Shown here: positions 1-64,000 of the stretch, piece after piece
Position numbering within the stretch: position 1 is the stretch's first letter
Layout: each line of letters starts with the position of its first letter
From: Sporomusaceae bacterium
GTDB taxonomy: Bacteria; Bacillota; Negativicutes; UBA1444
NCBI GenBank assembly: GCA_018434355.1
Contig: JAHDPL010000019.1
Coordinates: 1-64,000 of the forward strand
Direction: 5' to 3'
Length of the DNA: 64,000 nt
The notes under the pieces: model-generated
Told to the model about the DNA's origin: nothing
Database searches by the model: none
The model's input: only the letters and a program-made list of their open reading frames with translations
Translations under genes and position numbers: made by a program

Positions 1-43
1 GATGCAATGTGGACGAATCTAAGGTAATCTGGTATTGAGCCAT
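1..43 (-). CDS. Transposase, N-terminal fragment cut by window edge
   Basis: Only 14 codons are inside the window, reading MAQYQITLDSSTLH. The ATG at 43 follows GGAGGTG with an 8-base spacer, so the start is well supported. The peptide resembles the N-terminus of IS256-family DDE transposases as I remember them, which often begin MAQ.. followed by a short beta-strand-like segment and a leucine-rich helix. The identification rests on this short match and on the IS-end-like sequence at 116-137. No catalytic residue is visible. Confidence 0.45.
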   Translation of the reverse strand, partial: MAQYQITLDSSTLH

Positions 44-137
44 GTTGCAAGCACCTCCGTATAGAATGTTGTCTCAGCAACTCCATTCTACCGGGTCTTG
101 GAACATGGTTCCCTATTTTACACAATTATACGGACTT
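1..137 (-). mobile_element. Terminal part of an IS256-family-like insertion sequence
   Basis: The bases at 116-137 (TTTTACACAATTATACGGAC and two more) resemble the terminal inverted repeats I remember from IS256-family elements, which typically carry a TGTGTAAAA core. Just inside, on the minus strand, come two small dyads (GGAACATGGTTCC at 100-112 and AGAATG...CATTCT near 63-90), then a good ribosome-binding site and an ATG at 43. That is the layout expected at the transposase-proximal end of an IS. The other end lies outside the window, so neither full length nor a target duplication can be verified. Confidence 0.5.
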
Positions 138-209
138 AACTTTTATACCGGCTTGGATCGCCACTTCATTCAACGCCACCATATTTGCAATTTTATCAGA
201 ATTCATCAT
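138..209 (-). pseudogene. Possible 5' remnant of a gene interrupted by the IS
   Basis: Reading leftward from an ATG pair at 209/206 gives an open frame starting MMNSDKIANMVALNEVAIQ and then AGIK. It runs straight into the IS-end-like sequence at about 137 and stops a few codons later. A TATAAT hexamer sits at 256-261 on the same strand, and a GGGAAGATTCCC dyad lies at 269-280 where an operator could be. The ribosome-binding site is weak. I do not recognise the protein. It could be a chance frame, but the position is what an insertional disruption would leave. Confidence 0.3.
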
Positions 210-318
210 TTCTGTAATCTAATTTTCCTATATACGTTAGCTTACTCGCATTACTATTATATTGACTTGGGAAGATTCCCGTATACCTACAACATCCTTT
301 TCTGTCGATACACCAATA

Positions 319-366
319 CAGAAAGTCCCCGCCGATCCAGTTGCGAAGATCGGCAGGGACTTTCTG
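319..366 (-). terminator. Hairpin downstream of the DUF296 gene
   Basis: Arms of 19 bases (319-337 and 348-366, one mismatch) surround a 10-base loop. The outer part pairs AGAAAG with CTTTCT, as in terminators that hide the U-tract in the stem. It follows the stop codon at 427 and probably ends the long minus-strand operon. Confidence 0.6.
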
Positions 367-426
367 CATGGAGGAGGTCCATGAGGAGGAGGGGTAGGTA
401 TCTCGATGATGAGAAAAATGCTTTGA

Positions 427-909
427 TTATGACTCCGGACTAAACATGGCCAATCCAACAACCGGATCAAGCCTGCGCAAAAATTTAGCGTCGGTCACTT
501 CTACAAGCACCAGATCGATTGTGGCCAAAACCGGATTGCCGCCGACCGCAAAATGTCCGCCAAATACGGTTCGGTCTGGCGTCACGCCTTGGGCATGAAG
601 ATGAATTAATGTTTCACCCTGTTCCGACTGGCAGATAACACCCTGTCCGCAAATTAAGTCGATCGGTCCTTGGACCGGAATCGGTTCACAGTATTTGAAA
701 TCAAGCGGCGAACCGGGAGAAGAGATCGGAATTACATAGACTGCTTCACTGAGGCTACCCATGACGCTTGTGAAATAGCCGTATTTTACATCATGCTTCT
801 GGCAGATTTCAATGATTCCTCCGACAAGGTCTACGCCAGGCATTATTCGGGCTGCAATCGTACGCCCAGTATGGGCTGCCACCGAGACAAACTTATGGTT
901 GTTTTCCAA
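427..909 (-). CDS. PPC/DUF296-domain protein, last gene of the 2-oxoacid-dehydrogenase/TRAP operon
   Basis: This 160-residue protein is almost entirely one PPC (DUF296) domain. Visible signatures are the early RIMPGVDLVG segment (21-30), GSLSEA (51-56), the HLHAQ strand (103-107) and GGHFAVGG (117-124); the histidine pair is typical of the fold. Plant PPC domains are attached to AT-hooks and bind DNA. Prokaryotic stand-alone versions form trimers and their role is mostly unknown. No AT-hook or membrane segment is visible. The start lies 18 bases after the lpd stop, so it is cotranscribed with the catabolic genes. Function is not assignable beyond a possible metabolite-binding or regulatory role. 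Confidence 0.8.
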   Translation of the reverse strand: MENNHKFVSVAAHTGRTIAARIMPGVDLVGGIIEICQKHDVKYGYFTSVMGSLSEAVYVIPISSPGSPLDFKYCEPIPVQGPIDLICGQGVICQSEQGETLIHLHAQGVTPDRTVFGGHFAVGGNPVLATIDLVLVEVTDAKFLRRLDPVVGLAMFSPES

Positions 910-927
910 AATAAAACCTCCTTCTAA

Positions 928-2328
928 TCATGCCTTTATACTGGGAGGCCAGTGAATGGCAAGGTTGTCCACCGCCAATGCCGCTTCGCCGAGCGACTCG
1001 GATACCGTCGGATGCGCGTGGATTGTCGAAACCAGCTCCTCCACCGTCGCCTCCAGCCGCATTGCTAGCGTTGCTTCACCGATGATCTCGGTAGCTCGAG
1101 GTCCGACAATATGCACGCCAAGAATCTCGCCGTACTTTGATTCGGCCAGAATCTTGACGAAACCACTTTCGCCTTCGTCAATCATAGACTTGCCATTGCC
1201 AGCCAACGGAAATACGCCTTTTTTATAGATGATTCCCATTTTTTTGGCCTCGTCTTCTGTGATGCCGACCGACGCTAGTTCCGGATGAGTATACACGCAG
1301 GCCGGTACGATCGGCTTGCCGTGTCGATTCGCCCCATGACCCAACGCATGTTCCACCGCTGCAATTCCCTGATGCGAGGCCGCATGGGCTAGCATTGTAA
1401 TGCCATTGCAGTCGCCGATCGCATAGACTCCCGGCAGATTGGTCTGGTAATGGTCGTCCACGATGACTTTGCCACGTTCAATCTTTACGCCCACTGCCTC
1501 CAGCCCTGCGCCCTCAGTATAAGCCCTGCGGCCTACGGCGACCAACACGATTTCGGCGGCAATTTCCTTGGTTTCCATCCCCAGCATAACTTTTGCCGAC
1601 AACGCGCCATTTGCCTGACTTACCTCTTCCAGTTTAGCTCCGTTCAGGAATGCGACCCCTTTCTTGCTTAGGCTTTGCTTCAGATTCGCTGCCAGATCGG
1701 CGTCGATGCCTGGCAAGATTTCCGGCAACAGTTCGACAACGGTAACCTTGGATCCAAGCGCTGCGAATAGCGCGGCAAATTCCACGCCGATCACACCACC
1801 GCCGATAATGGTGAGGGAAGCCGGCAGTTTTTCCAGCGAAAGAACGCCTGTACTATCGACGACGCCAGGCAAATCGACGCCGGGGAAGTTCAACTTGACA
1901 GGCACGGAGCCAGTGGAGAGAATTACAATATCCGCGCTGAGGGTTTCCGCCGTGTTCCCATGCACTTGGACCACTCCCGGCCTGGTGAGCTGACCTCTCC
2001 CTTTATGGACGACAACGCCGTTTGCTTTCAAAAGCCCGGCCACGCCGCCTACTAGGCGACGGACGACACTGTTCTTTCGGTTTATCAAGGCTTTCCAGTC
2101 AATCTGAACCGAATCGCCGACCAGTCCGATGTGATTTCCGTGCTTAACGGCATGATATAGTTCGGCGGTATGCAGTAACGCCTTGGTCGGGATACAGCCG
2201 ACATTTAGGCATGTGCCGCCGAGGTTTTCCTTTTCCACCAGATGGGTCTCAGCCCCGAGCTGGGCCGCACGAATGGCCGCGACGTAGCCGCCAGGACCGC
2301 CACCGATTACTACAACTTTTTTTGCCAT
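928..2328 (-). CDS. lpdA: Dihydrolipoyl dehydrogenase (E3)
   Basis: FAD flavoprotein that reoxidises the dihydrolipoyl groups of the E2 subunit with NAD. Seen: an N-terminal FAD fold (VVVIGGGPGG), the redox disulfide GGTCLNVGC (Cys40 and Cys45), a central NAD-binding fold (IIGGGVIGVEFA) and the C-terminal HPTVSE motif carrying the active-site His-Glu of the partner subunit. The 466-residue length is normal. I use the ATG at 2328, which follows GGGAGG by 7 bases, rather than an upstream in-frame start. Its start is two bases after the stop of the zinc dehydrogenase. It presumably serves the E1/E2 genes of the same operon, from which it is separated by transporter genes. Confidence 0.95.
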   Translation of the reverse strand: MAKKVVVIGGGPGGYVAAIRAAQLGAETHLVEKENLGGTCLNVGCIPTKALLHTAELYHAVKHGNHIGLVGDSVQIDWKALINRKNSVVRRLVGGVAGLLKANGVVVHKGRGQLTRPGVVQVHGNTAETLSADIVILSTGSVPVKLNFPGVDLPGVVDSTGVLSLEKLPASLTIIGGGVIGVEFAALFAALGSKVTVVELLPEILPGIDADLAANLKQSLSKKGVAFLNGAKLEEVSQANGALSAKVMLGMETKEIAAEIVLVAVGRRAYTEGAGLEAVGVKIERGKVIVDDHYQTNLPGVYAIGDCNGITMLAHAASHQGIAAVEHALGHGANRHGKPIVPACVYTHPELASVGITEDEAKKMGIIYKKGVFPLAGNGKSMIDEGESGFVKILAESKYGEILGVHIVGPRATEIIGEATLAMRLEATVEELVSTIHAHPTVSESLGEAALAVDNLAIHWPPSIKA

Positions 2329-2330
2329 GG

Positions 2331-3377
2331 TCAATCCTCCCAAGGATGGTAAATCACTTTACACGCTTCGCCGTTTTTCGCCAATTCAACCCCTTGTTGC
2401 CATTTGTTTAGTGGCAATGTGTGCGTGATTACCGGAGAGACGTCCAGCTTCCCCGATGCTAACATGTTTTCCATTTGTGTCCAGGTTTCAAACATTTTTC
2501 GACCATGAATCCCGATGATTTTCGCTTCCTTGAACACAATTTCGCGACCAAGTTCTAGTTCTATCGGCTTTCCTGGAAGTCCAATCAGTGCCATTCTGCC
2601 GCCTTTGCGCAAATAACGGAAAGAGTCTTTAAGCGCCTCAACATTGCCCGAGGCCTCAATTACCACATCTACGCCGAAATTGCCGGTCTTCGCCAGCACA
2701 ATTTGCGCCACATCTTCCGTAAGCGGATTGAGTGCCTGCGTCGCTCCCATGATTTGAGCTATTTCCAGCCTGGCCGGGCTGATATCGGTAGCAAAAATTT
2801 TCGCCGCCCCCATGGACACGGCCGCGGCCACCGCGAACAGACCAATTGGCCCGCAACCAAGCACCATCACATTCGCACCCGCAACCTGCATTTCGCCGGC
2901 TGCCCTTACCGCTGTGCCGAGAGGCTCCATCACCGCACCGATATCATGGGAGATTTCACCAGGAATCGGCCTGGCGCAAATGGCAGGAATTACTGCATAT
3001 TGAGCAAAACAACCGTTCGTATGAATACCGAACATTTTCAGATTGGCGCAAATATGTTGTTCGCCATTCATGCATTGATAGCAATGTCCGCACGGAATAT
3101 GCGTCTCGCCAACAACCTTGTCGCCCACCTTTACCCCGCAAACGCCTTCGCCAACTGCCACCACGTCGCCGCAGCACTCATGCCCCATAATGTATGGCAA
3201 CTCAATCCCGACCGACCTGGCCCAGGCATTCCATTCAAAAATGTGCATATCCGTGCCGCAGAGCGCAGCGGATTGAACTTTGATCAACACCTGCCCCGGA
3301 CCACATTTTGGTATCGGCATCGATGTTAACTCGGCCTGATCGGCAGTTTTTTTCACAACGGCTGACATCATGCTCAT
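2331..3377 (-). CDS. Zinc-dependent alcohol dehydrogenase, L-threonine 3-dehydrogenase-like
   Basis: Medium-chain dehydrogenase of 348 residues. Seen: catalytic-zinc ligands Cys40 and His66-Glu67 (GHE), the four structural-zinc cysteines in CGHCYQC...C (96, 99, 102, 110), and an NAD fold with VMVLGCGPIG. The stretches ALCGTDMHIFEWNAW and HGRKMFETW closely resemble bacterial Tdh, which oxidises L-threonine to 2-amino-3-ketobutyrate. No kbl ligase is nearby, and the context is a 2-oxoacid-dehydrogenase-type complex and an acid transporter. Related enzymes oxidise butanediol or sugar-derived polyols, so the physiological substrate here is open. Confidence 0.8.
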   Translation of the reverse strand: MSMMSAVVKKTADQAELTSMPIPKCGPGQVLIKVQSAALCGTDMHIFEWNAWARSVGIELPYIMGHECCGDVVAVGEGVCGVKVGDKVVGETHIPCGHCYQCMNGEQHICANLKMFGIHTNGCFAQYAVIPAICARPIPGEISHDIGAVMEPLGTAVRAAGEMQVAGANVMVLGCGPIGLFAVAAAVSMGAAKIFATDISPARLEIAQIMGATQALNPLTEDVAQIVLAKTGNFGVDVVIEASGNVEALKDSFRYLRKGGRMALIGLPGKPIELELGREIVFKEAKIIGIHGRKMFETWTQMENMLASGKLDVSPVITHTLPLNKWQQGVELAKNGEACKVIYHPWED

Positions 3378-3409
3378 GATAAAAGCCCTCCCATTTCACA
3401 TGACTATTT

Positions 3410-4696
3410 TTATTTCATTCCCAAATAATTCGGCAAGAACAAAGAGAGTTGCGGCAGATAGGTTATTAACAGAAGAGCAACCAGACTGGCCAGCAAAAAC
3501 GGCATGACCGCTCTGGAAATCCGCTCAATGCTTATATCCGCTATACTGCAGGCCACGTACAGATTCACGCCAACCGGCGGCGTAACCATGCCAATCGCCA
3601 GATTCACCGTCATGATGATGCCAAAATGGGTAATGTCAATCCCCAGCGCCGTTACGACCGGCACCAATATCGGCACTAATATCATCATGGCTGAAATCGC
3701 ATCCAGAAAACAGCCGGTGATAAGCAACAGCACATTAATCAGCATCAGAATAATGATTGGATCGCGTGAGATGCCGAGAAACCACTGCGCCATCATCGTC
3801 GGGATATTCTGATTGGCCAGCAGCCAGGAAAAAACTGCCGCCGATGAGACGATCAACATCACGACGGCTGAAGAAATGGCCGTGTCTACTAAAACCTTAG
3901 GTAATTCGGATACTTTTAGTTCTTTGTGAATAAACACGCCCACGATAAAGGCATAGATAACTGCAATTCCTGCAGCTTCCGTCGGCGTAAATATCCCGCC
4001 GTAAATACCGCCTAAAATAATCACCGGGGTCATCAGGCCCCAGAACGCTTCTTTGGTCGACTGCCAGATTTCAGCGCTGGTAGCGACTTCTGATCCTTTG
4101 TATCCACGTTTTTTCGAAATCAGGTAGCCTGCGCCGATCAAGGACAGCCCGACTACGACCCCCGGCACAAATCCCGCCATGAACAACTTAGCAATCGAAG
4201 CGTTTGCTGCCACTGCATAAACTATAAATGCGATACTCGGCGGAATAATGACGCCTATACCACCGGCAGTAGCCATTATTGCAGCGGAAAAACCTTTTTC
4301 ATAGCCTGCGGCGATCATCGCCGGAATCAAAATGCTGCCCAGCGCCGCCACGGTTGCCGGACCGGAACCGGAAATCGCCGCAAAGAACATGCTGGCCACC
4401 ACGCCAACCGTGGCCAAACCGCCGGTCGATGAGCCGCAAACTTTGTTGGCCATATTGATCAATCGCCCGGATATTCCGCTCTTTTCCATCAATATTCCGG
4501 CTAGGATAAAAAACGGGATTGCCAGCAGAGTGAATGAATCACTAGCTGCAAACATCATTTGCGGAATGTTTTCCATTGGTACCCGAGTGCCAAACCACAT
4601 GGCGACCAAGGAGGCTACCCCCAGCGAAAAGGAAATCGGCACACCCAGCAGCAGCAGTATCGTAAATGTAGCAAAAATAATCGTTCCAACATCCAC
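3410..4696 (-). CDS. dctM: TRAP transporter large membrane subunit (DctM family)
   Basis: Very hydrophobic 428-residue protein with about 12 predicted membrane segments. It shows DctM hallmarks: an N-terminal LLLGVPISFSLG, the ISGSGPATVAALG loop, GGIGVIIPPSIAFIVYA and the C-terminal MVTPPVGVNLYVA repeat. It is the sodium-coupled transport subunit of a tripartite system that imports organic anions. The GTG start at 4696 follows AAGGAGGA by 7 bases. It lies 13 bases after dctQ and 32 bases before the zinc dehydrogenase. The family gives the mechanism but not the substrate. Confidence 0.93.
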   Translation of the reverse strand: MDVGTIIFATFTILLLLGVPISFSLGVASLVAMWFGTRVPMENIPQMMFAASDSFTLLAIPFFILAGILMEKSGISGRLINMANKVCGSSTGGLATVGVVASMFFAAISGSGPATVAALGSILIPAMIAAGYEKGFSAAIMATAGGIGVIIPPSIAFIVYAVAANASIAKLFMAGFVPGVVVGLSLIGAGYLISKKRGYKGSEVATSAEIWQSTKEAFWGLMTPVIILGGIYGGIFTPTEAAGIAVIYAFIVGVFIHKELKVSELPKVLVDTAISSAVVMLIVSSAAVFSWLLANQNIPTMMAQWFLGISRDPIIILMLINVLLLITGCFLDAISAMMILVPILVPVVTALGIDITHFGIIMTVNLAIGMVTPPVGVNLYVACSIADISIERISRAVMPFLLASLVALLLITYLPQLSLFLPNYLGMK

Positions 4697-4709
4697 GCGC
4701 CCGTCCTCC

Positions 4710-5198
4710 TTAGTTTTCTATTCTGGCTTTTTCCCGATCTTCGTAGCCCATCGCCAACGTGGCAAAATGTAAAATAATCAGGGCAAACGACACAGGAATC
4801 GCCAAACTGATCCAATACATGGGGAGAACCATCGCGGAAGATCGAACGTTAAATTCGGCCTGCATCGATACAATAGAAAGCCCCAACATGCCGATGATCG
4901 CTGAAAAAACGATACAGATCAAGTAATTGACAAACACCACAAACTTTTTCAGCTTGGGTGGCAAATTATTCACAATAATGGTCAGGCCTAGATGCGCTCC
5001 CTTGCGCACACCGATTCCCGCTCCCAAAAACGTGGTCCAGACAAATAGGAAGCGCAACAACTCTTCCGACCACGGCAATGATCCTTCAATCACATAACGA
5101 AAAACAACCTGCAAAAAGTTCACAATCGCCATAATAGCAATCATTAGCGCAACCAAAAAATATTCAATTTTTCCCACTTTATCCATGAAAGCCTGCAT
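4710..5198 (-). CDS. dctQ: TRAP transporter small membrane subunit (DctQ family)
   Basis: A 162-residue protein with four hydrophobic segments and the DctQ motif WSEELLRFLFVWTTFLGAG at about 43-61. It pairs with the large subunit encoded just downstream. It follows dctP after an 80-base gap containing a strong hairpin. Known DctQ proteins are about 160-200 residues long, which fits. Confidence 0.92.
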   Translation of the reverse strand: MQAFMDKVGKIEYFLVALMIAIMAIVNFLQVVFRYVIEGSLPWSEELLRFLFVWTTFLGAGIGVRKGAHLGLTIIVNNLPPKLKKFVVFVNYLICIVFSAIIGMLGLSIVSMQAEFNVRSSAMVLPMYWISLAIPVSFALIILHFATLAMGYEDREKARIEN

Positions 5199-5235
5199 AT
5201 GTCCTCCCCCTCTCCCGATACACGGATTACGGATC

Positions 5236-5262
5236 GCGGGAAGAGGCTAAGCCTCTTCCCGC
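5236..5262 (-). other. Perfect stem-loop between dctP and dctQ
   Basis: The 12-bp arms GCGGGAAGAGGC and GCCTCTTCCCGC are perfectly complementary around a 3-base loop. The structure starts 16 bases after the dctP stop and has no U-tract. In binding-protein transport operons such hairpins usually protect the 3' end of the binding-protein message, so that more binding protein than membrane subunit is made. That role is inferred. Confidence 0.7.
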
Positions 5263-5277
5263 AACCGACCACATAGC

Positions 5278-6321
5278 TTATTTTCCCTGTGTCGCTTTCA
5301 CCCATTTGTCGATAAAGTCCTTACCGAGAATGGTGCGGTACTCATCATATACCGGAGCCATCAGTTTGCCGAATTCAGCCTTTTGTTCCTTGGTCAGATA
5401 GGTAATTTTCATACCTTTCTTTTCCATATCAGCAAACAATGCTTTTTCTTCATCAACGACGACTTGGCGTTGATATACGGCGGATTCTTTGGCCGCTTCT
5501 TTCAAAATCTTTTGCACGTCAGGCGACAAGCCGTCGTAGAATTTCTTGTTGATGCCGAGGATCAGCGGATCCCAGACGTAATCCCACATGGTCAGGTATT
5601 TTTGCACTTCATAGAGTTTGGAGGAATGGATGATTGTCGCCGGATTCTCCTGACCGTCGATCGTGCCTTGTTGCAGTGCGGTGAACACTTCTCCGAAGGT
5701 CATGACTGTCGGATCGGCTTTGAGCGCCCGGAAAGCAGAGATAAACAATTTGATCTCAGGAATGCGGATTTTCAGTCCAGCCACATCAGCCGGGGTTGTC
5801 ACAGGGCGTTTGTTGTTGGTGAGTTCGCGGAATCCGCTTTCCCAGTAGGCTAAACCTTGAATGCCGATTTTGTTGAGACCAGCCAGCATCTCGTCGCCCA
5901 GAGGACCATCTACGGTTTTGTGACCGATCGGGCGGTCCGGAAACAGGAACGGCAAGCTGAACACCGACATCTTATTGTCAAACCCGGTGTAAATGATCGT
6001 GGAGTGAACCGTCATGTCGACAGCGCCGCTTTGCAGTTGTTCCAGCATGGTACGAGTATTGCCGCCGGACAAAGATCCCGAAGGATAAATATCCACTTTA
6101 ACCTTGTTGTTGCTTTTCTTGGCTACCAGTTCGGCAAATTTTTCCGCGCCTTTTTGCCAGCTGGATCCCGGTGCGCTGATGTGAGTCAGTTTGATCGTGA
6201 CCGGCTTCATTTCACCGCCGGCGGCAGCAGGTTTGTTATCGCCACCCCGCCCGCATCCCGCCATTGTTAACCCGACAAGAAAGACGATACCTAGAACCAA
6301 TGCAACCCACTTTTTACTCAT
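5278..6321 (-). CDS. dctP: TRAP transporter solute-binding lipoprotein (DctP family)
   Basis: Extracytoplasmic binding protein. The N-terminus is a lipoprotein signal (hydrophobic stretch ending LTMAGCG, with the modified Cys at about residue 23). The mature part carries the DctP fold, with the conserved Arg-containing stretch LKIRIP, FTALQQGTIDGQENP and a central WDYVWDP segment. The Arg is the residue that in characterised members pairs with a substrate carboxylate. The ATG at 6321 follows AGGGGGA by 5 bases; an earlier in-frame start lacks one. The ligand is probably a carboxylate, identity unknown. Confidence 0.92.
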   Translation of the reverse strand: MSKKWVALVLGIVFLVGLTMAGCGRGGDNKPAAAGGEMKPVTIKLTHISAPGSSWQKGAEKFAELVAKKSNNKVKVDIYPSGSLSGGNTRTMLEQLQSGAVDMTVHSTIIYTGFDNKMSVFSLPFLFPDRPIGHKTVDGPLGDEMLAGLNKIGIQGLAYWESGFRELTNNKRPVTTPADVAGLKIRIPEIKLFISAFRALKADPTVMTFGEVFTALQQGTIDGQENPATIIHSSKLYEVQKYLTMWDYVWDPLILGINKKFYDGLSPDVQKILKEAAKESAVYQRQVVVDEEKALFADMEKKGMKITYLTKEQKAEFGKLMAPVYDEYRTILGKDFIDKWVKATQGK

Positions 6322-6380
6322 GACAATCCCCCTCACTTTTTATTGGCCAAACCGATTTGATAACCGATTGTGAACCCGGA

Positions 6381-7127
6381 TTAATCGCACATCAGTCCTC
6401 CATCGACATCCATAATTTCCCCGGTCATATAATCCGACATGCTAGAGGCCAAGAAACATACCGCCCCGGCAATATCGGACGGTTGCCCCACCCGGCCGAG
6501 CGGCAGCATTTTAATAATAAATTCCTTTTTGTCCGGTGCTATGCTGCGAGTCATCTCGGTATCGGTAAACGCCGGAGTAATCGCATTCACATTGATGCCA
6601 AACGGACCGCTTTCTCTCGCCAGGCTCTTGGTAAAAGCAATGACTCCGCCTTTCGACGCCGAATAACAGGAATTGCCGAGCAACCCGCCGCCTCGTTTGC
6701 CGGCGACGGAAGCGATGTTGATGATTTTTCCGCCATGCTGCGCTTTCATTGGCGCGAGCGCAGCCTTGCAACAGAGAAAAACGCCTTTCAGGTTTACCTC
6801 CATCACCCGGTCCCAGTCCTTGCCGTCAATTTCCGTAACTGGCAAGGTTTGGATGATTCCCGCATTGTTGACTAGAATATCCAGTTTGCCAAAACGATTG
6901 ATACACGTTTCGATCATTTCCTTTATCTGTTCTTCCGACGTAACATCGGCTTTGACGGCAATCGCTTGACGCCCCATCGCCTCTATTTCCGCCACCACTT
7001 CGCCGGCGCTTTCCATATTCACGTCATTGACGACGATATTCGCCCCTTGCTCCGCCATTGCCAAGGCGATCGCCCTGCCTATCCCCCGACCGGACCCGGT
7101 AATAATGGCCGTCTTTCCTTTCAACAT
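6381..7127 (-). CDS. Short-chain dehydrogenase/reductase (FabG-like)
   Basis: A 248-residue SDR with TGSGRGIGRAIA at the NAD(P) site, NNAG, and the YSASKGG catalytic Tyr-Lys pair. Asp-Val after the second strand (VVNDV) suggests NAD preference, by family rules. The chosen start MLKGKT at 7127 has GGAGAG upstream. Family members include 3-oxoacyl reductases, butanediol and sugar-acid dehydrogenases. Its place between the E2 gene and the transporter genes points to oxidation of the imported substrate rather than fatty-acid synthesis. Confidence 0.88.
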   Translation of the reverse strand: MLKGKTAIITGSGRGIGRAIALAMAEQGANIVVNDVNMESAGEVVAEIEAMGRQAIAVKADVTSEEQIKEMIETCINRFGKLDILVNNAGIIQTLPVTEIDGKDWDRVMEVNLKGVFLCCKAALAPMKAQHGGKIINIASVAGKRGGGLLGNSCYSASKGGVIAFTKSLARESGPFGINVNAITPAFTDTEMTRSIAPDKKEFIIKMLPLGRVGQPSDIAGAVCFLASSMSDYMTGEIMDVDGGLMCD

Positions 7128-7143
7128 CGTCCCATCTCTCCTT

Positions 7144-8424
7144 TCATATGAGCAACAGGCTTGGATTTTCCAGCAGTTCCCGCAAGCGAGCCATAAATTT
7201 TGCCCCCACGGCGCCATCGATCAGGCGATGGTCAAACCCTAGAATAAAGTTGCTCATCGGGCGGGTAACAATCGTGCCCGCCAGAACCACTGGTTTTTCG
7301 ACGATGCGGCAGACCCCGAGAATCGCGCTTTCCGGCGGGTTGATCACCGGAGTGAAATGGTCGGTTCCAAACATGCCTAGATTCGTAACCGTGAAAGTTC
7401 CACCACTGATTTCATCCGGAGAAAGCTTGCCGCTACGAGCTTTGCCGCCTAGTGAAACAATTGCTTCACGCAACTGGCTCAGGTTTTTCTGATCGGCATT
7501 TCGCACAACCGGCACGATCAATCCATCGTCGAGAGCCACCGCAATGCCTATGTTCACTGCCTCGTGCATAACAATTTGGTTGTCCATCAAACTGGCGTTT
7601 ATGACCGGCATCTCACGCAGCGCATACGCAGCGCATTTGACTACCAACTCGGTTACGGAAGCTTTTTGTCCGGTCGCCCTGACCAGATTCTCCTTGAGTC
7701 CCAGCACCGCCGTCATATCGACTTCGACTGTCAGATGCACATGTGGGGCCGTGTTCCAGGAAAGCGCCATCCGCTCGGCAATCACCTTGCGTATTCCGAC
7801 CAGCGGTTTTGCCACAGTCGCCGGTTTGACCGCCGCAAGTACATCCGCTTTCATAATCCGAGTTTCTTTTTGTATCTCCGCCAGATTTACCTGATGTTCC
7901 GCCGCCACTTTTACCGCCAAAGGCGATGCTTTTGTTGGTGCTTGCATAGCATACTCGCGAATATCGCGTTCAACGATCCGTCCGCCCGGCCCGGTACCGG
8001 TCACTACAGACAGGTCAACACTTTGCGCCGCAGCCAACTTTTTCGCATAGGGAGAAGCCTTGATCCGCCCGGCAATGCTAACGGCTGCTGAATAGGCGCC
8101 ACGGGGTTCCGCAACCTCCGGCGCTGTAGTCTGCAACAATTCCGTCACTACAGGCGCCGCTTTCGTCGCGGTCGCAACCTTCTCGCCCGGTTGTCCGATG
8201 ATGGCAATCACTGCCTGCACTGGCGCCGTCGCTCCCTCGTCCACGATGATTTCCAGCAACACTCCCGCCAAATTCGATTCCAACTGATTAGTGATCTTGT
8301 CGGTTGCGACTTCCACCAGCACCTCGCCGACCGCCACCGTATCCCCGACAGCCTTGAACCATTTGGTAACCGTCCCCTCCGTCATTGTCAGACCGAGTTG
8401 CGGCATTTTATATTCAGTCGCCAC
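7144..8424 (-). CDS. acoC: Dihydrolipoamide acyltransferase (E2) of an acetoin-dehydrogenase-type complex
   Basis: A 426-residue E2. Domain order: lipoyl domain (1-80) with lipoyl Lys43 in ATDKIT, peripheral-subunit-binding domain (about 123-157, ending GTGPGGRIVERDI), a second, degenerate binding-domain-like copy (about 166-199, ASPLAVKVAAEHQVNLAEI), and the catalytic core (205-426) with the DHRLIDG active site. The GTG start at 8424 follows GAGGGGGA. It transfers the acyl group made by E1 to CoA. The tandem binding domain is unusual for E2s of this size. It lies directly downstream of the E1 genes. Confidence 0.9.
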   Translation of the reverse strand: MATEYKMPQLGLTMTEGTVTKWFKAVGDTVAVGEVLVEVATDKITNQLESNLAGVLLEIIVDEGATAPVQAVIAIIGQPGEKVATATKAAPVVTELLQTTAPEVAEPRGAYSAAVSIAGRIKASPYAKKLAAAQSVDLSVVTGTGPGGRIVERDIREYAMQAPTKASPLAVKVAAEHQVNLAEIQKETRIMKADVLAAVKPATVAKPLVGIRKVIAERMALSWNTAPHVHLTVEVDMTAVLGLKENLVRATGQKASVTELVVKCAAYALREMPVINASLMDNQIVMHEAVNIGIAVALDDGLIVPVVRNADQKNLSQLREAIVSLGGKARSGKLSPDEISGGTFTVTNLGMFGTDHFTPVINPPESAILGVCRIVEKPVVLAGTIVTRPMSNFILGFDHRLIDGAVGAKFMARLRELLENPSLLLI

Positions 8425-8458
8425 GATGATTCCCCCTCAGTCATTCTCTGCACCCGGT

Positions 8459-9433
8459 TTATTTCACAACATCCCTGACACCAGCCACAATATCCTTGGC
8501 GCTTGGATAGGCGGCATCTTCCAGCGCCGGACTGAAAGGCAACACCACATTCAGTCCCGCAACCCGTTTTACCGGTGCGTCAAGCTCATCAAATGCGTTC
8601 TCCATGATCTGCGTCGCAATTTCACCGGCATAACCGCCGCGTTTCACCGCTTCCTGCACCACGACGACTCTGTGCGTCTTTTTCACCGATGTTTCGATCG
8701 TCTCCCAGTCCAGCGGCACCAGCGTCCGCAAATCGATCACTTCCGCCTCGATTCCCTGCGCAGCCAGTTCTTTGGCGGCTTCCAGCGCAAAGACCACTTG
8801 CCGCGAATAAGCGATGATCGTGACATCTTTGCCTTGCCTTTTCACATCGGCTTTTCCGAGCGGAATCAAATATTCCGTTTCAGGCACTTCGCCTTTTTGC
8901 GCGTACAGGATTTTGTGCTCCAGAAACATGACAGGATCATCTTCGCGTATCGCAGATTTCAACAACCCTTTTGCGTCGTACGGCGTAGCCGGTGCGACCA
9001 CCTTCAAACCTGGAATGTGGGTAAACAGGGCTTCCAAGCTTTGCGAATGCTGTCCGGCATTGCGCCTTCCGGCGCCGCCCGGCGCTCGGATCACCAGCGG
9101 CACTTTGACCTGCCCGCCGGTCATGTAGCGCATTTTTGCCGCCTGATTGACTATCGGATCAAGGCAAATCGGTGCAAAGTCGACATACATCAGTTCCACG
9201 ATCGGACGTAACCCCCGCATAGCCGCGCCGACTGCCATTCCGGTAAAACCGGCTTCGGAAATCGGCGTATCAATCACCCGGTGCGCGCCAAACTCGTCCA
9301 TAAAACCTTTGGTCAATCCAAACACGCTGCCCATGACGCCCATATCTTCACCCAATATGATGACAGAGCCGTCGCGAACCATTTCTTCGTGCATGGCTTC
9401 GCTGATCGCCTGCCCATAGTTTATCTCTCTCAT
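8459..9433 (-). CDS. acoB: Thiamine-diphosphate-dependent E1 beta subunit (acetoin/2-oxoacid dehydrogenase)
   Basis: A 324-residue transketolase-like beta subunit. Seen: GEDMGVMGSVFGLTKG near the N-terminus, DTPISEAGFTGMAVGAAMRGLRPIVE with the conserved Glu that activates the thiazolium ring, and APGGAGRRNAGQHSQSLEA. The start overlaps the alpha-subunit stop by four bases (ATGA), indicating translational coupling. Together with the alpha subunit it forms an alpha2beta2 E1. The sequence fits AcoB and PdhB almost equally well. I favour the acetoin type because alpha looks more AcoA-like. Confidence 0.9.
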   Translation of the reverse strand: MREINYGQAISEAMHEEMVRDGSVIILGEDMGVMGSVFGLTKGFMDEFGAHRVIDTPISEAGFTGMAVGAAMRGLRPIVELMYVDFAPICLDPIVNQAAKMRYMTGGQVKVPLVIRAPGGAGRRNAGQHSQSLEALFTHIPGLKVVAPATPYDAKGLLKSAIREDDPVMFLEHKILYAQKGEVPETEYLIPLGKADVKRQGKDVTIIAYSRQVVFALEAAKELAAQGIEAEVIDLRTLVPLDWETIETSVKKTHRVVVVQEAVKRGGYAGEIATQIMENAFDELDAPVKRVAGLNVVLPFSPALEDAAYPSAKDIVAGVRDVVK

Positions 9434-10410
9434 CGAATTACGCTCCTCTCGTTGTCGTTCGCATAGACATCCATGGTCACCTGATCCACCGCCGGATAGG
9501 GCGACTGCTTGGCAAATTCGACCGCAGCCTCGATCTCGGCTTTGACTTCGGCTTCCAGTACATCCAGCTCAACCACTGTCGCCAAATTGGCGTCAGTCAT
9601 TTTTTGCCGCAAACGGAGGATCGGATCACGATCTTTCCAGTAACCGACTTCTTCCGGCGTCTTGTAGATTTGCGGATCCCCTTCGTAATGTCCGCGGTGC
9701 CGATATGTCTTGCACTCGACCAGGCTGGGGCCTTCACCGCTGCGCGCCCGCTCCACCGCCGTTTTTACTGCTTCGTACACCTCAAACACATCATTGCCGT
9801 CCACGACAACACCCGGAATATTATAAGCAACCGCACGGGTAGCGATGTCTTCCACATTGCACACCCTGTCAATGCAGACCGATACGCCATATTTGTTGTT
9901 TTCACAAACAAACACGCAGGGCAATTTCCAAGCCGAAGCCATATTCAACGCTTCATGGAAGCTTCCCTGGTTGGATGCCGCGTCGCCAAAAAAAGCCAAC
10001 GTTACTTCGTCAGCTCCTCTAATTTTCGAGGCCAAAGCCGAACCGGTCGCAATCGGGATTCCTGCGCCGACAATCCCGTTGGCTCCCAGGATACCCAGTC
10101 CAACATCGACGATATGCATCGATCCGCCCTTTCCCTTGCAGTAACCGGTCGCTTTGCCGAACAATTCCGCCATCATAATATCGACCTGCCCGCCTTTTGC
10201 TATGCAATGGCCGTGGCCGCGATGCGTCGAAGTAATGAAATCAGTCTCGCGCAGCGCCTGACACGCGCCAACTTCGGCCGCCTCCTGTCCTGCACAGGTG
10301 TGAATGTTGCCTGCCATCAGCCCCTGCATGAACAACTCGGCTGCCTTCAGCTCAAAATAACGTATCTTCAGCATTTCCCTCAAGAATTTCATTGCCGTCT
10401 GTCCGTCCAT
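9430..10410 (-). CDS. acoA: Thiamine-diphosphate-dependent E1 alpha subunit (acetoin-dehydrogenase type)
   Basis: First gene of the operon. The thiamine-diphosphate/magnesium motif GDAASNQGS (142-150)...NN (171-172) is intact. STHRGHGHCIAKG and ELFGKATGYCKGKGGSMHI are close to Bacillus AcoA. AcoA oxidatively cleaves acetoin to acetaldehyde and acetyl-lipoate, but related E1s act on pyruvate or branched 2-oxoacids. I place the start at the ATG at 10410, preceded by GGGAGGGG. Other starts lie at 10425 (ATG) and 10428 (TTG). A sigma-54-type promoter is centred about 65 bases upstream. No acoX is seen in this operon. Confidence 0.88.
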   Translation of the reverse strand: MDGQTAMKFLREMLKIRYFELKAAELFMQGLMAGNIHTCAGQEAAEVGACQALRETDFITSTHRGHGHCIAKGGQVDIMMAELFGKATGYCKGKGGSMHIVDVGLGILGANGIVGAGIPIATGSALASKIRGADEVTLAFFGDAASNQGSFHEALNMASAWKLPCVFVCENNKYGVSVCIDRVCNVEDIATRAVAYNIPGVVVDGNDVFEVYEAVKTAVERARSGEGPSLVECKTYRHRGHYEGDPQIYKTPEEVGYWKDRDPILRLRQKMTDANLATVVELDVLEAEVKAEIEAAVEFAKQSPYPAVDQVTMDVYANDNERSVIR

Positions 10411-10467
10411 TCTTTCCCCTCCCATCAACGTTCCCCCCCTGTCTCACGATTTTCATCTGTTACATAT

Positions 10468-10483
10468 TGCAGATTCCATGCCA
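10468..10483 (-). promoter_or_regulatory. Sigma-54 (-24/-12) promoter of the E1/E2/TRAP operon
   Basis: Minus-strand TGGCATGGAATCTGCA matches TGGCACGNNNNTTGCW at all but two fixed positions. The invariant GG and GC are 10 bases apart. Transcription would start near 10457, about 45 bases before the E1 alpha start. Confidence 0.85.
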
Positions 10484-10540
10484 ATGCCGTCGAAAGGCGC
10501 ACAAATACTCAGAAAATTCATTTTCTACAAGACACCGACA

Positions 10541-10578
10541 CATAAAAAAGCAATGCGTTTTTGCATTGCTTTTTTATG
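10541..10578 (-). terminator. Perfect 16-bp hairpin with A/T flanks
   Basis: CATAAAAAAGCAATGC pairs perfectly with its complement around GTTTTT. The A-run and T-run flank the stem, so it can terminate in either direction, and most likely it stops transcripts from the activator gene. It also contains one of the CAATGC-N6-GCATTG dyads listed separately. Confidence 0.6.
10551..10568. promoter_or_regulatory. Dyad CAATGC-N6-GCATTG, copy 1 (probable activator site)
   Basis: A perfect dyad of 6-base arms with a 6-base spacer, centred about 84 bp upstream of the sigma-54 promoter. This is the usual distance for a sigma-54 activator binding site. The same pattern recurs twice at 10644-10680. Confidence 0.6.
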
Positions 10579-10643
10579 TGAAAATTCTCACTATGCCGTC
10601 AATCGTTTGTCAGTATGTGTGTAGAAACCACCTCGACACAAAA

Positions 10644-10680
10644 CAATGCGCAATTGCATTAATAATGCAATTGCGCATTG
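10644..10680. promoter_or_regulatory. Two overlapping dyads YAATGC-N6-GCATTR, copies 2 and 3 (and hairpin)
   Basis: CAATGC-GCAATT-GCATTA (10644-10661) and TAATGC-AATTGC-GCATTG (10663-10680) lie 19 bp centre to centre. Together they form a perfect 16-bp inverted repeat just after the activator stop codon. On the minus strand the structure is followed by TTTTGTG, so it could also terminate the activator message. Distance to the sigma-54 promoter is about 180-195 bp. Confidence 0.6.
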
Positions 10681-10685
10681 AAATT

Positions 10686-12680
10686 TCACTTTCCGCCTAG
10701 GCCGTGCTTTTTAATTTTTCGGATCGCCGTTGACTGGTTGATGCCCAATTCTTCGGCAATACGATAGCTGCTGTAGCCCTTTTGAACAAAGTTGCGGAAT
10801 ATACGTCTTTCTACGTTGTCAAGAATTTCTTCCAAACTGCCCCCCTGAGAAAGCTCTGAACTCGGATCATCGCGCCGAACCCGAAAAAGTTCCGGCAGCA
10901 TAGCTGGCACGATTTTTTCATTCGGCGCCAATACTACTAACTGTTCCATCAAGTTTTCCATTTCACGGACATTGCCCGGCCAGTCGTATTCCTGAAAAAG
11001 ATTCATCACCTGGGGAGACAACGTGTTTTGGAACTGGTATTTTTCATTCAGTTCACGCAAAAAATAATGGGCTAGCGGAAAAATATCCTCTCGTCTTTCC
11101 GCCAGCGGCGGAATTTTCAAACCCACGACATTCAAGCGATAAAACAGGTCTTTACGAAACGTTCCCGCCGCAACCATTTCAGCCAGATCGCGGTTCGTCG
11201 CCGCAATGATGCGGGCATCAAGCTTGATTTCTTTGGTACCGCCCACGCGGGTGAATTTTTTGTCCTGCAATACCCCGAGCAGCTTGGTCTGCAACAGAAG
11301 CGGGATTTCACCGATTTCATCCAGAAACAACGTGCCGCCGAGCGCAATTTCAAAAATTCCCACTTTACCGGTTTTGGCAGCATTGGTAAACGCACCCTTC
11401 TCATAGCCGAATAGCTCACTTTCCAAAAGGTTGTCAGGAATCGCTCCGCAATTAACTTTCACGAAAGGCCCTTCTTTACGCCGGCTTTGGGTATGGATTG
11501 TCCTTGCCAGCACCTCTTTTCCTGCGCCAGATTCACCGGTAATTAACACCATCGCTTCGGTTGCCGAAACTTTTAGCGCTGTGGATACGATGGCTCGCAT
11601 CGCCGGGCTCTCCGCAACCATCCCCTCGACCTGGATAGCTTGGCTACGCAGATGGACCAGTTCCGACAGATAGCGCTGCGATAGTTCCCGAGCCTGATCC
11701 AATTCGGCTTCCAATGCTGTTAACTCCGTAATATCACGCACATTGCAAATCACTTTAACAATACTATCATTTGCATCAAAAACAGGGTTGGCCGTGATCA
11801 GGACTTTTTTGCTGCTGGCCAATTTCGGCATTGTCGTCACTTGTTTTTTTACGGTAAGCGCATTGAGCACCGCGGATTCAGAAATACTTCCCCGTCCAAC
11901 GATATCCGTCATGTGCCTGCCGATCAGGTCTTGTCCGTCGATACCGGTAATCCTTGTATAGGATTCGTTGTACCTGACACCATATCCGTTTCCGTCACAA
12001 ACAACCAACCCGTCATGCGAAAAACGGAATAAGGCATCCATATCCCGATTGGTTTCTTCCAACTTAGTAATGTATTCTTGCATTTTTTGCGCATCAGAAA
12101 TGTCTCGCAAAATAACCAGCAGCCCCGGCAATCCTAAACTATCGCCGAAAATTCGGCATTGAACCGCATACACGGTCTCGCCCGTGTCTGTCAGGCACTT
12201 CCAGCGGAATGAATGACGATCCGCAAGATCGGCAAATATGTCACTGCCCAACAATCTTACCAAGGAACAACCACCATTACCCGAAGCATCAATGTGAAAT
12301 GTCCGCCTGGCCGCTTCGTTAACTTCTTCGACTAAGCCGGCTTGATTGAGATAAAAAACCTCATCAGAAAAGCAATCAATGATCTTTTTGAATAAAGACC
12401 TCGCCATAGTTGTCGAAAGCGCCATGACCCCGTACCGCCTCTCTTTTTTCCTCACAATTTCCATGCTAGCAAAAGTTCCGTTCATCATCGTGATCAAATT
12501 GGCAAACTGCACACAAAACTCCATAATGCGGGAACATTGGGTCAAGGAATGAAACGTGTTCATCAGCTGCTGGACCGCCTGCATATCCAGATTGTCGCCG
12601 AGCGCCCTGTTGTCCGCAAAGAGTCCCGGACGATCGCTCAACTGTGCGCACTCCCACAAATCATCACTTGCTATGATCAT
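10686..12680 (-). CDS. Sigma-54-dependent PAS-domain transcriptional activator of the adjacent operon
   Basis: A 664-residue bacterial enhancer-binding protein. N-terminal region of unknown fold (1-95), PAS (about 98-195), PAS (about 210-320), AAA+ domain (355-585) with Walker A GESGAGKE (382-389) and Walker B LFLDE (451-455), and a C-terminal helix-turn-helix (about 620-660, IAEELGINQSTAIRKIKK) like that of TyrR/PrdR-type regulators. The sigma-54 contact loop reads GAFTNA (429-434) instead of GAFTGA. It is transcribed toward the operon it probably controls, with dyads and a sigma-54 promoter in between. The ATG at 12680 has a poor ribosome-binding site, so a later start is possible. Confidence 0.9.
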   Translation of the reverse strand: MIIASDDLWECAQLSDRPGLFADNRALGDNLDMQAVQQLMNTFHSLTQCSRIMEFCVQFANLITMMNGTFASMEIVRKKERRYGVMALSTTMARSLFKKIIDCFSDEVFYLNQAGLVEEVNEAARRTFHIDASGNGGCSLVRLLGSDIFADLADRHSFRWKCLTDTGETVYAVQCRIFGDSLGLPGLLVILRDISDAQKMQEYITKLEETNRDMDALFRFSHDGLVVCDGNGYGVRYNESYTRITGIDGQDLIGRHMTDIVGRGSISESAVLNALTVKKQVTTMPKLASSKKVLITANPVFDANDSIVKVICNVRDITELTALEAELDQARELSQRYLSELVHLRSQAIQVEGMVAESPAMRAIVSTALKVSATEAMVLITGESGAGKEVLARTIHTQSRRKEGPFVKVNCGAIPDNLLESELFGYEKGAFTNAAKTGKVGIFEIALGGTLFLDEIGEIPLLLQTKLLGVLQDKKFTRVGGTKEIKLDARIIAATNRDLAEMVAAGTFRKDLFYRLNVVGLKIPPLAERREDIFPLAHYFLRELNEKYQFQNTLSPQVMNLFQEYDWPGNVREMENLMEQLVVLAPNEKIVPAMLPELFRVRRDDPSSELSQGGSLEEILDNVERRIFRNFVQKGYSSYRIAEELGINQSTAIRKIKKHGLGGK

Positions 12681-12807
12681 GTATATTTCTTGCCGGGCCT
12701 ATTATTTCCTGCTGCCGTCTGCAAGCAGTCGCATACGACACCATGGCAGGAATTATTCTCCCCGCGCAGAACAAAGTTAATATAAACCCAACAAGGAGCG
12801 TGTCGCC

Positions 12808-13284
12808 ATGGCGAAATGGGTCTGGGTCGGTAGCCTGTCGCTACTTTTCGCCCTACTTGCGGTTCAGATGATCACGAAAAACAATTCGGTCCCCAGCGGA
12901 CTTGGCGTCCATGGCAAAGAACTGGCCCCGTTACCTGCATCGCCCAATGCCGTTTCTTCGCAGACTGCCGAGACCTGCCGAAAAGTCGCTCCTTTGCCAT
13001 ACCTTCAGAACCGGGCTACTTCCCGCCAGCGCCTGCTACAGGTGATTCAGGCCGACTCGCGGACGCAAATCCTCACCGACACGCAAGACTACCTCCACGT
13101 CGTCTATACAGTACCTGTCATCCCGTTCAAAGATGATGTCGAATTCCTACTGGACGACTTAGAGCAAGCTATCCATCTCCGCTCCGCCTCTAGAGTGGGT
13201 TGGTCCGATCTCGGCGTCAACCGGAAGCGGGTCGAAGCCATCCGTCAACAGTATCTCGCCACGACGCCTCACACAGCGGAGTAA
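12808..13284 (+). CDS. DUF1499 family protein with N-terminal membrane anchor
   Basis: A 158-residue protein. Residues 5-22 form one hydrophobic segment (signal anchor), followed by a linker and a DUF1499 domain (about 60-150). That family's conserved pattern is clear: FKDDVEFLLDD...IHLRSASRVGWSDLGVNRKRVEAIR. The domain has no established biochemical role. AAGGAG lies 9 bases before the ATG. It is the first gene of a four-gene operon with a UbiB-like kinase (13 bases later), a CrtI-like desaturase and an HD-GYP protein, so a role in isoprenoid or membrane-lipid metabolism is possible but inferred. Confidence 0.8.
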   Translation: MAKWVWVGSLSLLFALLAVQMITKNNSVPSGLGVHGKELAPLPASPNAVSSQTAETCRKVAPLPYLQNRATSRQRLLQVIQADSRTQILTDTQDYLHVVYTVPVIPFKDDVEFLLDDLEQAIHLRSASRVGWSDLGVNRKRVEAIRQQYLATTPHTAE

Positions 13285-13297
13285 AGGGGGCGAATCG

Positions 13298-14524
13298 ATG
13301 AACTGGTTCGGATTCATCCGGCTAATGAACAGCATCTTCAACGATGACCTGCCAGACCTTGACAAAATCCAGCGGCAGGGACTGCTGGCCGTGAAAATCG
13401 CCCAGACCTTCGCATTGCGAATTGATTTTCTCGACCGGGAAAAATGTCAGCACCTAGCGAAACTATATCGACAGGCAGCGCAGATTCCTTCGGAAACCGC
13501 CGAACGGCTGATTTTGCAAAACACTCCCGCGGGTTGGCGCGATTCGTTCGCCCGGATCGATCCCTTGCCGCTGGCGGCGGCCTCGATCGGTCAGGTCCAT
13601 CGTGGCTGTTTGAAGTCCGGCGAAGAAGTGGTCATCAAGCTGGTAAAAAATGATTTTCGCCAGCAGTTTCGCGCCGATGTCGACAGCGTGATGAAGCTGC
13701 TTAAACTGGCGATCTTTTTTTACCCCAAATTACGGAAAGTCGCCGACCCGGAAGGAATCCTGGCCAACATCTCCGAATTTACTCTGTGTGAACTGGATTT
13801 GCGCAATGAAATCCGTCACGGCGAAGTATTGCGGCAAATCGACCGCGACAATCGCAGCCGATTCGATTTGACGCGACTGCGTTTCCCAAAAATCCACCAC
13901 GAACTATCCGGACCGGATGTCCTGGTCTCCGAATTCATCGACGGACCCACCTTTGATGAATTGCTGGAAAGCGGGCGGCTCGCCTATGACGACCTGTTGC
14001 AACTGTTCCACATCCACGGCTTCTATATGTTCGGCATCGGCACGTTTCATGGCGACATCCATCCTGGCAACCTGATTTTGCGTAATGGCGACATTTACTT
14101 CATCGACACCGGCGCGCTCAGCAAAGTCGGGAATCGCATCCGGATCGGCCTGTTCGATTTTTTTGAAGCGCTGAGCTTTTTCGACTATCCCGCCTGCGCC
14201 CGGGCGCTCAATTCCATGGCGGAAATATCGATCAGCGGTCCACAATACCAGGCTTTTGAGCAGAAGTTTCTCGTTTTGTACAAGGATTTTACCAACAGTA
14301 CCGTTTCACAGGTCAGTCTGACCCAAAAAATGATGGAGACAATCAAACTGGGCGTTCATAGCGGCATGGTGTTCGAGCGCGGCATGTTCCCGATCATCAA
14401 AAGCCTGATGTATCTGGACGGTATGGTGCTGAAATGCAATCCCGAGGCCATTTTGTTGAAAGACATGCGTCGGTTCATTGAAGAATTCAAATCGGTCGTG
14501 AAACAGGAGGTGCCCCTGCAATGA
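13298..14524 (+). CDS. ABC1/UbiB (AarF) family atypical kinase
   Basis: A 408-residue UbiB/COQ8-like protein. Seen: AAASIGQVHRG (alanine-rich nucleotide loop), VVIKLVK (ATP-binding lysine), CELDLRNEIRH, HGDIHPGN catalytic loop and a metal-binding Asp in IDTGALS, where most members have DFG. The family KxGQ motif reads KIAQ. The two C-terminal membrane helices usual in UbiB are not obvious. UbiB proteins support synthesis or transport of quinones and other isoprenoid lipids, probably as ATPases. The desaturase gene overlaps its stop by four bases. No ubiquinone genes are nearby. Confidence 0.88.
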   Translation: MNWFGFIRLMNSIFNDDLPDLDKIQRQGLLAVKIAQTFALRIDFLDREKCQHLAKLYRQAAQIPSETAERLILQNTPAGWRDSFARIDPLPLAAASIGQVHRGCLKSGEEVVIKLVKNDFRQQFRADVDSVMKLLKLAIFFYPKLRKVADPEGILANISEFTLCELDLRNEIRHGEVLRQIDRDNRSRFDLTRLRFPKIHHELSGPDVLVSEFIDGPTFDELLESGRLAYDDLLQLFHIHGFYMFGIGTFHGDIHPGNLILRNGDIYFIDTGALSKVGNRIRIGLFDFFEALSFFDYPACARALNSMAEISISGPQYQAFEQKFLVLYKDFTNSTVSQVSLTQKMMETIKLGVHSGMVFERGMFPIIKSLMYLDGMVLKCNPEAILLKDMRRFIEEFKSVVKQEVPLQ

Positions 14525-16011
14525 AGAAAACCGTCAGTGTGATCGGCGCCGGCCCCGGCGGATTGACCGCCGCCTGTCTTTTGGCCCGACGCGGCTATTC
14601 GGTCGACCTGTTCGAAAAAAACGACCAGGTCGGTGGTCGCAATGCCCGCCTGGAAATCGACGGTTTCAAGTTTGACACCGGACCGACTTTTTTAATGCTG
14701 CTGTCCTTATTGGAAGAAGTATTCCATGAACTGGGACGCAATCTCGAAGACTATCTGGAACTGAAACGGATCGATCCTCTGTATCGGCTCCGCTTCAGCG
14801 ACGGTACCGACTTTCACCCCAGCAGCAACCTTGGCGTCATGCTGGACGAAATCAAGCGGGTTTTTCCCGGCGATGAGAAACATTACCTAAAGTTTCTCGA
14901 AAACGAAGGCCGCAAATTTGATTACATCATCCCCTGCTTACGCGTCCCCTACAGCACGCCTGGCGCCTTCTTCAGCCGGCGGTTTCTGCGGGCGCTGCCG
15001 CATCTCGATTTCATGAAGAATGTCTATGACCGTTTGGCAAGCTATTTTTCGCATGAGCAAATGCGGATTTCCACCAGTTTTCAGGCCAAATACCTGGGCA
15101 TGAGTCCCTGGCATTGCCCGGCCACTTTTACCATCCTGCCCTACATCGAGCACAAATGGGGCATCTTCCATCCCATCGGCGGCCTAAACGAAATCAGTCA
15201 TACCATGGCCCGGATCTTTGCCGAAGAAGGTGGCAGGTTGCATCTTTCCACGCCGGTCGAACAAATTCTGATCGAAAACGGCAGGGCAGTGGGCGTGCGT
15301 TTGCAAAACCAGCGTGAGATCCGCTCCGACAGTGTCGTCATCAATGCCGACTTTGCTTATGCCATGACCCAGTTGGTCCCGGAGCGGCACCGCCCGAAAT
15401 ACACCGACGCGAAACTGAAGCAGCGCGAGTATTCCTGTTCAACCTTCATGCTCTATCTCGGCCTGGACAAGCTGTATGATATTCCGCACCACAATGTGGT
15501 CTTTGCCAAGGACTACCACCAAAACATCCGCGAAATCATTGAAAGCAAAGTTTTATCCGCCGACCCTTCCTACTATCTGCAGAACGCCTGCATCACCGAC
15601 CCTACGCTGGCCCCGCCCGGAAAATCGACTCTGTATGTGCTGGTTCCCGTGCCCAACAATTCTTCCGGCATCGATTGGCACCGGGAAAAGCAAGCGTTTC
15701 GCGACAAAATCATCGCCGCGATTTGCCGCAATCCGGAGCTACGCGATTTGTCCGAGCATATCGAAGTGGAAAAAGTCATCACTCCTGCGGACTGGGAAAC
15801 CGAATACCATGTGTACCAAGGCGCAGTCTTCAATTTGAGCCATACGATCTTTCAGATGCTCTATCTGCGACCGCGCAACCGGTTTGAAGAATTCGGCGCC
15901 AGTTATCTGGTCGGCGGCGGAACCCATCCCGGCAGCGGTTTGCCGACAATCTACCAGTCCGGCCGAATTTCCAGCGATCTACTGACAGCCGATCTGCCGC
16001 AGAAATTCTGA
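14521..16011 (+). CDS. crtI: Phytoene desaturase-like FAD oxidoreductase (CrtI family)
   Basis: A 496-residue flavoprotein with an N-terminal FAD fold (VIGAGPGGLTAACLLARRGY...FEKNDQVGGRN), FKFDTGPTFLM after it and the C-terminal GGGTHPGSGLPTIYQSGR characteristic of CrtI-type carotenoid desaturases and isomerases. The start overlaps the kinase gene (ATGA) and follows AGGAGGTG. No phytoene synthase (crtB) or other carotenoid gene is in the window, so the substrate may be another polyprenyl compound or be made by genes elsewhere. The family is sure; the reaction is not. Confidence 0.85.
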   Translation: MKKTVSVIGAGPGGLTAACLLARRGYSVDLFEKNDQVGGRNARLEIDGFKFDTGPTFLMLLSLLEEVFHELGRNLEDYLELKRIDPLYRLRFSDGTDFHPSSNLGVMLDEIKRVFPGDEKHYLKFLENEGRKFDYIIPCLRVPYSTPGAFFSRRFLRALPHLDFMKNVYDRLASYFSHEQMRISTSFQAKYLGMSPWHCPATFTILPYIEHKWGIFHPIGGLNEISHTMARIFAEEGGRLHLSTPVEQILIENGRAVGVRLQNQREIRSDSVVINADFAYAMTQLVPERHRPKYTDAKLKQREYSCSTFMLYLGLDKLYDIPHHNVVFAKDYHQNIREIIESKVLSADPSYYLQNACITDPTLAPPGKSTLYVLVPVPNNSSGIDWHREKQAFRDKIIAAICRNPELRDLSEHIEVEKVITPADWETEYHVYQGAVFNLSHTIFQMLYLRPRNRFEEFGASYLVGGGTHPGSGLPTIYQSGRISSDLLTADLPQKF

Positions 16012-16032
16012 AATCCCACGCAGGAGGCTCAA

Positions 16033-18513
16033 ATGAACAATCAATCGGATTCTGCCCTTTCGGCGAATCGTCCGGTCCAATGGGATGGCAGGCCCGCTTC
16101 CCTGCCAGGCATCCTGCTGGATGCGGCGCCATTTAAGATCTGGGTCAAGGATGTTGACGGTCGTTATGTGTTCATCAACGCAGCATACCGGCATTTTTAT
16201 TCAATAGACAACGATAAGCGGATCAATCTGACCGACTGGGAAGTCTATCCACCGGTCCTTGCTTCGCGCTATCGCAGCGAAGACGAACAGGTCTGCCGGC
16301 TAAACACCCCGTTGGTCATCCGGGACCATTACCCGGCAACCGAGCTAAACCCCGAATCCTATTTCGAAACCATCAAGCGTCCCCTGTTTTCTGCCGATGG
16401 TCAAATCACCGGCGTATACGCCACTTCACAGAACATTACCGCCCGCGTGCTCCGCGACGACAAACTGGCCCGACAAAAACGCCTGTTGGAATCCTTACAC
16501 CAGATGTCGGTGGAACTGATCAGCAAGCGCGACATTCAAGAGCTACTGCGTACCCTGCTGCACCGGTCGGCGGAAACGCTCGGCGCCCCGGTCGGGTTCC
16601 TGGAGATGGTCAACGAGCAAAAAACCGGCATGGAAATGCAGCACTACTTTGGCGATAATTTTTTCGTGCCACCGAGCTATCTGTTGCAGCCCGGACAAGG
16701 CTTGGTCGGGCAAGTCTGGGCATCGGGGAAAGTGCTGCTGATCGACGACTATCAACAGTGGGAAGATCGGCTCCGCTATCCTGGCTTTGAGGCCATTCGC
16801 GCCATTGTCTGCATGCCGATTTTCGCCGGGACTGAGATTGCCGGCGCCGTCACGCTATGTCACACCGATCCCGCCCTGCGGTTTGACGATACCGATATTG
16901 CCGCACTCGATCAGTTTAGCGCCCTGGCATCGGTCGCCCTGGAAAATGCCAGATTGTTTGAAACAGCGGCCCACGAACTGAAGCAACGCCGCGAAAGTGA
17001 AAACCTCTACCGCGCCCTGGTCGACCAGTCCGCCGACATCATCCTGTTGTTCGATCCGGCAAGCCGCAAGCTGTTGCAGGCAAACAAGCGCTATCTGGAA
17101 TTGACCGGCTATACAGAATCGGATATTGGCAACCTCACGGCCTATGACGTGGTGGTGGACGAACGCCGCTGGATCGACCAGTCTTTCGATATTCATCTAC
17201 CGCAGTTACGCAACAAACCACCGGAAATGCGCCGCTTCCGCCGCAAAGACGGCAGCCTGTTCGACATGGAACGCACTGCTACGATGGTTTCGCTGGGCGG
17301 GCGCGACATTATAATGTCTGTATCGCGCGACGTGTCCGAGCGCCGTCACACCCGGTTGATGGAATTTTTGCATGAAACCACCCTTGATATTGTTGGGCAT
17401 CTGGATCAAAGCCAACTGTTGCAAGCCATCATCGCACGGGCGGTCGACCTGGTCGAGGCGCCGTTCGGTTATTGTGCCTTGCTCAATCCAGAAAGCGGCG
17501 AACTGGAGGTTGTCGCGGTGGCTGGAATCGACGCTGTTCAATTCAAAGACCCGCCGCAGGCTAATGCCGGCTTGGCGGCCAAGGTGCTGGCAAGCGGAAA
17601 ATCAATGGCGATCGATGATTATCGCAACTGGCCGGAACGATTGCCAGGCGCATTATTTGACCGCATCACCTCCATGGCCATTTTTCCGCTGAAAAACGCG
17701 CATTCGGAAGTTGTCGGCCTGTTGACCGTATTGCATTGGGACCCTGATAAACGGATTCGTATGGATGACTTCTCCTGCCTTGAAGAAGTTGCCAACCTCG
17801 CTTCATTGGCGCTCGACAATGCCAAGCTTTACAACACCGCACGCATCGAGCTGGCCAGTCGGGCCGAAATCGAGCTGCAAGTGCGTCAGACGCTGGAAAA
17901 ACTGGATGAAACCTATGACACGACGCTGGAGGGCTGGGCAAGGGCCCTTGATTTGCGCGACTGCGAAACCGAAGGACACAGCCGGCGCGTCGCCTCGATT
18001 GCAGTCGAAATGGCCAAACGGATGAATATCCCCGCCGAACAACATATCCATATCTGGCGCGGCGCATTGCTGCATGACATCGGCAAGCTGGGCGTGCCGG
18101 ACTCCATCCTGCTGAAACCCGGCCCGTTGACTGCCGAGGAGTGGCAAATCATGCGGCTACACCCGATCTATGGCTATGACTGGCTGCACCAGATCGAATA
18201 CCTGCATCCCGCCCTGGCGATCCCCCGCAGTCACCATGAACGTTGGGACGGCGAAGGCTATCCGGACAAGCTTTGCGGCGAGACAATTCCACTTGAGGCA
18301 CGTATCTTCGCCCCCATCGACGTTTGGGACGCACTTTCTTCCAACCGCCCTTACCGACGCAGCTGGCCGGACAGCAAAATCCGCGAGCACATCCGCGCAT
18401 TGTCCGGTTCCCATTTCGACCCTGCCGTGGTAGACGCCTTTTTGACCTTGCCGTCGTCAGCCTTCGTCATCCGGGCCAAACCACCGGAAAAAAAATCGAC
18501 GTCTTCGATTTAA
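16033..18513 (+). CDS. PAS-GAF-PAS-GAF-HD-GYP cyclic-di-GMP phosphodiesterase
   Basis: An 826-residue cytoplasmic signalling protein without membrane segments. PAS (about 25-145), GAF (160-315), PAS (325-445), GAF (455-610), HD-GYP (640-805). The hydrolase motifs are intact: LLHDIGKLGVPDSIL and HHERWDGEGYP. HD-GYP enzymes hydrolyse c-di-GMP or related dinucleotides. It starts 21 bases after crtI with AGGAGG upstream and is probably the last gene of that operon. Coupling a multi-sensor phosphodiesterase to a desaturase operon suggests redox or ligand sensing, but no ligand can be read from the sequence. Confidence 0.9.
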   Translation: MNNQSDSALSANRPVQWDGRPASLPGILLDAAPFKIWVKDVDGRYVFINAAYRHFYSIDNDKRINLTDWEVYPPVLASRYRSEDEQVCRLNTPLVIRDHYPATELNPESYFETIKRPLFSADGQITGVYATSQNITARVLRDDKLARQKRLLESLHQMSVELISKRDIQELLRTLLHRSAETLGAPVGFLEMVNEQKTGMEMQHYFGDNFFVPPSYLLQPGQGLVGQVWASGKVLLIDDYQQWEDRLRYPGFEAIRAIVCMPIFAGTEIAGAVTLCHTDPALRFDDTDIAALDQFSALASVALENARLFETAAHELKQRRESENLYRALVDQSADIILLFDPASRKLLQANKRYLELTGYTESDIGNLTAYDVVVDERRWIDQSFDIHLPQLRNKPPEMRRFRRKDGSLFDMERTATMVSLGGRDIIMSVSRDVSERRHTRLMEFLHETTLDIVGHLDQSQLLQAIIARAVDLVEAPFGYCALLNPESGELEVVAVAGIDAVQFKDPPQANAGLAAKVLASGKSMAIDDYRNWPERLPGALFDRITSMAIFPLKNAHSEVVGLLTVLHWDPDKRIRMDDFSCLEEVANLASLALDNAKLYNTARIELASRAEIELQVRQTLEKLDETYDTTLEGWARALDLRDCETEGHSRRVASIAVEMAKRMNIPAEQHIHIWRGALLHDIGKLGVPDSILLKPGPLTAEEWQIMRLHPIYGYDWLHQIEYLHPALAIPRSHHERWDGEGYPDKLCGETIPLEARIFAPIDVWDALSSNRPYRRSWPDSKIREHIRALSGSHFDPAVVDAFLTLPSSAFVIRAKPPEKKSTSSI

Positions 18514-18529
18514 TCGAAGGCGTCGATTT
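18493..18529. terminator. Bidirectional terminator overlapping the HD-GYP stop codon
   Basis: 17-base arms (18493-18509 and 18513-18529, one G-U pair) surround a 3-base loop, with an A-run before and a T-run after. It encodes the last residues of the HD-GYP protein and can also serve the convergent gene ending at 18542. Confidence 0.8.
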
Positions 18530-18541
18530 CCTGATTGCCAG

Positions 18542-18784
18542 CTATTTCCGTTCGGTTTCCAGCGCCCTGGCCAACTGATCCGCGCAGGACGTCGGGTTGC
18601 TCTCACAAGTGATTCCCTTTAACTTTTCAATCACGTCTTCGATCCGCATCCCCTGGACCAGGGCGCCGATCGCCTTCAGGTTGCCGTCGCAGCCTCCTTC
18701 AAACTTCACCTGAGTCAGGATGCCGTCTTCTGTTTCAAAACTGATTTCCGTTGAACAAACGCCTTCCGTGTGATAGGTTTTCAT
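18542..18784 (-). CDS. Small TSCPD-domain protein (TIGR03905-like)
   Basis: An 80-residue protein matching the stand-alone TSCPD family. Seen: GVCSTEISFETEDG near the N-terminus, VKFEGGCDGNLKAIGALVQG and SNPTSCADQLARAL, where TSCxDQ is the defining motif. The same domain occurs at the end of class II ribonucleotide reductases. The stand-alone role is unknown. Three cysteines are positioned as in relatives and may bind metal. It is convergent with the HD-GYP gene and has its own upstream region. Confidence 0.88.
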   Translation of the reverse strand: MKTYHTEGVCSTEISFETEDGILTQVKFEGGCDGNLKAIGALVQGMRIEDVIEKLKGITCESNPTSCADQLARALETERK

Positions 18785-19180
18785 TGATTAATCCGTCCCT
18801 TTCCGCAACATGCCCCTCCGGGGAGGGGGGTATAATTAATTATATGAGAAAAGAACGATATCTGTCAATCGAAGAAAACTGTCTCTGCCAGAATTTACAG
18901 ATTTCATTTGAATCCTGTCGGAAAAAATGATAAAATTAATTTAATATCGGTTGATATGCGTAACCTATTTGAATAATAAATGCTGGGCATTTTTCATTAC
19001 CATTATTGAGGGATGTGTCCGACTGCATCTTGAGCAAAATCAAGTACAGCCAGATTCGTTCCTTTTTCTTATCTTATCGTCTGAATCACACAGGGTTGGA
19101 GGATTTCGGACGCTACTGGAAGGAAAGGACTCGCGGGATTGGCTTTGATATAAACATAAATCGGGAGGGGTAACCTGACA
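18785..19180. other. Intergenic region between divergent TSCPD and MFS genes
   Basis: No convincing gene. It holds a GC-rich hairpin (CCCCTCC-GG-GGAGGGG, 18813-18828) and an adjacent perfect palindrome TATAATTAATTATA (18831-18844), which could combine a -10 element and an operator for the minus-strand gene. Nearer the MFS gene I see only A+T-rich sequence and the ribosome-binding site GGGAGGGG. Confidence 0.5.
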
Positions 19181-20380
19181 ATGAATTATGGCTGGATCGT
19201 TGTTCTAGCGGGGACCGGTATCAATCTCATGTTTGGCGTACTGTACGCCTGGAGCATTTTCGGAGCCAATCTGAGCAGTATGTACAAATGGACAAGCGTC
19301 GAGGCTTCTTTGCCCTATACCACAGCGATCACTATGTTTGCCGTATTGATGCTGGTCGGCGGAAAACTTCAGGATCGCTTAGGCCCCCGTCTGGTGGCGA
19401 CTGCAGGCGGTATCTGCGTCGGCGCAGGGATGATTGTTTCCAGTTTGTTCCCTTCATTGCCTGGCGTGATCATCGGCTTTGGCGTGTTGACCGGGGCGGG
19501 AATCGGCATGGGTTATTCGGCAACGACACCGGCGGCGGTGAAATGGTTCCCTCCCAGTAACAAAGGGCTGATCACCGGAATCGTCGTGGGCGGTTTCGGT
19601 TTGGCGTCGCTGTATATTTCCCCGCTGACCAAGTATTTGATCTCCACATATGGATTGTTTGCCTCGTTTCAAATTTTGGGCATCGGCTTCGGCGTGGTTA
19701 TCATCAGCCTCGCTCAGCTGTTGAAAGTCCCGCAGGCAGCTCCAGCGCCCGCAGCTTCGGTTGGCGCCGCCGTTCCTGCCACGATTTCCAACGACTACAC
19801 CTGGCGGGAAATGCTGGCAACCAAACAATTTTATATCCTATGGTTGATGTTTGTCGCCGGGGCGATTGCCGGCCTGATGATGATCGGGCATCTTGCCAAG
19901 ATTGCCAATCTGCAGACCGGACAAAACGTAGGCTATGCATTGGTTTCGTTCATTGCGATTTCCAATGCGCTGGCCCGACCGATTGCCGGATTCATTTCCG
20001 ACAAACTCGGCCGCGGCCGGACCATGATGTTTCTCTACGTTCTGCAGGGCGCGACTCTCGTCGTATTTTCGGGGTTCAATACGTTCGGCCTGGTTCTGGT
20101 CGGCGCGCTCGTCGTGACTTTTGCCTACGGCGCGATGATTGCGGTTTACCCTTCAGCAATCGGCGATTTCTATGGGCTGAAAAACATGGGCTTCAATTAT
20201 GCTCTGCTGTTCACGGCCTGGGGCGTGGGCGGAGTCATCGGCCCGGTATTGGCCGGCTACATCCTGGATAAAACCGGTGGTTATCATGTCGCTTTCATGG
20301 TCGCCGCAGTTCTCTGCTTCTTCGCTGCAGTCTTGGGCTGGATTCTGAAGCCACCCGGACCGAAACGGCAAACTGGATAA
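19181..20380 (+). CDS. MFS transporter, oxalate/formate antiporter (OFA) type
   Basis: A 399-residue carrier with 12 predicted membrane helices. OFA features are MNYGWIVVLAGTGINLMFGVLYAWSIF at the start, GGKLQDRLGPR in the loop after helix 2 and KWFPPSNKGLITGIVVGGFGLAS. Relatives exchange oxalate for formate or carry monocarboxylates such as lactate. No oxalate- or formate-metabolising gene is next to it, so substrate is open. It is monocistronic: a divergent gene lies upstream and the arsenic operon converges downstream. Confidence 0.88.
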   Translation: MNYGWIVVLAGTGINLMFGVLYAWSIFGANLSSMYKWTSVEASLPYTTAITMFAVLMLVGGKLQDRLGPRLVATAGGICVGAGMIVSSLFPSLPGVIIGFGVLTGAGIGMGYSATTPAAVKWFPPSNKGLITGIVVGGFGLASLYISPLTKYLISTYGLFASFQILGIGFGVVIISLAQLLKVPQAAPAPAASVGAAVPATISNDYTWREMLATKQFYILWLMFVAGAIAGLMMIGHLAKIANLQTGQNVGYALVSFIAISNALARPIAGFISDKLGRGRTMMFLYVLQGATLVVFSGFNTFGLVLVGALVVTFAYGAMIAVYPSAIGDFYGLKNMGFNYALLFTAWGVGGVIGPVLAGYILDKTGGYHVAFMVAAVLCFFAAVLGWILKPPGPKRQTG

Positions 20381-20428
20381 TAAACCAATCATTCTAGTCG
20401 TCGAATGATACCGATGCTTAATTTGCCG

Positions 20429-20869
20429 CTAACAGCACTTACTGCTATTGCAGCCGCAGCCTGAATTTTGTGCTGGCGCAGGCTTTGTTTCGTCTATGCC
20501 CAATACCTTATAGGCCGCCTGACGAATAGCCTTTGCCGGGATATCTTCATATTCTTCGCCTTCAAACGTGATCGTTCGACAGTAGGTATCCGTTCCCAGC
20601 AAATCAGTGCATGAACCGCAGTAGTTCTTTGATACTGTAACGTTCAAAATATCTTCGAGAGGGACCCCATTAAACAGGATCGCATTGGATTGGGGAATTT
20701 GAGTGTCATCGAGTTTGGTTTCAAACCATTCAACTTGAATTCCTTGCTGCTGAAGCGCTCTGTTTAGCCTTTTTACTTCCTGATTCAGATTCTCGCCCGT
20801 ATCATAGCAGCGGTTGCAGGTTTCTCCTGCCACATCAAGGTGTCTCCATTCAATTTTAAGTGTATTCAC
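20429..20869 (-). CDS. DUF2703 protein of the arsenic operon
   Basis: A 146-residue cytoplasmic protein. It begins MNTLKIEWRHLDVAGETCNRC and contains the NYCGSCTDLLG loop and a cysteine-rich tail (GCGCNSSKCC). Family knowledge: DUF2703 proteins are frequent neighbours of arsenic genes but have no proven function. The core resembles thioredoxin-like folds, and the paired cysteines suggest thiol redox chemistry or As(III) binding (inference). I use the GTG at 20869 because GGAGGG lies 6 bases before it; longer frames start inside the intergenic region. It follows acr3 by 79 bases. Confidence 0.8.
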   Translation of the reverse strand: MNTLKIEWRHLDVAGETCNRCYDTGENLNQEVKRLNRALQQQGIQVEWFETKLDDTQIPQSNAILFNGVPLEDILNVTVSKNYCGSCTDLLGTDTYCRTITFEGEEYEDIPAKAIRQAAYKVLGIDETKPAPAQNSGCGCNSSKCC

Positions 20870-20948
20870 TGTCAACCCTCCCAATAATTTTGCTTCCACA
20901 TATTTTCTCGTTTTCGCGTTGTCTATTTTCCGCGGCAGGCACTGCCGC

Positions 20949-21992
20949 TCACACCCGTCGCCCAAAGTATTTCCGATAATGCAGCGCCACATTGACCAGC
21001 GCGATCATCACCGGCACCTCGATCAACGGGCCGATGACCGCGGCGAAAGCCTGCCCCGAATTAATGCCGAAGATCGCCACCGCCACCGCAATCGCCAATT
21101 CAAAATTGTTGCTGGCCGCCGTAAAAGACAGCGTCGTGGTCTGCTCGTAGTTCACGCCCAGCTTCCAGCTCATATAGAACGAAATCGCAAACATCACCGC
21201 GAAATAGATGATCAGCGGAATCGCGATCCGCACCACATCCAGCGGCAGTTTTACGATATAACTGCCTTTCAGCGAAAACATGATCACAATCGTGAATAGC
21301 AGGGAAATCAGCGCCAGCGGGCTGATCTTGGGAATGAAATGATTTTCGTACCAGTCGCGGCCTTTGGCCGGCAGCAGGAATTGCCGCGTTAGGAAACCGG
21401 CAACGAACGGAATGCCAAGGTAGATCGCCACACTCATTGCCACGTCTTTCATCGACACCTGAATCGTCATCCCCTTGAAACCGATCCAGCCGGGCAGCAC
21501 GCTGATGAAAAAGTAGGCGGAAACCGAATATAGCAATAGCTGGAAAATCGAGTTGAGCGCTACCAGCGCCGCTGCGTATTCGTTGTCACCATCGGCCAGC
21601 GAGTTCCAAATGATCACCATTGCGATGCAGCGGGCCAGGCCGATCAAAATCAGCCCCACCATATACTCCGGCATATCCGGCAAGAAGATGATCGCCAGAG
21701 CAAACATTAAAATCGGTCCGATGATCCAGTTCTGCACCAGCGACAGGGTCACCACCTTGCCGTTGCGAAAAACTTTGCCCAGTTCCTCGTACTTCACCTT
21801 GGCCAGCGGCGGATACATCATCACGATCAGGCCGATTGCTATCGGAATCGAGGTCGTGCCGACCGAGAACGCATCCAGCCAAGCCGCCACCCCCGGAAAT
21901 CCGTAACCGATCCCCACGCCAAGCGCCATCGCCACGAAAATCCATAACGTCAGGAATCGATCAAGAAAAGATAATTGCTTTGGTGCTGCCAT
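20949..21992 (-). CDS. acr3: Arsenite efflux transporter ACR3
   Basis: A 347-residue membrane protein with ten predicted helices. It carries the ACR3 signature [22 protein letters not shown], including the cysteine essential for As(III) transport in studied members, and [21 protein letters not shown] near the end. It exports arsenite using the proton gradient. It follows arsR by 86 bases and precedes the DUF2703 gene. Confidence 0.95.
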
Positions 21993-22078
21993 GCTATTGC
22001 CTCCCCTACCTAATTTTTATCCAACATCATCCATGCTCAAATGCTCATACACGCATTTTGTTCGCAAATCAAATCTGC

Positions 22079-22435
22079 TTAAGGCAACTTCTCCGTACAG
22101 CCGCAGCCGCCGCCAATATTCCGGTACTGCCGCAGCTTTGACAAATCCTGCTGATACTTTGCGCTTTTGCCCAGTTCCTGATCCAGGATCGCTTTGACAA
22201 ACGGCTGCTCCTGCAATAGCTGCTCATTGATCCGGTAATAGACCCACTGGGCTTGTTTTTCCGCGACAATCAGCCGGCAATGCCGCAGTTTGGTCAGATG
22301 CCGCGACGCATTCGACTGGCTGAGTTTAAGCACGTCTTCCAAATCGCACACACACAAGCTTTCCTGTCGCAGCACATTTAAAATTCGCAGCCTGGTTTCA
22401 TCGGCCAGCGCTTTCAGTACATCGACCAATTCCAT
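22079..22435 (-). CDS. arsR: ArsR-family arsenic-responsive repressor
   Basis: A 118-residue winged-helix repressor. Seen: KALADETRLRILNVL, the metalloid-binding SLCVCDLEDVL motif in helix 3, and the recognition helix LSQSNASRHLTKLRHC. A C-terminal GGGCGC could provide further thiols. It would release DNA on binding As(III). Only 30 bases separate it from the radical SAM gene upstream, so the two are probably cotranscribed and autoregulated from the promoter at 23623-23650. Confidence 0.93.
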   Translation of the reverse strand: MELVDVLKALADETRLRILNVLRQESLCVCDLEDVLKLSQSNASRHLTKLRHCRLIVAEKQAQWVYYRINEQLLQEQPFVKAILDQELGKSAKYQQDLSKLRQYRNIGGGCGCTEKLP

Positions 22436-22465
22436 GCGATCCCCTCCGTTCGTGGCGTTATTTTG

Positions 22466-23566
22466 TCAGGGGCAGACAATCAAGCCGCGTGCCCATAGGC
22501 AATCGCCGCAGGATGGTTTGTTGCCCCAGCAGTCACCTTCGTTGGTCTGAGCCAGATTACAACCATCCACCTGTCGGCAGTCCGTACAGGACGGATAGTG
22601 GGAATTGCGAGAAATCCAGCGAAAAGTCGCATACTCCGGGTCTGTCCAGATGTCGGCCAATCTGCGTTGCCCGACGTTGCCGAAGCTCTGCGCCGTCATC
22701 GTTTTTTTGCGACCGAGAATATAGCAGTCGTAACTGTGCATCAATGCGTAGCAGGGAGCGACCTCGCCCTGCCAGGTGATTGCCGCCGCCCGGCCATCGA
22801 CAAATCTGCAGGCCCTGCGGGTTTCCAGCTTCATCGTCGGCGCGGTCTTGACGGAAAGCAGCGGCGACTCCCAGCCAAAATCGGACAGGTCCGCCTCCTG
22901 ATCATATAGAATTTCCTGTTTCATCGACTCATGATACGGCAGCATGTTGGTGACGATAAAGCGATCCGCCTGCAATTCATCCACGACTTTTCGCATGAAC
23001 GGCAGGCGGGAAAAATTGGTCCGAGTCGCGACAAATTCGATGCCAACACGTGGCAGAACGACGCGACGGCTCTTTTTTAGCTGTTGCAGGCGTTTGATGT
23101 TGTCAACCACCTCGGCGTAGTCGGCGCCTGGCCGTATATTTTCATAACTGTCCGGGTCCGATCCGTCCAGCGAAACAAACAGGTAGTCGAGCCCGGCGTC
23201 CAGCAACGCAGCCGCCATAGCATCTGTCAACAGTGACCCGTTGGTAATCAGCTCCACCGCATAGCCCGCAGCTTTGCAGCGAGCAACCATCTCCACGATG
23301 GACGGATGGGTCAGCGGCTCGCCAAAGCCGCCGAAATGGATCGTTTGCAGCTCGGGCAGCTCACCGCAGTCATTCAGGATGCTTTCAAACAGCTCGACAG
23401 GCATCTGCCCCACCTCGTCGCTCCAGGAGTGACGGATGCAAGTAATGCAGGAAAAGTTGCACTCCGCCGTAACTTCAATATAAAGTTTGCGGATATCCGG
23501 CGCCAGCGGCAACAGAACAATTTCATTCCCTGTATTGACACGATGATAACGGACGCTGTCATCCAT
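22466..23566 (-). CDS. SPASM-type radical SAM enzyme, resembling tungsten-enzyme maturases
   Basis: A 366-residue radical SAM protein. Seen: the cluster motif CNFSCITC (CxxxCxxC, about 36-43), the GGFGEPLTHP strand and a C-terminal SPASM region rich in cysteines (CTDCRQVDGC...CWGNKPSCGDCLWARG...CP) that binds one or two extra Fe-S clusters. The ending is like that of radical SAM maturases linked to tungsten-dependent aldehyde oxidoreductases, as I remember them. No such oxidoreductase is in this window. Instead it heads an arsenic resistance operon. SD GGAGGAA supports the start. Substrate unknown. Confidence 0.75.
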   Translation of the reverse strand: MDDSVRYHRVNTGNEIVLLPLAPDIRKLYIEVTAECNFSCITCIRHSWSDEVGQMPVELFESILNDCGELPELQTIHFGGFGEPLTHPSIVEMVARCKAAGYAVELITNGSLLTDAMAAALLDAGLDYLFVSLDGSDPDSYENIRPGADYAEVVDNIKRLQQLKKSRRVVLPRVGIEFVATRTNFSRLPFMRKVVDELQADRFIVTNMLPYHESMKQEILYDQEADLSDFGWESPLLSVKTAPTMKLETRRACRFVDGRAAAITWQGEVAPCYALMHSYDCYILGRKKTMTAQSFGNVGQRRLADIWTDPEYATFRWISRNSHYPSCTDCRQVDGCNLAQTNEGDCWGNKPSCGDCLWARGLIVCP

Positions 23567-23622
23567 GCGGCTTCCTCCTGCTTCTGTCAGGAACGATAAG
23601 TATCATCTAATTCTTATATTTG

Positions 23623-23650
23623 ATTATACTCATATACGATGCAAAGTCAA
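23623..23650 (-). promoter_or_regulatory. Sigma-70-type promoter of the radical SAM-ars operon
   Basis: On the minus strand TTGACT and TATAAT are separated by 16 bases, about 60 bases upstream of the radical SAM start. The surrounding A+T-rich sequence has imperfect dyads that could be an ArsR operator, but none is clear enough to call. Confidence 0.7.
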
Positions 23651-23691
23651 CCAACTCAGCGAAGGTCACCGCAAAACAACTTTCCCTCAAC

Positions 23692-24042
23692 TCACTCCGG
23701 CGTCAATTCCTTCGCCAGCGCCATAATATTGGGGACGCCCATATACATCTTGCCATTGTAAAACGCCACCGGAATCGCCCAGTCCTGCTCCGGCACGCCG
23801 TTCATTTTGAACAGCATCGCCAGCCGGTCCATGTTGCCGCGATCATTGTACACTTCGTGTTTTTCGATCGGCAGTTGTTTTGCAATCAATTTGTCGATCA
23901 CCGGCGCGACCTCTTTGCAGGCCGGGCAGCCATCGCCCCAAAAATACAGGATCGGCTTCACTGGCGCCGCTTCTGCCAGCGCCGCCGCAGTCACCGTAAA
24001 AATCAGAGCCCCGATGAAAACCAACAACAACCATTTTTTCAC
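23692..24042 (-). CDS. Secreted thioredoxin-like protein with a CPAC active site
   Basis: A 116-residue protein. A GTG start at 24042 follows AGGGTGA by 5 bases and begins an N-terminal signal peptide (KKWLLLVFIGALIFTVTAAALAEA). The mature part is a thioredoxin fold with WGDGCPACKE (redox CPAC) and the cis-proline segment AIPVAFYNG. It likely handles disulfides outside the membrane. It is the last gene of a run with a two-part permease and a CDF pump, so it may serve that permease. Confidence 0.82.
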   Translation of the reverse strand: MKKWLLLVFIGALIFTVTAAALAEAAPVKPILYFWGDGCPACKEVAPVIDKLIAKQLPIEKHEVYNDRGNMDRLAMLFKMNGVPEQDWAIPVAFYNGKMYMGVPNIMALAKELTPE

Positions 24043-24076
24043 GCTGCTCACCCTTTTCCGTTTGCGTGGCAATTTA

Positions 24077-24601
24077 TTAGCGATGCTTTGCGTAAATTTC
24101 GTCCTTTTCTGCTTTAGACAGCGACCAATCCATAATCCAGGCAATCAGAACAATCCCCACGAAACTGCATAGCCAGCGCGTCACCGAGAATAAACCGCCC
24201 AGGTATTTGGTTTCAAATAAGAACATTGGGATTTTCAGCGTAGCCCAAGCGCCAATAAAAACCATGACGTTAAAGAAACTGGCGCCTTTTTTCATCATCA
24301 CCGCCGCCACCGGAAAAGCGCCGTAAAGCGGACCAGCCGCAGCCGCCCCGAGAATCGTGGCCAGCGATACCCCCCGCACCCCAGAGCCGACTCCCAAATG
24401 ATCCACCACCTTTTCCCGTGGCACCCAGGTGTCCAGTAACCCGAGCAAAACAAAAATCGGCGGAATCACGCCGAGCATTTCCAAAAAGCTATCTGCCGTA
24501 TGCACGGCGATTTGCCGGCCAACTGCCGGATACAAATGATAAATCAGTACATCGACGGCCAAAAAAGCCAGAAACCATTTGTAGCGCAACAACACTCCCA
24601 T
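24077..24601 (-). CDS. Permease half, C-terminal type (ArsP/DUF318-like)
   Basis: A 174-residue membrane protein with about four to five helices. IPPIFVLLGLLDTWVPREKVVDHLG and GAAAAGPLYGAFPVAAVMMKKGASF correspond to one half of the PF03773 permease family (compare the full-length copy at 26092). It begins one base after the other half ends. The pair probably assembles into one complex. Substrate unknown; relatives export organoarsenicals, Cu or Zn. Confidence 0.75.
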   Translation of the reverse strand: MGVLLRYKWFLAFLAVDVLIYHLYPAVGRQIAVHTADSFLEMLGVIPPIFVLLGLLDTWVPREKVVDHLGVGSGVRGVSLATILGAAAAGPLYGAFPVAAVMMKKGASFFNVMVFIGAWATLKIPMFLFETKYLGGLFSVTRWLCSFVGIVLIAWIMDWSLSKAEKDEIYAKHR

Positions 24602-24602
24602 A

Positions 24603-25082
24603 TTAGCCCACCACCTTGCCGATCACAAACGCGACCAGAAAAGAAAAAAACACGCTCATGCCATTGCGCAGCAACATTGTTTTGCGGCTGAAGAACTGAC
24701 TCTCCATCGGCGCCGTAACAACGCCGACCATCATCAGTGTGGAAACGAACACCGCCACCTGCATAAGTCCCGCTCCCATTTCCAGTACGGTTTTGGCCAT
24801 CGGAAACGCAATGAAACCGGGGATCAGCGTGATCGAACCAAGACTTGCGGCGATAATCATGCCGGCCCAGCCCGAATTCTCGCCGAGCAGCGCGTGGATA
24901 CTGGCCGGCGAAACAACAGCCATCATTGCCCCCAGCAGCAACAGGATCTGGGAAAACGCCGGCAAGATATTCTCGAACGCTTTCCAAGATTTTTTCAGCG
25001 ATTGCCGGGTTTTCTGCCTGTCTCGCGAAAATGACCAGCCAACGCCGAAAATCGCCAGCGCATAGAAAAGCAATACATCCAT
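24603..25082 (-). CDS. Permease half, partner of the next gene
   Basis: A 159-residue membrane protein with about four helices. LLLGAMMAVVSPASIHALLGENSGW and ITLIPGFIAFPMAKTVLEMGAGL are arranged like the motifs of PF03773-type permeases, but only one half is present. It lies 22 bases after the CDF gene and one base before the other half. Split permeases of this kind recur in anaerobic Firmicutes. The function is inferred only from metal-related neighbours. Confidence 0.75.
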   Translation of the reverse strand: MDVLLFYALAIFGVGWSFSRDRQKTRQSLKKSWKAFENILPAFSQILLLLGAMMAVVSPASIHALLGENSGWAGMIIAASLGSITLIPGFIAFPMAKTVLEMGAGLMQVAVFVSTLMMVGVVTAPMESQFFSRKTMLLRNGMSVFFSFLVAFVIGKVVG

Positions 25083-25103
25083 AGCGTTTCACCTTATTCC
25101 TGT

Positions 25104-26078
25104 TCAGTGTACTGTTGGCGCCAATTCAAACGGACAGTTGCCGCCCCGACAATTCAGTTCGCTGCAATCTTCGCCTTCCGCCAGCACCTGCATTGTCGTA
25201 TGGCGAATGCCAAACTGCCGCTCCAGCAAAGCAGCTCCTTCAGCAATGACTTTGCCAATATCGGTTCCCTCGCGCACCACCAAATGGCCGCTGAACACAT
25301 CATAACCGGAAGTCACCGTCCAGACATGGACATCATGCACGTTGCAAACCCCGGAAATGCTTTCCAGCGAGGCGACGATTGCTTCAATTTCTGCGCCGGC
25401 CGGCGTCCCTTCCATCAAGATGTGCAGTGATTGCGCCACAACGCCCCAAGCCCCTTTGAGAATCAACAAAGCCACTACCACGCTGACAATCGGGTCGGCA
25501 ATATACCAGCCGTAGAAATACATCAGCGCCCCGGCGAAAATCGCGCCGACCGAGCCAAGCGCATCGCCAAGCACATGCAGATAAGCGCTGCGCAGGTTCA
25601 GGTTATCTTTCACATCCCCCTGATGCAGCAGCACCCAGGCACTGGCCAGGTTTGCCAAAAGTCCGATGACCGCAATCCCCATCATTGGCGCGCTGGCTAC
25701 CGCCGGCGGCGCGAACAGTCTGTGCCAGGCTTCCCAGGCAATCAAAACCGCGATGACGAATAAGGCAACGCCATTGGCCAGCGCAGCCAGAATCTCCAGC
25801 CGCCGGTAACCGTAACTTTTGCTCGGCGAAGCCGCCCGTTTGGCAAACCGGATCGCCAGCAGGCTAAGCCCCAGCGACGCCGCGTCGCTCAGCATGTGAC
25901 CGGCATCCGACATTAGCGCCAGACTGTTGGTCAGCCAGCCGCCGACTGCTTCCGCCACCAAAATGACCGTAGTAATGCCAAAGGCCCAGGCGAGGGCCTT
26001 GCTGTTGCCCTCGCGCCGAAGTCCGTGACTATGTCCGTGACCATGATCGTGCCCGTGATCGTGATTACATCCACTCAT
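25104..26078 (-). CDS. CDF-family divalent cation efflux protein (CzcD/ZitB type)
   Basis: A 324-residue pump with six membrane helices. The N-terminus is a His-Asp-Gly array (HDHGHDHGHGHSHG). SLALMSDAGHMLSDAASL carries the helix 2 metal-site Asp and His, and the helix 5 HVLGDALGSVGAI the other pair. The C-terminal domain (VHDVHVWTVTSGYDVFSGH) is the cytoplasmic metallochaperone-like fold. It probably exports Zn(II) or Co(II) in exchange for protons. The ATG at 26078 has AGAGGTGG at good distance. It is 13 bases downstream of the full-length permease gene. Confidence 0.93.
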   Translation of the reverse strand: MSGCNHDHGHDHGHGHSHGLRREGNSKALAWAFGITTVILVAEAVGGWLTNSLALMSDAGHMLSDAASLGLSLLAIRFAKRAASPSKSYGYRRLEILAALANGVALFVIAVLIAWEAWHRLFAPPAVASAPMMGIAVIGLLANLASAWVLLHQGDVKDNLNLRSAYLHVLGDALGSVGAIFAGALMYFYGWYIADPIVSVVVALLILKGAWGVVAQSLHILMEGTPAGAEIEAIVASLESISGVCNVHDVHVWTVTSGYDVFSGHLVVREGTDIGKVIAEGAALLERQFGIRHTTMQVLAEGEDCSELNCRGGNCPFELAPTVH

Positions 26079-26091
26079 TTTCATCCACCTC

Positions 26092-27258
26092 TTAAAACCA
26101 GAACCCGTAGATCATGCCCATCGCCGTCGACATCACGATAACCAAGGACACGTAGGTCAACATTTTGACCGTCCCCATCACCTGACGGATGACAATCATG
26201 CTGGGCAAGCTGAGCGCCGGGCCCGCCAAGAGCAGCGCCAATGCAGGACCCTTGCCCATGCCGGAGCCGATGAGTCCCTGCAAAATCGGCACTTCGGTCA
26301 AGGTGGCAAAATACATGAACGCCCCGGCCACACTGGCGATCAGGTTCGACTGCAGGCTATTGCCGCCAACCAGTCCTTTGATCCACGAATCGGGAATGAT
26401 TCCCGCGTCGGTCCCCGCCCGCCCGGTCAAAAAACCGGCCACCAGAACCCCGCCAATGAGCAGCGGAAACACCTGTTTGGCAAAAAACCAGGTACTGTCC
26501 TTCCAGTCGTTGCGCTCTTCGCCATCAAACCAGTTGAAGCTCGTCCAGAGCACGATCGCCAGGCTGATTCCGGCCAGCCACCACTTGATGCCAAAAATCA
26601 TCGCGAACACACCTTCGGTCGTCTGCGGATTGCCCCAGTTGGCAAACACCAAAAACGCCACCATCGATGCATAATAGGTGATATCTTGCCACGGCCTGCG
26701 CTTAGGTTCTTCCAGTTCCGTCTCGGGCATGTCGGCAAGTCGCTGCGATTCCTCATTGCGGAAGATCCAGCCCATCGCGACCCCAATCACGATCGAAAAC
26801 AGCACCGCGCCGACCGCTCTGGCAATCCCCAGCTCCAGTCCCAGTACCCGCGCCGTCAGGATAATCGCCAGCACATTGATCGCCGGACCCGAATAAAGAA
26901 ACGCCGTGGCCGGGCCCAGCCCCGCGCCGCGACGATAAATCCCCGAAAACAGCGGTAACACGGTGCAGGAACACACCGCCAGAATCGTCCCCGACACCGA
27001 GGCCACCCCATAAGCCACCACTTTATTCGCACCTGCGCCCAGATACCGCATCACCGCATCCTGGCGGACAAACACCGAAATCGCCCCGGCGATGAAAAAC
27101 GCCGGCACCAGACATAGCAGCACATGTTCCCGCGCATAGTCCTTGAGCATTGTAAAGGCTTCCACCAACGCGCCCTGCACCCGGCTATTTTCTATCGGCA
27201 GGTAATACGCGCCGAGGAATACGCCCAGCATCAACAGCAATTTGTTTCGTTCACTCAT
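26092..27258 (-). CDS. Full-length PF03773 permease (ArsP/SO_0444-like)
   Basis: A 388-residue membrane protein with about eight to ten helices. The conserved VSGTILAVCSCTVLPLFSGIY segment holds the Cys-Ser-Cys typical of this family, and FLYSGPAINVLAIILTARVLG follows. Members export trivalent organoarsenicals or Cu/Zn. The start at 27258 has GAGGAAG upstream. It is divergent from an arsR-like gene across 240 bases and leads into the CDF gene, so the metal or metalloid sensed by that regulator probably controls it. Confidence 0.85.
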   Translation of the reverse strand: MSERNKLLLMLGVFLGAYYLPIENSRVQGALVEAFTMLKDYAREHVLLCLVPAFFIAGAISVFVRQDAVMRYLGAGANKVVAYGVASVSGTILAVCSCTVLPLFSGIYRRGAGLGPATAFLYSGPAINVLAIILTARVLGLELGIARAVGAVLFSIVIGVAMGWIFRNEESQRLADMPETELEEPKRRPWQDITYYASMVAFLVFANWGNPQTTEGVFAMIFGIKWWLAGISLAIVLWTSFNWFDGEERNDWKDSTWFFAKQVFPLLIGGVLVAGFLTGRAGTDAGIIPDSWIKGLVGGNSLQSNLIASVAGAFMYFATLTEVPILQGLIGSGMGKGPALALLLAGPALSLPSMIVIRQVMGTVKMLTYVSLVIVMSTAMGMIYGFWF

Positions 27259-27502
27259 GACCAACACTTCCTCAATACGATAAATATATAAGCAACTACG
27301 AATATATTAACGCGGCAAGGATTTTTCCGCAACCCCCTTCTTGCAATTTGCATAAAAATATTTTAATATGTTATCGATGATATTTTTGAAATGATCGTGA
27401 TTTCCATGTGAATTGTCTGTCCTGCATTGGCGCTGATCTGTCCGGTTTTATCGAGTCGGCGCGCGAAGAGTGGTTGAACGAATGGCGGAAGGAGTGTTTG
27501 CC

Positions 27503-27844
27503 GTGACTTCACGTGCGTTGGCGAAAATTTTCAAAGCGCTTGGCGATGAAACCCGTCTGGAAATCGTAAAAATGCTGGCAGGAAAAGAACGCTGCGTCTG
27601 CGCATTTCTTAGCAGCTTTCCGATGAGCCAGCCGGCGATTTCCAATCACTTGCGGGTGCTACGCGAAGCCGGCGTCGTAATCGATACCCGCGATGGTCGC
27701 TGGATTTTTTACCGGCTGAACCCGGAAGCGTTTGACGCAATTCGGCAAATTTGCCAACTCACGGTCTCAGAAGGCGGCCCCGAACGTATCGATCCATTGA
27801 CAGAGCCTTGCGCCTGTCCCAAACCAAAGGAGGAATCCGCATGA
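27503..27844 (+). CDS. ArsR-family repressor (second copy)
   Basis: A 113-residue winged-helix repressor: FKALGDETRLEIVKML, ERCVCAFLSSF (a helix 3 thiol site differing from the arsR at 22079, which has CVCDL), PMSQPAISNHLRVLREAG and a tail with CAC. I choose the GTG at 27503, with AAGGAG 8 bases before it; two longer in-frame starts lack one. The stop overlaps the next start (ATGA). It probably represses itself and the divergent permease. Inducer could be As, Cd or Zn. Confidence 0.88.
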   Translation: MTSRALAKIFKALGDETRLEIVKMLAGKERCVCAFLSSFPMSQPAISNHLRVLREAGVVIDTRDGRWIFYRLNPEAFDAIRQICQLTVSEGGPERIDPLTEPCACPKPKEESA

Positions 27845-28077
27845 GCAAAAAAATTGAAGTTCTTGGCACTGGCTGCGCCAAATGTCAAAAGCTCGAAGAA
27901 AACGCCAAACAGGCCGTCAAACTCTCCGGCGCTGACGCGACGGTCACCAAAGTGTCCGACATCAACCAGATTACGGACTACGGCGTCATGATCACCCCGG
28001 CGCTGGTAATTGACGGCAAAGTCAAAGTGGCAGGAAAAATCCCCACCGCTGAAGCAATTGCCGAGTGGCTGAAGTAA
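27841..28077 (+). CDS. Small thioredoxin-like dithiol protein (redox-active disulfide protein 2 family)
   Basis: A 78-residue protein with the fold order of the glutaredoxin-like MTH895/TM0996 group. It begins KKIEVLGTGCAKCQKLEEN with a CAKC active site and ends with TPALVIDGKVKVAGK. Such proteins are regularly found next to ArsR and PF03773 permeases. A role in delivering or reducing the exported metalloid is plausible but unproven. GGAGGA is 6 bases before the ATG. Confidence 0.85.
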   Translation: MSKKIEVLGTGCAKCQKLEENAKQAVKLSGADATVTKVSDINQITDYGVMITPALVIDGKVKVAGKIPTAEAIAEWLK

Positions 28078-28120
28078 ACAATAGAACGCGGTTTCATTGC
28101 TGCGTCAGCGGAGAGAAATG

Positions 28121-28155
28121 AAAAGGCTTCCGGCGAAAATCGCTGGAAGCCTTTT
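28121..28155. terminator. Bidirectional terminator between dithiol-protein and Fic genes
   Basis: 16-base arms (28121-28136, 28140-28155, one mismatch) begin AAAAGGCTTCC and end GGAAGCCTTTT, with a 3-base loop. It is placed between two convergent genes. Confidence 0.85.
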
Positions 28156-28175
28156 CATTTAAAACACCCAATATC

Positions 28176-29297
28176 CTATTCCATGTCACTCGGCGCGCTT
28201 TTTTCGACCAGCGAGTAGCTGGTGCTGCGTCCACCGCCCGGATCCTTTTGCAAAATTCCTTTGTCCATTAAATCCTTGATGTCCCGGTTCGCCGTATCGT
28301 GAGAGCACTTCGCCAGCTTGCCCCATTTCATCGACGTCAATTTCCCTTCGAAATCCTCTAGTAAACGGCCAATCACCAATCGTTGCCTTTCATTTAGCGG
28401 CACACCGGCCATCGCGTTCCAGAACCGATTGCGACGAAACACACCGTTCAACGTATGATCCACATTGGCCAGAGCCCGCAAGAAGCACTGCAGAAACCAC
28501 TGAATCCATGCCGTGATATCCATTGAACCTTTTTGTGCATCTTCGAGCGCTTCGTAATAAGCGTTTCGGTCATGGCAAATCTGCGTAGACAGGCTGTAAA
28601 AACGGCAATCGCTGCCTTCCGCCTTTGCCAGAATCCGATCGGTAATAGCCCTTGCAAGCCGGCCGTTTCCATCATCAAACGGATGAATGGTAACAAACCA
28701 AAGGTGTGCAATCGCCGCTTTCAACACTTTGTCTTCAGCGTCTTCGGCATTATACCAAGCAAGGAACGCTTCCATTTCCTGCTGAAGTCGCGCGGCAACC
28801 GGCGCCTCAAAGTGTACTGTCGGTCTGCCTATCGGCCCTGATACTGCCTGCATAGGCCCGGTAGCATCATCGCGCCAAGTTCCCACCCTTATGGACCCCA
28901 GTGGACCGGATGGCACCGGAAATAGCTGCCTGTGCCAGAAAAACAACTTTTCCTCCGTCAAATCTTCGCGATAGCTTTGCACCGCATCCACAAGCATGTC
29001 AACGACGCCGTCAACATTTCGACTTGACGGAACCATGCCGGCGGTTGCCAGCCCCAGTCGCCTTGCGATCGAAGACCGAACCTGCTTTTCATTGAGCGAT
29101 TCCCCTTCAATCTCGCTGGATTTCAGCACATCCTGGGTAAGCGTGTGCAACACCGCTTCATCCCGGATCAATAAACCGGCAATCTGCATTTGCCCCAGCA
29201 AGTAACCTTGCTTGCGTGATACTTCCGCCAGCAGTCCTGTTATGGCTTTATAATCCCAAGTAAAATGTGGCCAATCAGACAGTTCATGAATATACAT
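28176..29297 (-). CDS. Fic-domain protein with N-terminal DUF4172-like region and C-terminal winged helix
   Basis: A 373-residue protein. The catalytic motif HPFDDGNGRLAR (205-216) is intact, so AMP- or other nucleotide-transfer is likely. An inhibitory-helix motif SSEIEG (60-65, pattern S-x3-E-G) precedes it, giving the self-inhibited class II arrangement. N-terminal 10-80 resembles DUF4172. The end (about 315-370: WGKLAKCSHDTANRDIKDLMDKGIL) looks like a DNA-binding winged helix. The start at 29297 follows AGAGGTG by 8 bases. A large inverted repeat lies just upstream, so autoregulation is plausible. Target unknown. Confidence 0.9.
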   Translation of the reverse strand: MYIHELSDWPHFTWDYKAITGLLAEVSRKQGYLLGQMQIAGLLIRDEAVLHTLTQDVLKSSEIEGESLNEKQVRSSIARRLGLATAGMVPSSRNVDGVVDMLVDAVQSYREDLTEEKLFFWHRQLFPVPSGPLGSIRVGTWRDDATGPMQAVSGPIGRPTVHFEAPVAARLQQEMEAFLAWYNAEDAEDKVLKAAIAHLWFVTIHPFDDGNGRLARAITDRILAKAEGSDCRFYSLSTQICHDRNAYYEALEDAQKGSMDITAWIQWFLQCFLRALANVDHTLNGVFRRNRFWNAMAGVPLNERQRLVIGRLLEDFEGKLTSMKWGKLAKCSHDTANRDIKDLMDKGILQKDPGGGRSTSYSLVEKSAPSDME

Positions 29298-29312
29298 ATT
29301 CAACGCACCTCT

Positions 29313-29400
29313 TGCGTAGATTATAGCATTCAATCGACGCAAATGCAATTACTAACGCAAATCGTGCGTAGATTAAGCAAGTTAATCTACGCACGATTTG
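29313..29400. repeat. Perfect 19-bp inverted repeat and repeated TGCGTAGATTA cores upstream of the fic gene
   Basis: CAAATCGTGCGTAGATTAA (29358-29376) and its exact complement (29382-29400) flank GCAAG. The core TGCGTAGATTA occurs again at 29313-29323, just in front of the fic ribosome-binding site. ACGCAAAT is also repeated at 29337 and 29355. No U-tract follows, so an operator is more likely than a terminator. Confidence 0.7.
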
Positions 29401-29492
29401 TTCTGTTACACCTCGTTTGGGTTATCCCTTTTGAGTATGCCGGATGCGAAAAAAGTGAAACTGCCAGCAGTTCATCACACCACCACATCCTC

Positions 29493-29732
29493 TCACCCTT
29501 CCACAAACCATCTTCCCTCGTCCTCGAACAAATAAACTTCCTTCCCCCGCACCCGCACCGTGTACCTTGTTCCCAGCCCGCCACCTTTTAGCGATGGAGC
29601 TTGTCGCACGTCGGTCACCCGATCGATCTCGTACTTTTTGCCATCCGTCCAAGTCAGCAAAAGCGGCCGCACCTGGCCGCTTTCGTCATGTTCTGCCGTC
29701 ACTTTCACAAACGTCTTGCCCACCATCGCCAC
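29493..29732 (-). CDS. Small protein encoded just downstream of the Y-family polymerase gene
   Basis: A 79-residue protein of unknown function, rich in beta-strand-like alternation (RPLLLTWTDGKKYEIDRVTDVRQ...TRYTVRVRGKEVYLFEDEGRWFVEG). It resembles the small DUF6504-like proteins found beside ImuB/DinB polymerases, which is a memory-based match. A GTG start with AGG spaced before it lies 3 bases after the polymerase stop, so it is cotranscribed and probably acts with the polymerase. Confidence 0.65.
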   Translation of the reverse strand: MAMVGKTFVKVTAEHDESGQVRPLLLTWTDGKKYEIDRVTDVRQAPSLKGGGLGTRYTVRVRGKEVYLFEDEGRWFVEG

Positions 29733-29735
29733 CGC

Positions 29736-30945
29736 CTACCTGAAAAAACTCACCGGATGGATCACGTGGTCATCCTTCGGATTTAACCCTGTCAACCGCT
29801 CGTCTTGCAGCAGGGCGCAGCGCCGCACGCAATACGGGCCAAACCGTTCGCGCAGCCGGTCCAGCGTCCGTTCCAACTGTTCCTGCTCCGCCGAGTCCGG
29901 CGCAAACATGTCGAGCTGCGCCGCGCACGCCGAGGCTGCGGATCGGCCGCTCCCAGCTGTAGTTCTGGCGAAAAATCTCCAGCGCCTTGCCGGCAATATC
30001 CTGTGCCAGAAACGAGGGAGTCGGCAACTTGCCCTGGCGCTCGAAGCTGTACAGTTCGTTATTGCGGATATGCACCGCCACCGTCCGGCACTTCAGACCA
30101 TGCCGCCGCAGCCGCGCCGCCACGCTTTCCGCCAGCACATAGACGATCATTTTCACGTCCTCGATATTCACCAGGTCCCTGGGCGTGGTGGTCGAGTTGC
30201 CGACCGACTTCACAAAACTCTCTTCGCCGGACTGCGCCACCGGCGCGGCATCGCGGCCATTGGCGAACGTCCACAGCGTTTCGCCCCAAACGCCGAGCGC
30301 CAGTTTCAGATGCGCCACTTCGCGCGCCGCCAAGTCGCCGATCGTGAAAACCGACCGGTTGTTCAGCTTGTTCTTGGTGGAGCGCCCCACATACAGCAGT
30401 TCCTCCACCGGCAGCGGCCAGACCAGCTGGCGGAAGTTGTCCTGCGTGATCAGCGTCGTCGCATCCGGTTTCTTCATGTCGCTGCCCAGCTTGGCAAAAA
30501 TCTTGTTCCAGGACACGCCGACCGAAGCTGTGACGCCCATTTCCTCGCGAATCCGCCTGCGAATCTCGTTGGCAATTTTCACCCCATCGCCAAACAGCGC
30601 CGCCGATCCCGTGACATCGAGCCAATTTTCATCGATGCCAAAGGCTTCAATCTTGTCGGTATAGTCGGCATAGATTTTTCTGGCCAGCCGCGAGAACCGC
30701 AGATACTTGCGATAGTCCGGCGGCAGACAGATGAGGCCGGGGCATTTCCCCTTGGCCTGCCAGATCGCTTCGCCGGTTTTTACCCCCGCCGCCTTGGCCA
30801 GCTGGTTTTTTGCCAAAATGATGCCATGCCGGTTCTCCACGTCGCCGCTCACCGCCACCGGCTTGCCGCGCAGCTCCGGGTGATACAGGCACTCGACCGA
30901 GGCATAAAAATTGTTGAGGTCCACATGTAAAATCGTGCGCGTCAT
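29736..30945 (-). pseudogene. dinB: Y-family DNA polymerase (DinB/Pol IV-like) with C-terminal frameshift
   Basis: From ATG 30945 (AGGTG upstream) the frame gives the palm and fingers (HVDLNNFYASVECLYHPELRG, AFGIDENWLDVTGS), thumb (VGRSTKNKLNNRSVFTIGDLA) and little-finger domain. At about 29940-29950, after RPIRSLGVRG, the reading frame must shift. The expected ending, QLDMF...LRERFGPYCVRRCALL...NPKDDHVIHPVSFF, is in another frame and stops at 29736. Compared with relatives, a few residues between VRG and QLDMF also seem missing. Either a real small deletion or a sequence error. The catalytic part is intact, so activity cannot be excluded, though the C-terminal clamp-binding segment would be lost. 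Confidence 0.8.
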
Positions 30946-31032
30946 TTTCTCACCTAGCCGCCATATTATCGAACGTATGTTTGCATTTGTAGTATAGCGG
31001 ATAGAATGCCCGCTGTAAAGAGAAAACAAAAA

Positions 31033-31052
31033 ACCGGGCCAAACAGCCCGGT
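31033..31052 (-). terminator. Terminator after the methyltransferase gene
   Basis: ACCGGGC-N6-GCCCGGT is followed on the minus strand by TTTTTTGTTTT. It separates the methyltransferase gene from the polymerase gene. Confidence 0.8.
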
Positions 31053-31114
31053 ACGTTACCCTTAGCCTCCATTTCAACCGGCCTTAAAACCGATCCTGGG
31101 GCGTTTTGATTTTG

Positions 31115-31843
31115 TCAAATCGAGCGGATTTCCGCCGATGCTTTCTTGCACAAATACGTTCCGATAAACGGGGCGCTGAATTCTTGTTGCAGGATATGGA
31201 ACCCCGCTTTTTTCAGCAAACTCTCCATCGCCCAATCCAATGTCGCATATTCATCGCGAAAACTCTTCTCGGCATCTCTCGCCACTTTGTCCCCAGCGAC
31301 AGCTTCGATTTTCGACACGGCATCATGAAAAAACTGATCATAATTTGGCACAGTCCCCGGCAATACTACATCATGCAAAAAGAACCGTCCTTCCGGCTTC
31401 AAAACGGCATGGATCCGTTTTAAAGCGATATATTTCCAGAAGTCTGGCAAGTGATGCATTGCCATCTGGCTTACTACAACGTCAAATGTTTCTGCGTCGA
31501 ATCGGAACGTAAGGAAACCCGCTTGCAGAAATTCAATTGATCTTTTCCCTTGTTTGTCCGCTTTCTGTTTCGCATAGTTTATCATGGCGGCCGAAACATC
31601 TATCGCCAAGACCTGTTTGCACCATGCAGACAAGCCAATTGGAATCTCACCAGTACCTGTGCCAATGTCCAGAATGACATCAGACTGGTCGACTTGCGCT
31701 GACTGCACGATTCGGTCGACTTCCTTGCCGATGTTTCTAAGTTTCTGCATATAGGAATCATAGGCCGCTACTTCACGCTCATCAGAAAAATCCACCCCGG
31801 CATGATGGATTTCATCGTATAGATACCTCGTGTCTGAAATCAC
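31115..31843 (-). CDS. Class I SAM-dependent methyltransferase
   Basis: A 242-residue methyltransferase with motif I LDIGTGTGEIPIGL, acidic motif II (LAIDVSAAMI) and VVVSQMAMHHLPDF as motif IV. The GTG start at 31843 has AGAGGTG 6 bases upstream. The N-terminal YLYDEIHHAGVDF...EVAAYDSYMQKLRNI segment recalls small-molecule or quinone methyltransferases. No substrate can be assigned. It lies 75 bases downstream of the BASS transporter gene on the same strand and ends in its own terminator. Confidence 0.85.
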   Translation of the reverse strand: MISDTRYLYDEIHHAGVDFSDEREVAAYDSYMQKLRNIGKEVDRIVQSAQVDQSDVILDIGTGTGEIPIGLSAWCKQVLAIDVSAAMINYAKQKADKQGKRSIEFLQAGFLTFRFDAETFDVVVSQMAMHHLPDFWKYIALKRIHAVLKPEGRFFLHDVVLPGTVPNYDQFFHDAVSKIEAVAGDKVARDAEKSFRDEYATLDWAMESLLKKAGFHILQQEFSAPFIGTYLCKKASAEIRSI

Positions 31844-31918
31844 GCAAAACACCTCTCTGTCCGCACGTATTTTCGGAGGCTCGCAGCTACCAAGCAGCAA
31901 GCCTCCGATTCATTTTGT

Positions 31919-32893
31919 TTATGCCTTTACCGCCGTCGCCGAGTTGCCGATTTCTTTATTCTCTTCCGGCGTGCGTTTGGCCCACCAACTGGCTAGCGCC
32001 GGCCCGGAAATGTTGTGCCAAACACTGAAGATCGCACTGGGCAGCGCCGCAACAGGCGAGAGATGGACCATTGCCAGCGCCGCTCCCAATCCTGAGTTTT
32101 GCATACCGACTTCAAACGATATCGCTCTTGCTTTGGCCTCGCTCATGCCGCATGCTTTACGTGCCACCAGATACGCAATCAGATAACCCAGCAAATTATG
32201 GGCTGCAACACCCATGATGACGATCCCTGCTACCGCTGCCAAACGGGACGCGCTCGCCGCAACAACTGCCGCAACGATAGCGATAATGGCCAAGATCGAA
32301 ATCAACGGCACAATTTTGGCAACTTTTTTTACGGTTTCGCCAAAAACCTGCCGAATCACGACCCCGCAAATAATCGGCAACAAAACAATCTTCAATATAT
32401 CAATCAGCAGTGCCGTGGCATCGATGGGAATAAACTTGCCGCCCAGCCACAAAAACAGATACGGAGTAAGAAACGGTGCAATTAACGTAGTAATCGAGCT
32501 GACAGTAACAGACAAGGCCACATCGCCTTTGGCTAGGAACGTCATCACATTGGACGCAGTTCCGCTGGGAACGCAACCGACCAGGATAAATCCGGCTGCA
32601 AGTTCCGGGCTCATTCCCATCATCGTTGCAATAAACAGTCCCAAAACCGGCATAATTATGAACTGCAACGCAATCCCCACCACAACATCAAAGGGCCGTT
32701 CAAACACTGCAACAAAATCGTCTTTTGTAAGCGTTAGCCCCATTCCCAGCATTACCAGCCCAAGCAATTGGGGAATAAAGGGGATAATTGCCTTAAACGG
32801 CGGCGATACATAATATGCTGCCGCAGCAAAACCAATGACTAAGATCGGGAAATACGCGCTGAGAAATTTTACAATTTTTTCGATCGTATTCAT
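31919..32893 (-). CDS. Bile acid:sodium symporter (BASS) family transporter
   Basis: A 324-residue membrane protein with nine to ten helices. BASS signatures are GLVMLGMGLTLTKDDF, VGCVPSGTASNVMTFLAKGDVALSVTVSS and the second crossover EVGMQNSGLGAALA. Relatives carry bile acids, pyruvate, pantoate or 2-oxoacids with sodium. The ATG at 32893 is spaced 6 bases from GAGGAGG. It follows ilvD by 12 bases, so the two are one operon. A carrier for a dihydroxyacid or 2-oxoacid would fit. Confidence 0.9.
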   Translation of the reverse strand: MNTIEKIVKFLSAYFPILVIGFAAAAYYVSPPFKAIIPFIPQLLGLVMLGMGLTLTKDDFVAVFERPFDVVVGIALQFIIMPVLGLFIATMMGMSPELAAGFILVGCVPSGTASNVMTFLAKGDVALSVTVSSITTLIAPFLTPYLFLWLGGKFIPIDATALLIDILKIVLLPIICGVVIRQVFGETVKKVAKIVPLISILAIIAIVAAVVAASASRLAAVAGIVIMGVAAHNLLGYLIAYLVARKACGMSEAKARAISFEVGMQNSGLGAALAMVHLSPVAALPSAIFSVWHNISGPALASWWAKRTPEENKEIGNSATAVKA

Positions 32894-32905
32894 GACCATC
32901 CTCCT

Positions 32906-34558
32906 CTATTTGAGTACAGCGCCAAACTTGGCGGAACCGACGAGTTTTGCATAGCGGGCAAGGTATCCTGTCGTCACTTTGGGTTCCGGTTTCACCCATT
33001 CCGCTTGTCGCTTGGCCAGCTCGCCATCACTGAGTTCTACATTGAGCATCCTGCCGGGAATGTCGATCGATATTACATCGCCTTCCCGCACAAGCCCAAT
33101 CGGTCCGCCTGCCATCGCTTCCGGCGCAATGTGTCCGATACATGCGCCGCGTGTTGCGCCGCTAAAACGACCATCGGTCAACAGAGCCACTTTCAGTCCC
33201 ATGCCGGTGATCACCGCCGTCGGGTTCAGCATTTCCCGCATGCCAGGTCCCCCCTGCGGCCCTTCATAGCGGATCACCACCACATCGCCATGATTGATCT
33301 TCTTGTCGAGAATCTCTTCGATAGCTGCATCTTCCGAATCAAACACGCGCGCCGTTCCTTTGAATACCAGCATATCCTCGGCTACGGCGCTCTCTTTCAC
33401 CACTGCCCCGTCCGGCGCCAGATTTCCCTTCAAAATGGCAATTCCACCTGTTTTCCGATATGGCTCCTCGACGGTTTTAATCACATCGTCTCTTGTGATC
33501 TTGGCGGCACTGATGCGTTCCGCCACCGTCCCGGTTACCGTAACCGCATCCGTATAAATCAGTCCCAGTTTGGCAAGTTCTTTCATGACCGCCGGAATGC
33601 CGCCAGCCTCGTTCAAGTCTTGCAAATGATGAGACCCGCCTGGGCTCATTTTGGTGATATAGGGCGTCTTGGCGCTGATAGCGTCAAACAACTCCAGCGG
33701 CAATTCGATACCGGCCTCGTAGGCGATCGCGGGGAGATGCAGCACCGTATTCGAAGAACCACCAACGCCCATATCGACCGCAATGGCGTTGCTGAATGCT
33801 TTCTTGGTCATGATGTCACGAGGCTTGATGTCTTTCGCAATGAGGGCAAGAATCGTCTCGCCCGCCTTTTTCGCCAACATTCGCCGCGCTCCGAACTGCG
33901 CTGCCGGAACCGTGCCATTGCCTGGCAACCCCATGCCGAGCGCCTCGGTCAGACAGTTCATTGTGTTGGCGGTAAAAAGTCCTGCACAAGAACCACAGCC
34001 AGGGCAGGCGGCGTTTTCCATGCTATCCATTTCTTCGGCGCTGATTTTACCGGCTTCGTAGAGCCCAGCCGCTTCAAACATCGAACTGACACTAATGTCT
34101 TTGCCATTGTAACGGCCTGCCATCATCGGACCGCCACTGACCACTACCGCGGGAATATTCAGCCGCGCCGCCGCCATCAGCATTCCCGGCACAATTTTGT
34201 CGCAGTTGGGGATCAACACTAATCCGTCAAATCCGTGCCCGACCGCCATTGCTTCGATCGAGTCCGCAACCAGTTCACGACTGGGCAATGGAAATTTCAT
34301 TCCGTCATGTCCCATGGCAATGCCGTCGCAGATACCGATGGCCGGAAATTCTACCGGAGTTCCGCCGGCAGCCGACACGCCAAGTTTTACAGCATCCGCA
34401 ATGTCGCGCAAATGAAAATGGCCCGGAATGATTTCATTAAATGCGTTGACCACTCCAACAAGAGGCTTCTTCAAGTCGTCCGGGGTATACCCCATGGCAT
34501 AGAACAAGGACCGATGGGCAGCTCTGGTGGAACCTTTTTTTACAATGTCGCTTCGCAT
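32906..34558 (-). CDS. ilvD: Dihydroxy-acid dehydratase (IlvD/Edd family)
   Basis: A 550-residue Fe-S dehydratase. Cluster cysteines lie in the PNCDKI motif and in the [20 protein letters not shown] segment. [20 protein letters not shown] is at the C-terminal domain. IlvD converts 2,3-dihydroxy-isovalerate (or methylvalerate) to the 2-oxoacid in valine/isoleucine synthesis, while close relatives dehydrate sugar acids. No other ilv gene is here. It is paired with a BASS carrier and adjoins the 2-oxoacid module, which favours a catabolic role (inference). GGGAGGGG precedes the ATG at 34558. Confidence 0.92.
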
Positions 34559-34653
34559 ACTATCCCCTCCCAAGGTTTTTTATGTCTTCATCATAGACAG
34601 GATCGCCAGACTATTCTTTCAGTTCCTTGTTCCCGATATTTAGTTTCCTGCGC

Positions 34654-34687
34654 AAAAAAAAATAACGCGGGCGCTTTTGCCCGCGTT
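34654..34687 (-). terminator. Terminator after the AraC-type response regulator
   Basis: A perfect 9-bp stem AACGCGGGC/GCCCGCGTT (34664-34687) is followed on the minus strand by a run of nine T after one A. It separates the long upstream operon from ilvD. Confidence 0.9.
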
Positions 34688-34699
34688 TTGAGAATTTTG

Positions 34700-35446
34700 T
34701 TACTTGCTTTCAATATCTTGCATTTTTCTGTATTGCATCGGTGAAACCCCTGTCTTATTTTTAAAACAGGTGGCAAAATAAGCAGCGTCGTTAAAGCCAA
34801 CCTTGCCGGCGATATCGGTAATCGAATAATCCGTTGCCTTCAATAGCTCCATCGCTTTGGCCAACCGCTGCTCTTGTATATAGTCGACGATCGATTGCCC
34901 TGTCAGCAGTTTGAACGTCCGGCTCAAGTGATAGGAACTGACATAGATAGCTTTAGCGATATCATTCAAATGAATCGGTTTGTCCAAATTGGCAGCAACA
35001 TAGTCGTTCACTGCGCTAATCACTGCTGATCGCTTCTTTTTGTCACAGGCTGTCGCCGCATCCGTCTCCACGCAGCGAGCCGCAACGGTATTGATCAGCT
35101 CCGCCACATCAGCCGGTTTAATCGGTTTCAATAAAAAATCTGCAACCCCGCTGCGAAACGCAGTCCGAGCATAGTCAAACTCGTTATACGCCGACACAAT
35201 CACCACCGTCGGCTTGTGGTCTTTGGCCAGAATCATTTCCGCCGCCTTTAACCCGTCAAGCCCCGGCATGCGAATATCCAGAAACACCAAGTCCGGCATA
35301 AACTCAGCCGCCAGCTTTACCGCATCCGTCCCGTTATCGACTTCGGCAACCGCAGAAACCGGCAACTTTTCCTTGCTTACCACCAATTTGATAAACTGAC
35401 GCACCGTCGCTTCATCATCGGCGACCAAGACTTTAATATTCCGCAT
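34700..35446 (-). CDS. AraC-type response regulator
   Basis: A 248-residue regulator. Receiver domain (1-120) with acidic pocket DDE, phospho-acceptor Asp57 (LVFLDIRMPG) and Lys (LLKPIKP); AraC DNA-binding domain (about 145-245) with IAKAIYVSSYHLSRTFKLLTG and the second helix pair FNDAAYFATCFKNKTGVSPMQYRK. It overlaps the kinase gene by 14 bases. It probably controls the PduL-2-oxoacid-Buk operon or the following ilvD operon. Confidence 0.92.
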   Translation of the reverse strand: MRNIKVLVADDEATVRQFIKLVVSKEKLPVSAVAEVDNGTDAVKLAAEFMPDLVFLDIRMPGLDGLKAAEMILAKDHKPTVVIVSAYNEFDYARTAFRSGVADFLLKPIKPADVAELINTVAARCVETDAATACDKKKRSAVISAVNDYVAANLDKPIHLNDIAKAIYVSSYHLSRTFKLLTGQSIVDYIQEQRLAKAMELLKATDYSITDIAGKVGFNDAAYFATCFKNKTGVSPMQYRKMQDIESK

Positions 35447-37016
35447 GTTCGTTCCCGCCTATGATCGGAAATGCGAGGGAAACCGTTGTTCCCTTGTTGG
35501 GTTGGCTCTCAATATGGAATTCAAAGTTTTCCTGGAAGTAATATTTCAGCCTGTTCCTTACGCTATTCAGGCCAATCCCGCTATTTTTTGCAATCATGTT
35601 TTTCGGATTGAAACCAATCCCGTTGTCTTCCACCACGCAGCGCAAATATAAGCCGTTTCGCTGCACAGATAGCCGGATTTCTCCTTTGTGCGGACATAAT
35701 TCGAACCCATGAATGATTGCATTTTCCATCAATGGCTGCAACAACATGCAAGGAATCGGCGCCTGATCCAAACTCGGATCAATCTCCAAAACAATATTTA
35801 AACGGTCGCCAAACCGGGATTGCTGAATATGCAAATAGTTACTCAGCATTTTGAGTTCTTCATGCAAGGGAACCAATTCTTCGGTTTTGCGTAGCGTAAA
35901 GCGCAATAGATCCGACAAGCTCCAGACTAAACTCGCCACTTTGTCTGATCCTTCAATGTATGCCATTTGGGCAATCGTATTCAGCGTGTTGAACAAAAAA
36001 TGCGGATTCACCTGAGACTGCAACAACTTGAAATCGGCTTCCTGCAATGCCTTTTCCAATTTTGCCGTAGCCATCTGTTCTTTCACCAGCGACAATCGGC
36101 TGCTGTCCAGCTCCTTTTGCCGCAGTGCCGTGCTTGTCATTTCGGCGATACAGTTGGCGATGGCGAAGGTTGCTTCGGCTGCGGCATATAGCCGGCTCTT
36201 GGGTTCAATGCGGATCAATGCGGATGTACTAAACAATTCCTCCACCGGAATACAGTATTGCAAAGAAGCTTCCCGTAGCGAGCTTCGAAGTCGTTCGCTA
36301 TCCGGCTTGGTCAAAAAGACTTCGCCGCATTTGATATAGCCTTGCACCCGGTTCCCGCTCTGAATCGGAATGATAATGCTGGCAATATCATTGCAACACA
36401 GGAATAGATGCGGTTTGCCGATGTGTTCAATTTCCCGGAAGGCTTTTTTTGTATATTGGCGACAATGGTCTCCCTGGCTGGCCTGACTCAGCAACGTACA
36501 AAAGCGGGGATAATTGGCCGTCTTAATGATGAACTCGCCCTCGGTATCCATAATCGCCAGGCTGAGTCCCAGCGCTTCCGACAGTTTCTTCAGCAATCCG
36601 CCAATAATCTCCATATCCAGAAAGGAACGAATATCGCTTTCCTCACTGATGGCCGCAACTTCTGCCGGTTGGGCAAGCAAGCGTTGGAACTTGGACGGCG
36701 AGTACACAATAATCAGCTTCAATTCTTCAGACGAATTATTCAGCACTTTGTGCCGGGTGTAGGGGGAAATATGCTTCACATCGCCTGGTTTCAGCACATA
36801 TTCCTGTTCATCGATAATTTGCAGCCCCTGACCGGACACCACATAAATCACTTGTTCGTCGCCGGAGTGAAGGTGCTCTTCCTGCGTAGTATTCGGGTAA
36901 AAGGTAATCAGGCCTACGCTCATGCGCTCGATATCCAAATTGCTTGGTTCAATGAACCATAGAATCGATCCCCATTCAAAAAACTGCGTCGTCCCCAAAC
37001 GGTTAATTTCCGGCAT
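35433..37016 (-). CDS. Cytoplasmic sensor kinase: cupin-PocR-LytS-type histidine kinase
   Basis: A 527-residue kinase with no membrane segment. Cupin (about 25-100: EEHLHSGDEQVIYVVSG, VKHISPYTRHKV), PocR sensory domain (about 130-280, GDHCRQYTKKAF...HLFLCCNDIASIIIPI with a cysteine cluster), then a LytS/YehU-type kinase with phospho-acceptor His in SQVNPHFLFNTLNTIAQM, N box MENAIIHGF and G box NGIGFNP. PocR domains bind small hydroxylated or hydrocarbon ligands in characterised cases. I use the ATG at 37016, with GGAGAGGGGG upstream. The double ligand-binding layout suggests sensing of a cytoplasmic acid. Confidence 0.88.
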   Translation of the reverse strand: MPEINRLGTTQFFEWGSILWFIEPSNLDIERMSVGLITFYPNTTQEEHLHSGDEQVIYVVSGQGLQIIDEQEYVLKPGDVKHISPYTRHKVLNNSSEELKLIIVYSPSKFQRLLAQPAEVAAISEESDIRSFLDMEIIGGLLKKLSEALGLSLAIMDTEGEFIIKTANYPRFCTLLSQASQGDHCRQYTKKAFREIEHIGKPHLFLCCNDIASIIIPIQSGNRVQGYIKCGEVFLTKPDSERLRSSLREASLQYCIPVEELFSTSALIRIEPKSRLYAAAEATFAIANCIAEMTSTALRQKELDSSRLSLVKEQMATAKLEKALQEADFKLLQSQVNPHFLFNTLNTIAQMAYIEGSDKVASLVWSLSDLLRFTLRKTEELVPLHEELKMLSNYLHIQQSRFGDRLNIVLEIDPSLDQAPIPCMLLQPLMENAIIHGFELCPHKGEIRLSVQRNGLYLRCVVEDNGIGFNPKNMIAKNSGIGLNSVRNRLKYYFQENFEFHIESQPNKGTTVSLAFPIIGGNEHAEY

Positions 37017-37074
37017 GGCGCGCCCCCTCTCCGTGAATGGCATTAATGACGGATGGTCCATTCGAGTGAATCAT

Positions 37075-37659
37075 TTAACGATGTATTTTTTCGAGCAACC
37101 ATGCCATGTTTTGACCGAGGTTCTTCATATTTTGCATGCCTTCCTGATCTCGTTCAACTTCGCCAATCTCCCTGCCATAGACCATATTCCAATAGGTTGA
37201 TCCCACGAGAAACATCTCTTTGCTATGCATGAAATGGTGCAATGTATCCAGCGCCGAGATTGCGCCGCCGCGCCGGGCAGCGATTACCGCCGCCCCAACT
37301 TTATGGCGAAACAACCCTTTCTTGCCTGCCAATACGATGCTGGCCCGATCGATGAACGCTTTCATCTGTGATGTTACGTCCGCCGAATACACGGGCGAGC
37401 CAAGAATAATCCCGTCTGCCGCCAACAGCTTGGCAAAACACTCATTGAAACCATCGTCATCTATCACGCAGCAACCGCTTTGGCTGTGAAAGCAATTCCA
37501 GCAAGCATTGCAGCCGCGAATGGACTTTTCGGCCAATTGAAACAGCTCCGTCTCGATCCCCTGTTGCTCCAGTTCCTGAAATACAGTTCTTATTAGAATC
37601 GCAGTATTGCCGTCTTGACGCGGACTGCCATTAATCCCAACCACTTTCACAATATCCAT
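37075..37659 (-). CDS. Iron-sulfur flavoprotein / flavodoxin-like NAD(P)H-FMN reductase
   Basis: A 194-residue flavodoxin-fold protein. GINGSPRQDGNTA (7-19) is the FMN phosphate loop, SPVYSADVTSQMKAFIDR the second FMN contact. The cysteines CNACWNC...C form CX2CX2CX6C, the compact motif of Isf-type proteins binding a 4Fe-4S cluster. It could transfer electrons from ferredoxin. It lies 78 bases after buk and 58 bases before the kinase gene, so it may belong to the 2-oxoacid operon. Confidence 0.82.
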   Translation of the reverse strand: MDIVKVVGINGSPRQDGNTAILIRTVFQELEQQGIETELFQLAEKSIRGCNACWNCFHSQSGCCVIDDDGFNECFAKLLAADGIILGSPVYSADVTSQMKAFIDRASIVLAGKKGLFRHKVGAAVIAARRGGAISALDTLHHFMHSKEMFLVGSTYWNMVYGREIGEVERDQEGMQNMKNLGQNMAWLLEKIHR

Positions 37660-37737
37660 CTCCTATTTCAAAACACAGCTTACAATCCATTTCCCTATCC
37701 GCCTGCAAAATCCTGCCAGGCATTGCCTCAACCTTTG

Positions 37738-38808
37738 CTACAGATATTCTTGGCAGTCCTCTTCGCCGGCAAGAATCCGCATCGCGCCCTCGGCCAACGC
37801 TTTCAATTCATCTTCGCCCGGAAAGATCATCACCGGTGCGATAAATTTTACATAGGCCGTCAGTTTTTCCGTCAGGTACTGCGAGTAAGCCATGCCGCCG
37901 GTCAGGACGATATAGTCCACTTCCCCCTGCACCGGAACAGCCGCCGCTGCAATTTCACGGGCAATTTGATATATCATCGCATCATAAACGACTTCAGCCC
38001 GTTCATCGCCGGCTTGAATCATTTTCTCCACTTCCCGCGCATCATTGGTTCCCAGGTGGGCAACCAGGCCGCCCTTCCCGGCCAGCATCTTGGCTACGGC
38101 CTCTTTCGAGAGTTGTTTGCCAAAGATCAAGTCAACCAAACTCTCCGCTTGCACAGTCCCCGCTCGCTCCGGCGAAAACGGACCGGCACCGTTCAACGCA
38201 TTATTCACTTCTACCACGCGGCCACGCTGATGGCAGCCGATCGATATGCCGCCCCCCATATGAGCAACAATCAGATTCAGCTCCTCAACCTTGCGCTGGA
38301 CGCTTTTTGCCAAACGCCGGGCAATCGCTTTTTGATTAAGGGCATGAAAAATACTGCGTTTTTCCATGTCAGGCAAACCGGTCACACGAGCAATAGGCAT
38401 CAATTCATCCACGACAACCGGGTCGACAATATAGGCGGGCTTGCTAATGCTGTCCGCCAGTTCACGCGCCAATACCGCCCCCAGGTTGGAAGCATGCGAA
38501 CCAAATTTTGCTTGCCGCAAATCCGCCAACATCCGGTCATTGACGCGGTAAGTGCCCCCCGTCAAAGGCTTGAGCAAACCGCCTCTGGCAACTATTGCAT
38601 CAAACTCAGCCAGCTGGTGCTGCCCCGCGTGCAAGCAATCCTTGATTTTTTCTAGCCGAAATGAAAGTTGGTCGATCGTGGCAGTAAAATCCGCCAACTC
38701 GTGTGCACGATGATTGATGTTTTGCGACCAAATTTCTTCCTCATCAAGAAAAACGCCAATCTTCGTCGAGGTTGAACCCGGATTAATCGCCAATACTTTG
38801 TATACCAT
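37738..38808 (-). CDS. buk: Butyrate (branched-chain acid) kinase
   Basis: A 356-residue acetokinase-family enzyme. INPGSTSTKIG at the N-terminus is the phosphate-binding loop, VAHMGGGISIG carries the catalytic region and VLTGGMAYS the adenosine site. It makes ATP from butyryl- or isobutyryl-phosphate. I use the ATG at 38808, spaced 7 bases from AGGAG. It closes a pathway with PduL and the ferredoxin oxidoreductase in the same operon, giving one ATP per 2-oxoacid. Specificity between butyrate, isobutyrate and isovalerate cannot be read from sequence. Confidence 0.92.
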   Translation of the reverse strand: MVYKVLAINPGSTSTKIGVFLDEEEIWSQNINHRAHELADFTATIDQLSFRLEKIKDCLHAGQHQLAEFDAIVARGGLLKPLTGGTYRVNDRMLADLRQAKFGSHASNLGAVLARELADSISKPAYIVDPVVVDELMPIARVTGLPDMEKRSIFHALNQKAIARRLAKSVQRKVEELNLIVAHMGGGISIGCHQRGRVVEVNNALNGAGPFSPERAGTVQAESLVDLIFGKQLSKEAVAKMLAGKGGLVAHLGTNDAREVEKMIQAGDERAEVVYDAMIYQIAREIAAAAVPVQGEVDYIVLTGGMAYSQYLTEKLTAYVKFIAPVMIFPGEDELKALAEGAMRILAGEEDCQEYL

Positions 38809-38831
38809 AGCCAAACTCCTTTCAAACTAAA

Positions 38832-39377
38832 TCACAGTGTGCGTTTTGCAACGCAATCATAACCTTGCTGGAACGCTGCTGTATTGGACGCCAAAATCGC
38901 TGGCTTGGCTGCGAATTTTTTCGCAAAACAGCTGAGCAATCTTTCCGGTGATACGATGTTTACCGCGGCCAGCAATGCCCCCAGCGCAACCATATTGATC
39001 ATTTTTTCGCTGCCTAAACCAACCGCGATTTGATTGATCGGCACGCGATACCTGTGAATGTCGTTGCGTCCCACTTCCTTTTCGATCAGCGACCCGTTAA
39101 GAATCAAGTCGCCGCCTGTTTTGATGCCTCGCCAGAACTTATCCAGCGAAGGGGAGTTCATCATGATCGCGGCCGTCGGTTCGGATACCAACGGGTCGCC
39201 GACCGGTTCGTCGGAAATAATCACCGCGCAATTCGCGGTCCCTCCACGCATCTCCGGTCCATAGGACGGCATCCAGGACACATGTTTCCCTTCCGCCATC
39301 CCCGCATACGCCAACAGCTGCCCCATCACCATTACTCCTTGCCCGCCGAAGCCGGCAATGATCACTTCATGCTTCAT
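38832..39377 (-). CDS. 2-oxoacid:ferredoxin oxidoreductase gamma subunit
   Basis: A 181-residue protein with the gamma-subunit signature IAGFGGQGVMVMGQLLAYA, and SWMPSYGPEMRGGTANC. It completes the four-subunit enzyme with the delta ferredoxin, alpha and beta genes upstream, being 2 bases after beta. The gene order delta-alpha-beta-gamma is typical of VOR/KGOR-type enzymes that use branched 2-oxoacids or 2-oxoglutarate. Confidence 0.92.
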   Translation of the reverse strand: MKHEVIIAGFGGQGVMVMGQLLAYAGMAEGKHVSWMPSYGPEMRGGTANCAVIISDEPVGDPLVSEPTAAIMMNSPSLDKFWRGIKTGGDLILNGSLIEKEVGRNDIHRYRVPINQIAVGLGSEKMINMVALGALLAAVNIVSPERLLSCFAKKFAAKPAILASNTAAFQQGYDCVAKRTL

Positions 39378-39379
39378 TA

Positions 39380-40126
39380 TTACACCTCATTTGCATTCTT
39401 GTAAACGCCAAGCGGAAATTGCGGCAACATATTTTCATTCAGCCAACGAGTCGCTTCAACCGGAGTTTTCCCCCAGTTGGTCGGGCATGTCGCCAACACC
39501 TCGACCATCGCGAAACCGGCGCCGCTCAGCTGCGTTTCAAACGCTTTCTTGATTGCCGCTTTCGCTTTTGCCATCTGGGCCGGAGAATTTACTGAAACGC
39601 GTTCGATGTATTTTGCCCCGCGCAAAGTCGCCAACATCTCCGACAATTGAATCGGCGAGCCGGCAGAATCTTCCTGCCGTCCTTTCGGCGTGGTGGCGGT
39701 GATTTGATTAGCCAGGGTCGTCGGCGCCATTTGGCCGCCAGTCATGCCATAAATGGCATTGTTGACAAAAATTGTCGTGATTTTTTCGCCGCGGGCTGCC
39801 GCATGGACGATTTCTGCTGTTCCGATCGCGGCAATATCGCCATCGCCTTGATAAGTGAATACTACTTTGTCCGGATGCACCCGCTTAATTCCGGTTGCAA
39901 CCGCCGGCGCTCTTCCGTGCGCGGCTTGCTGACAGTCCACATTGAAATACTGATCAGCCAGCACCGAGCAACCCACAGGCACCACGCCAATGGTTTTGCG
40001 CTGGATATCCAGTTCATCAATTACTTCGGCGACAAGACGATGCACTATTCCGTGCTGACAGCCCGGGCAATAATGCGTTGCCACGTCAGTTAACGCACGT
40101 GGCCTGGCAAAAACCTTGTTCGACAT
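39380..40126 (-). CDS. 2-oxoacid:ferredoxin oxidoreductase beta subunit (thiamine diphosphate)
   Basis: A 248-residue subunit with the CPGCQHG motif, the thiamine-diphosphate/Mg motif GDGDIAAIG...NNAIYGMTGGQMAPTT and the YFNVD segment. It binds the cofactor that decarboxylates the 2-oxoacid. It lies 2 bases after the alpha-subunit stop, indicating tight coupling. The sequence fits KorB/VorB of four-subunit enzymes; substrate range is not readable. Confidence 0.92.
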   Translation of the reverse strand: MSNKVFARPRALTDVATHYCPGCQHGIVHRLVAEVIDELDIQRKTIGVVPVGCSVLADQYFNVDCQQAAHGRAPAVATGIKRVHPDKVVFTYQGDGDIAAIGTAEIVHAAARGEKITTIFVNNAIYGMTGGQMAPTTLANQITATTPKGRQEDSAGSPIQLSEMLATLRGAKYIERVSVNSPAQMAKAKAAIKKAFETQLSGAGFAMVEVLATCPTNWGKTPVEATRWLNENMLPQFPLGVYKNANEV

Positions 40127-40128
40127 CG

Positions 40129-41196
40129 TTAGTTTCCTCCTTGCGGGGCGATGATTTGCAAAATCTGATCATATATATCACTTGATTTCATCATCATGCC
40201 GCCAGTGCGTCCTTGAAAATAAACCTGCTTGGAGCAGCGGATTGCCAGATTTACATCCTCAATCATTTGTCCCGAACTCAGCTCAACGACCAATACGGCA
40301 GACGCCATTTTCACTGCATCGGCCAACTCCGATTTGGGGAACGGCCATAGCGTGATCGGCCGAAACAAACCGACTTTCATCCCCTGATCTCTTGCTCGCT
40401 TTACAGCAGAAAGCGCAATCCGCGAGCTGATTCCGTAAGCTACGACCAACAGTTCCGCATCGTCCGTCCATATTGCTTCCGACCGCGTTTCCTGCGTTTG
40501 CAGCAACGCATATTTGGCTTGCAGATGAACGTTCACTTCCTCCAATTTTTCCGGCTGGAGTTGCAATGTATTGATGCTATTAGGTTTATCACGCGTCCCC
40601 ATCCCGGTGGTTGCCCAAGGTTTATCCGTCAGCATCGCTTTACACGAGTCAAAGTTGACCGGCTCCATCATTTGCCCCAGTGCTCCATCGCCCAAAATCA
40701 TCACAGGGTTGCGGTAGCGATCCGCCAGGTTAAACGCTAATGCCGTCAAATCGGCCATTTCCTGCACACTGTTCGGCGCAATCACGATGCAATGATAATC
40801 GCCATGCCCGCCGCCTTTGGTCGCCTGAAAGTAGTCTGCCTGGCCCGGTTGAATCCCGCCCAGTCCCGGCCCGCCCCGCATGATATTGACAATCACGCAA
40901 GGCAATTCGCCTGCGGCAATGTAGGAAATCCCCTCTTGCTTCAAACTGACGCCCGGACTGGAAGACGACGTCATTACTCTGGCCCCGGCCCCGGCAGCGC
41001 CATAGACCATGTTGATCGCCGCCACCTCGCTCTCCGCCTGCAAGAACATGCCGCCCACTTCAGGCAAGCGTTTTGCCATATATTCAATCAGCTCTGATTG
41101 CGGCGTAATCGGGTAGCCAAAATAATACCGGCAACCGGCGGCGATCGCCGCTTCACCAATTGCTTCGTTGCCTTTCATCAAGACCTTTTCCAACAT
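40129..41196 (-). CDS. 2-oxoacid:ferredoxin oxidoreductase alpha subunit
   Basis: A 355-residue subunit. GNEAIGEAAIAAGCRYYFGYPITPQSEL at the start, MTSSSSPGVSLKQEGISYIAAGELPCVIVN and RGGPGLGG are alpha-subunit hallmarks of KorA/VorA. Start at 41196 is supported by GGAG 8 bases upstream; a longer frame begins within the ferredoxin intergenic region. Together with beta, gamma and delta it makes acyl-CoA, CO2 and reduced ferredoxin from a 2-oxoacid. Confidence 0.93.
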   Translation of the reverse strand: MLEKVLMKGNEAIGEAAIAAGCRYYFGYPITPQSELIEYMAKRLPEVGGMFLQAESEVAAINMVYGAAGAGARVMTSSSSPGVSLKQEGISYIAAGELPCVIVNIMRGGPGLGGIQPGQADYFQATKGGGHGDYHCIVIAPNSVQEMADLTALAFNLADRYRNPVMILGDGALGQMMEPVNFDSCKAMLTDKPWATTGMGTRDKPNSINTLQLQPEKLEEVNVHLQAKYALLQTQETRSEAIWTDDAELLVVAYGISSRIALSAVKRARDQGMKVGLFRPITLWPFPKSELADAVKMASAVLVVELSSGQMIEDVNLAIRCSKQVYFQGRTGGMMMKSSDIYDQILQIIAPQGGN

Positions 41197-41230
41197 CCTA
41201 TTCACTCCTCGCATATATTTGTCCGCATGT

Positions 41231-41434
41231 TCAAGCATAAATTTCTATCACCACGTCAGGGCAAGCTCTTGCGCACAAGGCGCAGCCGATACACTGGGAT
41301 TCATCGGTGCAAACCGCCGGTCGATAGCCTTTTTGATTGAAGTGGTCGGCTGGCGCTATGATTTTTTTCGGGCACGCAGAAAAGCATAATTCGCAGCCTT
41401 TGCACCGCTCTTGATTAAATATTGGTTTTGGCAT
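41231..41434 (-). CDS. 2x[4Fe-4S] ferredoxin-type delta subunit
   Basis: A 67-residue protein with two CxxCxxxCP clusters (CKGCELCFSACP and CIGCALCARACP). It is the electron-accepting delta subunit of the 2-oxoacid oxidoreductase. The start at 41434 has GGGAGGG suitably spaced and overlaps the PduL 3' end by 20 bases; two starts further upstream are too close to the ribosome-binding site. Confidence 0.93.
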   Translation of the reverse strand: MPKPIFNQERCKGCELCFSACPKKIIAPADHFNQKGYRPAVCTDESQCIGCALCARACPDVVIEIYA

Positions 41435-42041
41435 CTTCATCACCCTCCCGATTCATCCCCGCTTTCCCTGTGATAATCTCGACCATGTCTCCGCTCGACA
41501 ACATCGCGGCATTTGCTTCATCGGTATCGATATGCGCCTCCAGCAAAAAATCGTCGCCAACACGAACCAAAACTTGGTCAAATAGTAAAGAACGCTGTGG
41601 TTGAGTGCAGCGCAGTTGAACAAAATCTCGATCTTTCAACCCGAGTTCCGCTGCATCCGCCGGGCTCATGTGAACATGCCGCCAGGCTGCAATCACTCCT
41701 TTGGACAACACGACCATTCCTTGAGGGCCCACTACGGTAATCCCGGGAGACCCTTTGATGTCGCCTGAATCGCGGACAGGAACGCTGATCCCTAGCTTCA
41801 ACGCGTCCGTCAAAGAAATTTCTATCTGGGTTTGGCTGCGCTCCGGCCCCAGGACACGAACATTTTTGAAAGTTGTTTTTGCAGATACAATATCTACTGT
41901 TTCTGCGGCCGCGTATTGTCCTGGCTGATATACCGGCTTTAATACGTTCAACTGATAACCTTGACCAAATAGGATTTCTACATGTTCACGCGATAAATGA
42001 ATGTGCCTGGCAGAAATTCCGACTCTTGCAGATTTTGACAT
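41415..42041 (-). CDS. pduL: PduL-type phosphate acyltransferase
   Basis: A 208-residue protein with both PduL repeats. VGISARHIHLSREHVEILFG and WRHVHMSPADAAELGL contain the histidines that hold the zinc, and SLTDALKLGISVPVRDSGDI lies between. PduL exchanges CoA for phosphate on acyl-CoA. No microcompartment-targeting peptide or shell gene is visible, so this is a free enzyme. It heads the operon. With the oxidoreductase and Buk it gives 2-oxoacid to acyl-CoA to acyl-phosphate to acid plus ATP. GGGGGG precedes the ATG. Confidence 0.92.
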   Translation of the reverse strand: MSKSARVGISARHIHLSREHVEILFGQGYQLNVLKPVYQPGQYAAAETVDIVSAKTTFKNVRVLGPERSQTQIEISLTDALKLGISVPVRDSGDIKGSPGITVVGPQGMVVLSKGVIAAWRHVHMSPADAAELGLKDRDFVQLRCTQPQRSLLFDQVLVRVGDDFLLEAHIDTDEANAAMLSSGDMVEIITGKAGMNREGDEDAKTNI

Positions 42042-42165
42042 TGGCCGCCCCCCATGACTTTTTTACAATGATTCGATGGCTTACCGCTCTTTAACTGACA
42101 TAATACATGGCTTAGTGCCGCAATTATTCCCATATGTTGCAGTCTATTTCTGATTTTTTGCGCAC

Positions 42166-42199
42166 AAAAAAACCAAAGCGGCTACACTTTGGTTTTTTT
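42166..42199. terminator. Bidirectional terminator between BKACE and PduL operons
   Basis: A perfect 13-bp stem AAAAAAACCAAAG/CTTTGGTTTTTTT with an 8-base loop. It probably ends the transporter-BKACE message, whose last stop is at 42345. The remaining 42200-42344 shows nothing I can name. Confidence 0.85.
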
Positions 42200-42344
42200 G
42201 CGATTAATCATCATTTTATTGTTATATTGAGCGTTTGGCAGTGGGCCGGGAATAACAGCGCCACACAGAAGAGCGCGGACGAAAACGGCGAAAGGACAAA
42301 ACCCGCTTTTAGACAGTCCGTCTCATTGAGATAACCCTTCCTTG

Positions 42345-43268
42345 TTAATAGGCGACTTTGTCAATTCCTTTCAACCCTAAAATCTGCCTTGCTTCGTCAG
42401 GGGAAGCAATTTCCTGGCCAAGTTGCTCGACGATGGAACGAATCTGCAGCACTTGCTCGGCGCTGCTTTTTGCAAGTACACCCGGTCGCAAATACAGGTT
42501 GTCTTCCAATCCGACCCGTACATTGCCGCCCATTGCGGCGGCGGCGGCAGTCAGAGAAAACTGCGCTTTCCCAGCTGCTGCACAAGACCAGTTGAAATCA
42601 CCCAACAGATCTTTGGCAGTTTTTACCATGAATGCCAAATTTTCCACTGTAGCTGGAATGCCACCCAGTATTCCCATAACAAACTGGATATAGATAGGTC
42701 GCTTGATAATGCCGCGATTGAGCAAAAAAGCGACATTGTTGATCATACCGACATCATAGACTTCGAACTCCGGACAGGTATGGTTTTCATACATGGTAGT
42801 AACGTAGTATTCGATGCCTTTGAAGGTATTCTGAAAAATCATATCCCAGGTTCCTTTGAGATAAGGAATTTCCCAATCGAATTTCGGATTGGTGATCCGA
42901 GCAGCTGCCGGTTCAAGAACAAAATTGACAGATCCTGCATTGCAGGAAGCTAATTCCGGTTTCATGTCGGGAATACCCGCTATGCGTTGTTCGATGGTCA
43001 TACCTAGTCCACCGCCGGTTGTTATGCAGATCGCAACATTGCAACGCGCTTTGATTCCCGATACGATTTGCCGGATTATGCCAATATCGGGACTGGGACG
43101 TCCGGTTTCCGGATCACGGGCGTGGATGTGTACGGCTGCAGCTCCTGCCTGGTAAGCACCGACCGCGTCATCGATGATTTGTTGAGGAGTGATTGGCAAG
43201 TAGGGAGACATGCTGGGGGTGTGGATTCCACCGGTAATTGCCGCTGTGATGATGGTTTTTTTCGCCAT
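42345..43268 (-). CDS. Beta-keto acid cleavage enzyme (BKACE, DUF849), copy 1
   Basis: A 307-residue TIM-barrel enzyme. The zinc and catalytic residues of the family are visible: Glu in the N-terminal ITAAITGGIHT strand, HIHAR (H-x-H), ITTGG, SVNF and the GGNVRVGLEDN loop with Arg and Glu-Asp. BKACE joins a beta-keto acid with acetyl-CoA to give acetoacetate and a new acyl-CoA. The ATG at 43268 has GGAGGTG upstream. It follows an AtoE-type carrier gene by 38 bases. It is clearly similar to copy 2 at 47346. The exact keto acid is unknown. Confidence 0.9.
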   Translation of the reverse strand: MAKKTIITAAITGGIHTPSMSPYLPITPQQIIDDAVGAYQAGAAAVHIHARDPETGRPSPDIGIIRQIVSGIKARCNVAICITTGGGLGMTIEQRIAGIPDMKPELASCNAGSVNFVLEPAAARITNPKFDWEIPYLKGTWDMIFQNTFKGIEYYVTTMYENHTCPEFEVYDVGMINNVAFLLNRGIIKRPIYIQFVMGILGGIPATVENLAFMVKTAKDLLGDFNWSCAAAGKAQFSLTAAAAAMGGNVRVGLEDNLYLRPGVLAKSSAEQVLQIRSIVEQLGQEIASPDEARQILGLKGIDKVAY

Positions 43269-43306
43269 GATCTTCACCTCCGGTTGAATTTGGCCAAGGA
43301 GTGAGC

Positions 43307-44692
43307 TTAAAACCAACTCGGGAAATAAAGCAGAGCAATGGTTACAACAATAAACATCCAGATCATCACGATGAAGCCGTAGGGCAATATGTCCTGGAAC
43401 TTGAGTTTATAGGCGCCAAGGATTGGCAACGCCCAGAACGGTTGAATCAAATTGGTAAGTTCGTCGCCAAAAGTGTAGGCATTGATTACGTAAGGGATAT
43501 TGGCGCCCAATTCTTTAGCTGCAGGCAGGATGTACGGCGCTTCAATAACAAATTTTGAACCGCCGGAAGGAACGAAGAAATTGAGGATGGACGAGTAGAC
43601 AAATACAATCCAAGGAAAAGTGTGGGCGGTAGAGATGGCCACAAACCACTTGGCAATGATTCCTGCAAGGCCGGAATTCATAATTATTCCAAAAATCCCT
43701 GCGTACAACGGAAACTGGATGATGACGCCACTGACGGTTCCGACGCCGCGTTGAACGGAAGAGACAAAGTTATATGCGGAACCTTGTAGAATCAAACCCA
43801 AAATGAAAAAGATAAAGTTGAGCACATTTAGGTCCAACTTGCCGATGCCGCGCGTAATCAGAAACTGTCCAATCCAAAATAGACCGGCAATGCCAATAAA
43901 CCAAGGCAGTACTGGCGAACGATCCCATCGGTCGGCAGGGGTTAGTTCGTGGCTTGGTTTTTCCTCCGGTTTCTTGGAAAATTCAACGACCAGCGCTTCG
44001 CTAATCTCTTTTGCATCATCTTTTTTCGGTGCAATAAACAAGAGGAGAATCGGCAGGGAAGCAATCAAGATCAGATTGGTGACAAGCAGATGGATATCAA
44101 AAGTAGTTTGACTGATGGGGATGACACCGACAACTTTTTCCATAAAATGGCCCGGCGTGGCGACTAATAATTGAGCTGCCATCGACGGGCCATTGGTGCA
44201 GATGATTGCAACGTATGAAATTGCGGCCAGCAACCGATAGTCAAGTCCTAACCCGCGCTTGGCGATTGCCAGTTCCCTGCCCATGATAATCGATGTCATC
44301 ATGCCGATTCCCCAGTGCATCCACCACAGTACTCCCAAAATCAAGGAATACATAACAATGCAAGCTTCTCTGGTTTGTGGCAGCGAAACCATCCAGGAAA
44401 TCCCACGGCGGATCAATTTTGAATCAGCAACGGTAAACCCAGTAATCATCAGAATACACATCTGCATGGAAAATGTGAGCAATACCCAGAATCCTTTGAC
44501 CCAATCGTTGACCAGTTCGACAGGTCCGTGAGGAGTGAGCGCCCAAGCCATGACATAAATCGCTACCGACAATCCAAGAACAAAAACCATTGAGTCAGGG
44601 ACCCACCTGAGGCTCCACTCGGAAAATGAGATAATGAAATTTGATACCCAGCTTTTCCCTTGATTTGTTTGGCTTGTGGACGGGTTTGCCAT
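43307..44692 (-). CDS. atoE: Short-chain fatty acid transporter (AtoE family)
   Basis: A 461-residue carrier with about 12 membrane helices. The AtoE pattern is clear: WVPDSMVFVLGLSVAIYVMAW, INHWG-like MHWGIGMMTSIIMGRELA and NFFVPSGGSKFVIEAPYILPAA. The family imports acetoacetate, butyrate and similar acids. Because acetoacetate is the product of BKACE and AtoE is the acetoacetate carrier, import of a keto acid or export of acetoacetate are both possible. GAGGTGAG precedes the ATG. Confidence 0.92.
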   Translation of the reverse strand: MANPSTSQTNQGKSWVSNFIISFSEWSLRWVPDSMVFVLGLSVAIYVMAWALTPHGPVELVNDWVKGFWVLLTFSMQMCILMITGFTVADSKLIRRGISWMVSLPQTREACIVMYSLILGVLWWMHWGIGMMTSIIMGRELAIAKRGLGLDYRLLAAISYVAIICTNGPSMAAQLLVATPGHFMEKVVGVIPISQTTFDIHLLVTNLILIASLPILLLFIAPKKDDAKEISEALVVEFSKKPEEKPSHELTPADRWDRSPVLPWFIGIAGLFWIGQFLITRGIGKLDLNVLNFIFFILGLILQGSAYNFVSSVQRGVGTVSGVIIQFPLYAGIFGIIMNSGLAGIIAKWFVAISTAHTFPWIVFVYSSILNFFVPSGGSKFVIEAPYILPAAKELGANIPYVINAYTFGDELTNLIQPFWALPILGAYKLKFQDILPYGFIVMIWMFIVVTIALLYFPSWF

Positions 44693-44781
44693 TCAATCTC
44701 ACCTCAATTTTTAGTTTTTTGGATGTGCGCGTTGTCACCAGAATGCCTGATACGCAGTCGTTTGTGCCAACAATCCCTCCT

Positions 44782-45597
44782 TCAGTCTTCCAATAAATTT
44801 AGAATGTGCGGCAATTCATTTGCGAGCGCCTCGTCTCCCAATACTTTTCCAAGTCTTTGCAGTAACTTACAAGCAAAAATATCGTGTCTGATATAGTTGG
44901 CGATAAGCCTTGAAATGCCTGGATGGGTTGTCCAAAAACCACTCCAGTCTCTGCCGGGAATTTGGCCCATGAAAAGTCCGGCCTGGTCGTCGGCGACCAA
45001 CGTTAGAGTTCCTTGATGCCTTTCCAGTATCAGATCGCTCATAATGTGGCGGAATACTTTGCCGATGGGCAAATATTCGGGACCGTACTGAACCGTGACT
45101 ACTTTAACCCCACGTGATTCTGCTGCGTGCAGCGCTGCTTCGATGTCGCCGCTTTCCCGTTGCCAAAAACTGATTAAGATCGAACTTTGGGCTGAGCAAA
45201 TCAGTTGGCAGGCTTTGCTGATCAACGTATCATAACCGTCTTGCTTCCAGAGGACGATGGATTGGGTCGGCGAGGCAACTAAAGGCAAGTTTTCTGATAA
45301 ATACTTTTCCGTTTGGCTGAACAGGTTGCGTTGCTGCCGCAACAATTCTTTGTAAGGAAGTGGTTCGTATGTCACTGGCGCGGTTTCCAACGCAGCAACC
45401 AAACCCTTTTGCTTAAGTCGGTCAAGCGTTTCATAAATCTTGGGACCGGGAACTCCCGAACGACGACTAATATCGTTGCCATGGGCGGGATGTTTTGACA
45501 ATAGAGCCAGATAGGTCTTTGCTTCGTAACCGGTAAGACCAAAATCGTTAAGTGCTTTGACTAAGTTGGCTTGCAATTCGTCATTCAATTCATACAA
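44782..45597 (-). CDS. TrmB-family transcriptional regulator
   Basis: A 271-residue regulator. N-terminal winged helix (about 12-75: FGLTGYEAKTYLALL, ISRRSGVPGPKIYETLDRLKQKGLV), then a phospholipase-D-like sensory domain (about 105-265). TrmB proteins are best known as sugar sensors in archaea; bacterial ones are less studied. It lies 90 bases upstream of the atoE start on the same strand and is divergent from the sigma-54 activator. A perfect dyad covers its own promoter. Confidence 0.9.
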   Translation of the reverse strand: MYELNDELQANLVKALNDFGLTGYEAKTYLALLSKHPAHGNDISRRSGVPGPKIYETLDRLKQKGLVAALETAPVTYEPLPYKELLRQQRNLFSQTEKYLSENLPLVASPTQSIVLWKQDGYDTLISKACQLICSAQSSILISFWQRESGDIEAALHAAESRGVKVVTVQYGPEYLPIGKVFRHIMSDLILERHQGTLTLVADDQAGLFMGQIPGRDWSGFWTTHPGISRLIANYIRHDIFACKLLQRLGKVLGDEALANELPHILNLLED

Positions 45598-45603
45598 CTC
45601 CTT

Positions 45604-45627
45604 TAGTAGTATTCTAAATTACTACTA
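45604..45627. promoter_or_regulatory. Operator dyad TAGTAGTA-N8-TACTACTA over the TrmB-gene promoter
   Basis: The 8-base arms are perfect complements. On the minus strand a -35 (TTGAAA, 45635-45640) and -10 (TAGAAT, 45611-45616) are 18 bases apart, so the dyad covers the -10 and part of the spacer. This is the classic position of an autorepressor site. Confidence 0.75.
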
Positions 45628-45708
45628 TTGTATTTTTCAAGTATTTTCGAAATATTTTTTTATTGACAGAAAAATATCAGACTAAAAAAAACGACATCTG
45701 CCTTTTTA

Positions 45709-45738
45709 TTGACGCGCTCATTTTAATCAGAGTATAGT
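45709..45738 (+). promoter_or_regulatory. Sigma-70-type promoter of the second sigma-54 activator gene
   Basis: TTGACG and TATAGT are 18 bases apart, ending 41 bases before the GTG start at 45779. Confidence 0.6.
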
Positions 45739-45778
45739 TAAGCACAAGAATCGCTGTTTATGGAAAGAAGGTTGGATT

Positions 45779-47155
45779 GTGGATCGTTCAAGCGAAGCCT
45801 ACAAAGAATTCCTCGAGAACGTATTGGAGCAAGTCGATGGAACGATTGTCACCGATAGCGAAGGGACCGTCGTCTATCTCAATAAAAAATATGCCGAAAT
45901 GCTCGGTGTTGATCCGGTAACGGCCATTGGCAAGCACGCCCGCGAAATCATCCCGCAAACCCGGATGGATATTGTGGCCCAAACCGGCCAGGAAGAAATC
46001 GGTTCCGTTCACATGATCAATGGCGTGACTCCAGTTGTCTGCAATCGCATCCCTTTGATCAAGGACGGGAAAACGTTTGGAGCGGTAGCTTTTACGACGT
46101 TTCGCAAACTAGATGAAGTGGCGGGCCTGTTCAGTGAAATTAACCGCCTCAATCTGGAACTGAAAGAATACAAATCCGAACTGATTAAACTGCGTGAAAC
46201 GAAATATACGTTGAACCAAATTGTTGGCTCTTCGGTTCAACTGAATCAGGTCAAAGAAATTATCAAAAAAGTGGCGCCATCCAAATTGGCTGTTCTGATC
46301 AGCGGCGAAACCGGAACCGGCAAGGAACTTTTTGCCCAAGCGATTCACCAACTTAGTCCGAGAAAGCACAAACCGTTCATCCGGATCAATTGCGCAGCGA
46401 TTCCCAAAGACCTTTTGGAATCGGAACTGTTCGGATACGAGGAAGGCGCGTTCAGCGGGGCTAAGAAAGGCGGCAAGCCGGGCAAGTTTGAAATGGCCAA
46501 TGGCGGTACGCTACTGCTGGATGAAATTAACGAGTTGCCGATTTATCTGCAATCAAAACTCCTGCGCATCATTCAGGAGCAAGAGATCGAACGGGTCGGC
46601 GGCGTAAAAACGATCAAACTTGATGTGCGGTTGGTTTGCACAACAAACCGAAATATGCCGGAACTGGTCGCGAGTGGCGATTTTCGCGAAGACCTGTTCT
46701 ACCGGATCAATGTGGTGGAAGTGGCTATTCCGGCTCTGCGCGAGCGCAATACGGACATTCGAGAACTTGCGCAACATTTTATCAAGAAGATCAATGCCAA
46801 TCATGGACTGGGGATAACGGGAATCAGCGAAGACATCCTCCAACTGTTTGCCGAATACAAATGGCCGGGCAATATCCGCGAACTCGAACATGTCATGGAA
46901 CGGGCGGCTGTCATGGCGATTTCCGGCGAACTGAACACATCGCATTTTGATTATCTCATGCCACGGTTGTTGGGAGAAGCTGATGCCGAAGCCCGGAAAA
47001 CGGCCGGGCTCGAACACGTAAAAACCGTTGCTGAAAAACAGGCCATCCTCAATGCCTTGGCAAAGACAGGCGGCAATAAAACCCTTGCAGCGAAAGAGCT
47101 AAATATCCACCGCACTGTTCTCTATACCAAATTAAAAAAATACGGCATCGTGTAG
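45779..47155 (+). CDS. Sigma-54-dependent PAS activator of the BKACE/GntP operon
   Basis: A 458-residue enhancer-binding protein. PAS (about 8-115), AAA+ (145-370) with Walker A GETGTGKE (176-183), contact loop GAFSGA (223-228, Thr to Ser) and Walker B LLLDE (245-249), and a Fis-type helix-turn-helix at the end (LAAKELNIHRTVLYTKLKKYG). GTG start with AGAAGG upstream. A perfect sigma-54 promoter and two dyads lie directly downstream, so it almost surely controls the BKACE operon in response to a ligand bound by the PAS domain. Confidence 0.93.
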   Translation: MDRSSEAYKEFLENVLEQVDGTIVTDSEGTVVYLNKKYAEMLGVDPVTAIGKHAREIIPQTRMDIVAQTGQEEIGSVHMINGVTPVVCNRIPLIKDGKTFGAVAFTTFRKLDEVAGLFSEINRLNLELKEYKSELIKLRETKYTLNQIVGSSVQLNQVKEIIKKVAPSKLAVLISGETGTGKELFAQAIHQLSPRKHKPFIRINCAAIPKDLLESELFGYEEGAFSGAKKGGKPGKFEMANGGTLLLDEINELPIYLQSKLLRIIQEQEIERVGGVKTIKLDVRLVCTTNRNMPELVASGDFREDLFYRINVVEVAIPALRERNTDIRELAQHFIKKINANHGLGITGISEDILQLFAEYKWPGNIRELEHVMERAAVMAISGELNTSHFDYLMPRLLGEADAEARKTAGLEHVKTVAEKQAILNALAKTGGNKTLAAKELNIHRTVLYTKLKKYGIV

Positions 47156-47190
47156 CGGTTTCGCTACACAGCCGCAGCGATTCCACTACA
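47150..47190. promoter_or_regulatory. Tandem activator sites overlapping the end of the sigma-54 activator gene
   Basis: GTGTAGCG-GTTT-CGCTACAC (47150-47169) is a perfect 8-base dyad that includes the stop codon. CGCAGCG-ATTC-CACTACA (47173-47190) is a weaker copy centred 22 bp away, on the same helical face. They are about 70-90 bp upstream of the sigma-54 promoter. Confidence 0.7.
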
Positions 47191-47191
47191 C

Positions 47192-47236
47192 AAAACCCCC
47201 TCGGAAGCCCGGAAAACAGGCTTTCAAGGGGGTTTT
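47192..47236 (+). terminator. Terminator of the sigma-54 activator gene
   Basis: AAAACCCCCTCGGAAGCC pairs with GGCTTTCAAGGGGGTTTT (two mismatches) around a 9-base loop and ends in TTTT. It insulates the activator gene from the operon it controls. Confidence 0.8.
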
Positions 47237-47241
47237 CTCGT

Positions 47242-47257
47242 TGGCACGCTATTTGCA
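47242..47257 (+). promoter_or_regulatory. Sigma-54 promoter of the BKACE/hydroxyacid dehydrogenase/permease operon
   Basis: TGGCACGCTATTTGCA matches the sigma-54 consensus at every fixed position. Transcription would begin near 47268, about 78 bases before the BKACE start. Confidence 0.95.
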
Positions 47258-47345
47258 TTATATGAAAAATTGAGCGGGAGAAATATTGTCTTTCACAAAG
47301 CTTCTACGCGAAAACAAGTTCAGTTAAAAGGAGAGGAATTTTAAG

Positions 47346-48269
47346 ATGGCGCAAAAGTTGATCATTACCGCAGCAGTTACCGGTGCAGTCCACGTTCCCA
47401 GCATGACCCCCTATTTGCCGATTACGCCAGAGCAAATCATTGATGATGCGGTTGCCGCGGGTGAGGCGGGCGCTGCCGTAGTCCACATTCACGCACGCAA
47501 TCCCGAGACGGGACGACCAACCAGCGATTTAAGCCTGATGGCTGAGATTGTGTCCGGAATCAAAAAACGTTCGGAAATCGTCATTTGTATTACCACCGGC
47601 GGACAACTGGGAATGTCTCTGGAAGAGCGAATTGCCCCGGTGTCGGTGTTTAAGCCGGAGCTAGCCTCATGCAATGCCGGATCAGTAAATTTCGTATTGG
47701 CGCCAGCGGCGGCCAAAATCAAGCAGCCGCTCTATGACTGGGAAATTCCCTTTCTGGAAGGAACAAACGACCTGGTCTTTGCTAACACATTCAAAGGACT
47801 GGAATACTACATCACCACCATGAATCAGCACGGAACACTTCCGGAATTTGAAGTGTATGACGTGGGGATGGTCAATAACATCGCATATTTCATCAAAAAA
47901 GGCATCGTGAAAAAACCGGTCTACATCCAGTTTGTCATGGGCATTTTGGGCGGCATTCCCGCCACCATCGACAACCTGAACTTTTTAGTCAAAACAGCCA
48001 AAGAACAAATCGGTGAATTTGAATGGTCTTGCGCCGCAGCCGGACGCCATCAAATGCCGCTGACCACGGCTGCCGTGGCGATGGGCGGCAATGTGAGGGT
48101 CGGCTTGGAAGACAATATCTTTAGTAAACCAGGAATCCTGGCCAAAGCCAGCAGCGAGCAAGTAACACTGATACGAAATGTTGCGGATGCTCTTGGCAGA
48201 GATGTTGCTTCTCCGGCGGAAGCTCGAACCATTTTGGGGCTCAAGGGAAATGATAAAGTCGGCTTCTAG
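47346..48269 (+). CDS. Beta-keto acid cleavage enzyme (BKACE, DUF849), copy 2
   Basis: A 307-residue paralogue of the enzyme at 42345, colinear along its length. It keeps HIHAR, ITTGG, SCNAGSVNF and GGNVRVGLEDN, hence the zinc site and the Arg/Glu-Asp of the active site. AAGGAGAGG precedes the ATG. As first gene after the sigma-54 promoter it would take the beta-keto acid made by the dehydrogenase encoded next and, with acetyl-CoA, release acetoacetate plus an acyl-CoA. The lysine-fermentation reaction (3-keto-5-aminohexanoate) is unlikely because no lysine-fermentation genes are near. Confidence 0.9.
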   Translation: MAQKLIITAAVTGAVHVPSMTPYLPITPEQIIDDAVAAGEAGAAVVHIHARNPETGRPTSDLSLMAEIVSGIKKRSEIVICITTGGQLGMSLEERIAPVSVFKPELASCNAGSVNFVLAPAAAKIKQPLYDWEIPFLEGTNDLVFANTFKGLEYYITTMNQHGTLPEFEVYDVGMVNNIAYFIKKGIVKKPVYIQFVMGILGGIPATIDNLNFLVKTAKEQIGEFEWSCAAAGRHQMPLTTAAVAMGGNVRVGLEDNIFSKPGILAKASSEQVTLIRNVADALGRDVASPAEARTILGLKGNDKVGF

Positions 48270-48308
48270 CGGCGGAACAAATCTTACTTGATAAGGAGAG
48301 CAAAAGTC

Positions 48309-49253
48309 ATGATCAGGAAAATCGGTATTATCGGCGCTGGAACCATGGGGCATGGAATCGCCGAATCCTTTGCAATGTACGGTTACGACGTAAATCTGTA
48401 TGACATTAATGCCGCAGCGCTGGAAAAAGCTAAGCTGGAAATGGAACAAGAATTGGTAATGTTGGCGGAAGAGGCAATATTCGCCAGAGCAGAACTGCCG
48501 AAAATTCTTGAACGCATTAAGCTGTCAACGGATCTGAAGCAAACGGTCGAAGACCGCGACTATGTCATTGAATGTGCGCCGGAGAATTTGGAACTAAAGA
48601 AAAACTTGTTCAAACAACTGGATGAAATCTGCCCGGCCAAAACGATCCTGGCCAGCAACACTTCGAGCCTGCCGCTCGGTGAAATGATGGAATTGGTTGG
48701 CGAAGACAGAAAAAAGCGGATGATGGTCAACCACATGTTCAATCCCGCCCATTTGATTCCGCTGGTTGAACTCTCCTTTTTCGGCAATATGCCGGAAGAA
48801 ATCTTTGCGGAAGTGGAAGATTTATACTTGTCCATCAAAAAGCAACCCATCCGGATTGTCAAAGATGTGCCCGGCTTAGTCGCCAACCGTATCATGCAGG
48901 GCGTTGCCCGTGAAGTATTTTCCTTGATCGAGCAAGGTGTAGCTGATGCTGCCGATATCGACCGGGCGCTGAAATTTGGTCCCGCGTTCCGCTATGCAAC
49001 CACCGGCCAATTGGAGGTATCCGACTTTGGCGGCCTGGATATTTGGTGCATCGTGGGCGATAACCTGCTGAAAGCCATGGATAACTCGCAAAGTGCGAAC
49101 AAATTGCTGCGGCAAAAAGTAAGTGAAGGAAAATTGGGGGTGAAGAGCGGCGAAGGGTTTTATCGGTACGATCCCGACAAAGTGGCCGACATCAAGATAC
49201 ATTTCATGAAAAAATTGATCCGGCAGTTGAAAGTCTCGCAAACTTATGTTTAA
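48309..49253 (+). CDS. 3-hydroxyacyl-CoA-dehydrogenase-family enzyme, probably acting on a free beta-hydroxy acid
   Basis: A 314-residue NAD enzyme: IGIIGAGTMGHGIAESFAM (Rossmann), SNTSSLPLGEM, then NHMFNPAHLIPLVEL holding the catalytic His-Asn, and a C-terminal helical domain ending KLGVKSGEGFYRY. The H-x-x-N-P...PLVE form resembles L-carnitine dehydrogenase and lambda-crystallin/gulonate dehydrogenase more than fatty-acid-oxidation enzymes (which usually have HFFNP...M.L.E). So a free acid substrate is likely. AAGGAGAG precedes the ATG. It supplies the keto acid for BKACE. Confidence 0.85.
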   Translation: MIRKIGIIGAGTMGHGIAESFAMYGYDVNLYDINAAALEKAKLEMEQELVMLAEEAIFARAELPKILERIKLSTDLKQTVEDRDYVIECAPENLELKKNLFKQLDEICPAKTILASNTSSLPLGEMMELVGEDRKKRMMVNHMFNPAHLIPLVELSFFGNMPEEIFAEVEDLYLSIKKQPIRIVKDVPGLVANRIMQGVAREVFSLIEQGVADAADIDRALKFGPAFRYATTGQLEVSDFGGLDIWCIVGDNLLKAMDNSQSANKLLRQKVSEGKLGVKSGEGFYRYDPDKVADIKIHFMKKLIRQLKVSQTYV

Positions 49254-49286
49254 GTTGACAGCAATAAAACAGGAGGGATAAATTAA

Positions 49287-50579
49287 ATGGATCTTAGTGT
49301 AATAGGCATCCTTATCTCATTGGCGGTTCTGGTCATTCTTGCCCTGCGTGGCTGGCACATCATTCTGCTTGCGCCGATCGCTACTGTAATTGTTTGTCTG
49401 TTCTCGGGGCTCGATGTTCTGCAAAGTCTCTATGGTCCATACATGGACGGCTTTATCAGTTACGCCAAACGGTTTTATCTGGTTTTCTTGGGCGCGTCCT
49501 TGTTTGCAAAATATATGGATGATTCGGGCGCAGCAAAAAAAATCGCCCTTGCCATAATGGGCAAAGTTGGCAAAGACAAACCGTTTCCCATGTTGGTTGC
49601 CATATGGGTGATTACCTCCGTGTTGACCTATGGCGGCGTGAATTTGTGGGTTGTCGCGTTTGCACTGATTCCGATTGCTTTGCCCATCTTCAAGGAAATG
49701 AATCTGCCTTGGCATCTTTGCCTTGCTCCGTTCATGCTTGGCCTGGGTACGGCTACCATGACGATGTTCCCCGGAACTCCGGCGATTCAAAACATCATGC
49801 CGACGAAATATTTAGGAACCACGGCAGCGGCCGCGCCTCTTATCGGCGTAGTTTCGTCCATCGTTTGCTCGGCTCTCGGGTTATACTACACCAAGTGGGC
49901 GTTGAAAAAAACGCAACAGCGCGGCGAAGTATTTTCACAACCTGAAAATTTGACAATCGGTAATGTGGATAAAGTCGAGCTGCCCTCATTGATCGTATCG
50001 ATTATTCCGCCGGCAGCGTTGCTAATCATTCTAAACGTCTTCAAGATTGACATTGTGTACTCGCTTCTCGCCGGAACCCTACTGTGTATCGTATTGTTTT
50101 ACAAATATGTTGGCAATCACTTGGATACCCTTAACAAGGGCGCGGTCAACACCATCCTGCCCTTGGTAAACACCTGCGCCGACGTAGGGTTTGGCAAAGT
50201 TGTCGCCGCGACAACCGGCTTCACAGTAGCGGTAAATGCTTTGATGAATATTCCCGGCCATCCGCTGATCTCCATGGCTGTCGCAACCAACTTGTTGGCA
50301 GGGCTCACAGGGTCCGGGTCCGGTGGTCTGGGAATTGCACTGGAAGTATTGATCCCCAAATATCAAGCGCTGGGAATCAATCCGGAAGTTATTCACCGTA
50401 TTGCCTCAATGGCTTGCGGCGGCTTGGACACCATGCCGCACAACGGCGCAGTAATCACCATTTTGGCGGTCTTTGGCTTAACGCACAAAACCGGATACAA
50501 GCATATGTTTGCCACTTGTGTGGTTGTTCCGCTGATCACAATCGTTCCGGCGATTGTCATGGCAATCCTGTTCTATTAA
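49287..50579 (+). CDS. GntP-family permease
   Basis: A 430-residue membrane protein with 11-13 helices and GntP-type repeats: YGGVNLWVVAFALIPIALPIF, TMTMFPGTPAIQNIMPT and the loop TGSGSGGLGIALEVL, CGGLDTMPHNGAVITILAV. Members carry gluconate, 3-hydroxybutyrate and related hydroxy acids with protons. As third gene of the BKACE operon it probably imports the beta-hydroxy acid. AGGAGGG precedes the start. Confidence 0.9.
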   Translation: MDLSVIGILISLAVLVILALRGWHIILLAPIATVIVCLFSGLDVLQSLYGPYMDGFISYAKRFYLVFLGASLFAKYMDDSGAAKKIALAIMGKVGKDKPFPMLVAIWVITSVLTYGGVNLWVVAFALIPIALPIFKEMNLPWHLCLAPFMLGLGTATMTMFPGTPAIQNIMPTKYLGTTAAAAPLIGVVSSIVCSALGLYYTKWALKKTQQRGEVFSQPENLTIGNVDKVELPSLIVSIIPPAALLIILNVFKIDIVYSLLAGTLLCIVLFYKYVGNHLDTLNKGAVNTILPLVNTCADVGFGKVVAATTGFTVAVNALMNIPGHPLISMAVATNLLAGLTGSGSGGLGIALEVLIPKYQALGINPEVIHRIASMACGGLDTMPHNGAVITILAVFGLTHKTGYKHMFATCVVVPLITIVPAIVMAILFY

Positions 50580-50608
50580 AAATCAATCGACTTTCACCGA
50601 CTAGTAAG

Positions 50609-50657
50609 CGCCCCTGCGGGGCGTACAACGAAAGCCCGCCACCGTCGAGTGGCGGGC
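50609..50657. terminator. Two hairpins between convergent permease and HD-GYP genes
   Basis: CGCCCC-TGC-GGGGCG (50609-50623) and a perfect 9-bp stem GCCCGCCAC/GTGGCGGGC (50634-50657) with a 6-base loop. The second is flanked by a short T-rich stretch and can serve both directions. Confidence 0.75.
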
Positions 50658-50660
50658 TCT

Positions 50661-52730
50661 TCAGTTTTGCTTCATTTCCCGCTGCAAGGCAATAAACACT
50701 TCCACCAGCTCAGCGTCAAACTGTGAACCGGCGCAGCGTTGCAACTCTTCTATCGCCTCATCGTCCGACATCGCCTTTCGATAAGGCCGGTCGTTGGTCA
50801 TCGCGTCAAATGCATCCACAATTCCAAGGACGCGGCACTCGATGGGAATCTGTTCGCCGCTGATGCCGAGCGGGTAGCCGTTGCCGTCCCAATGCTCCTG
50901 GTGTTTCAAGATGCTGTCGGCAATCGGCTCCAGATCAGGCGAAGACTTGGCGATCCGGTAGCCAATCTCGCAATGTTGCCGCATAATCACCTGCTCAGCG
51001 TCGGTCAATTTTCCCGGCTTTTTCAGGATACTGTCAGGGATGCCTACTTTGCCAATATCATGGAATTTTGCCAACAGTCGCATGTCGGCCACGACGGCTG
51101 GAGCTAGCTGCAGTGTGCGGCCCATTTGCTCCATCAGGTCGCCGAGCCGGTCGGCGTGTCCTTCGGTAATATGATCCTTTGCTTCCAGGGCCACCATCAT
51201 TGTTTTGACGATTGAGCCGCGAACGCTCAGGCTTTGATGCATTTTCTGACGGTACATGTTGTTGTCGGCGGTTTTAAACAAGATATCGGTATCTTCCGAT
51301 GCCTCGCCGACTGCCCATCCCATCGACACGCTCAGTGGAAGCTGCGGGCAATTTTGGTTGTGTTCGTCAATTTTCGCCCGGTACACTTCCTCCAATTCTC
51401 TCATCATTGCGGGCGTGCCACCGGCGACCACCACGGCCATTTCATCGCCGCCAATCCTAGCCGCGTAACTTGGCGCGACAATCCCGGCGTTTAGCAGGGC
51501 TGCGATCACCTTCAAAATCTCATCGCCCTGGCGGTGTCCCAGAGTATCATTGATCAGCTTCAACCCATCAACATCACAGACAAAGAGTCCGAATGGCTCA
51601 TGCGCACCAGAATTTTTGCGGGCCATGTCGTTTTCAAAATAGGAACGGTTGAATATTCCGGTCAACGGATCGTGTTGCCGCAAGAACTCCGCCGTGCGTT
51701 GACTCTGCTCCAGCTTGCCGTGCGATTCGGTCAAATCGCGCACGCTTTGCTGCAGTTCCAGCTCCGAGCGGCGTTGTTTGCGGGCGGCGACCAGCAGCCG
51801 TCCCGAGAAAAACAAAATGAACAGCGACACCAAGCCGGCTACCGTGTAATAAACCTGGATGCGGTGCACCATCGGCGATAACGCCGCTTCAGCGATTCCT
51901 ACCTGCACGACCAATGGATAGTCAGGCATCACCCGGTAGCTGTAAAAACGCGGCGTGTTAAAATTCATGCCCCGGCTATAATAGAATCCCGTGCTGCTTT
52001 GCGCGAGCTTTTGCCACAGCAGCGCGCTGGAAAGATCGTAATTGATCTCTTTCTCGACGTTGCTGGCCCTGACAATCTTGTCCAGTCCGGTCAGGCGAAC
52101 CACATAGTTTTCATTGAATTTCATGTCGTTATAGAACCGGGAAAAATAGAACGGTGACATCGCGATTGTTGCAATGCCGCCGAAACTGCCGTCGGCTTGG
52201 TTAATCCGCCGGGACAGCTGGATGGTGTATTTCTGTGAAACGCGCCCCAGTGCGGCTTTGCCGATAAAAAGCTTATTTGCGTCTTCATGGCGGTGGGAAT
52301 AAAAATGCGGCAGGTCGGCGAAGCTGGCCTGCGGGTCGACCGGTAGCGCACTGACGACCGGACGGCCTTGTACATTGAGGATCGATGTTTGGGTAATTAA
52401 GGAATCAGTCGCGATTTGGCGCAGGATGTCCGATAGCGCGACGGTGTTGCCGCGTCTTTCATATTCGTTTTTCAACAGCACCAAGTATTGTTCGTTGGTT
52501 TTGAGCACTCGCCGCACATGTTCTTCAAATGCCAGGGCAAATTTGTTGTTTTCCTCCCAGACGTTCTCGATAGTCGTCTTGCGGTCCCAGTCGGCGTGCA
52601 GGAACGCACCGCTCCAAGTAATGAAGAGCAGCAGCGCGCAGAAAACTGCAATGGATGGATTAGGCGATAACCAATTGCGAAAGATTTGTATGGCCTTATC
52701 CATTCGTTTCACGCCTTTCGAAGGTTTCAT
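50661..52730 (-). CDS. Membrane PDC/Cache sensor with GGDEF and HD-GYP domains
   Basis: A 689-residue c-di-GMP protein. Helix at about 25-45, extracytoplasmic PDC/dCache sensor (55-285), second helix (295-315), coiled linker, GGDEF domain (345-500) and HD-GYP domain (505-685). The cyclase loop reads GGDEM instead of GGDEF, while the phosphodiesterase is intact (KFHDIGKVGIPDSIL, HWDGNGYP). Net phosphodiesterase activity with GTP-binding regulation is plausible. Starts at 52730 (AGAGG upstream) or 52703 are both possible. No operon partner. Confidence 0.9.
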   Translation of the reverse strand: MKPSKGVKRMDKAIQIFRNWLSPNPSIAVFCALLLFITWSGAFLHADWDRKTTIENVWEENNKFALAFEEHVRRVLKTNEQYLVLLKNEYERRGNTVALSDILRQIATDSLITQTSILNVQGRPVVSALPVDPQASFADLPHFYSHRHEDANKLFIGKAALGRVSQKYTIQLSRRINQADGSFGGIATIAMSPFYFSRFYNDMKFNENYVVRLTGLDKIVRASNVEKEINYDLSSALLWQKLAQSSTGFYYSRGMNFNTPRFYSYRVMPDYPLVVQVGIAEAALSPMVHRIQVYYTVAGLVSLFILFFSGRLLVAARKQRRSELELQQSVRDLTESHGKLEQSQRTAEFLRQHDPLTGIFNRSYFENDMARKNSGAHEPFGLFVCDVDGLKLINDTLGHRQGDEILKVIAALLNAGIVAPSYAARIGGDEMAVVVAGGTPAMMRELEEVYRAKIDEHNQNCPQLPLSVSMGWAVGEASEDTDILFKTADNNMYRQKMHQSLSVRGSIVKTMMVALEAKDHITEGHADRLGDLMEQMGRTLQLAPAVVADMRLLAKFHDIGKVGIPDSILKKPGKLTDAEQVIMRQHCEIGYRIAKSSPDLEPIADSILKHQEHWDGNGYPLGISGEQIPIECRVLGIVDAFDAMTNDRPYRKAMSDDEAIEELQRCAGSQFDAELVEVFIALQREMKQN

Positions 52731-53078
52731 ACAGCCTCTTTCTTGATTCTCTATGGTTTTATAAATATCCTGCTCATGGAAAATTCTTATCCAGTGACGG
52801 AGCTGGCGGTGGCGGAAGTGTGCTTCCCGAACACCCTCGTTAGCAGACTATGGTGTTCATTTTTTTGTTTAGGGTCTGCTATAGCCCCCCCTTTGACTCC
52901 GCTAGTATCAACTTTTTCTTGACGTCAATAATTTTCATGTCGATAATTTTAAATTATGTCGTTATTAAACAACTCGCCTGCATTAATTCTCCGACTAATT
53001 TTTAAATAGAAAAACCGTTCAATTCTTTCTGGCTTAGCCTTTGGCAATCCGTCTCCTGCAATAGGACGGCGGCTGGCA

Positions 53079-53087
53079 TGATATAAT
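53079..53087 (+). promoter_or_regulatory. Extended -10 promoter
   Basis: TGaTATAAT is a perfect extended -10 element. No good -35 is present, as expected for this class. It would start transcripts near 53094 and drive the small frame and the gene at 53286. Confidence 0.6.
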
Positions 53088-53120
53088 AATGGCAGATTTT
53101 TTCGGCCGCCACAGGAAAGG

Positions 53121-53198
53121 GTGATTGTCATCTCTCCCCGGCTTGAGGCGCACCGCGAGATCGACCTGCTGCTTCGCCGGCGTATCACGGCGAAATAA
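53121..53198 (+). CDS. Possible 25-codon small protein
   Basis: A GTG with AGGAAAGG immediately upstream opens a frame reading MIVISPRLEAHREIDLLLRR and then RITAK. The composition (charged amphipathic helix) looks coding. Its spacing to the ribosome-binding site is short and no family is recognised. It could be a leader peptide or a decayed gene. Confidence 0.25.
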   Translation: MIVISPRLEAHREIDLLLRRRITAK

Positions 53199-53285
53199 AC
53201 GTTTTGTAACCGATGGATAATCTGTTGGACAGGATCACCGAGCTGGTATAGTAGTCCAGCGAGGGCTGCGAAAGGGATGAACACG

Positions 53286-53729
53286 ATGGATCAGACCATG
53301 ATCGCCGATTTCCAGCATAAACTCAGCGCCATTTTCGACCAAGTTTCCGAGCCGCTTTACCACGACGGGGAGGGGCCATTCTTCATGGCCACCCAAGAGC
53401 AAGGCGGCGACGTGAGATTTTTCGTCTACGAAGCCAACAGCGTGGAAACCTTTCTCGCCGATCCGGAGAAACTGCCGGCGGCGTTTGCCGAGGCCGATTT
53501 CCTGTTCAGCGCGACGGACGGGCTCGACATGACGAATATTGAGCAGAGCCAGCGCGATTATGTGCTGTATATGATCCGCCTCGCGCCCGATTCGCCGGCC
53601 TGCCGCCAGGCGATCCGCGAGCTGAACGAGAAGAACCCCGAACAGTTGCTGAACATCGCTTTGCTGAATGAACTGGGCAACATCGTGCCTGCTGCGATGC
53701 TGGTGGATGCGCCGGTGCTGCTGTCGTAA
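53286..53729 (+). CDS. Hypothetical acidic protein
   Basis: A 147-residue soluble acidic protein without signal or membrane segment. It is not recognised. Features: MIADFQHKLSAIFDQVSEPLYHDGEGPFFMA at the start, FVYEANSVETFLADPEKLPAAFAEADFLF in the middle and a C-terminal helix rich in Leu and Asn. AAAGGG lies 9 bases before the chosen ATG; an ATG three codons earlier is too close. High G+C third positions match neighbouring genes. It stands alone between a promoter and a terminator. Confidence 0.65.
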   Translation: MDQTMIADFQHKLSAIFDQVSEPLYHDGEGPFFMATQEQGGDVRFFVYEANSVETFLADPEKLPAAFAEADFLFSATDGLDMTNIEQSQRDYVLYMIRLAPDSPACRQAIRELNEKNPEQLLNIALLNELGNIVPAAMLVDAPVLLS

Positions 53730-53765
53730 ACCTACGCCACCGAAATAACTACACTGGATTTTGAG

Positions 53766-53790
53766 GCCCGCTGCCGTTTTGGTGGCGGGC
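53766..53790 (+). terminator. Terminator of the hypothetical gene
   Basis: GCCCGCTGCC pairs with GGTGGCGGGC (one mismatch plus wobble) around GTTTT, followed by a T-rich stretch. The bases 53791-54077 hold only another weak hairpin near 54040-54062 and no gene that I can see. Confidence 0.7.
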
Positions 53791-54077
53791 GATTTGTTTT
53801 GCCGAAACCGATATTCGGCCAAAATCAGCGATATTTTCCGCGCTCTTCCCCTGAGATGGGATTTCTGCAGATTACCCGGCGCTCCGGCTGGAATCCTGCC
53901 AAATGCTAGCAGGTTCTGTTTTGTTTTTGTACAAGCGGCCAGATTTGTTAGAATCAACGATTATTTTTGCTCCCGCCAGGGATTACTGGACTTCCGGCAG
54001 CGCTACAGCACCAGCCTCATTCTGTAGGCTTTTTGGAACCCCACGTCTTACGCGGGGTTTTCGATATAAAAAACGAA

Positions 54078-54100
54078 CGCCCGGAAAACATTTCCGGGCG
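54078..54100 (-). terminator. Terminator of the small secreted Met/His-rich protein gene
   Basis: A perfect 10-bp stem CGCCCGGAAA/TTTCCGGGCG with a 3-base loop, followed on the minus strand by TTCGTTTTTT. Confidence 0.85.
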
Positions 54101-54125
54101 TCGATAAGCCTGTATCTGTCAATAT

Positions 54126-54434
54126 TTATTTCCCTGGAGCCGCGGCAGGCGGATTACCCCGCGGACCATTGTGGTTGCCATGTCCGCCATTCATCATTCC
54201 GCCATTCATCATTCCGCCACTCATCATCTGATCCATGTGTTTCTTCATCAGGTCAGCTTGCTCTTGCGTCATGGCTCCACTTTTCACATGGGAATCGAGC
54301 ATTTGCTGCCTTTTTTCCGGGTCAGCGCAAGACATTGCATTGCCGGCCGGTGCTGCCATCGCTACCGCTGCCACTCCCAAGACTCCCAGGATCAGGGCCA
54401 CCGCTAAAATCGAACTTACTTTCTTTGTGAACAT
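54126..54434 (-). CDS. Small secreted Met/His-rich protein
   Basis: A 102-residue protein with a clear signal peptide (hydrophobic 8-26, ending AVAMAAPA). The mature part has a helical repeat-like segment (GAMTQEQADLMKKHMDQMM), as in DUF2680-type secreted proteins, and a tail of GGMMNGG repeats with HGNHNG. Methionine and histidine enrichment outside the cell suggests binding of Cu(I) or another soft metal (inference). It is divergent from a second secreted peptide, and a TGTGAA direct repeat with 11-bp period lies in its promoter region. Confidence 0.8.
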   Translation of the reverse strand: MFTKKVSSILAVALILGVLGVAAVAMAAPAGNAMSCADPEKRQQMLDSHVKSGAMTQEQADLMKKHMDQMMSGGMMNGGMMNGGHGNHNGPRGNPPAAAPGK

Positions 54435-54503
54435 AGTTGTTTGCCTCCTTGTTTTTGTTTAGCTAGCTTATGAACAAATCATAGCAATGAATTATGTAGA
54501 ACC

Positions 54504-54520
54504 TGTGAAGAAGTTGTGAA
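54504..54520 (-). promoter_or_regulatory. Direct repeat TGTGAA-N5-TGTGAA (response-regulator box)
   Basis: Two copies exactly 11 bp apart, 70-86 bases upstream of the secreted-protein start. This is the spacing used by OmpR/PhoB-type regulators, and the motif is the complement of the TTCACA repeats at 54561 and 56450. Confidence 0.65.
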
Positions 54521-54560
54521 GTTCTTATGCTGATTTAACCAAAAAAATCCGCATCACTTC

Positions 54561-54588
54561 TTCACAGTCCATTCACAGGTTTTTCACA
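54561..54588 (+). promoter_or_regulatory. Triple direct repeat TTCACA with 11-bp period
   Basis: Copies at 54561, 54572 and 54583, each TTCACA, exactly one helical turn apart. Located 80-107 bases upstream of the frameshifted secreted peptide gene. Resembles Bacillus PhoP boxes (TTHACA-N5) and other OmpR-family sites. Confidence 0.7.
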
Positions 54589-54667
54589 TTGTTTCGCTAC
54601 AATCAAATCAAAGTTAAGATTAGCTTTCAGTTAAAGTTAAAATTATTAACGAAAAGAGGGACAAATA

Positions 54668-54873
54668 ATGAACAAAAAAGCAATCCGCGTATTCCTGGCC
54701 GCGTACTGGCCCTGTCCGTCACCACCGCCGTCCTGTTGCCCGCCATAACATCGGTGTATGCCGCAACCGCCCCGACTGAAACGCCTGCCAAACCGGACCA
54801 GGCGCCAACACCGCAACCGCCCCCCACTGATCCGCCCAAAGACAAAACCGATCCCCACTCTGGTCATCACTGA
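54668..54873 (+). pseudogene. Small secreted Pro-rich peptide gene with a one-base frameshift
   Basis: The ATG at 54668 starts MNKKAIRVFLAA. The rest of a perfect signal peptide (VLALSVTTAVLLPAITSVYA) and a mature tail rich in Pro and Thr, ending DPHSGHH, are in another frame. Adding one G near 54703 restores a 68-residue secreted protein. As given, translation stops after 26 codons. It may be a sequencing error or a recent mutation. The His-rich end and the regulatory repeats group it with the neighbouring secreted protein. Confidence 0.65.
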
Positions 54874-54888
54874 TTTCCGGAGTGTTTC

Positions 54889-54921
54889 AAGGGCAGCTTT
54901 CCCCCAGGATAGGCTACCCTT
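54889..54921 (+). terminator. Hairpin after the secreted-peptide gene
   Basis: AAGGGCAGCT pairs with GGCTACCCTT (one mismatch, one wobble) and is followed by TTTTT. Confidence 0.55.
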
Positions 54922-55031
54922 TTTATCCTCACTGTCATAATAAATGTAGGTTGTCTTTATGTGGCTGCTACTTTTCTTCCAGCTTCTAGCGGGTCGGCTA
55001 ATTGTCAGAGATGAAATGAGGGTTATTCGAT

Positions 55032-56402
55032 ATGTTTTCAGCGGCGCATAGACCTTTTTCATTACGCAACAAAATGTTTCTCGCGTTTTTCCTTTTATCC
55101 GCCTTCATCATCGTCGCCATTACTTTCGCACTGTTCAACCACATGCGCTCGAACCATCTGGACACGCTGAAACGAGACTTAAGAGTTATCTCCGGCATGG
55201 CTGCATGGAAAATGCAAGAAACTGTGCTTGAAAACAGTAACCGAGCGGACGCTGGCTCCCACGATGCATTACACGACCAATTAGCCCGAATAAAGGAATA
55301 CGGGTTAAACATAAATAAAATCTTCATCCTCAAATTGACAGGAAAAGCAGATGCTCCACTCGAAATCAGCGACGATCTGGAATCAAGCAAAGCGGACTCG
55401 CATGTTGGCGAGCCGTATCGTCTACCATCTGGAGTAACTCTTGAAAATCTGCTGGCTGGTCCGGTTGTCACCGGAACAGTTTCCCGATTTACCGGCGAAA
55501 CCATCACCGCATTTGCACCTATCCGCGATCATAGCGGAATCTCTGTTGCGATTCTGGGTCTCGTCGTTGATTCTGCGCAAGTCGTTGATGATATTAACCA
55601 CTTCTTTGTTGAATTACTCCGCATTGGTGTTATAGCTACTCTTATCGTTGCGGCAATCACCTGGATGTTAGCAAACAATTTTTCCCGTCGCCTGTCTCGC
55701 CTTGACGATGCTCTGACTCGCATCACGACCGGCCAGCTTGACATTTCGCTTGCGGTGGACGGACGAGACGAAGTTGCAACTCTGGCGGCCCGCATCAATC
55801 AAGTGGCCTGCACCATCCATAGCGATCGCGAAAAACTGCTGCTGGATACTATCGAATCTCTGATTGCAGCGCTGGAAGCGAAGGACCCTTATACTTTCGG
55901 CCATTCCTCCCAAGTAAGTTCTTTGACCGTCGCCATATCACATCAACTCAATGTAAAAGAAACAGACATATTTCAGTTCCGCATTGCGGCCTTGCTACAT
56001 GACATCGGCAAAATCGGTGTGCCCGATCAAATACTGAACAAACCTGGTTTATTGGATATTGAAGAACGGAAATCCATCGAGCAGCATCCTGTCATCGGGG
56101 CCAAAATTTGGGCCGGAATTCCGGCGTTGTCGCAGGTAACCGAAATTGTACGACATCACCATGCCCGCTGGGATGGAGCCGGCTACCCGGAGCCATTGGC
56201 AGGGAACGAAATTCCCCTTGGGTCCCGCATCATCGCTGTAGCTGATTCCTTTCAAGCCATGACGTCCAACCGCACCTACCGCACCGGAATGCCGGCAACT
56301 GCTGCACTGGCCGAACTTAAGCGTTGCTCCGGCGCTCAATTCGATCCGGACGTAGTCGCGGCGTTTGCAGTAATATCCGAAACACTTTATCCTCAAGACT
56401 GA
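55032..56402 (+). CDS. Membrane sensor with HAMP and HD-GYP domains
   Basis: A 456-residue protein. Helix at about 14-36, extracytoplasmic sensor (37-190; FAPIRDHSGISVAILGLVVD is Cache-like), helix (195-215), HAMP (215-265), HD-GYP (275-445) with intact LLHDIGKIGVPDQIL and RHHHARWDGAGYP. It should hydrolyse c-di-GMP in response to an external signal. It sits inside the TTCACA-repeat cluster, 158 bases after the secreted peptide gene, but shows no repeat array of its own. Confidence 0.9.
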   Translation: MFSAAHRPFSLRNKMFLAFFLLSAFIIVAITFALFNHMRSNHLDTLKRDLRVISGMAAWKMQETVLENSNRADAGSHDALHDQLARIKEYGLNINKIFILKLTGKADAPLEISDDLESSKADSHVGEPYRLPSGVTLENLLAGPVVTGTVSRFTGETITAFAPIRDHSGISVAILGLVVDSAQVVDDINHFFVELLRIGVIATLIVAAITWMLANNFSRRLSRLDDALTRITTGQLDISLAVDGRDEVATLAARINQVACTIHSDREKLLLDTIESLIAALEAKDPYTFGHSSQVSSLTVAISHQLNVKETDIFQFRIAALLHDIGKIGVPDQILNKPGLLDIEERKSIEQHPVIGAKIWAGIPALSQVTEIVRHHHARWDGAGYPEPLAGNEIPLGSRIIAVADSFQAMTSNRTYRTGMPATAALAELKRCSGAQFDPDVVAAFAVISETLYPQD

Positions 56403-56449
56403 TTTCGCGTTGATCTGCCCAAAATGTTCAGCCAAATTCACATCACTTC

Positions 56450-56477
56450 TTCACAATTCCTTCATCAGACCTTCATA
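56450..56477 (+). promoter_or_regulatory. Direct repeats TTCACA/TTCATC/TTCATA with 11-bp period
   Basis: Three copies starting at 56450, 56461 and 56472, exactly 11 bp apart, about 46-73 bases upstream of the SHOCT gene. Same pattern as at 54561. Confidence 0.65.
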
Positions 56478-56522
56478 GTCCCGCGTTATACTGAAGACAA
56501 ATAAAGAAGGAGGTCGACCGAC

Positions 56523-56762
56523 ATGATGATGGGATATGGATTTGACGGACCGTTGGGATGGCTGGGTATGATTATCGGAATGGTTGTCCATCTGGCATTC
56601 GTAGGCTTGATCGTACTCGCTGTGATCTGGATGTTCCGGGCAGTGTTCCCTGGTAAAAGCGATGATAGCACTCCGGCTTCGTTGGAGATTTTGAAACAGC
56701 GATTTGCCAAAGGTGAAATCAGTCGCGATGAATATCAGCAGCTAAAACAAGACTTGGCCTAA
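56523..56762 (+). CDS. Small membrane protein with SHOCT domain
   Basis: A 79-residue protein. One or two hydrophobic segments (about 10-42), then a SHOCT helix-hairpin (LEILKQRFAKGEISRDEYQQLKQDL, 54-78). The N-terminus MMMGYGFDG is Met-rich. SHOCT domains are short oligomerisation modules, often in membrane or stress proteins. AAGGAGG precedes the ATG. It is followed by a terminator and then the two-component genes, and probably belongs to their regulon. Confidence 0.85.
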   Translation: MMMGYGFDGPLGWLGMIIGMVVHLAFVGLIVLAVIWMFRAVFPGKSDDSTPASLEILKQRFAKGEISRDEYQQLKQDLA

Positions 56763-56772
56763 ACGACGCACA

Positions 56773-56799
56773 AAAGCCCTCTCGCGCAGAGAGGGCTTT
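56773..56799 (+). terminator. Terminator of the SHOCT gene
   Basis: A perfect 11-bp stem AAAGCCCTCTC/GAGAGGGCTTT with loop GCGCA; the U-tract is short. Confidence 0.65.
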
Positions 56800-56878
56800 C
56801 CTGTACAAGAGTCGAAATAAACCATTACAACCACTCCAGACAAAACAAATCAAGTCTAAAATAGTCGAGGTGAGCTTT

Positions 56879-57574
56879 ATGCCCCAGCAGTCGGTCCTCT
56901 TGGTCGACGACGATCCGAAAATCGCCAAATTACTGCGCAGTTATTTTGAAAAGGAAGATTTTACGGTACTGACGGCCCATGACGGCCCTGCCGCCCTCCA
57001 ACTGTACCGCGATAAAAAACCGGATATTCTGGTGCTGGACCTGATGCTGCCGGGCGTGAGCGGTCTGGATGTCTGTCGCCAGATCCGCAAGGACAACGAC
57101 ACGCCCATCTTGATGTTGACTGCCCGCGATGAAGAAGCCGACCGCCTGATCGGGCTGGAACTCGGCGCCGACGACTATGTGTCGAAACCATTCAGTCCGC
57201 GTGAAGTTGTGGCCCGCGCGAAAGCGATTCTGCGGCGCGCCCGCAAAACAGCGGAAAAAACGGAACCATTCAAAGTCGGCAAGTTCACCGTTGACACCGC
57301 CGGCTATTCGGTGAGCGTCGACGGAGTCACGCTCGACCTGACACCGACCGAATACAAGATTTTCGAACTGCTTGCCAGCCGACCCGGTCAGGTATTCACC
57401 CGGTTTCAAATGGTGGAACAGGTGCAGGGCGTTGCTTTTGAAGGCTATGAACGCACGATCGACGCCCATGTAAAAAATCTGCGGCGAAAAATCGACGACA
57501 ACCCGAAAGACCCCCGCATCATCCAGACCGTATACGGAGTCGGCTACAAGTTCTCCGGTGATTCCCATGCATAG
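56879..57574 (+). CDS. OmpR/PhoB-family response regulator
   Basis: A 231-residue regulator. Receiver (1-120): VDDDPKIAKLL, phospho-acceptor Asp in ILVLDLMLPG and Lys in YVSKPF. Winged-helix domain (130-228): LTPTEYKIFELLASRPGQVFTR, RTIDAHVKNLRRKID and VYGVGYKF. The start follows GAGGTGA by 5 bases. It overlaps the kinase start by 8 bases. Proteins of this type bind direct repeats of 11-bp period such as those found at 54504, 54561 and 56450. Confidence 0.95.
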   Translation: MPQQSVLLVDDDPKIAKLLRSYFEKEDFTVLTAHDGPAALQLYRDKKPDILVLDLMLPGVSGLDVCRQIRKDNDTPILMLTARDEEADRLIGLELGADDYVSKPFSPREVVARAKAILRRARKTAEKTEPFKVGKFTVDTAGYSVSVDGVTLDLTPTEYKIFELLASRPGQVFTRFQMVEQVQGVAFEGYERTIDAHVKNLRRKIDDNPKDPRIIQTVYGVGYKFSGDSHA

Positions 57575-58673
57575 CATCACAGCGCGAATCACCGGCCTGA
57601 TGTTTCTCTCGATCCTGCTGACCGTGGTCGTGCTGCTGTATCTGGCCAATCACCAGATGGACCTGCATTTTGGCAACTATCTGGCTGCCCAGCGTAGCGG
57701 CACGGGTATGATGCCGATGATGGGATCGATGGGGTCGGCCGAACAGGCATTTCTGGATAACATCCACCGCTCGCTCTACTGGGTCGGCGGCTTCATTTTA
57801 CTGATCGGCCTATTGGCCAGCTATTTGCTCGCCCGCAGCATCACCGTTCCCATCCGCAAACTTGGCGAAGCTCTGGCTGCCGTTGAAATGGGTCAATACG
57901 GCCAGACCGTCAGTATCGACACGCGCAGCGAAGTCGGCAAACTGGCTGGCGTATTTAACCGTATGTCCTGCTCTTTGCAGGAACAGGTTGCGCTGCGGCG
58001 GCGGTTACTGGCGGATGTCGCGCATGAACTGCGGACACCGCTCACGGTTATTCAGGGCAATCTGGAAGGCATGTTGGAAGGCGTTGTCGACAAGAACGAC
58101 GAAACGCTGAACTCACTGCGGGAAGAAACCGAATACTTAAGCCGGATTGTCACCGATCTGCGCGATTTGTCGCTGGCCGAAGCCGGTCAGCTCAGCCTGG
58201 AAAAATCCGCAACCGACGTCAATCTGCTGGTGCACCGGGCCGTTAGCATGCTGGAGCCGCTGGCCTTCGAACGGAATGTATCCCTGCAGGAGGACGTAAC
58301 GCCGGTCCCCTCCTTATCTCTGGACTCCCGCCGCATCAGCCAGGTGTTTTACAACCTGTTGACCAATGCGATTCGTTACACGCCGGAAAACGGCGAAGTC
58401 TGCATCAGTACCCGGACGTTGTCGCGCTCCGGCAATGATTGGCTGCAAATCTCGGTCCGTGACAATGGCTGCGGTATTGCGGCGGCAGACCTGCCGTTTA
58501 TCTTCGAACACTTTTACCGGGCGGACAAGGCCCGCGACAAAAAGAGCGGCGGGTCCGGCATCGGCTTGGCCATCGTCAAGCAGCTGGTTGAAATTCATGG
58601 CGGCTTTGTCGAAGCCCACAGCGAACTCGGCAAGGGCTGCCAATTCGACGTTTTTCTGCCGATTCAACAGTAA
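57567..58673 (+). CDS. Sensor histidine kinase with short Met-rich external loop
   Basis: A 368-residue kinase. Helix (about 6-27), an external loop of about 45 residues containing GTGMMPMMGSMGSAEQ, helix (about 73-94), HAMP (95-148), HisKA with His in DVAHELRTPLTVIQGN, N box NLLTNAIRYTP and G boxes DNGCGIA, GGSGIGLAIVKQL. The Met cluster in a small periplasmic-type loop recalls soft-metal sensors, which would fit the Met/His-rich secreted proteins nearby (inference). The ATG at 57567 overlaps the regulator gene. Confidence 0.92.
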   Translation: MHSITARITGLMFLSILLTVVVLLYLANHQMDLHFGNYLAAQRSGTGMMPMMGSMGSAEQAFLDNIHRSLYWVGGFILLIGLLASYLLARSITVPIRKLGEALAAVEMGQYGQTVSIDTRSEVGKLAGVFNRMSCSLQEQVALRRRLLADVAHELRTPLTVIQGNLEGMLEGVVDKNDETLNSLREETEYLSRIVTDLRDLSLAEAGQLSLEKSATDVNLLVHRAVSMLEPLAFERNVSLQEDVTPVPSLSLDSRRISQVFYNLLTNAIRYTPENGEVCISTRTLSRSGNDWLQISVRDNGCGIAAADLPFIFEHFYRADKARDKKSGGSGIGLAIVKQLVEIHGGFVEAHSELGKGCQFDVFLPIQQ

Positions 58674-58730
58674 CCCTCCGTCGGTTCAGCCACCAACATG
58701 AACGTGGCTTCAACAGTTTTATTAATCCTT

Positions 58731-58755
58731 GCGGCGCAAGCGCCGCTTTTTTTTT
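58731..58755 (+). terminator. Terminator of the two-component operon
   Basis: 6-bp G+C stem GCGGCG/CGCCGC with loop CAAG followed by nine T. Confidence 0.85.
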
Positions 58756-58951
58756 ATTAACGATCACAAGTCAGACCAAACACCAACTTGGCATACCCCG
58801 GTGGAGTATACCTCCAGCATATTTCAACAGCATCGACAATTCAATATTTGGGGGAACGCTGAAATATTCAAGCACCATTCGCTGCGAATAACGCCGCGAA
58901 TCACGGCCAAACTTTTCAGCAAATAAATCTTGCCTGCGCCACCGGAAACTA

Positions 58952-58980
58952 TTGACGCCATTTTTTGTATATGGTATATT
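58952..58980 (+). promoter_or_regulatory. Sigma-70-type promoter of the iron transporter operon
   Basis: TTGACG (58952-58957) and TATATT (58975-58980) are separated by exactly 17 bases; start site near 58987. Confidence 0.8.
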
Positions 58981-58993
58981 CTCATCATGTTTT

Positions 58994-59008
58994 TGAAAAC
59001 AATTTTCA
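58994..59008. promoter_or_regulatory. Fur-box-like dyad
   Basis: TGAAAACAATTTTCA follows the 7-1-7 pattern TGATAATNATTATCA with 11 of 14 matches and is a dyad. It lies just after the predicted start site, so bound Fur would block transcription when iron is sufficient. Confidence 0.7.
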
Positions 59009-59035
59009 ATTATAAAATATTTGGAGGCTTATTAA

Positions 59036-60103
59036 ATGAAAAAATTCTGGTTACTTACGCTTTCCTTGTTCTTGTTGTCGACAGTCTTATTGACCGGGTG
59101 CGGCGGCGGAACACCTGCTCCTGCTGCAACAAAACCCTCTGTCGAAGCAAAGGAAGTCAACATTTACACTTCACGCCACTACCCCGGAATCGATGACGCA
59201 ATCTATAAATCCTTCACCGACAAAACGGGAATCAAAGTCAATGTGATTAAGGCCAGCGGCGAAGAACTGCTGCAACGGATCAAAACGGAAGGCGCCAGCA
59301 GCAAAGCGGATATTTATCTGACCGCCGATGCCGGAAATCTTTACCTGGCAAAACAAGCCGGCGTATTGCAGCCATTTACCAGCCCCGCTCTGACAAAGAA
59401 CATTCCTGCCGATTTCATCGATACCGATAAAATGTGGGTCGGTCTGACGATGCGGGCCCGTGTTCTCGTCTATGCCAAAGACCGGGTCAAACCGGATGAC
59501 CTTTCTACTTATGAAGACCTGACGCAACCGAAATGGAAAGGCAAAATCGTCACCCGCTCTTCCAACAATATTTACAATCAGTCGATGCTGGCGGCCTTTA
59601 TCGCCATGAACGGCGAAACACAGGCCAAAGAGTGGGCCAAAGGAATAACCGCCAACTTTGCCAGACAACCTGAAGGCGGCGACCGGGACCAGGCCAAGGC
59701 TGTAGCGGCAGGCAAAGCGGATGTCGCTATCATGAATTCGTACTATCTCGGTCAGATGCTCAGTTCGAAAGACCCGCTGGAAGTGAAAGCAGCAGAATCG
59801 CTTGGCGTTTTCTTCCCGAACCAGAATACGACCGGAACCCATGTGAATATCGGTGGCGCAGGAATCGTAAAGTCGGCGAAAAATGTCGATAATGCGGTTA
59901 AGTTGCTGGAGTATTTGTCAGATATCGAAGCCCAGCAAAAATTCGCTGAAGCCAGCACCGAATATCCGGTCAATCCTGCCGTAGAACCTTCGGCGCTGCT
60001 CAAGAAGTGGGGAACTTTCCGCAAACAAAACATAAATTTGTCCAAACTGGGTGAACACAACCGGCGGGCCGTGCAGATTTTCAACGAAGTCGGCTGGAAA
60101 TAA
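59036..60103 (+). CDS. Ferric iron ABC transporter substrate-binding lipoprotein (FutA/FbpA type)
   Basis: A 355-residue binding protein. Lipoprotein signal ending STVLLTGCGGG, then EVNIYTSRHYPGIDDAIYKSFTDKTGIKV, a typical start of the iron-binding cluster, with the Tyr-rich NSYYLGQML segment at the metal site. It captures Fe(III) outside the membrane. GGAGG is 9 bases before the ATG, and a Fur-like box is upstream. First gene of a three-gene transport operon. Confidence 0.9.
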   Translation: MKKFWLLTLSLFLLSTVLLTGCGGGTPAPAATKPSVEAKEVNIYTSRHYPGIDDAIYKSFTDKTGIKVNVIKASGEELLQRIKTEGASSKADIYLTADAGNLYLAKQAGVLQPFTSPALTKNIPADFIDTDKMWVGLTMRARVLVYAKDRVKPDDLSTYEDLTQPKWKGKIVTRSSNNIYNQSMLAAFIAMNGETQAKEWAKGITANFARQPEGGDRDQAKAVAAGKADVAIMNSYYLGQMLSSKDPLEVKAAESLGVFFPNQNTTGTHVNIGGAGIVKSAKNVDNAVKLLEYLSDIEAQQKFAEASTEYPVNPAVEPSALLKKWGTFRKQNINLSKLGEHNRRAVQIFNEVGWK

Positions 60104-60126
60104 TCCGCTGAAAGGAATTATCACTT

Positions 60127-61728
60127 GTGACCAAACTGATACGCGGATTCAATGAAACGAATATCTGGAACCTGTTGGCTTTTCTGATTGTTGCCGCCAC
60201 CGTCATTCCGGTTGCCAACCTCGCCCTCGGCGTTTTGCCGGGGGAAAATGAAAACTGGCGGCACATCAGGGAATACCTGCTAAAAGATTATGTGGTGAAT
60301 ACCCTGATCCTGTTTGGGTTTTCCGGACTATTCGCTTCCTTGATCGGCGTCAGTCTGGCCTATCTGGTTACAGTTTTTGATTTTCCGGGCCGGCGTTTTT
60401 TTCAGTGGGCATTGATCTTACCGCTCTCAGTTCCTGCATATATCGCCGCTTACACGTACAGCGGCATGCTTGGTTATACCGGAATCATCACCCGCGCTCT
60501 ATCCGGGCTGTTCGGTCGGGATATCTCCATTGACATCATGTCGGTTCCCGGTGCTATCTTTATTTTCACTTTCTTTTTGTTTCCCTATGTGTACATTATC
60601 AGTCGGGCTTTTTTGGCCAAGTATACCGCGTCATTGATTGAAAGCGCGATCATGCTCGGTAAAAATTATACGCAGATTTTTTTCCAGGTCATTCTGCCGG
60701 TATCGCGCGGCGTCATCGCTTCCGGCTCTGCGCTGATCCTGATGGAAGTCGCCAATGACTACGGCGTCGCCAGTTATTTTGGCATCGACACCTTCAGCAT
60801 CGCCATTTTCAAAGTCTGGTTCGGCATGGGTGATGTCGGGGCCGCTGCTCATTTGTCGCTCTACGCTCTGGCTTTTATCGTCTTTATCATTTTGGCAGAA
60901 AAAGCCATTCGTGGCCAAAAACGCTTCGCGATCGCGACAACCAAAGTCCGCCTGTTGACGCCGCATCGACTGCGTGGCGCCAAAGCGGCGATTGCCGCCG
61001 GTTACAGCATGCTGGTCTGGAGTCTGGGTTTTTTCATCCCGTTCCTCCAACTTGTCGCCTGGTCTGCGCTTACTTATGAAGAGGTGCTGGATCAAAGCTT
61101 CCTGCAGGCCACTGTGAACACCGTTTTTGCCGCTGCATTCTGCGCGTCGCTCATCGTTTGCTGCGCGGCCATCATCACCAACAGCGCCCGTATCAGCCGA
61201 AGCAGGCTGGTCAGAACCGCTGGAAAATTGACTGCGGTCGGCTACTCGGCGCCTGGCGCCGTGATTGCGATTGGCGTACTGATTTTATTCATCTGGCTAA
61301 ATGCCATGACGGAGCTGTTTTGGTCCTATTCACTCATCACCAGCATCTACATGCTGCTATTCGCCTATCTCGTCCGTTTCATGGCAGTTGGCTGCAATTC
61401 ACTGGAAAATGGCTTTGAGAAAATTGGCAAGACCTATTTCGAAGCTTCGCGGACTCTTGGTTTCGGCGTAACCCGGACCTTTTTCAAGGTTGATTTCAAA
61501 ATGCTGCTACCTTCGATGATCGGCGCATTTTCGCTGATTTTTGTCGATATGGTCAAAGAACTGCCCTTGACCCTGATACTACGCCCCTTCAATTTCAACA
61601 CCCTGGCAACCAAGGTCTATGAATATGCCCACGATGAACGGGTTCACCACAGTGCACCGGTTGCCCTGATCATCATCGCCATCTGTTCGATTTCCGTCTA
61701 CAGTCTGTCCAAACTGGACAAGGAGTGA
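60127..61728 (+). CDS. Ferric iron ABC transporter permease (FbpB type, fused dimer)
   Basis: A 533-residue membrane protein with about 12 helices in two homologous halves. Each half has an inner-membrane EAA loop (ESAIMLGKNYTQIFFQVILP and EASRTLGFGVTRTFFKVDF). The GTG start follows AAAGGAA by 8 bases, 23 bases after the binding-protein gene. It forms the channel of the Fe(III) importer. Confidence 0.92.
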   Translation: MTKLIRGFNETNIWNLLAFLIVAATVIPVANLALGVLPGENENWRHIREYLLKDYVVNTLILFGFSGLFASLIGVSLAYLVTVFDFPGRRFFQWALILPLSVPAYIAAYTYSGMLGYTGIITRALSGLFGRDISIDIMSVPGAIFIFTFFLFPYVYIISRAFLAKYTASLIESAIMLGKNYTQIFFQVILPVSRGVIASGSALILMEVANDYGVASYFGIDTFSIAIFKVWFGMGDVGAAAHLSLYALAFIVFIILAEKAIRGQKRFAIATTKVRLLTPHRLRGAKAAIAAGYSMLVWSLGFFIPFLQLVAWSALTYEEVLDQSFLQATVNTVFAAAFCASLIVCCAAIITNSARISRSRLVRTAGKLTAVGYSAPGAVIAIGVLILFIWLNAMTELFWSYSLITSIYMLLFAYLVRFMAVGCNSLENGFEKIGKTYFEASRTLGFGVTRTFFKVDFKMLLPSMIGAFSLIFVDMVKELPLTLILRPFNFNTLATKVYEYAHDERVHHSAPVALIIIAICSISVYSLSKLDKE

Positions 61729-61733
61729 TCAGC

Positions 61734-62375
61734 ATGTTTTTGCAACTGAAAAATATCAACTTTAAATACGACGGCAATCACCAGTATGTGTTGAAAGATT
61801 TCCATCTCCAGGCAGCAAAAGGAGAAATCGTATCGATCCTTGGCCTGAGCGGCAGTGGCAAAAGCACTGTCATCCGCCTGATCGCCGGGCTGGAAGTCCC
61901 TGCCGGCGGAACCATCGAAATCAATGGCAGACTGGTCGCCGGCCCTGACAGCTTTGTTCCGCCGGAAAAGCGCAAAGTGGGAATGGTGTTTCAGGACTAT
62001 GCCCTGTTTCCCCATTTGTCGGTTTACGAAAACATTGCATTCGGCCTTTCCCATCTGAGCAAAGCGGAGCTGTCAGCCCGGGTGAACAGCCTGCTGGAAC
62101 TTATCAACATGAGCGAGTACGGCAGCCGTTATCCTTACCAACTCAGCGGCGGCCAACAACAACGCGTCGCCGTGGCACGGGCGCTGGCGCCAAAACCGGA
62201 CCTGCTGCTGATGGATGAGCCGTTCAGCAATATCGATTGTGAGTTGAAACAAAAGATGCGCGGTGAAATCCGTGAAATCTTAAAGTCTGAATCGGCAACC
62301 TGTTTGTTTGTCACTCACGACAAAGCGGATCTGGAAGACCTGTCGGATCGCTCAATCACGATAGAGCCCAACTGA
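61734..62375 (+). CDS. Ferric iron ABC transporter ATPase (short FbpC type)
   Basis: A 213-residue ATPase: Walker A GLSGSGKST, Q-loop MVFQDYALFPHLS, signature LSGGQQQRVAVARAL, Walker B LLLMDEPFSNID and H-loop VTHD. Typical FbpC proteins are about 350 residues with a C-terminal regulatory domain; that domain is absent here. AAGGAG is 8 bases before the ATG at 61734, inside the end of the permease gene region. Confidence 0.93.
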   Translation: MFLQLKNINFKYDGNHQYVLKDFHLQAAKGEIVSILGLSGSGKSTVIRLIAGLEVPAGGTIEINGRLVAGPDSFVPPEKRKVGMVFQDYALFPHLSVYENIAFGLSHLSKAELSARVNSLLELINMSEYGSRYPYQLSGGQQQRVAVARALAPKPDLLLMDEPFSNIDCELKQKMRGEIREILKSESATCLFVTHDKADLEDLSDRSITIEPN

Positions 62376-62382
62376 AAAAGAA

Positions 62383-62407
62383 GCCCGCAGACAAAGAAAT
62401 AGCGGGC
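62383..62407. terminator. Hairpin after the iron transporter operon
   Basis: GCCCGC (62383-62388) pairs with GCGGGC (62402-62407). An alternative stem CGGGC-CGAA-GCCCG overlaps. No T-run follows, so efficiency is uncertain. Confidence 0.45.
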
Positions 62408-62451
62408 CGAAGCCCGCGCGTAGCGACACCATGGCAATTTACGATTCCAGT

Positions 62452-64000
62452 TTAGTTTGCGAATTCAATCCGGTTCTTGCCCGATTTTTTGACCCGGTAC
62501 AACGCTTCGTCCGCATGCCTCATTACCACCTCGCGTTCGCGAGACCCGTCCCAAAAAGCGCAACCAATGCTGCAGCCGATCCGGGCCGATTGCTGTCCAA
62601 TCGCTACCGGCTCGGCAACCTGAGCCAAGATCCGCTCGGCGACAGGCAGTACCATGCTCTGTTCTTTTCCGGCATGCACGAAAAGGACCACGATGAATTC
62701 ATCACCGCCAATCCGGGCTGCAAGTTCTTCGCTGCGCAAATTGTGTTTGAGCCGTTTGGCTGTTTCAGCCAGAACTTGATCGCCGGCAGCGTGGCCCAGG
62801 CTGTCATTCACCGCTTTGAATCCATCAAGGTCGATAAACAGAAAAGCCAGAGCCAGCCCTTCTTGCCGCAGCACCATCGCCTGCGCCTTTGTCAAATACT
62901 CGTCCAGTCCCAACCGGTTCGGCAAACCGGTCAGTTTGTCAAAATAGGCGATGCCTTCCAGTTTGGCAACCGTTCCTTGATACACGGAAACACTATCGAC
63001 CAATTCCCGCAATGAGTCCGCCAACTGTTCGATTTCGAAGATTCCTTTCGGCGTTTCGATAGGCTCCTTGCCGCCAAATCGCAAGCGATCCGCCGTGCGC
63101 GCCAGTTTCACGATCGGTTTGGTGATAGCGTCTGAAAAATACCAACCGGCCACAGCAAACAAGCTGGCGAAAAAAGCCGCCAACAGCCAAATGAATTGTT
63201 GCAACCGATTCGCAGCCGCATGCGCCAGCTCAATCGGTTGCCGAATTAGCACGACCCACCCCAAACCTTTGTAGTCGAGATAGCCCTCGCCAATGTCAAA
63301 CCCTGTGATATAGGCCGCGTTGCCCGGCCACACTTCCTGCAACCAGCCTGATTGCCCTTGCAGGGCCTTTTTTATGCTGGCCAGCTCCAATTTTTGACCC
63401 AGCATTTCCGCCGGCCCCAACAGCACGCTGCCTTCCTGACGGCTAATGATGAATATCTCGCCTTGCCGCCGCTCGGCCATTGGTTGAAACATTGATTGTT
63501 TCAGTTGCTCGGCCCATTTCCAGCTTAGGTGGGCCGCCAGCACGCCGATTGTTTTGCCGGTATTGTCTTTAATCGGCATACTGATGTCGACAAATTTCAT
63601 CGGTTCCCCGCTGGGATTCGGCAGCAGTTTTGCCAGCAGGACGGCATCATGCACGTCGCCGACGAACTCTCCCTTGATTCCTTCCTGGAAAACCGGTCGC
63701 GCGGCAATGCTTTGTCCGACCAGGATATGATTGGTAGCCGCCCATACTGTGCCTTTATCGTCGGTTACGCCAATCCAGGAAAATGCGGCAATATTCATTT
63801 GCAGCCGATTCAATAGAGCTTCAGCGGCGGCGGGATTCCGCCGGTCCTTGAATTCATTCAGTTCCGCCAACATCCGCACTTCGACCGTCCGGCCCCACAT
63901 ATACTGGTCCAGTCGGCTTGTCATCATGTACGCGGTCGCCGCCAGCGCCGTCCCTTCCTGGTTCTTGAAGTCCTCAGCGGCGCGCCAGCCGATACTAACG
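62452..64000 (-). CDS. Cache-HAMP-GGDEF diguanylate cyclase, 5' end outside the window
   Basis: The frame remains open to the window edge, so the N-terminus, probably with a first membrane helix, is missing. Visible: a dCache sensor (WIGVTDDKGTVWAATN, MPIKDNTGKTIGVLAAHLSWKW), a helix (WLLAAFFASLFAVAGWYF), HAMP and a GGDEF domain with an intact ARIGGDEF loop and FLFIDLDGFKAVNDSLGH. It should make c-di-GMP in response to an external ligand. Convergent with the iron transporter operon. Confidence 0.92.
   Translation of the reverse strand, partial: VSIGWRAAEDFKNQEGTALAATAYMMTSRLDQYMWGRTVEVRMLAELNEFKDRRNPAAAEALLNRLQMNIAAFSWIGVTDDKGTVWAATNHILVGQSIAARPVFQEGIKGEFVGDVHDAVLLAKLLPNPSGEPMKFVDISMPIKDNTGKTIGVLAAHLSWKWAEQLKQSMFQPMAERRQGEIFIISRQEGSVLLGPAEMLGQKLELASIKKALQGQSGWLQEVWPGNAAYITGFDIGEGYLDYKGLGWVVLIRQPIELAHAAANRLQQFIWLLAAFFASLFAVAGWYFSDAITKPIVKLARTADRLRFGGKEPIETPKGIFEIEQLADSLRELVDSVSVYQGTVAKLEGIAYFDKLTGLPNRLGLDEYLTKAQAMVLRQEGLALAFLFIDLDGFKAVNDSLGHAAGDQVLAETAKRLKHNLRSEELAARIGGDEFIVVLFVHAGKEQSMVLPVAERILAQVAEPVAIGQQSARIGCSIGCAFWDGSREREVVMRHADEALYRVKKSGKNRIEFAN

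Follow-up and report, generated by a model that had tools for sequence, protein, structure and literature searches.

We analysed a 64,000-nucleotide stretch of DNA from a Sporomusaceae bacterium (hereafter, the window), in which three co-directional genes with open frames lie on the forward strand at positions 47346-50579. As the original prediction had it, they encode a BKACE, a dehydrogenase and a carrier, and the first two match the Pfam models PF05853 and PF02737/PF00725, respectively. The genes are separated by gaps of 39 bp (BKACE/dehydrogenase) and 33 bp (dehydrogenase/carrier), and ATG at 48309 is a better start for the dehydrogenase than TTG at 48288. The unit is larger than these three genes: it starts upstream at 45779 and includes an activator gene, a palindrome and a sigma-54 promoter, all of which that prediction had overlooked. 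The features are as follows:

45779..47155, + strand: PAS - sigma-54 interaction domain - Fis-type HTH activator, the proposed operon regulator (Pfam)
47150..47169, no strand assigned: palindrome GTGTAGCGGTTTCGCTACAC, GTGTAG-N8-CTACAC, proposed operator or upstream activating site (conservation)
47242..47256, + strand: sigma-54 (-24/-12) promoter TGGCACGCTATTTGC (exact pattern match)
47346..48269, + strand: BKACE, long class, 307 aa (PF05853 and NF053538)
48309..49253, + strand: 3-hydroxy acid dehydrogenase, TfD clade, 314 aa (PF02737/PF00725, tree, residues)
49287..50579, + strand: IT-superfamily carboxylate carrier, distantly GntP-like, 430 aa (relatives match PF02447; fold)
50633..50658, + strand: terminator-like hairpin 3' of the operon (hairpin scan; shuffles give such hairpins at least as often)

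More generally, the scan for sigma-70 promoters and terminators yielded no more than it did in shuffles.

The activator matches PF00158 (236 bits), PF02954 and PAS models, and in C51, G310, G314 and G294 the module is likewise preceded by an orthologue of it (66-89% identity). The pattern GTGTAG-N8-CTAC is present in all five module copies versus none of eight other BKACE-module promoters. Within the organism's own 3.9-Mb genome, the palindrome pattern occurs at two places only, before the operon and before its broken paralogue; the same pattern reversed, used as a control, occurs five times. The sigma-54 promoter is the sole exact pattern match within the window, and its position, 95-108 bases upstream of the BKACE gene, is conserved in 5/5 module copies. 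When one mismatch is allowed, the window holds three sites versus 2.30 expected, which is not above chance, and we therefore rely on the match being exact and conserved.

The gene order regulator-BKACE-dehydrogenase-carrier is found in the organism's own genome, G310 and G314 (77-91% identity in the latter two); in a fourth genome, G294, the set is the same except that a true GntP permease is the carrier. Close relatives are also present in a cultured bacterium, Anaerospora hongkongensis. Given this recurrence, the module is more than a chance arrangement; family-wide searches covered two genomes only and are uninformative for that reason. In G294, AtoD-AtoA follow the orthologous operon, which points to acetoacetate as a product, as originally predicted; CoA transferase and thiolase genes are not in the window operon. 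The earlier logic of uptake, oxidation and cleavage is also supported. Judged from the TfD-clade dehydrogenase, which lacks the CoA-contact residues, the predicted route from hydroxy acid to keto acid, and then to acetoacetate plus acyl-CoA, is well supported.

The dehydrogenase scores 178.2 bits with PF02737 and 57 bits with PF00725, and the HxxNP...PLVE motif noted earlier is found as HMFNPAHLIPLVE, starting at His142. Its catalytic residues Ser119, His142 and Asn193 correspond to Ser117, His138 and Asn188 in C. butyricum numbering, whereas the CoA-contact residues Lys56 and Asn221 (same numbering) are replaced by Ile57 and Ala226. In the tree, the protein falls within the clade of the triacetate-forming dehydrogenase TfD, but there it stands apart from the dehydrogenases of DPGC-bearing genomes, in a separate group with the other long-BKACE-paired enzymes (support 94/89, bootstrap unsettled). 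Since TfD was assayed on free acids (PMC10470551) and the CoA-contact residues are missing, the original reading of a dehydrogenase that would act on free acids, with no CoA activation, is well supported. A dehydrogenase for CoA thioesters is correspondingly disfavoured.

The same superfamily includes carnitine dehydrogenases as well as 3-hydroxyacyl-CoA dehydrogenases, so that carnitine, another 3-hydroxy amino acid or a CoA thioester might be considered as the substrate. We regard this as highly improbable. The protein scores only 114 bits with the L-carnitine dehydrogenase model NF005471 (cut-off 414) and 127.2 bits with a second carnitine model (cut-off 592), the CoA-contact residues are replaced, and the BKACE has Val15 where Kce has its amino-binding Glu14. 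These profile scores and Val15 disfavour carnitine and charged substrates, in line with the remark in the original prediction that the carrier is not of the carnitine type.

The BKACE matches PF05853 over the full model (positions 1-274 of 274; 347.5 bits versus a cut-off of 24.8). It keeps His47 and His49 (HIH) and Glu255 (RVGLED), in motifs common to all seven BKACEs of its own genome, and we take these three residues to be the zinc ligands. It also passes the NCBIfam model NF053538, named "3,5-dioxohexanoate:acetyl-CoA acetone transferase", though narrowly (432.6 bits versus a cut-off of 430); the original prediction had missed this existing name. If the name applied, the operon would follow the chemistry of the lower half of phloroglucinol degradation and convert (S)-3-hydroxy-5-oxohexanoate, taken up rather than made in the cell, to 3,5-dioxohexanoate and then to acetoacetyl-CoA plus acetoacetate. 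In favour of this triacetate reading, TAL modules, that of the DPGC-bearing G306 among them, hold relatives to which the dehydrogenase shows 69-72% identity (TAL-paired relatives span 58-72% identity overall), and the long-class BKACE15 accepts 3,5-dioxohexanoate (PMC11961710). We nevertheless consider it unlikely. The NF053538 cut-off is exceeded by 2.6 bits only, and higher scores (442.8 and 453.4 bits) go to BKACE paralogues whose partners are quite unlike those here.

Candidate specificity residues argue against triacetate in both enzymes. In the alignment, Val15 of the BKACE corresponds to Glu14 of Kce and Trp16 of CsTAL; the CsTAL-type Trp is thus absent from the window BKACE, whereas 25 of 25 readable TALs have Trp or Phe at this position and the C16 BKACE copy of the same genome has Trp. 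Beside the catalytic His, Met143 is found in 4/4 long-BKACE-paired dehydrogenases versus Trp in 25 of the 26 TAL-paired ones. The tree places this Met/Trp change at one point only, in a group whose 94/89 support is unstarred, and we therefore read it as suggestive only. The C-terminal half of the AlphaFold model of the dehydrogenase is too weak for reading the pocket around residue 143. Furthermore, all four genomes with the module carry a pair of dehydrogenase copies, one with Met and one of the TAL-paired type, and retain a separate TAL-type copy. The aliphatic residues in place of aromatic ones, together with this separate copy, suggest that the substrate is probably something other than (S)-3-hydroxy-5-oxohexanoate.

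The ring-opening enzyme DPGC gave no match in the organism's own genome at E<=1e-45, and the sole PF04199 protein there is 30% identical over 138 aa. Consequently, we rejected phloroglucinol degradation in this organism, and the absence of DPGC also counts against the triacetate reading. The C16 SDR of this genome, considered as a candidate phloroglucinol reductase, shows 37.7% identity to the SDR adjoining DPGC in L138, a value that points neither way.

The carrier was originally described as a GntP-type importer. Its own sequence gave no Pfam match to PF02447 (GntP) even at E<=10, and we therefore rejected a plain GntP; relatives at 51-52% identity pass the gathering score of that model (52.9 and 32.4 bits versus 22.5), and its AlphaFold model (mean pLDDT 87) matches the IT-superfamily carboxylate carriers MleN, INDY/NaDC and TRAP. 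The description is thus valid at the superfamily level only. Comparisons of the carrier with PHROGs and with sequences of solved structures found nothing.

The permease of the G294 operon scores 519 with the TIGR00791 gluconate:H+ symporter model, above its cut-off of 292.75, and would also suit a polar sugar-type acid. Such a substrate, namely a 2-deoxyaldonate or 3,4-dihydroxybutanoate, would resemble the deoxyribonate that Pseudomonas simiae uses via a dehydrogenase-BKACE pair and transporters (PMC6365646). We find this improbable, since the deoxyribonate dehydrogenase in that account is an SDR rather than HADH-like, the module holds no kinase or other sugar-acid gene, and the carrier's relatives are located in 3-hydroxybutyrate-type operons. 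In another alternative, (S)-3-hydroxybutyrate would be what the carrier and the dehydrogenase handle, with the BKACE as an accessory to something else. A Lysinibacillus operon with no BKACE has a 52%-identical carrier and a 43%-identical dehydrogenase, along with AtoDA, 3-hydroxybutyrate dehydrogenase and thiolase. We judge it still less probable, because the BKACE gene heads the operon in the window, C51, G310, G314 and G294, and CsTfD reduces acetoacetate at 0.02% of the triacetate rate (PMC10470551). With 3-hydroxybutyrate, proposed earlier as a test substrate, the BKACE step should by reasoning be degenerate, because acetoacetate and acetyl-CoA yield the same pair again.

Altogether, we lean towards an inducible operon through which the cell uses a small uncharged (S)-3-hydroxy acid. 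The PAS domain of the activator would sense the substrate or product, and the activator would bind GTGTAG-N8-CTACAC and open the sigma-54 promoter, as the conserved sites suggest. The IT-superfamily carrier would take up the free acid, whose 3-hydroxyl the TfD-clade dehydrogenase is predicted, from its clade and residues, to oxidise with NAD(P)+ and no CoA activation. By the chemistry of its family, the BKACE would convert the 3-oxo acid and acetyl-CoA to acetoacetate and the acyl-CoA of the tail, and the acetoacetate would be used by a CoA transferase and thiolase encoded elsewhere. Our best guess for the substrate is a C5-C6 3-hydroxyalkanoate, e.g., (S)-3-hydroxypentanoate; BKACE15 (PDB 8RIO) accepts beta-ketopentanoate and beta-ketohexanoate (PMC11961710).

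More tentatively, the operon may represent an undescribed pathway by which a naturally occurring (S)-3-hydroxy acid is broken down. In its origin, a triacetate-type dehydrogenase would have swapped TAL for a long-class BKACE, and both enzymes would have changed an aromatic specificity residue to an aliphatic one; the unit would have a sigma-54 activator of its own and a private operator. BKACEs form a large family with few known physiological substrates, and the substrate would, if this is true, give the long class a physiological role in anaerobes. Because the operon is compact, with one dehydrogenase and one carrier under a private pair of regulator and operator, its substrate could be identified by two-enzyme assays or an operator reporter, and the matched aromatic-to-aliphatic change offers a testable specificity rule between the triacetate enzymes and the long-BKACE-paired group.

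Our literature search, which mostly covered work outside subscription journals, recognised no description of a TfD-clade dehydrogenase paired with a long-class BKACE. In carnitine degradation, a carnitine dehydrogenase and a BKACE follow the same reaction logic, but the window dehydrogenase is far under the carnitine cut-offs and its carrier belongs to another family. Carnitine degradation, the analogue named originally, is a weaker one than the TfD/TAL pair, which the original prediction had missed. BKACE15 of Paracoccus denitrificans (PDB 8RIO/8RIP/9HNF) is of the long class, matches the window BKACE over its full length and has a hydrophobic Ile at the place of Val15; the available part of PMC11961710 gives its physiological role as unknown and describes no paired TfD-clade dehydrogenase. 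The oxidative deoxyribonate pathway likewise combines a dehydrogenase, a BKACE and a transporter for a 3-hydroxy acid with acetoacetate as product, but with an SDR dehydrogenase and MFS transporters in aerobic pseudomonads (PMC6365646). Within the same bacterial class, other modules also have a sigma-54 activator, a long BKACE, a dehydrogenase and a carrier; their dehydrogenase, however, is ketopantoate-reductase-like, a family unrelated to that of the window and the partner in 15 of 30 long-BKACE loci, and the GTGTAG operator is found in 0/5 promoters examined. The closest known counterpart is the TfD and TAL of Clostridium scatologenes (PMC10470551), which carry out the last two steps in the anaerobic breakdown of phloroglucinol, with the same two reactions, dehydrogenase clade and acetoacetate product, and with a sigma-54 activator also in the Bacillota relatives examined. 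The window system differs from it in a genome that lacks DPGC, a long-class BKACE in place of TAL, its own carrier and operator, and Met (dehydrogenase) and Val (BKACE) in place of Trp/Phe.

The three genes named in the original prediction are present on a single strand with intergenic gaps of 39 and 33 bp, and Pfam searches identify the first as a beta-keto acid cleavage enzyme (BKACE; PF05853, 347.5 bits) and place the second in the 3-hydroxyacyl-CoA dehydrogenase superfamily. The unit is larger than three genes, since a PAS/AAA+/Fis-HTH sigma-54 activator adjoins the operon immediately upstream. The genes of the unit and two related loci elsewhere are:

45779-47155, + strand, sigma-54 activator
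47346-48269, + strand, BKACE of the long class
48309-49253, + strand, dehydrogenase
49287-50579, + strand, carrier
42345-45597, - strand, second long-class BKACE locus in the window (NF053538, 442.8 bits)
L013:8808-10265, on contig C51 of the same genome, broken second module copy (single 485-aa frame)

For the 430-aa carrier, the Pfam search gave no convincing match of its own. Its relatives at 51-52% identity exceed the gathering score for GntP_permease, and its AlphaFold model (mean pLDDT 87) resembles carriers of the IT superfamily, namely MleN (TM 0.73, the matched structure being an integrative model), INDY/NaDC/NaS and TRAP. Therefore, the predicted “GntP-type” importer is right at the superfamily level only. 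A 689-aa protein (50661-52730, - strand) with GGDEF-like and HD-GYP-like motifs, recognized by eye, converges on the operon end.

Between activator and BKACE lie a palindrome, GTGTAG-N8-CTACAC (47150-47169), and, at 47242, a sigma-54 promoter of the exact form TGGCACG-N4-TTGC. No other site in the window matches this pattern exactly; when one mismatch is allowed, matches there are not above chance. In all five module copies (window, C51 and genomes G310, G314 and G294), the sigma-54 site lies 95-108 bases 5' of BKACE with GTGTAG-N8-CTAC upstream of it. Among eight examined promoters of other BKACE modules, seven have the sigma-54 site and none this operator. Genome-wide (3.9 Mb), the operator pattern is confined to the two module copies, in the window and on C51 (three rows, the palindrome being counted on both strands), and the control pattern, read backwards, occurs five times. 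Because the palindrome is conserved with the module copies and confined to them in its own genome, we infer that it is the activator's binding site. PMC13390443 recounts that Pseudomonas aeruginosa has a sigma-54 activator governing its use of 3-hydroxybutyrate.

The C51 copy retains operator and promoter. Through an 813-nt in-frame deletion, which may be an assembly error, dehydrogenase residues 1-115 run directly into carrier residues 61-430; a TRAP-type transporter set, recognized by eye, lies upstream. On contig C1 of genome G307, carrier matches at 34844, 60592 and 86340 have identical scores and a spacing of exactly 25748 bases, as if a 25.7-kb stretch were tandemly triplicated, in the genome or its assembly.

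A class-wide search found 30 long-BKACE loci in 18 of 380 genomes. With a surveyed flank of about one gene, in which false ORFs mask some neighbors, a ketopantoate-reductase-like gene adjoins BKACE in 15 of the 30, and an SDR, a distant HADH or a transporter in others. Therefore, the long BKACE seems to be an interchangeable cleavage unit, combined with dehydrogenases that are unrelated to one another. A long BKACE, ketopantoate-reductase-like protein and carrier behind a sigma-54 activator (L017:9453-11435, L184-L209) form another predicted pathway. The window's genome has seven BKACEs. The one in the 42345-45597 locus, divergent from the operon, has a TrmB-type regulator and a short-chain fatty acid transporter (PF02667) as neighbors and lacks a dehydrogenase; this locus possibly serves to import and cleave a keto acid. 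On contig C36 (L016:7219-12866), a Kce-type BKACE with Glu at the amino-binding place lies beside genes that were recognized by eye as lysine 5,6-aminomutase-like, a probable lysine fermentation cluster.

The window dehydrogenase has relatives at 53 loci of the species-genome collection, and at E<=1e-60 in 19 of 380 class genomes. Neighborhoods were covered for the best 16 of the 53 (L021-L036). Most of L021-L034 combine a sigma-54 activator, a BKACE of the Clostridium scatologenes TAL type (66-86% identical to the copy on contig C16 of the window's genome), the dehydrogenase and a short-chain fatty acid transporter, with AtoDA and thiolase in some. Such modules (also L014:7255-10383) are common in anaerobic Bacillota. 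The two Lysinibacillus loci, L035 and L036, hold AtoD, AtoA, carrier (52% identical to the window's), dehydrogenase (43%), SDR and thiolase, with BKACE absent from both neighborhoods; the L035 SDR exceeds the cut-off of the 3-hydroxybutyrate dehydrogenase model NF009093 (271.4 vs 258). In G304, G069 and G290 as well, carrier relatives have genes for an SDR, a thiolase and a CoA transferase as neighbors. These carrier-relative loci are a 3-hydroxybutyrate-type setting.

In a 35-row tree, the dehydrogenases paired with long BKACEs (window, G310, G314, G294) form one group among the TAL-paired ones, with support of 94/89, below the tool's star, and a bootstrap that was not yet stable. Immediately after the catalytic His142, all four carry Met; of the 26 TAL-paired dehydrogenases, 25 carry Trp and one (L097) Phe. 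L025, around which a search within 2.5 kb showed no BKACE, carries Trp, and all four outgroup rows carry Phe. At the place of Kce Glu14, 20 of the 25 TALs with a readable N-terminus (one of 26 is cut off) carry Trp and 5 carry Phe; the four module BKACEs compared, which do not include that of G294, all carry Val. Since this is a single evolutionary switch, the matched change in both enzymes points to a change of substrate without proving it; the module's substrate probably differs from that of the triacetate-type pair. All four module-bearing genomes also carry a second, Trp-type dehydrogenase, which argues against mere redundancy.

NCBIfam NF053538 would assign the window BKACE to 3,5-dioxohexanoate with a margin of 2.6 bits over the cut-off, and own-genome paralogues with quite different partners outscore it (442.8 and 453.4). 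The long-class BKACE15 (PDB 8RIO) accepts beta-ketopentanoate and beta-ketohexanoate as well as 3,5-dioxohexanoate (PMC11961710), and a BKACE 61% identical to the deoxyribonate BKACE accepts similar acids (PMC6365646). PMC4922564 lists one BKACE group with hydrophobic as well as uncharged polar substrates, and we infer that the long class is this group. The BKACE reaction on acetoacetate would return its own substrates; our best guess is therefore a C5-C6 or small polar 3-hydroxy acid. CsTfD, the C. scatologenes free-acid dehydrogenase, favors (S)-3-hydroxybutyrate over (R) (PMC10470551), which points to the (S) series.

In C. scatologenes, as the same paper shows, phloroglucinol is converted to dihydrophloroglucinol (PGR), (S)-3-hydroxy-5-oxohexanoate (DPGC), triacetate (TfD), and acetoacetate plus acetoacetyl-CoA (TAL). 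At L138 in G306, AtoDA, activator, thiolase, TAL and dehydrogenase have two further neighbors: an SDR, and a cyclase bearing the Trp20 and Tyr22 given for CsDPGC. Therefore, the TAL-paired dehydrogenases of the TfD clade very likely serve phloroglucinol degradation in some genomes. Of the 380 class genomes, just four have DPGC (G291, G293, G299, G306), and the window's genome is not one of them; its lone PF04199 protein shows 30% identity over 138 aa. Three of the four are among the 19 with the dehydrogenase; with DPGC in only 3/19, most of these triacetate-type pairs occur without a recognizable phloroglucinol pathway.

Altogether, the three genes are confirmed and their interpretation holds in part: the predicted route of uptake, oxidation of a hydroxy acid to a keto acid, and cleavage to acetoacetate plus acyl-CoA is very likely, and its nearest known system is the TfD/TAL pair rather than carnitine degradation. 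TfD lacks the CoA-contact residues Lys56 and Asn221 of 3-hydroxybutyryl-CoA dehydrogenase and retains the catalytic ones (PMC10470551); the window dehydrogenase likewise has Ile57 and Ala226 at the CoA-contact places and retains Ser119, His142 and Asn193.

Follow-up and report, generated by a model that had tools for sequence, protein, structure and literature searches.

The window analyzed in this study, a stretch of DNA of 64,000 nucleotides, originates from a member of the class Negativicutes with a genome of 3,901,353 bases and harbors a compact gene cluster between positions 54076 and 58746, bounded by strong terminators at both ends (Table 1). Negativicutes are Firmicutes possessing an outer membrane and a periplasm. 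The gene for a DUF2680 protein is located on the minus strand of the cluster, and the remaining genes, encoding in this order a His-ended peptide, a HAMP/HD-GYP protein, a SHOCT protein, an OmpR-family regulator, and a sensor kinase, are divergent from it. The reading frames of the regulator, kinase, DUF2680, SHOCT, and HD-GYP genes are intact. An Rfam search of the region from 50 to 62 kb yielded no matches.

Table 1. Genes, putative operators and transcription signals of the cluster, in positions of the window.
Feature	Position	Strand	Remarks
Intrinsic terminator of the DUF2680 gene	54076..54102	-	
DUF2680 secreted protein, 102 aa	54126..54434	-	mature part ~20% Met+His; Pfam DUF2680 33.5 bits, cut-off 25
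Putative operator array 1 and -10 box TATGAT (54483-54478)	54478..54531	-	half-sites from 54520 (to 54493), weak fourth from 54531
Putative operator array 2 and -10 box TACAAT (54598-54603)	54550..54603	+	three perfect half-sites 54561..54588, weak fourth from 54550
His-ended secreted peptide gene, end PHSGHH, frameshifted	54668..54873	+	stop in ATG frame
HAMP and HD-GYP protein, 456 aa	55032..56402	+	Pfam HD_5 142 bits, HAMP 28.8 bits
Putative operator array 3 and -10 box TATACT (56487-56492)	56439..56492	+	half-sites 56450..56477, weak fourth from 56439
SHOCT membrane protein, 79 aa, MMMGYG start	56523..56762	+	Pfam SHOCT 38 bits, cut-off 27
Weak hairpin with poor T tract, gap between SHOCT and regulator genes	56779..56795	+	
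OmpR/PhoB-family response regulator, BaeR-like, 231 aa	56879..57574	+	Pfam; closest solved relative BaeR 4b09
Sensor histidine kinase, 368 aa, two TM segments	57567..58673	+	Pfam HAMP, HisKA, HATPase_c
Intrinsic terminator ending the SHOCT-regulator-kinase unit	58731..58746	+	

Pfam matches above the cut-off assigned the protein described as secreted and Met/His-rich in an earlier, sequence-only reading of this locus to DUF2680, and likewise confirmed the SHOCT membrane protein and the OmpR-family regulator named there. The external part of the kinase comprises about 40 residues and is Met-rich here, as had been noted, and also in most relatives; since the alignment revealed that the Met-rich loop is missing in some of them, the proposal that this loop senses the metal was too strong. 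The HD-GYP assignment held and was extended by a HAMP domain, whereas the proposed Cache domain reached only 16.7 bits in Pfam, under its cut-off of 28.4. An HD-GYP gene is found no more than about 1.5 kb away from the regulator/kinase pair in five other loci, indicating that its link to the system is unlikely to be accidental. The His-ended secreted peptide was found to have relatives forming an intact family of 58-63 aa with an invariant H-x-x-H-H end; in the window, the start (ATG at 54668) and the mature part are placed in different frames, and an intact reading frame is absent. Judged by its relatives, the window gene is a frameshifted copy of this conserved, putatively array-driven family, although the frameshift may have arisen in the assembly.

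Each array is composed of three TTCACA/TTCAYA half-sites with a period of 11 bp, which confirmed the exact spacing claimed previously. Beyond the earlier reading, a -10 hexamer was recognized at a distance of exactly 9 bp from the end of each array. The full pattern, defined as three TTCANA at 11 bp, 9 bp, and TANNNT, was detected with at most one mismatch at three sites in the whole 3.9-Mb genome, all of them in the cluster, array 2 being the genome's only site with zero mismatches. Exact TTCACA-N5-TTCACA likewise occurred three times in the genome, exclusively in the cluster, and its reversed control not at all. In 20 Markov resamplings of the window the full pattern was not found, and a looser pattern (two TTCAYA, one mismatch) proved to be unspecific, with 63 sites versus 31 for the controls. 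A fourth, weaker half-site (CATAA, CATCA, and CATCA), likewise absent from the earlier reading, is located 11 bp upstream in all three window arrays. Furthermore, when base frequencies were tabulated for 84 arrays of relatives, CA at -9/-8 and A at -5 proved to be conserved, positions that had played no part in the array search. These bases correspond to the weaker fourth half-site, suggesting four half-sites per operator, which fits two regulator dimers.

To evaluate the distribution of this arrangement, 300 genomes of the class were considered, in which the perfect pattern was present at 78 sites in 37 genomes (reversed control: one site) and the kinase (E up to 1e-90) in 67 genomes. Of the 37 genomes with arrays, 32 also encoded the kinase, corresponding to an odds ratio of 42; the Fisher p of 2e-19 is inflated by shared ancestry. 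Two relatives with four and five kinase copies carried 9 and 11 perfect arrays, respectively. Within the relatives' loci, 46 triples scoring at least 17 were obtained at a period of 11 and none at periods of 8-10 and 12-16, and TANNNT lay exactly 9 bp away in 39 out of 48 arrays. Chance repeats were ruled out as an explanation by the Markov resampling, the period test, and the reversed controls. Beside more distant relatives of the kinase, outside the class, 13 arrays were recovered for 80 loci (three of them Negativicutes), with none for the reversed control; such arrays were located upstream of two SHOCT-like proteins (L146 and L179) and, in a MAG assigned to Actinomycetota (L115), of a DUF305 protein, which belongs to the same family as CopM, a protein that binds Cu(I) (PMC4335983). 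Both the sensor-regulator pair and the repeats recur across the class, and the co-occurrence of arrays and kinase lends good support, by comparison, to the earlier idea that the OmpR-type regulator would act on the arrays. It looks as if the window holds a local, minimal copy of this recurring combination of arrays and sensor-regulator pair, and the term 'small system' used previously does not apply to the relatives, where the regulon is large.

PhoB and PhoP boxes are 11-bp direct repeats as well, and the sequence-only reading had itself raised the objection that the arrays could be general phosphate-response boxes used by another regulator. This explanation is effectively excluded, because the two phoU contigs were devoid of arrays (at most three mismatches) and the arrays follow the kinase across genomes; the targets are, moreover, other than phosphate genes, and the regulator achieved 220.8 bits with the curated PhoB model, missing its cut-off of 296.2.

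The closest solved relative of the regulator is BaeR (4b09), both proteins having the helix RTIDxHxKNLRRK in common. The array repeat TCTTCAYAA is consistent with the BaeR half-site TCTNCANAA (PMC3799227). The curated BaeR model was matched with 232.9 bits (cut-off 380), whereas the BaeS models, which were the best-scoring ones for the kinase, were matched with 224.7 versus 500 and 222 versus 603 bits, so that all of these cut-offs were missed. The heavy-metal models were missed as well (TIGR01387 for the regulator, 170.4 versus 279.2 bits; TIGR01386 for the kinase, 177.3 versus 292.55 bits). By these scores, the system is not a member of any named family among BaeR, BaeS, PhoB, and heavy-metal regulators, but would work like Bae and Cus. 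The kinship with BaeR and BaeS, together with the similarity to the CssR box TTTTCACA (PMC6749698), also favors a general envelope stress response resembling BaeSR or CssRS, in which the signal would be misfolded or damaged envelope protein, metals would be just one of several inducers, and the role of the Met-rich proteins would be that of chaperones or scavengers.

In total, 167 promoters were predicted in relatives, 161 of them with a downstream reading frame. The most frequent first genes encoded CusC-like outer-membrane efflux proteins (26), DUF2680 (17), and the regulator itself (15 cases, in which it has its own array), followed by SHOCT, a DUF6803 membrane protein, and a 46-residue membrane peptide (12 each), LemA and the His-ended peptide (7 each), and TPM, multicopper oxidase, HtrA, and others; these counts, obtained by an automatic rule, describe the regulon rather than an unbiased census, since a number of promoters share a repeat with another one and the loci were partly picked around the kinase. 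Compared to the remaining reading frames in these loci, the targets featured a higher median Met+His content (0.063 versus 0.044) and more often a hydrophobic segment at the start (69% versus 42%). In the relatives, CusB-like and CusA-like genes come after the CusC-like outer-membrane gene, and the pump scored above the CusA/CzcA cut-off. The methionines aligned to CusA M573, M623, and M672, the residues forming the Cu(I)/Ag(I) site of CusA, were kept in five out of five pumps checked. One cupredoxin-domain protein (L213) and multicopper oxidases were also among the targets, and, together with the CusCBA-type pumps carrying the methionine triad, they point to Cu(I)/Ag(I). Further targets comprised VTT-domain, Lgt-adjacent, and membrane proteins.

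The HtrA, LemA, TPM, and VTT-domain targets are equally compatible with general envelope stress. A response to damaged envelope protein in general would accommodate these as well as the Lgt-adjacent and membrane-protein targets, and it is also favored by the window genome, in which no CusA homologue was found (best match 27%) and the CusCBA-type pump, array-linked in relatives, is absent. However, the enrichment of CusCBA, multicopper oxidase, cupredoxin, and Met/His-rich targets is specific to Cu/Ag handling, and we judge general envelope stress to be the rather unlikely explanation. Since the window genome is devoid of CusA, copper in this organism is deduced from its relatives; the soft-metal envelope response proposed earlier is well supported by comparison, its Cu/Ag-type equipment having been recovered in relatives, and the claim of copper for the window organism itself was too strong. 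The missing CusA and the frameshifted His-ended peptide could alternatively be regarded as signs of a decayed remnant, once tied to a Cus pump and now non-functional in this organism. With three intact putative operators of exact spacing, the intact frames of the five other genes, and a single frameshift that may stem from the assembly, such decay appears very improbable.

The cluster is therefore read here, with fair though limited confidence and from sequence comparison, as a minimal local copy of a two-component regulon in which a BaeR-type activator would respond to Cu(I)/Ag(I) in the periplasm and to envelope stress. Most likely, the kinase would detect these periplasmic metal ions, or damage that they inflict on the envelope, and phosphorylate the BaeR-type regulator. 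Two regulator dimers would then occupy the four direct half-sites with their 11-bp period, which stand in for a -35 element, and RNA polymerase would thereby be brought to the -10 box located 9 bp further downstream. The products activated in this way, namely DUF2680, the His-ended peptide, and SHOCT, would represent small metal-binding and envelope proteins. Transcription from the SHOCT promoter probably continues past the weak hairpin into the regulator and kinase genes, which would result in positive feedback on both. The arrays with their spacing and uniqueness in the genome, their recurrence, their co-occurrence with the kinase, and the target families are evident from the sequences. We infer that the regulator binds the DNA and activates the promoters, that a metal is the signal, that transcripts extend into the regulator genes, and that the HD-GYP protein plays a part; the metal signal is likely, and the mechanism is well supported by comparison.

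The proposed regulon shares features with several known systems. Like BaeSR of E. coli and Salmonella, it combines the same regulator fold, recognition helix, and half-site with an RND pump and a small periplasmic protein as targets, and copper is reported to act on BaeS of E. coli by causing its self-association (PMC4780735). In contrast to BaeSR, the curated cut-offs were missed, the external sensor part is restricted to about 40 residues, the array of four half-sites is placed strictly 9 bp from the -10 box, and the relatives' pumps are of the Cus type instead of Mdt/AcrD. The BaeSR targets spy, mdtABC, and acrD were not what the arrays precede; Cus-type pumps, DUF2680, SHOCT, the His-ended peptide, DUF6803, and others were found in their place.

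Met/His-rich periplasmic proteins and, in the relatives, a putative two-component control of a CusCBA-type pump with an intact CusA methionine triad recall CusRS/SilRS/PcoRS, from which the system differs by the missed heavy-metal cut-offs, the BaeR-type direct-repeat operator, and the lack of CusA in the window genome. In CopMRS/CopBAC of Synechocystis, a Met/His-rich periplasmic protein is similarly encoded beside a two-component system, accompanied by an HME-RND pump (PMC4335983). The array in front of the DUF305 (CopM-family) protein of the Actinomycetota relative resembles this arrangement; in contrast, the window cluster encodes DUF2680 and SHOCT and no DUF305. The resemblance to CssRS of Bacillus concerns the CssR box, and that to HssRS/HitRS the direct-repeat operators of HssR and HitR (PMC3968170), but these systems have roles in secretion stress and heme efflux, and no gene set in common with them was found here.

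In the open-access literature on copper systems of Negativicutes, this regulon was not described, and no study on periplasmic copper sensing in the class was found in the publications searched; the restriction to open access makes such absence weak evidence. DUF2680 is named there in a single publication, devoted to toxin-antitoxin systems, and no link between DUF2680 and copper was found in the same literature. The regulon appears to represent an undescribed, widespread response to metal and envelope stress. It is conceivable, and proposed here tentatively as somewhat short of probable, that it is a class-wide regulon with related copies in other phyla, in which one BaeR-type regulator reading a fixed promoter of four half-sites would couple periplasmic Cu/Ag detoxification with the quality control of envelope proteins and, possibly, with c-di-GMP turnover.

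Owing to the strictness of the array, members of the regulon can be found from sequence only, which provides a testable copper or envelope function for several families of unknown function and allows a direct comparison with the Bae and Cus responses of E. coli. If the class-wide reading is true, DUF2680, the SHOCT protein with the MMMGYG start, DUF6803, the His-ended peptide, and the membrane peptide of 46 residues would all constitute new envelope proteins for metal handling.

In the relatives' loci, a single-TM peptide of 46-48 residues, w/o Pfam family, was found directly behind 12 arrays as the first gene, and a DUF6803 membrane protein, its gene mostly lying immediately upstream of the regulator gene, occupied this position at 12 arrays.

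In the window, several c-di-GMP proteins are clustered within a short distance. The ABC importer operon, whose similarity to binding proteins for 2-aminoethylphosphonate and for thiamine is weak, carries no array and was counted as a unit of its own.

Features and their locations (L, extracted loci)
Feature	Location	Strand	Remark
GGDEF+HD-GYP protein	window 50661-52730	-	c-di-GMP
HAMP+HD-GYP protein	window 55032-56402	+	c-di-GMP
GGDEF-type sensor	window 62452-63927	-	c-di-GMP
ABC importer operon	window 59036-62375	+	binding protein, permease, ATPase
Single-TM peptide	L041:6605-6748; L237:8701-8838		examples; similar ones elsewhere
DUF6803 membrane protein	L052:6552-7049		example; similar ones elsewhere
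Second-class array L065	G000:C23:120321-120348		own genome, outside window
Second-class array L066	G000:C33:223804-223831		own genome, outside window

Beyond the window, the own genome (G000) harbors a further class of 11-bp arrays (GTCACA-N5-TTCACA-N5-GTCAYA), which are probably sites of a different regulator; they lie upstream of a TolC-like efflux gene and upstream of a MacA-like adaptor with a MacB-like ATPase.

Among the relatives, Sporomusa acidovorans (G118, loci L203-L208) encodes five regulator/kinase pairs and 11 perfect arrays, and genome G106 (L209-L211) four pairs and nine perfect arrays, both representing the regulon in unusually expanded form.
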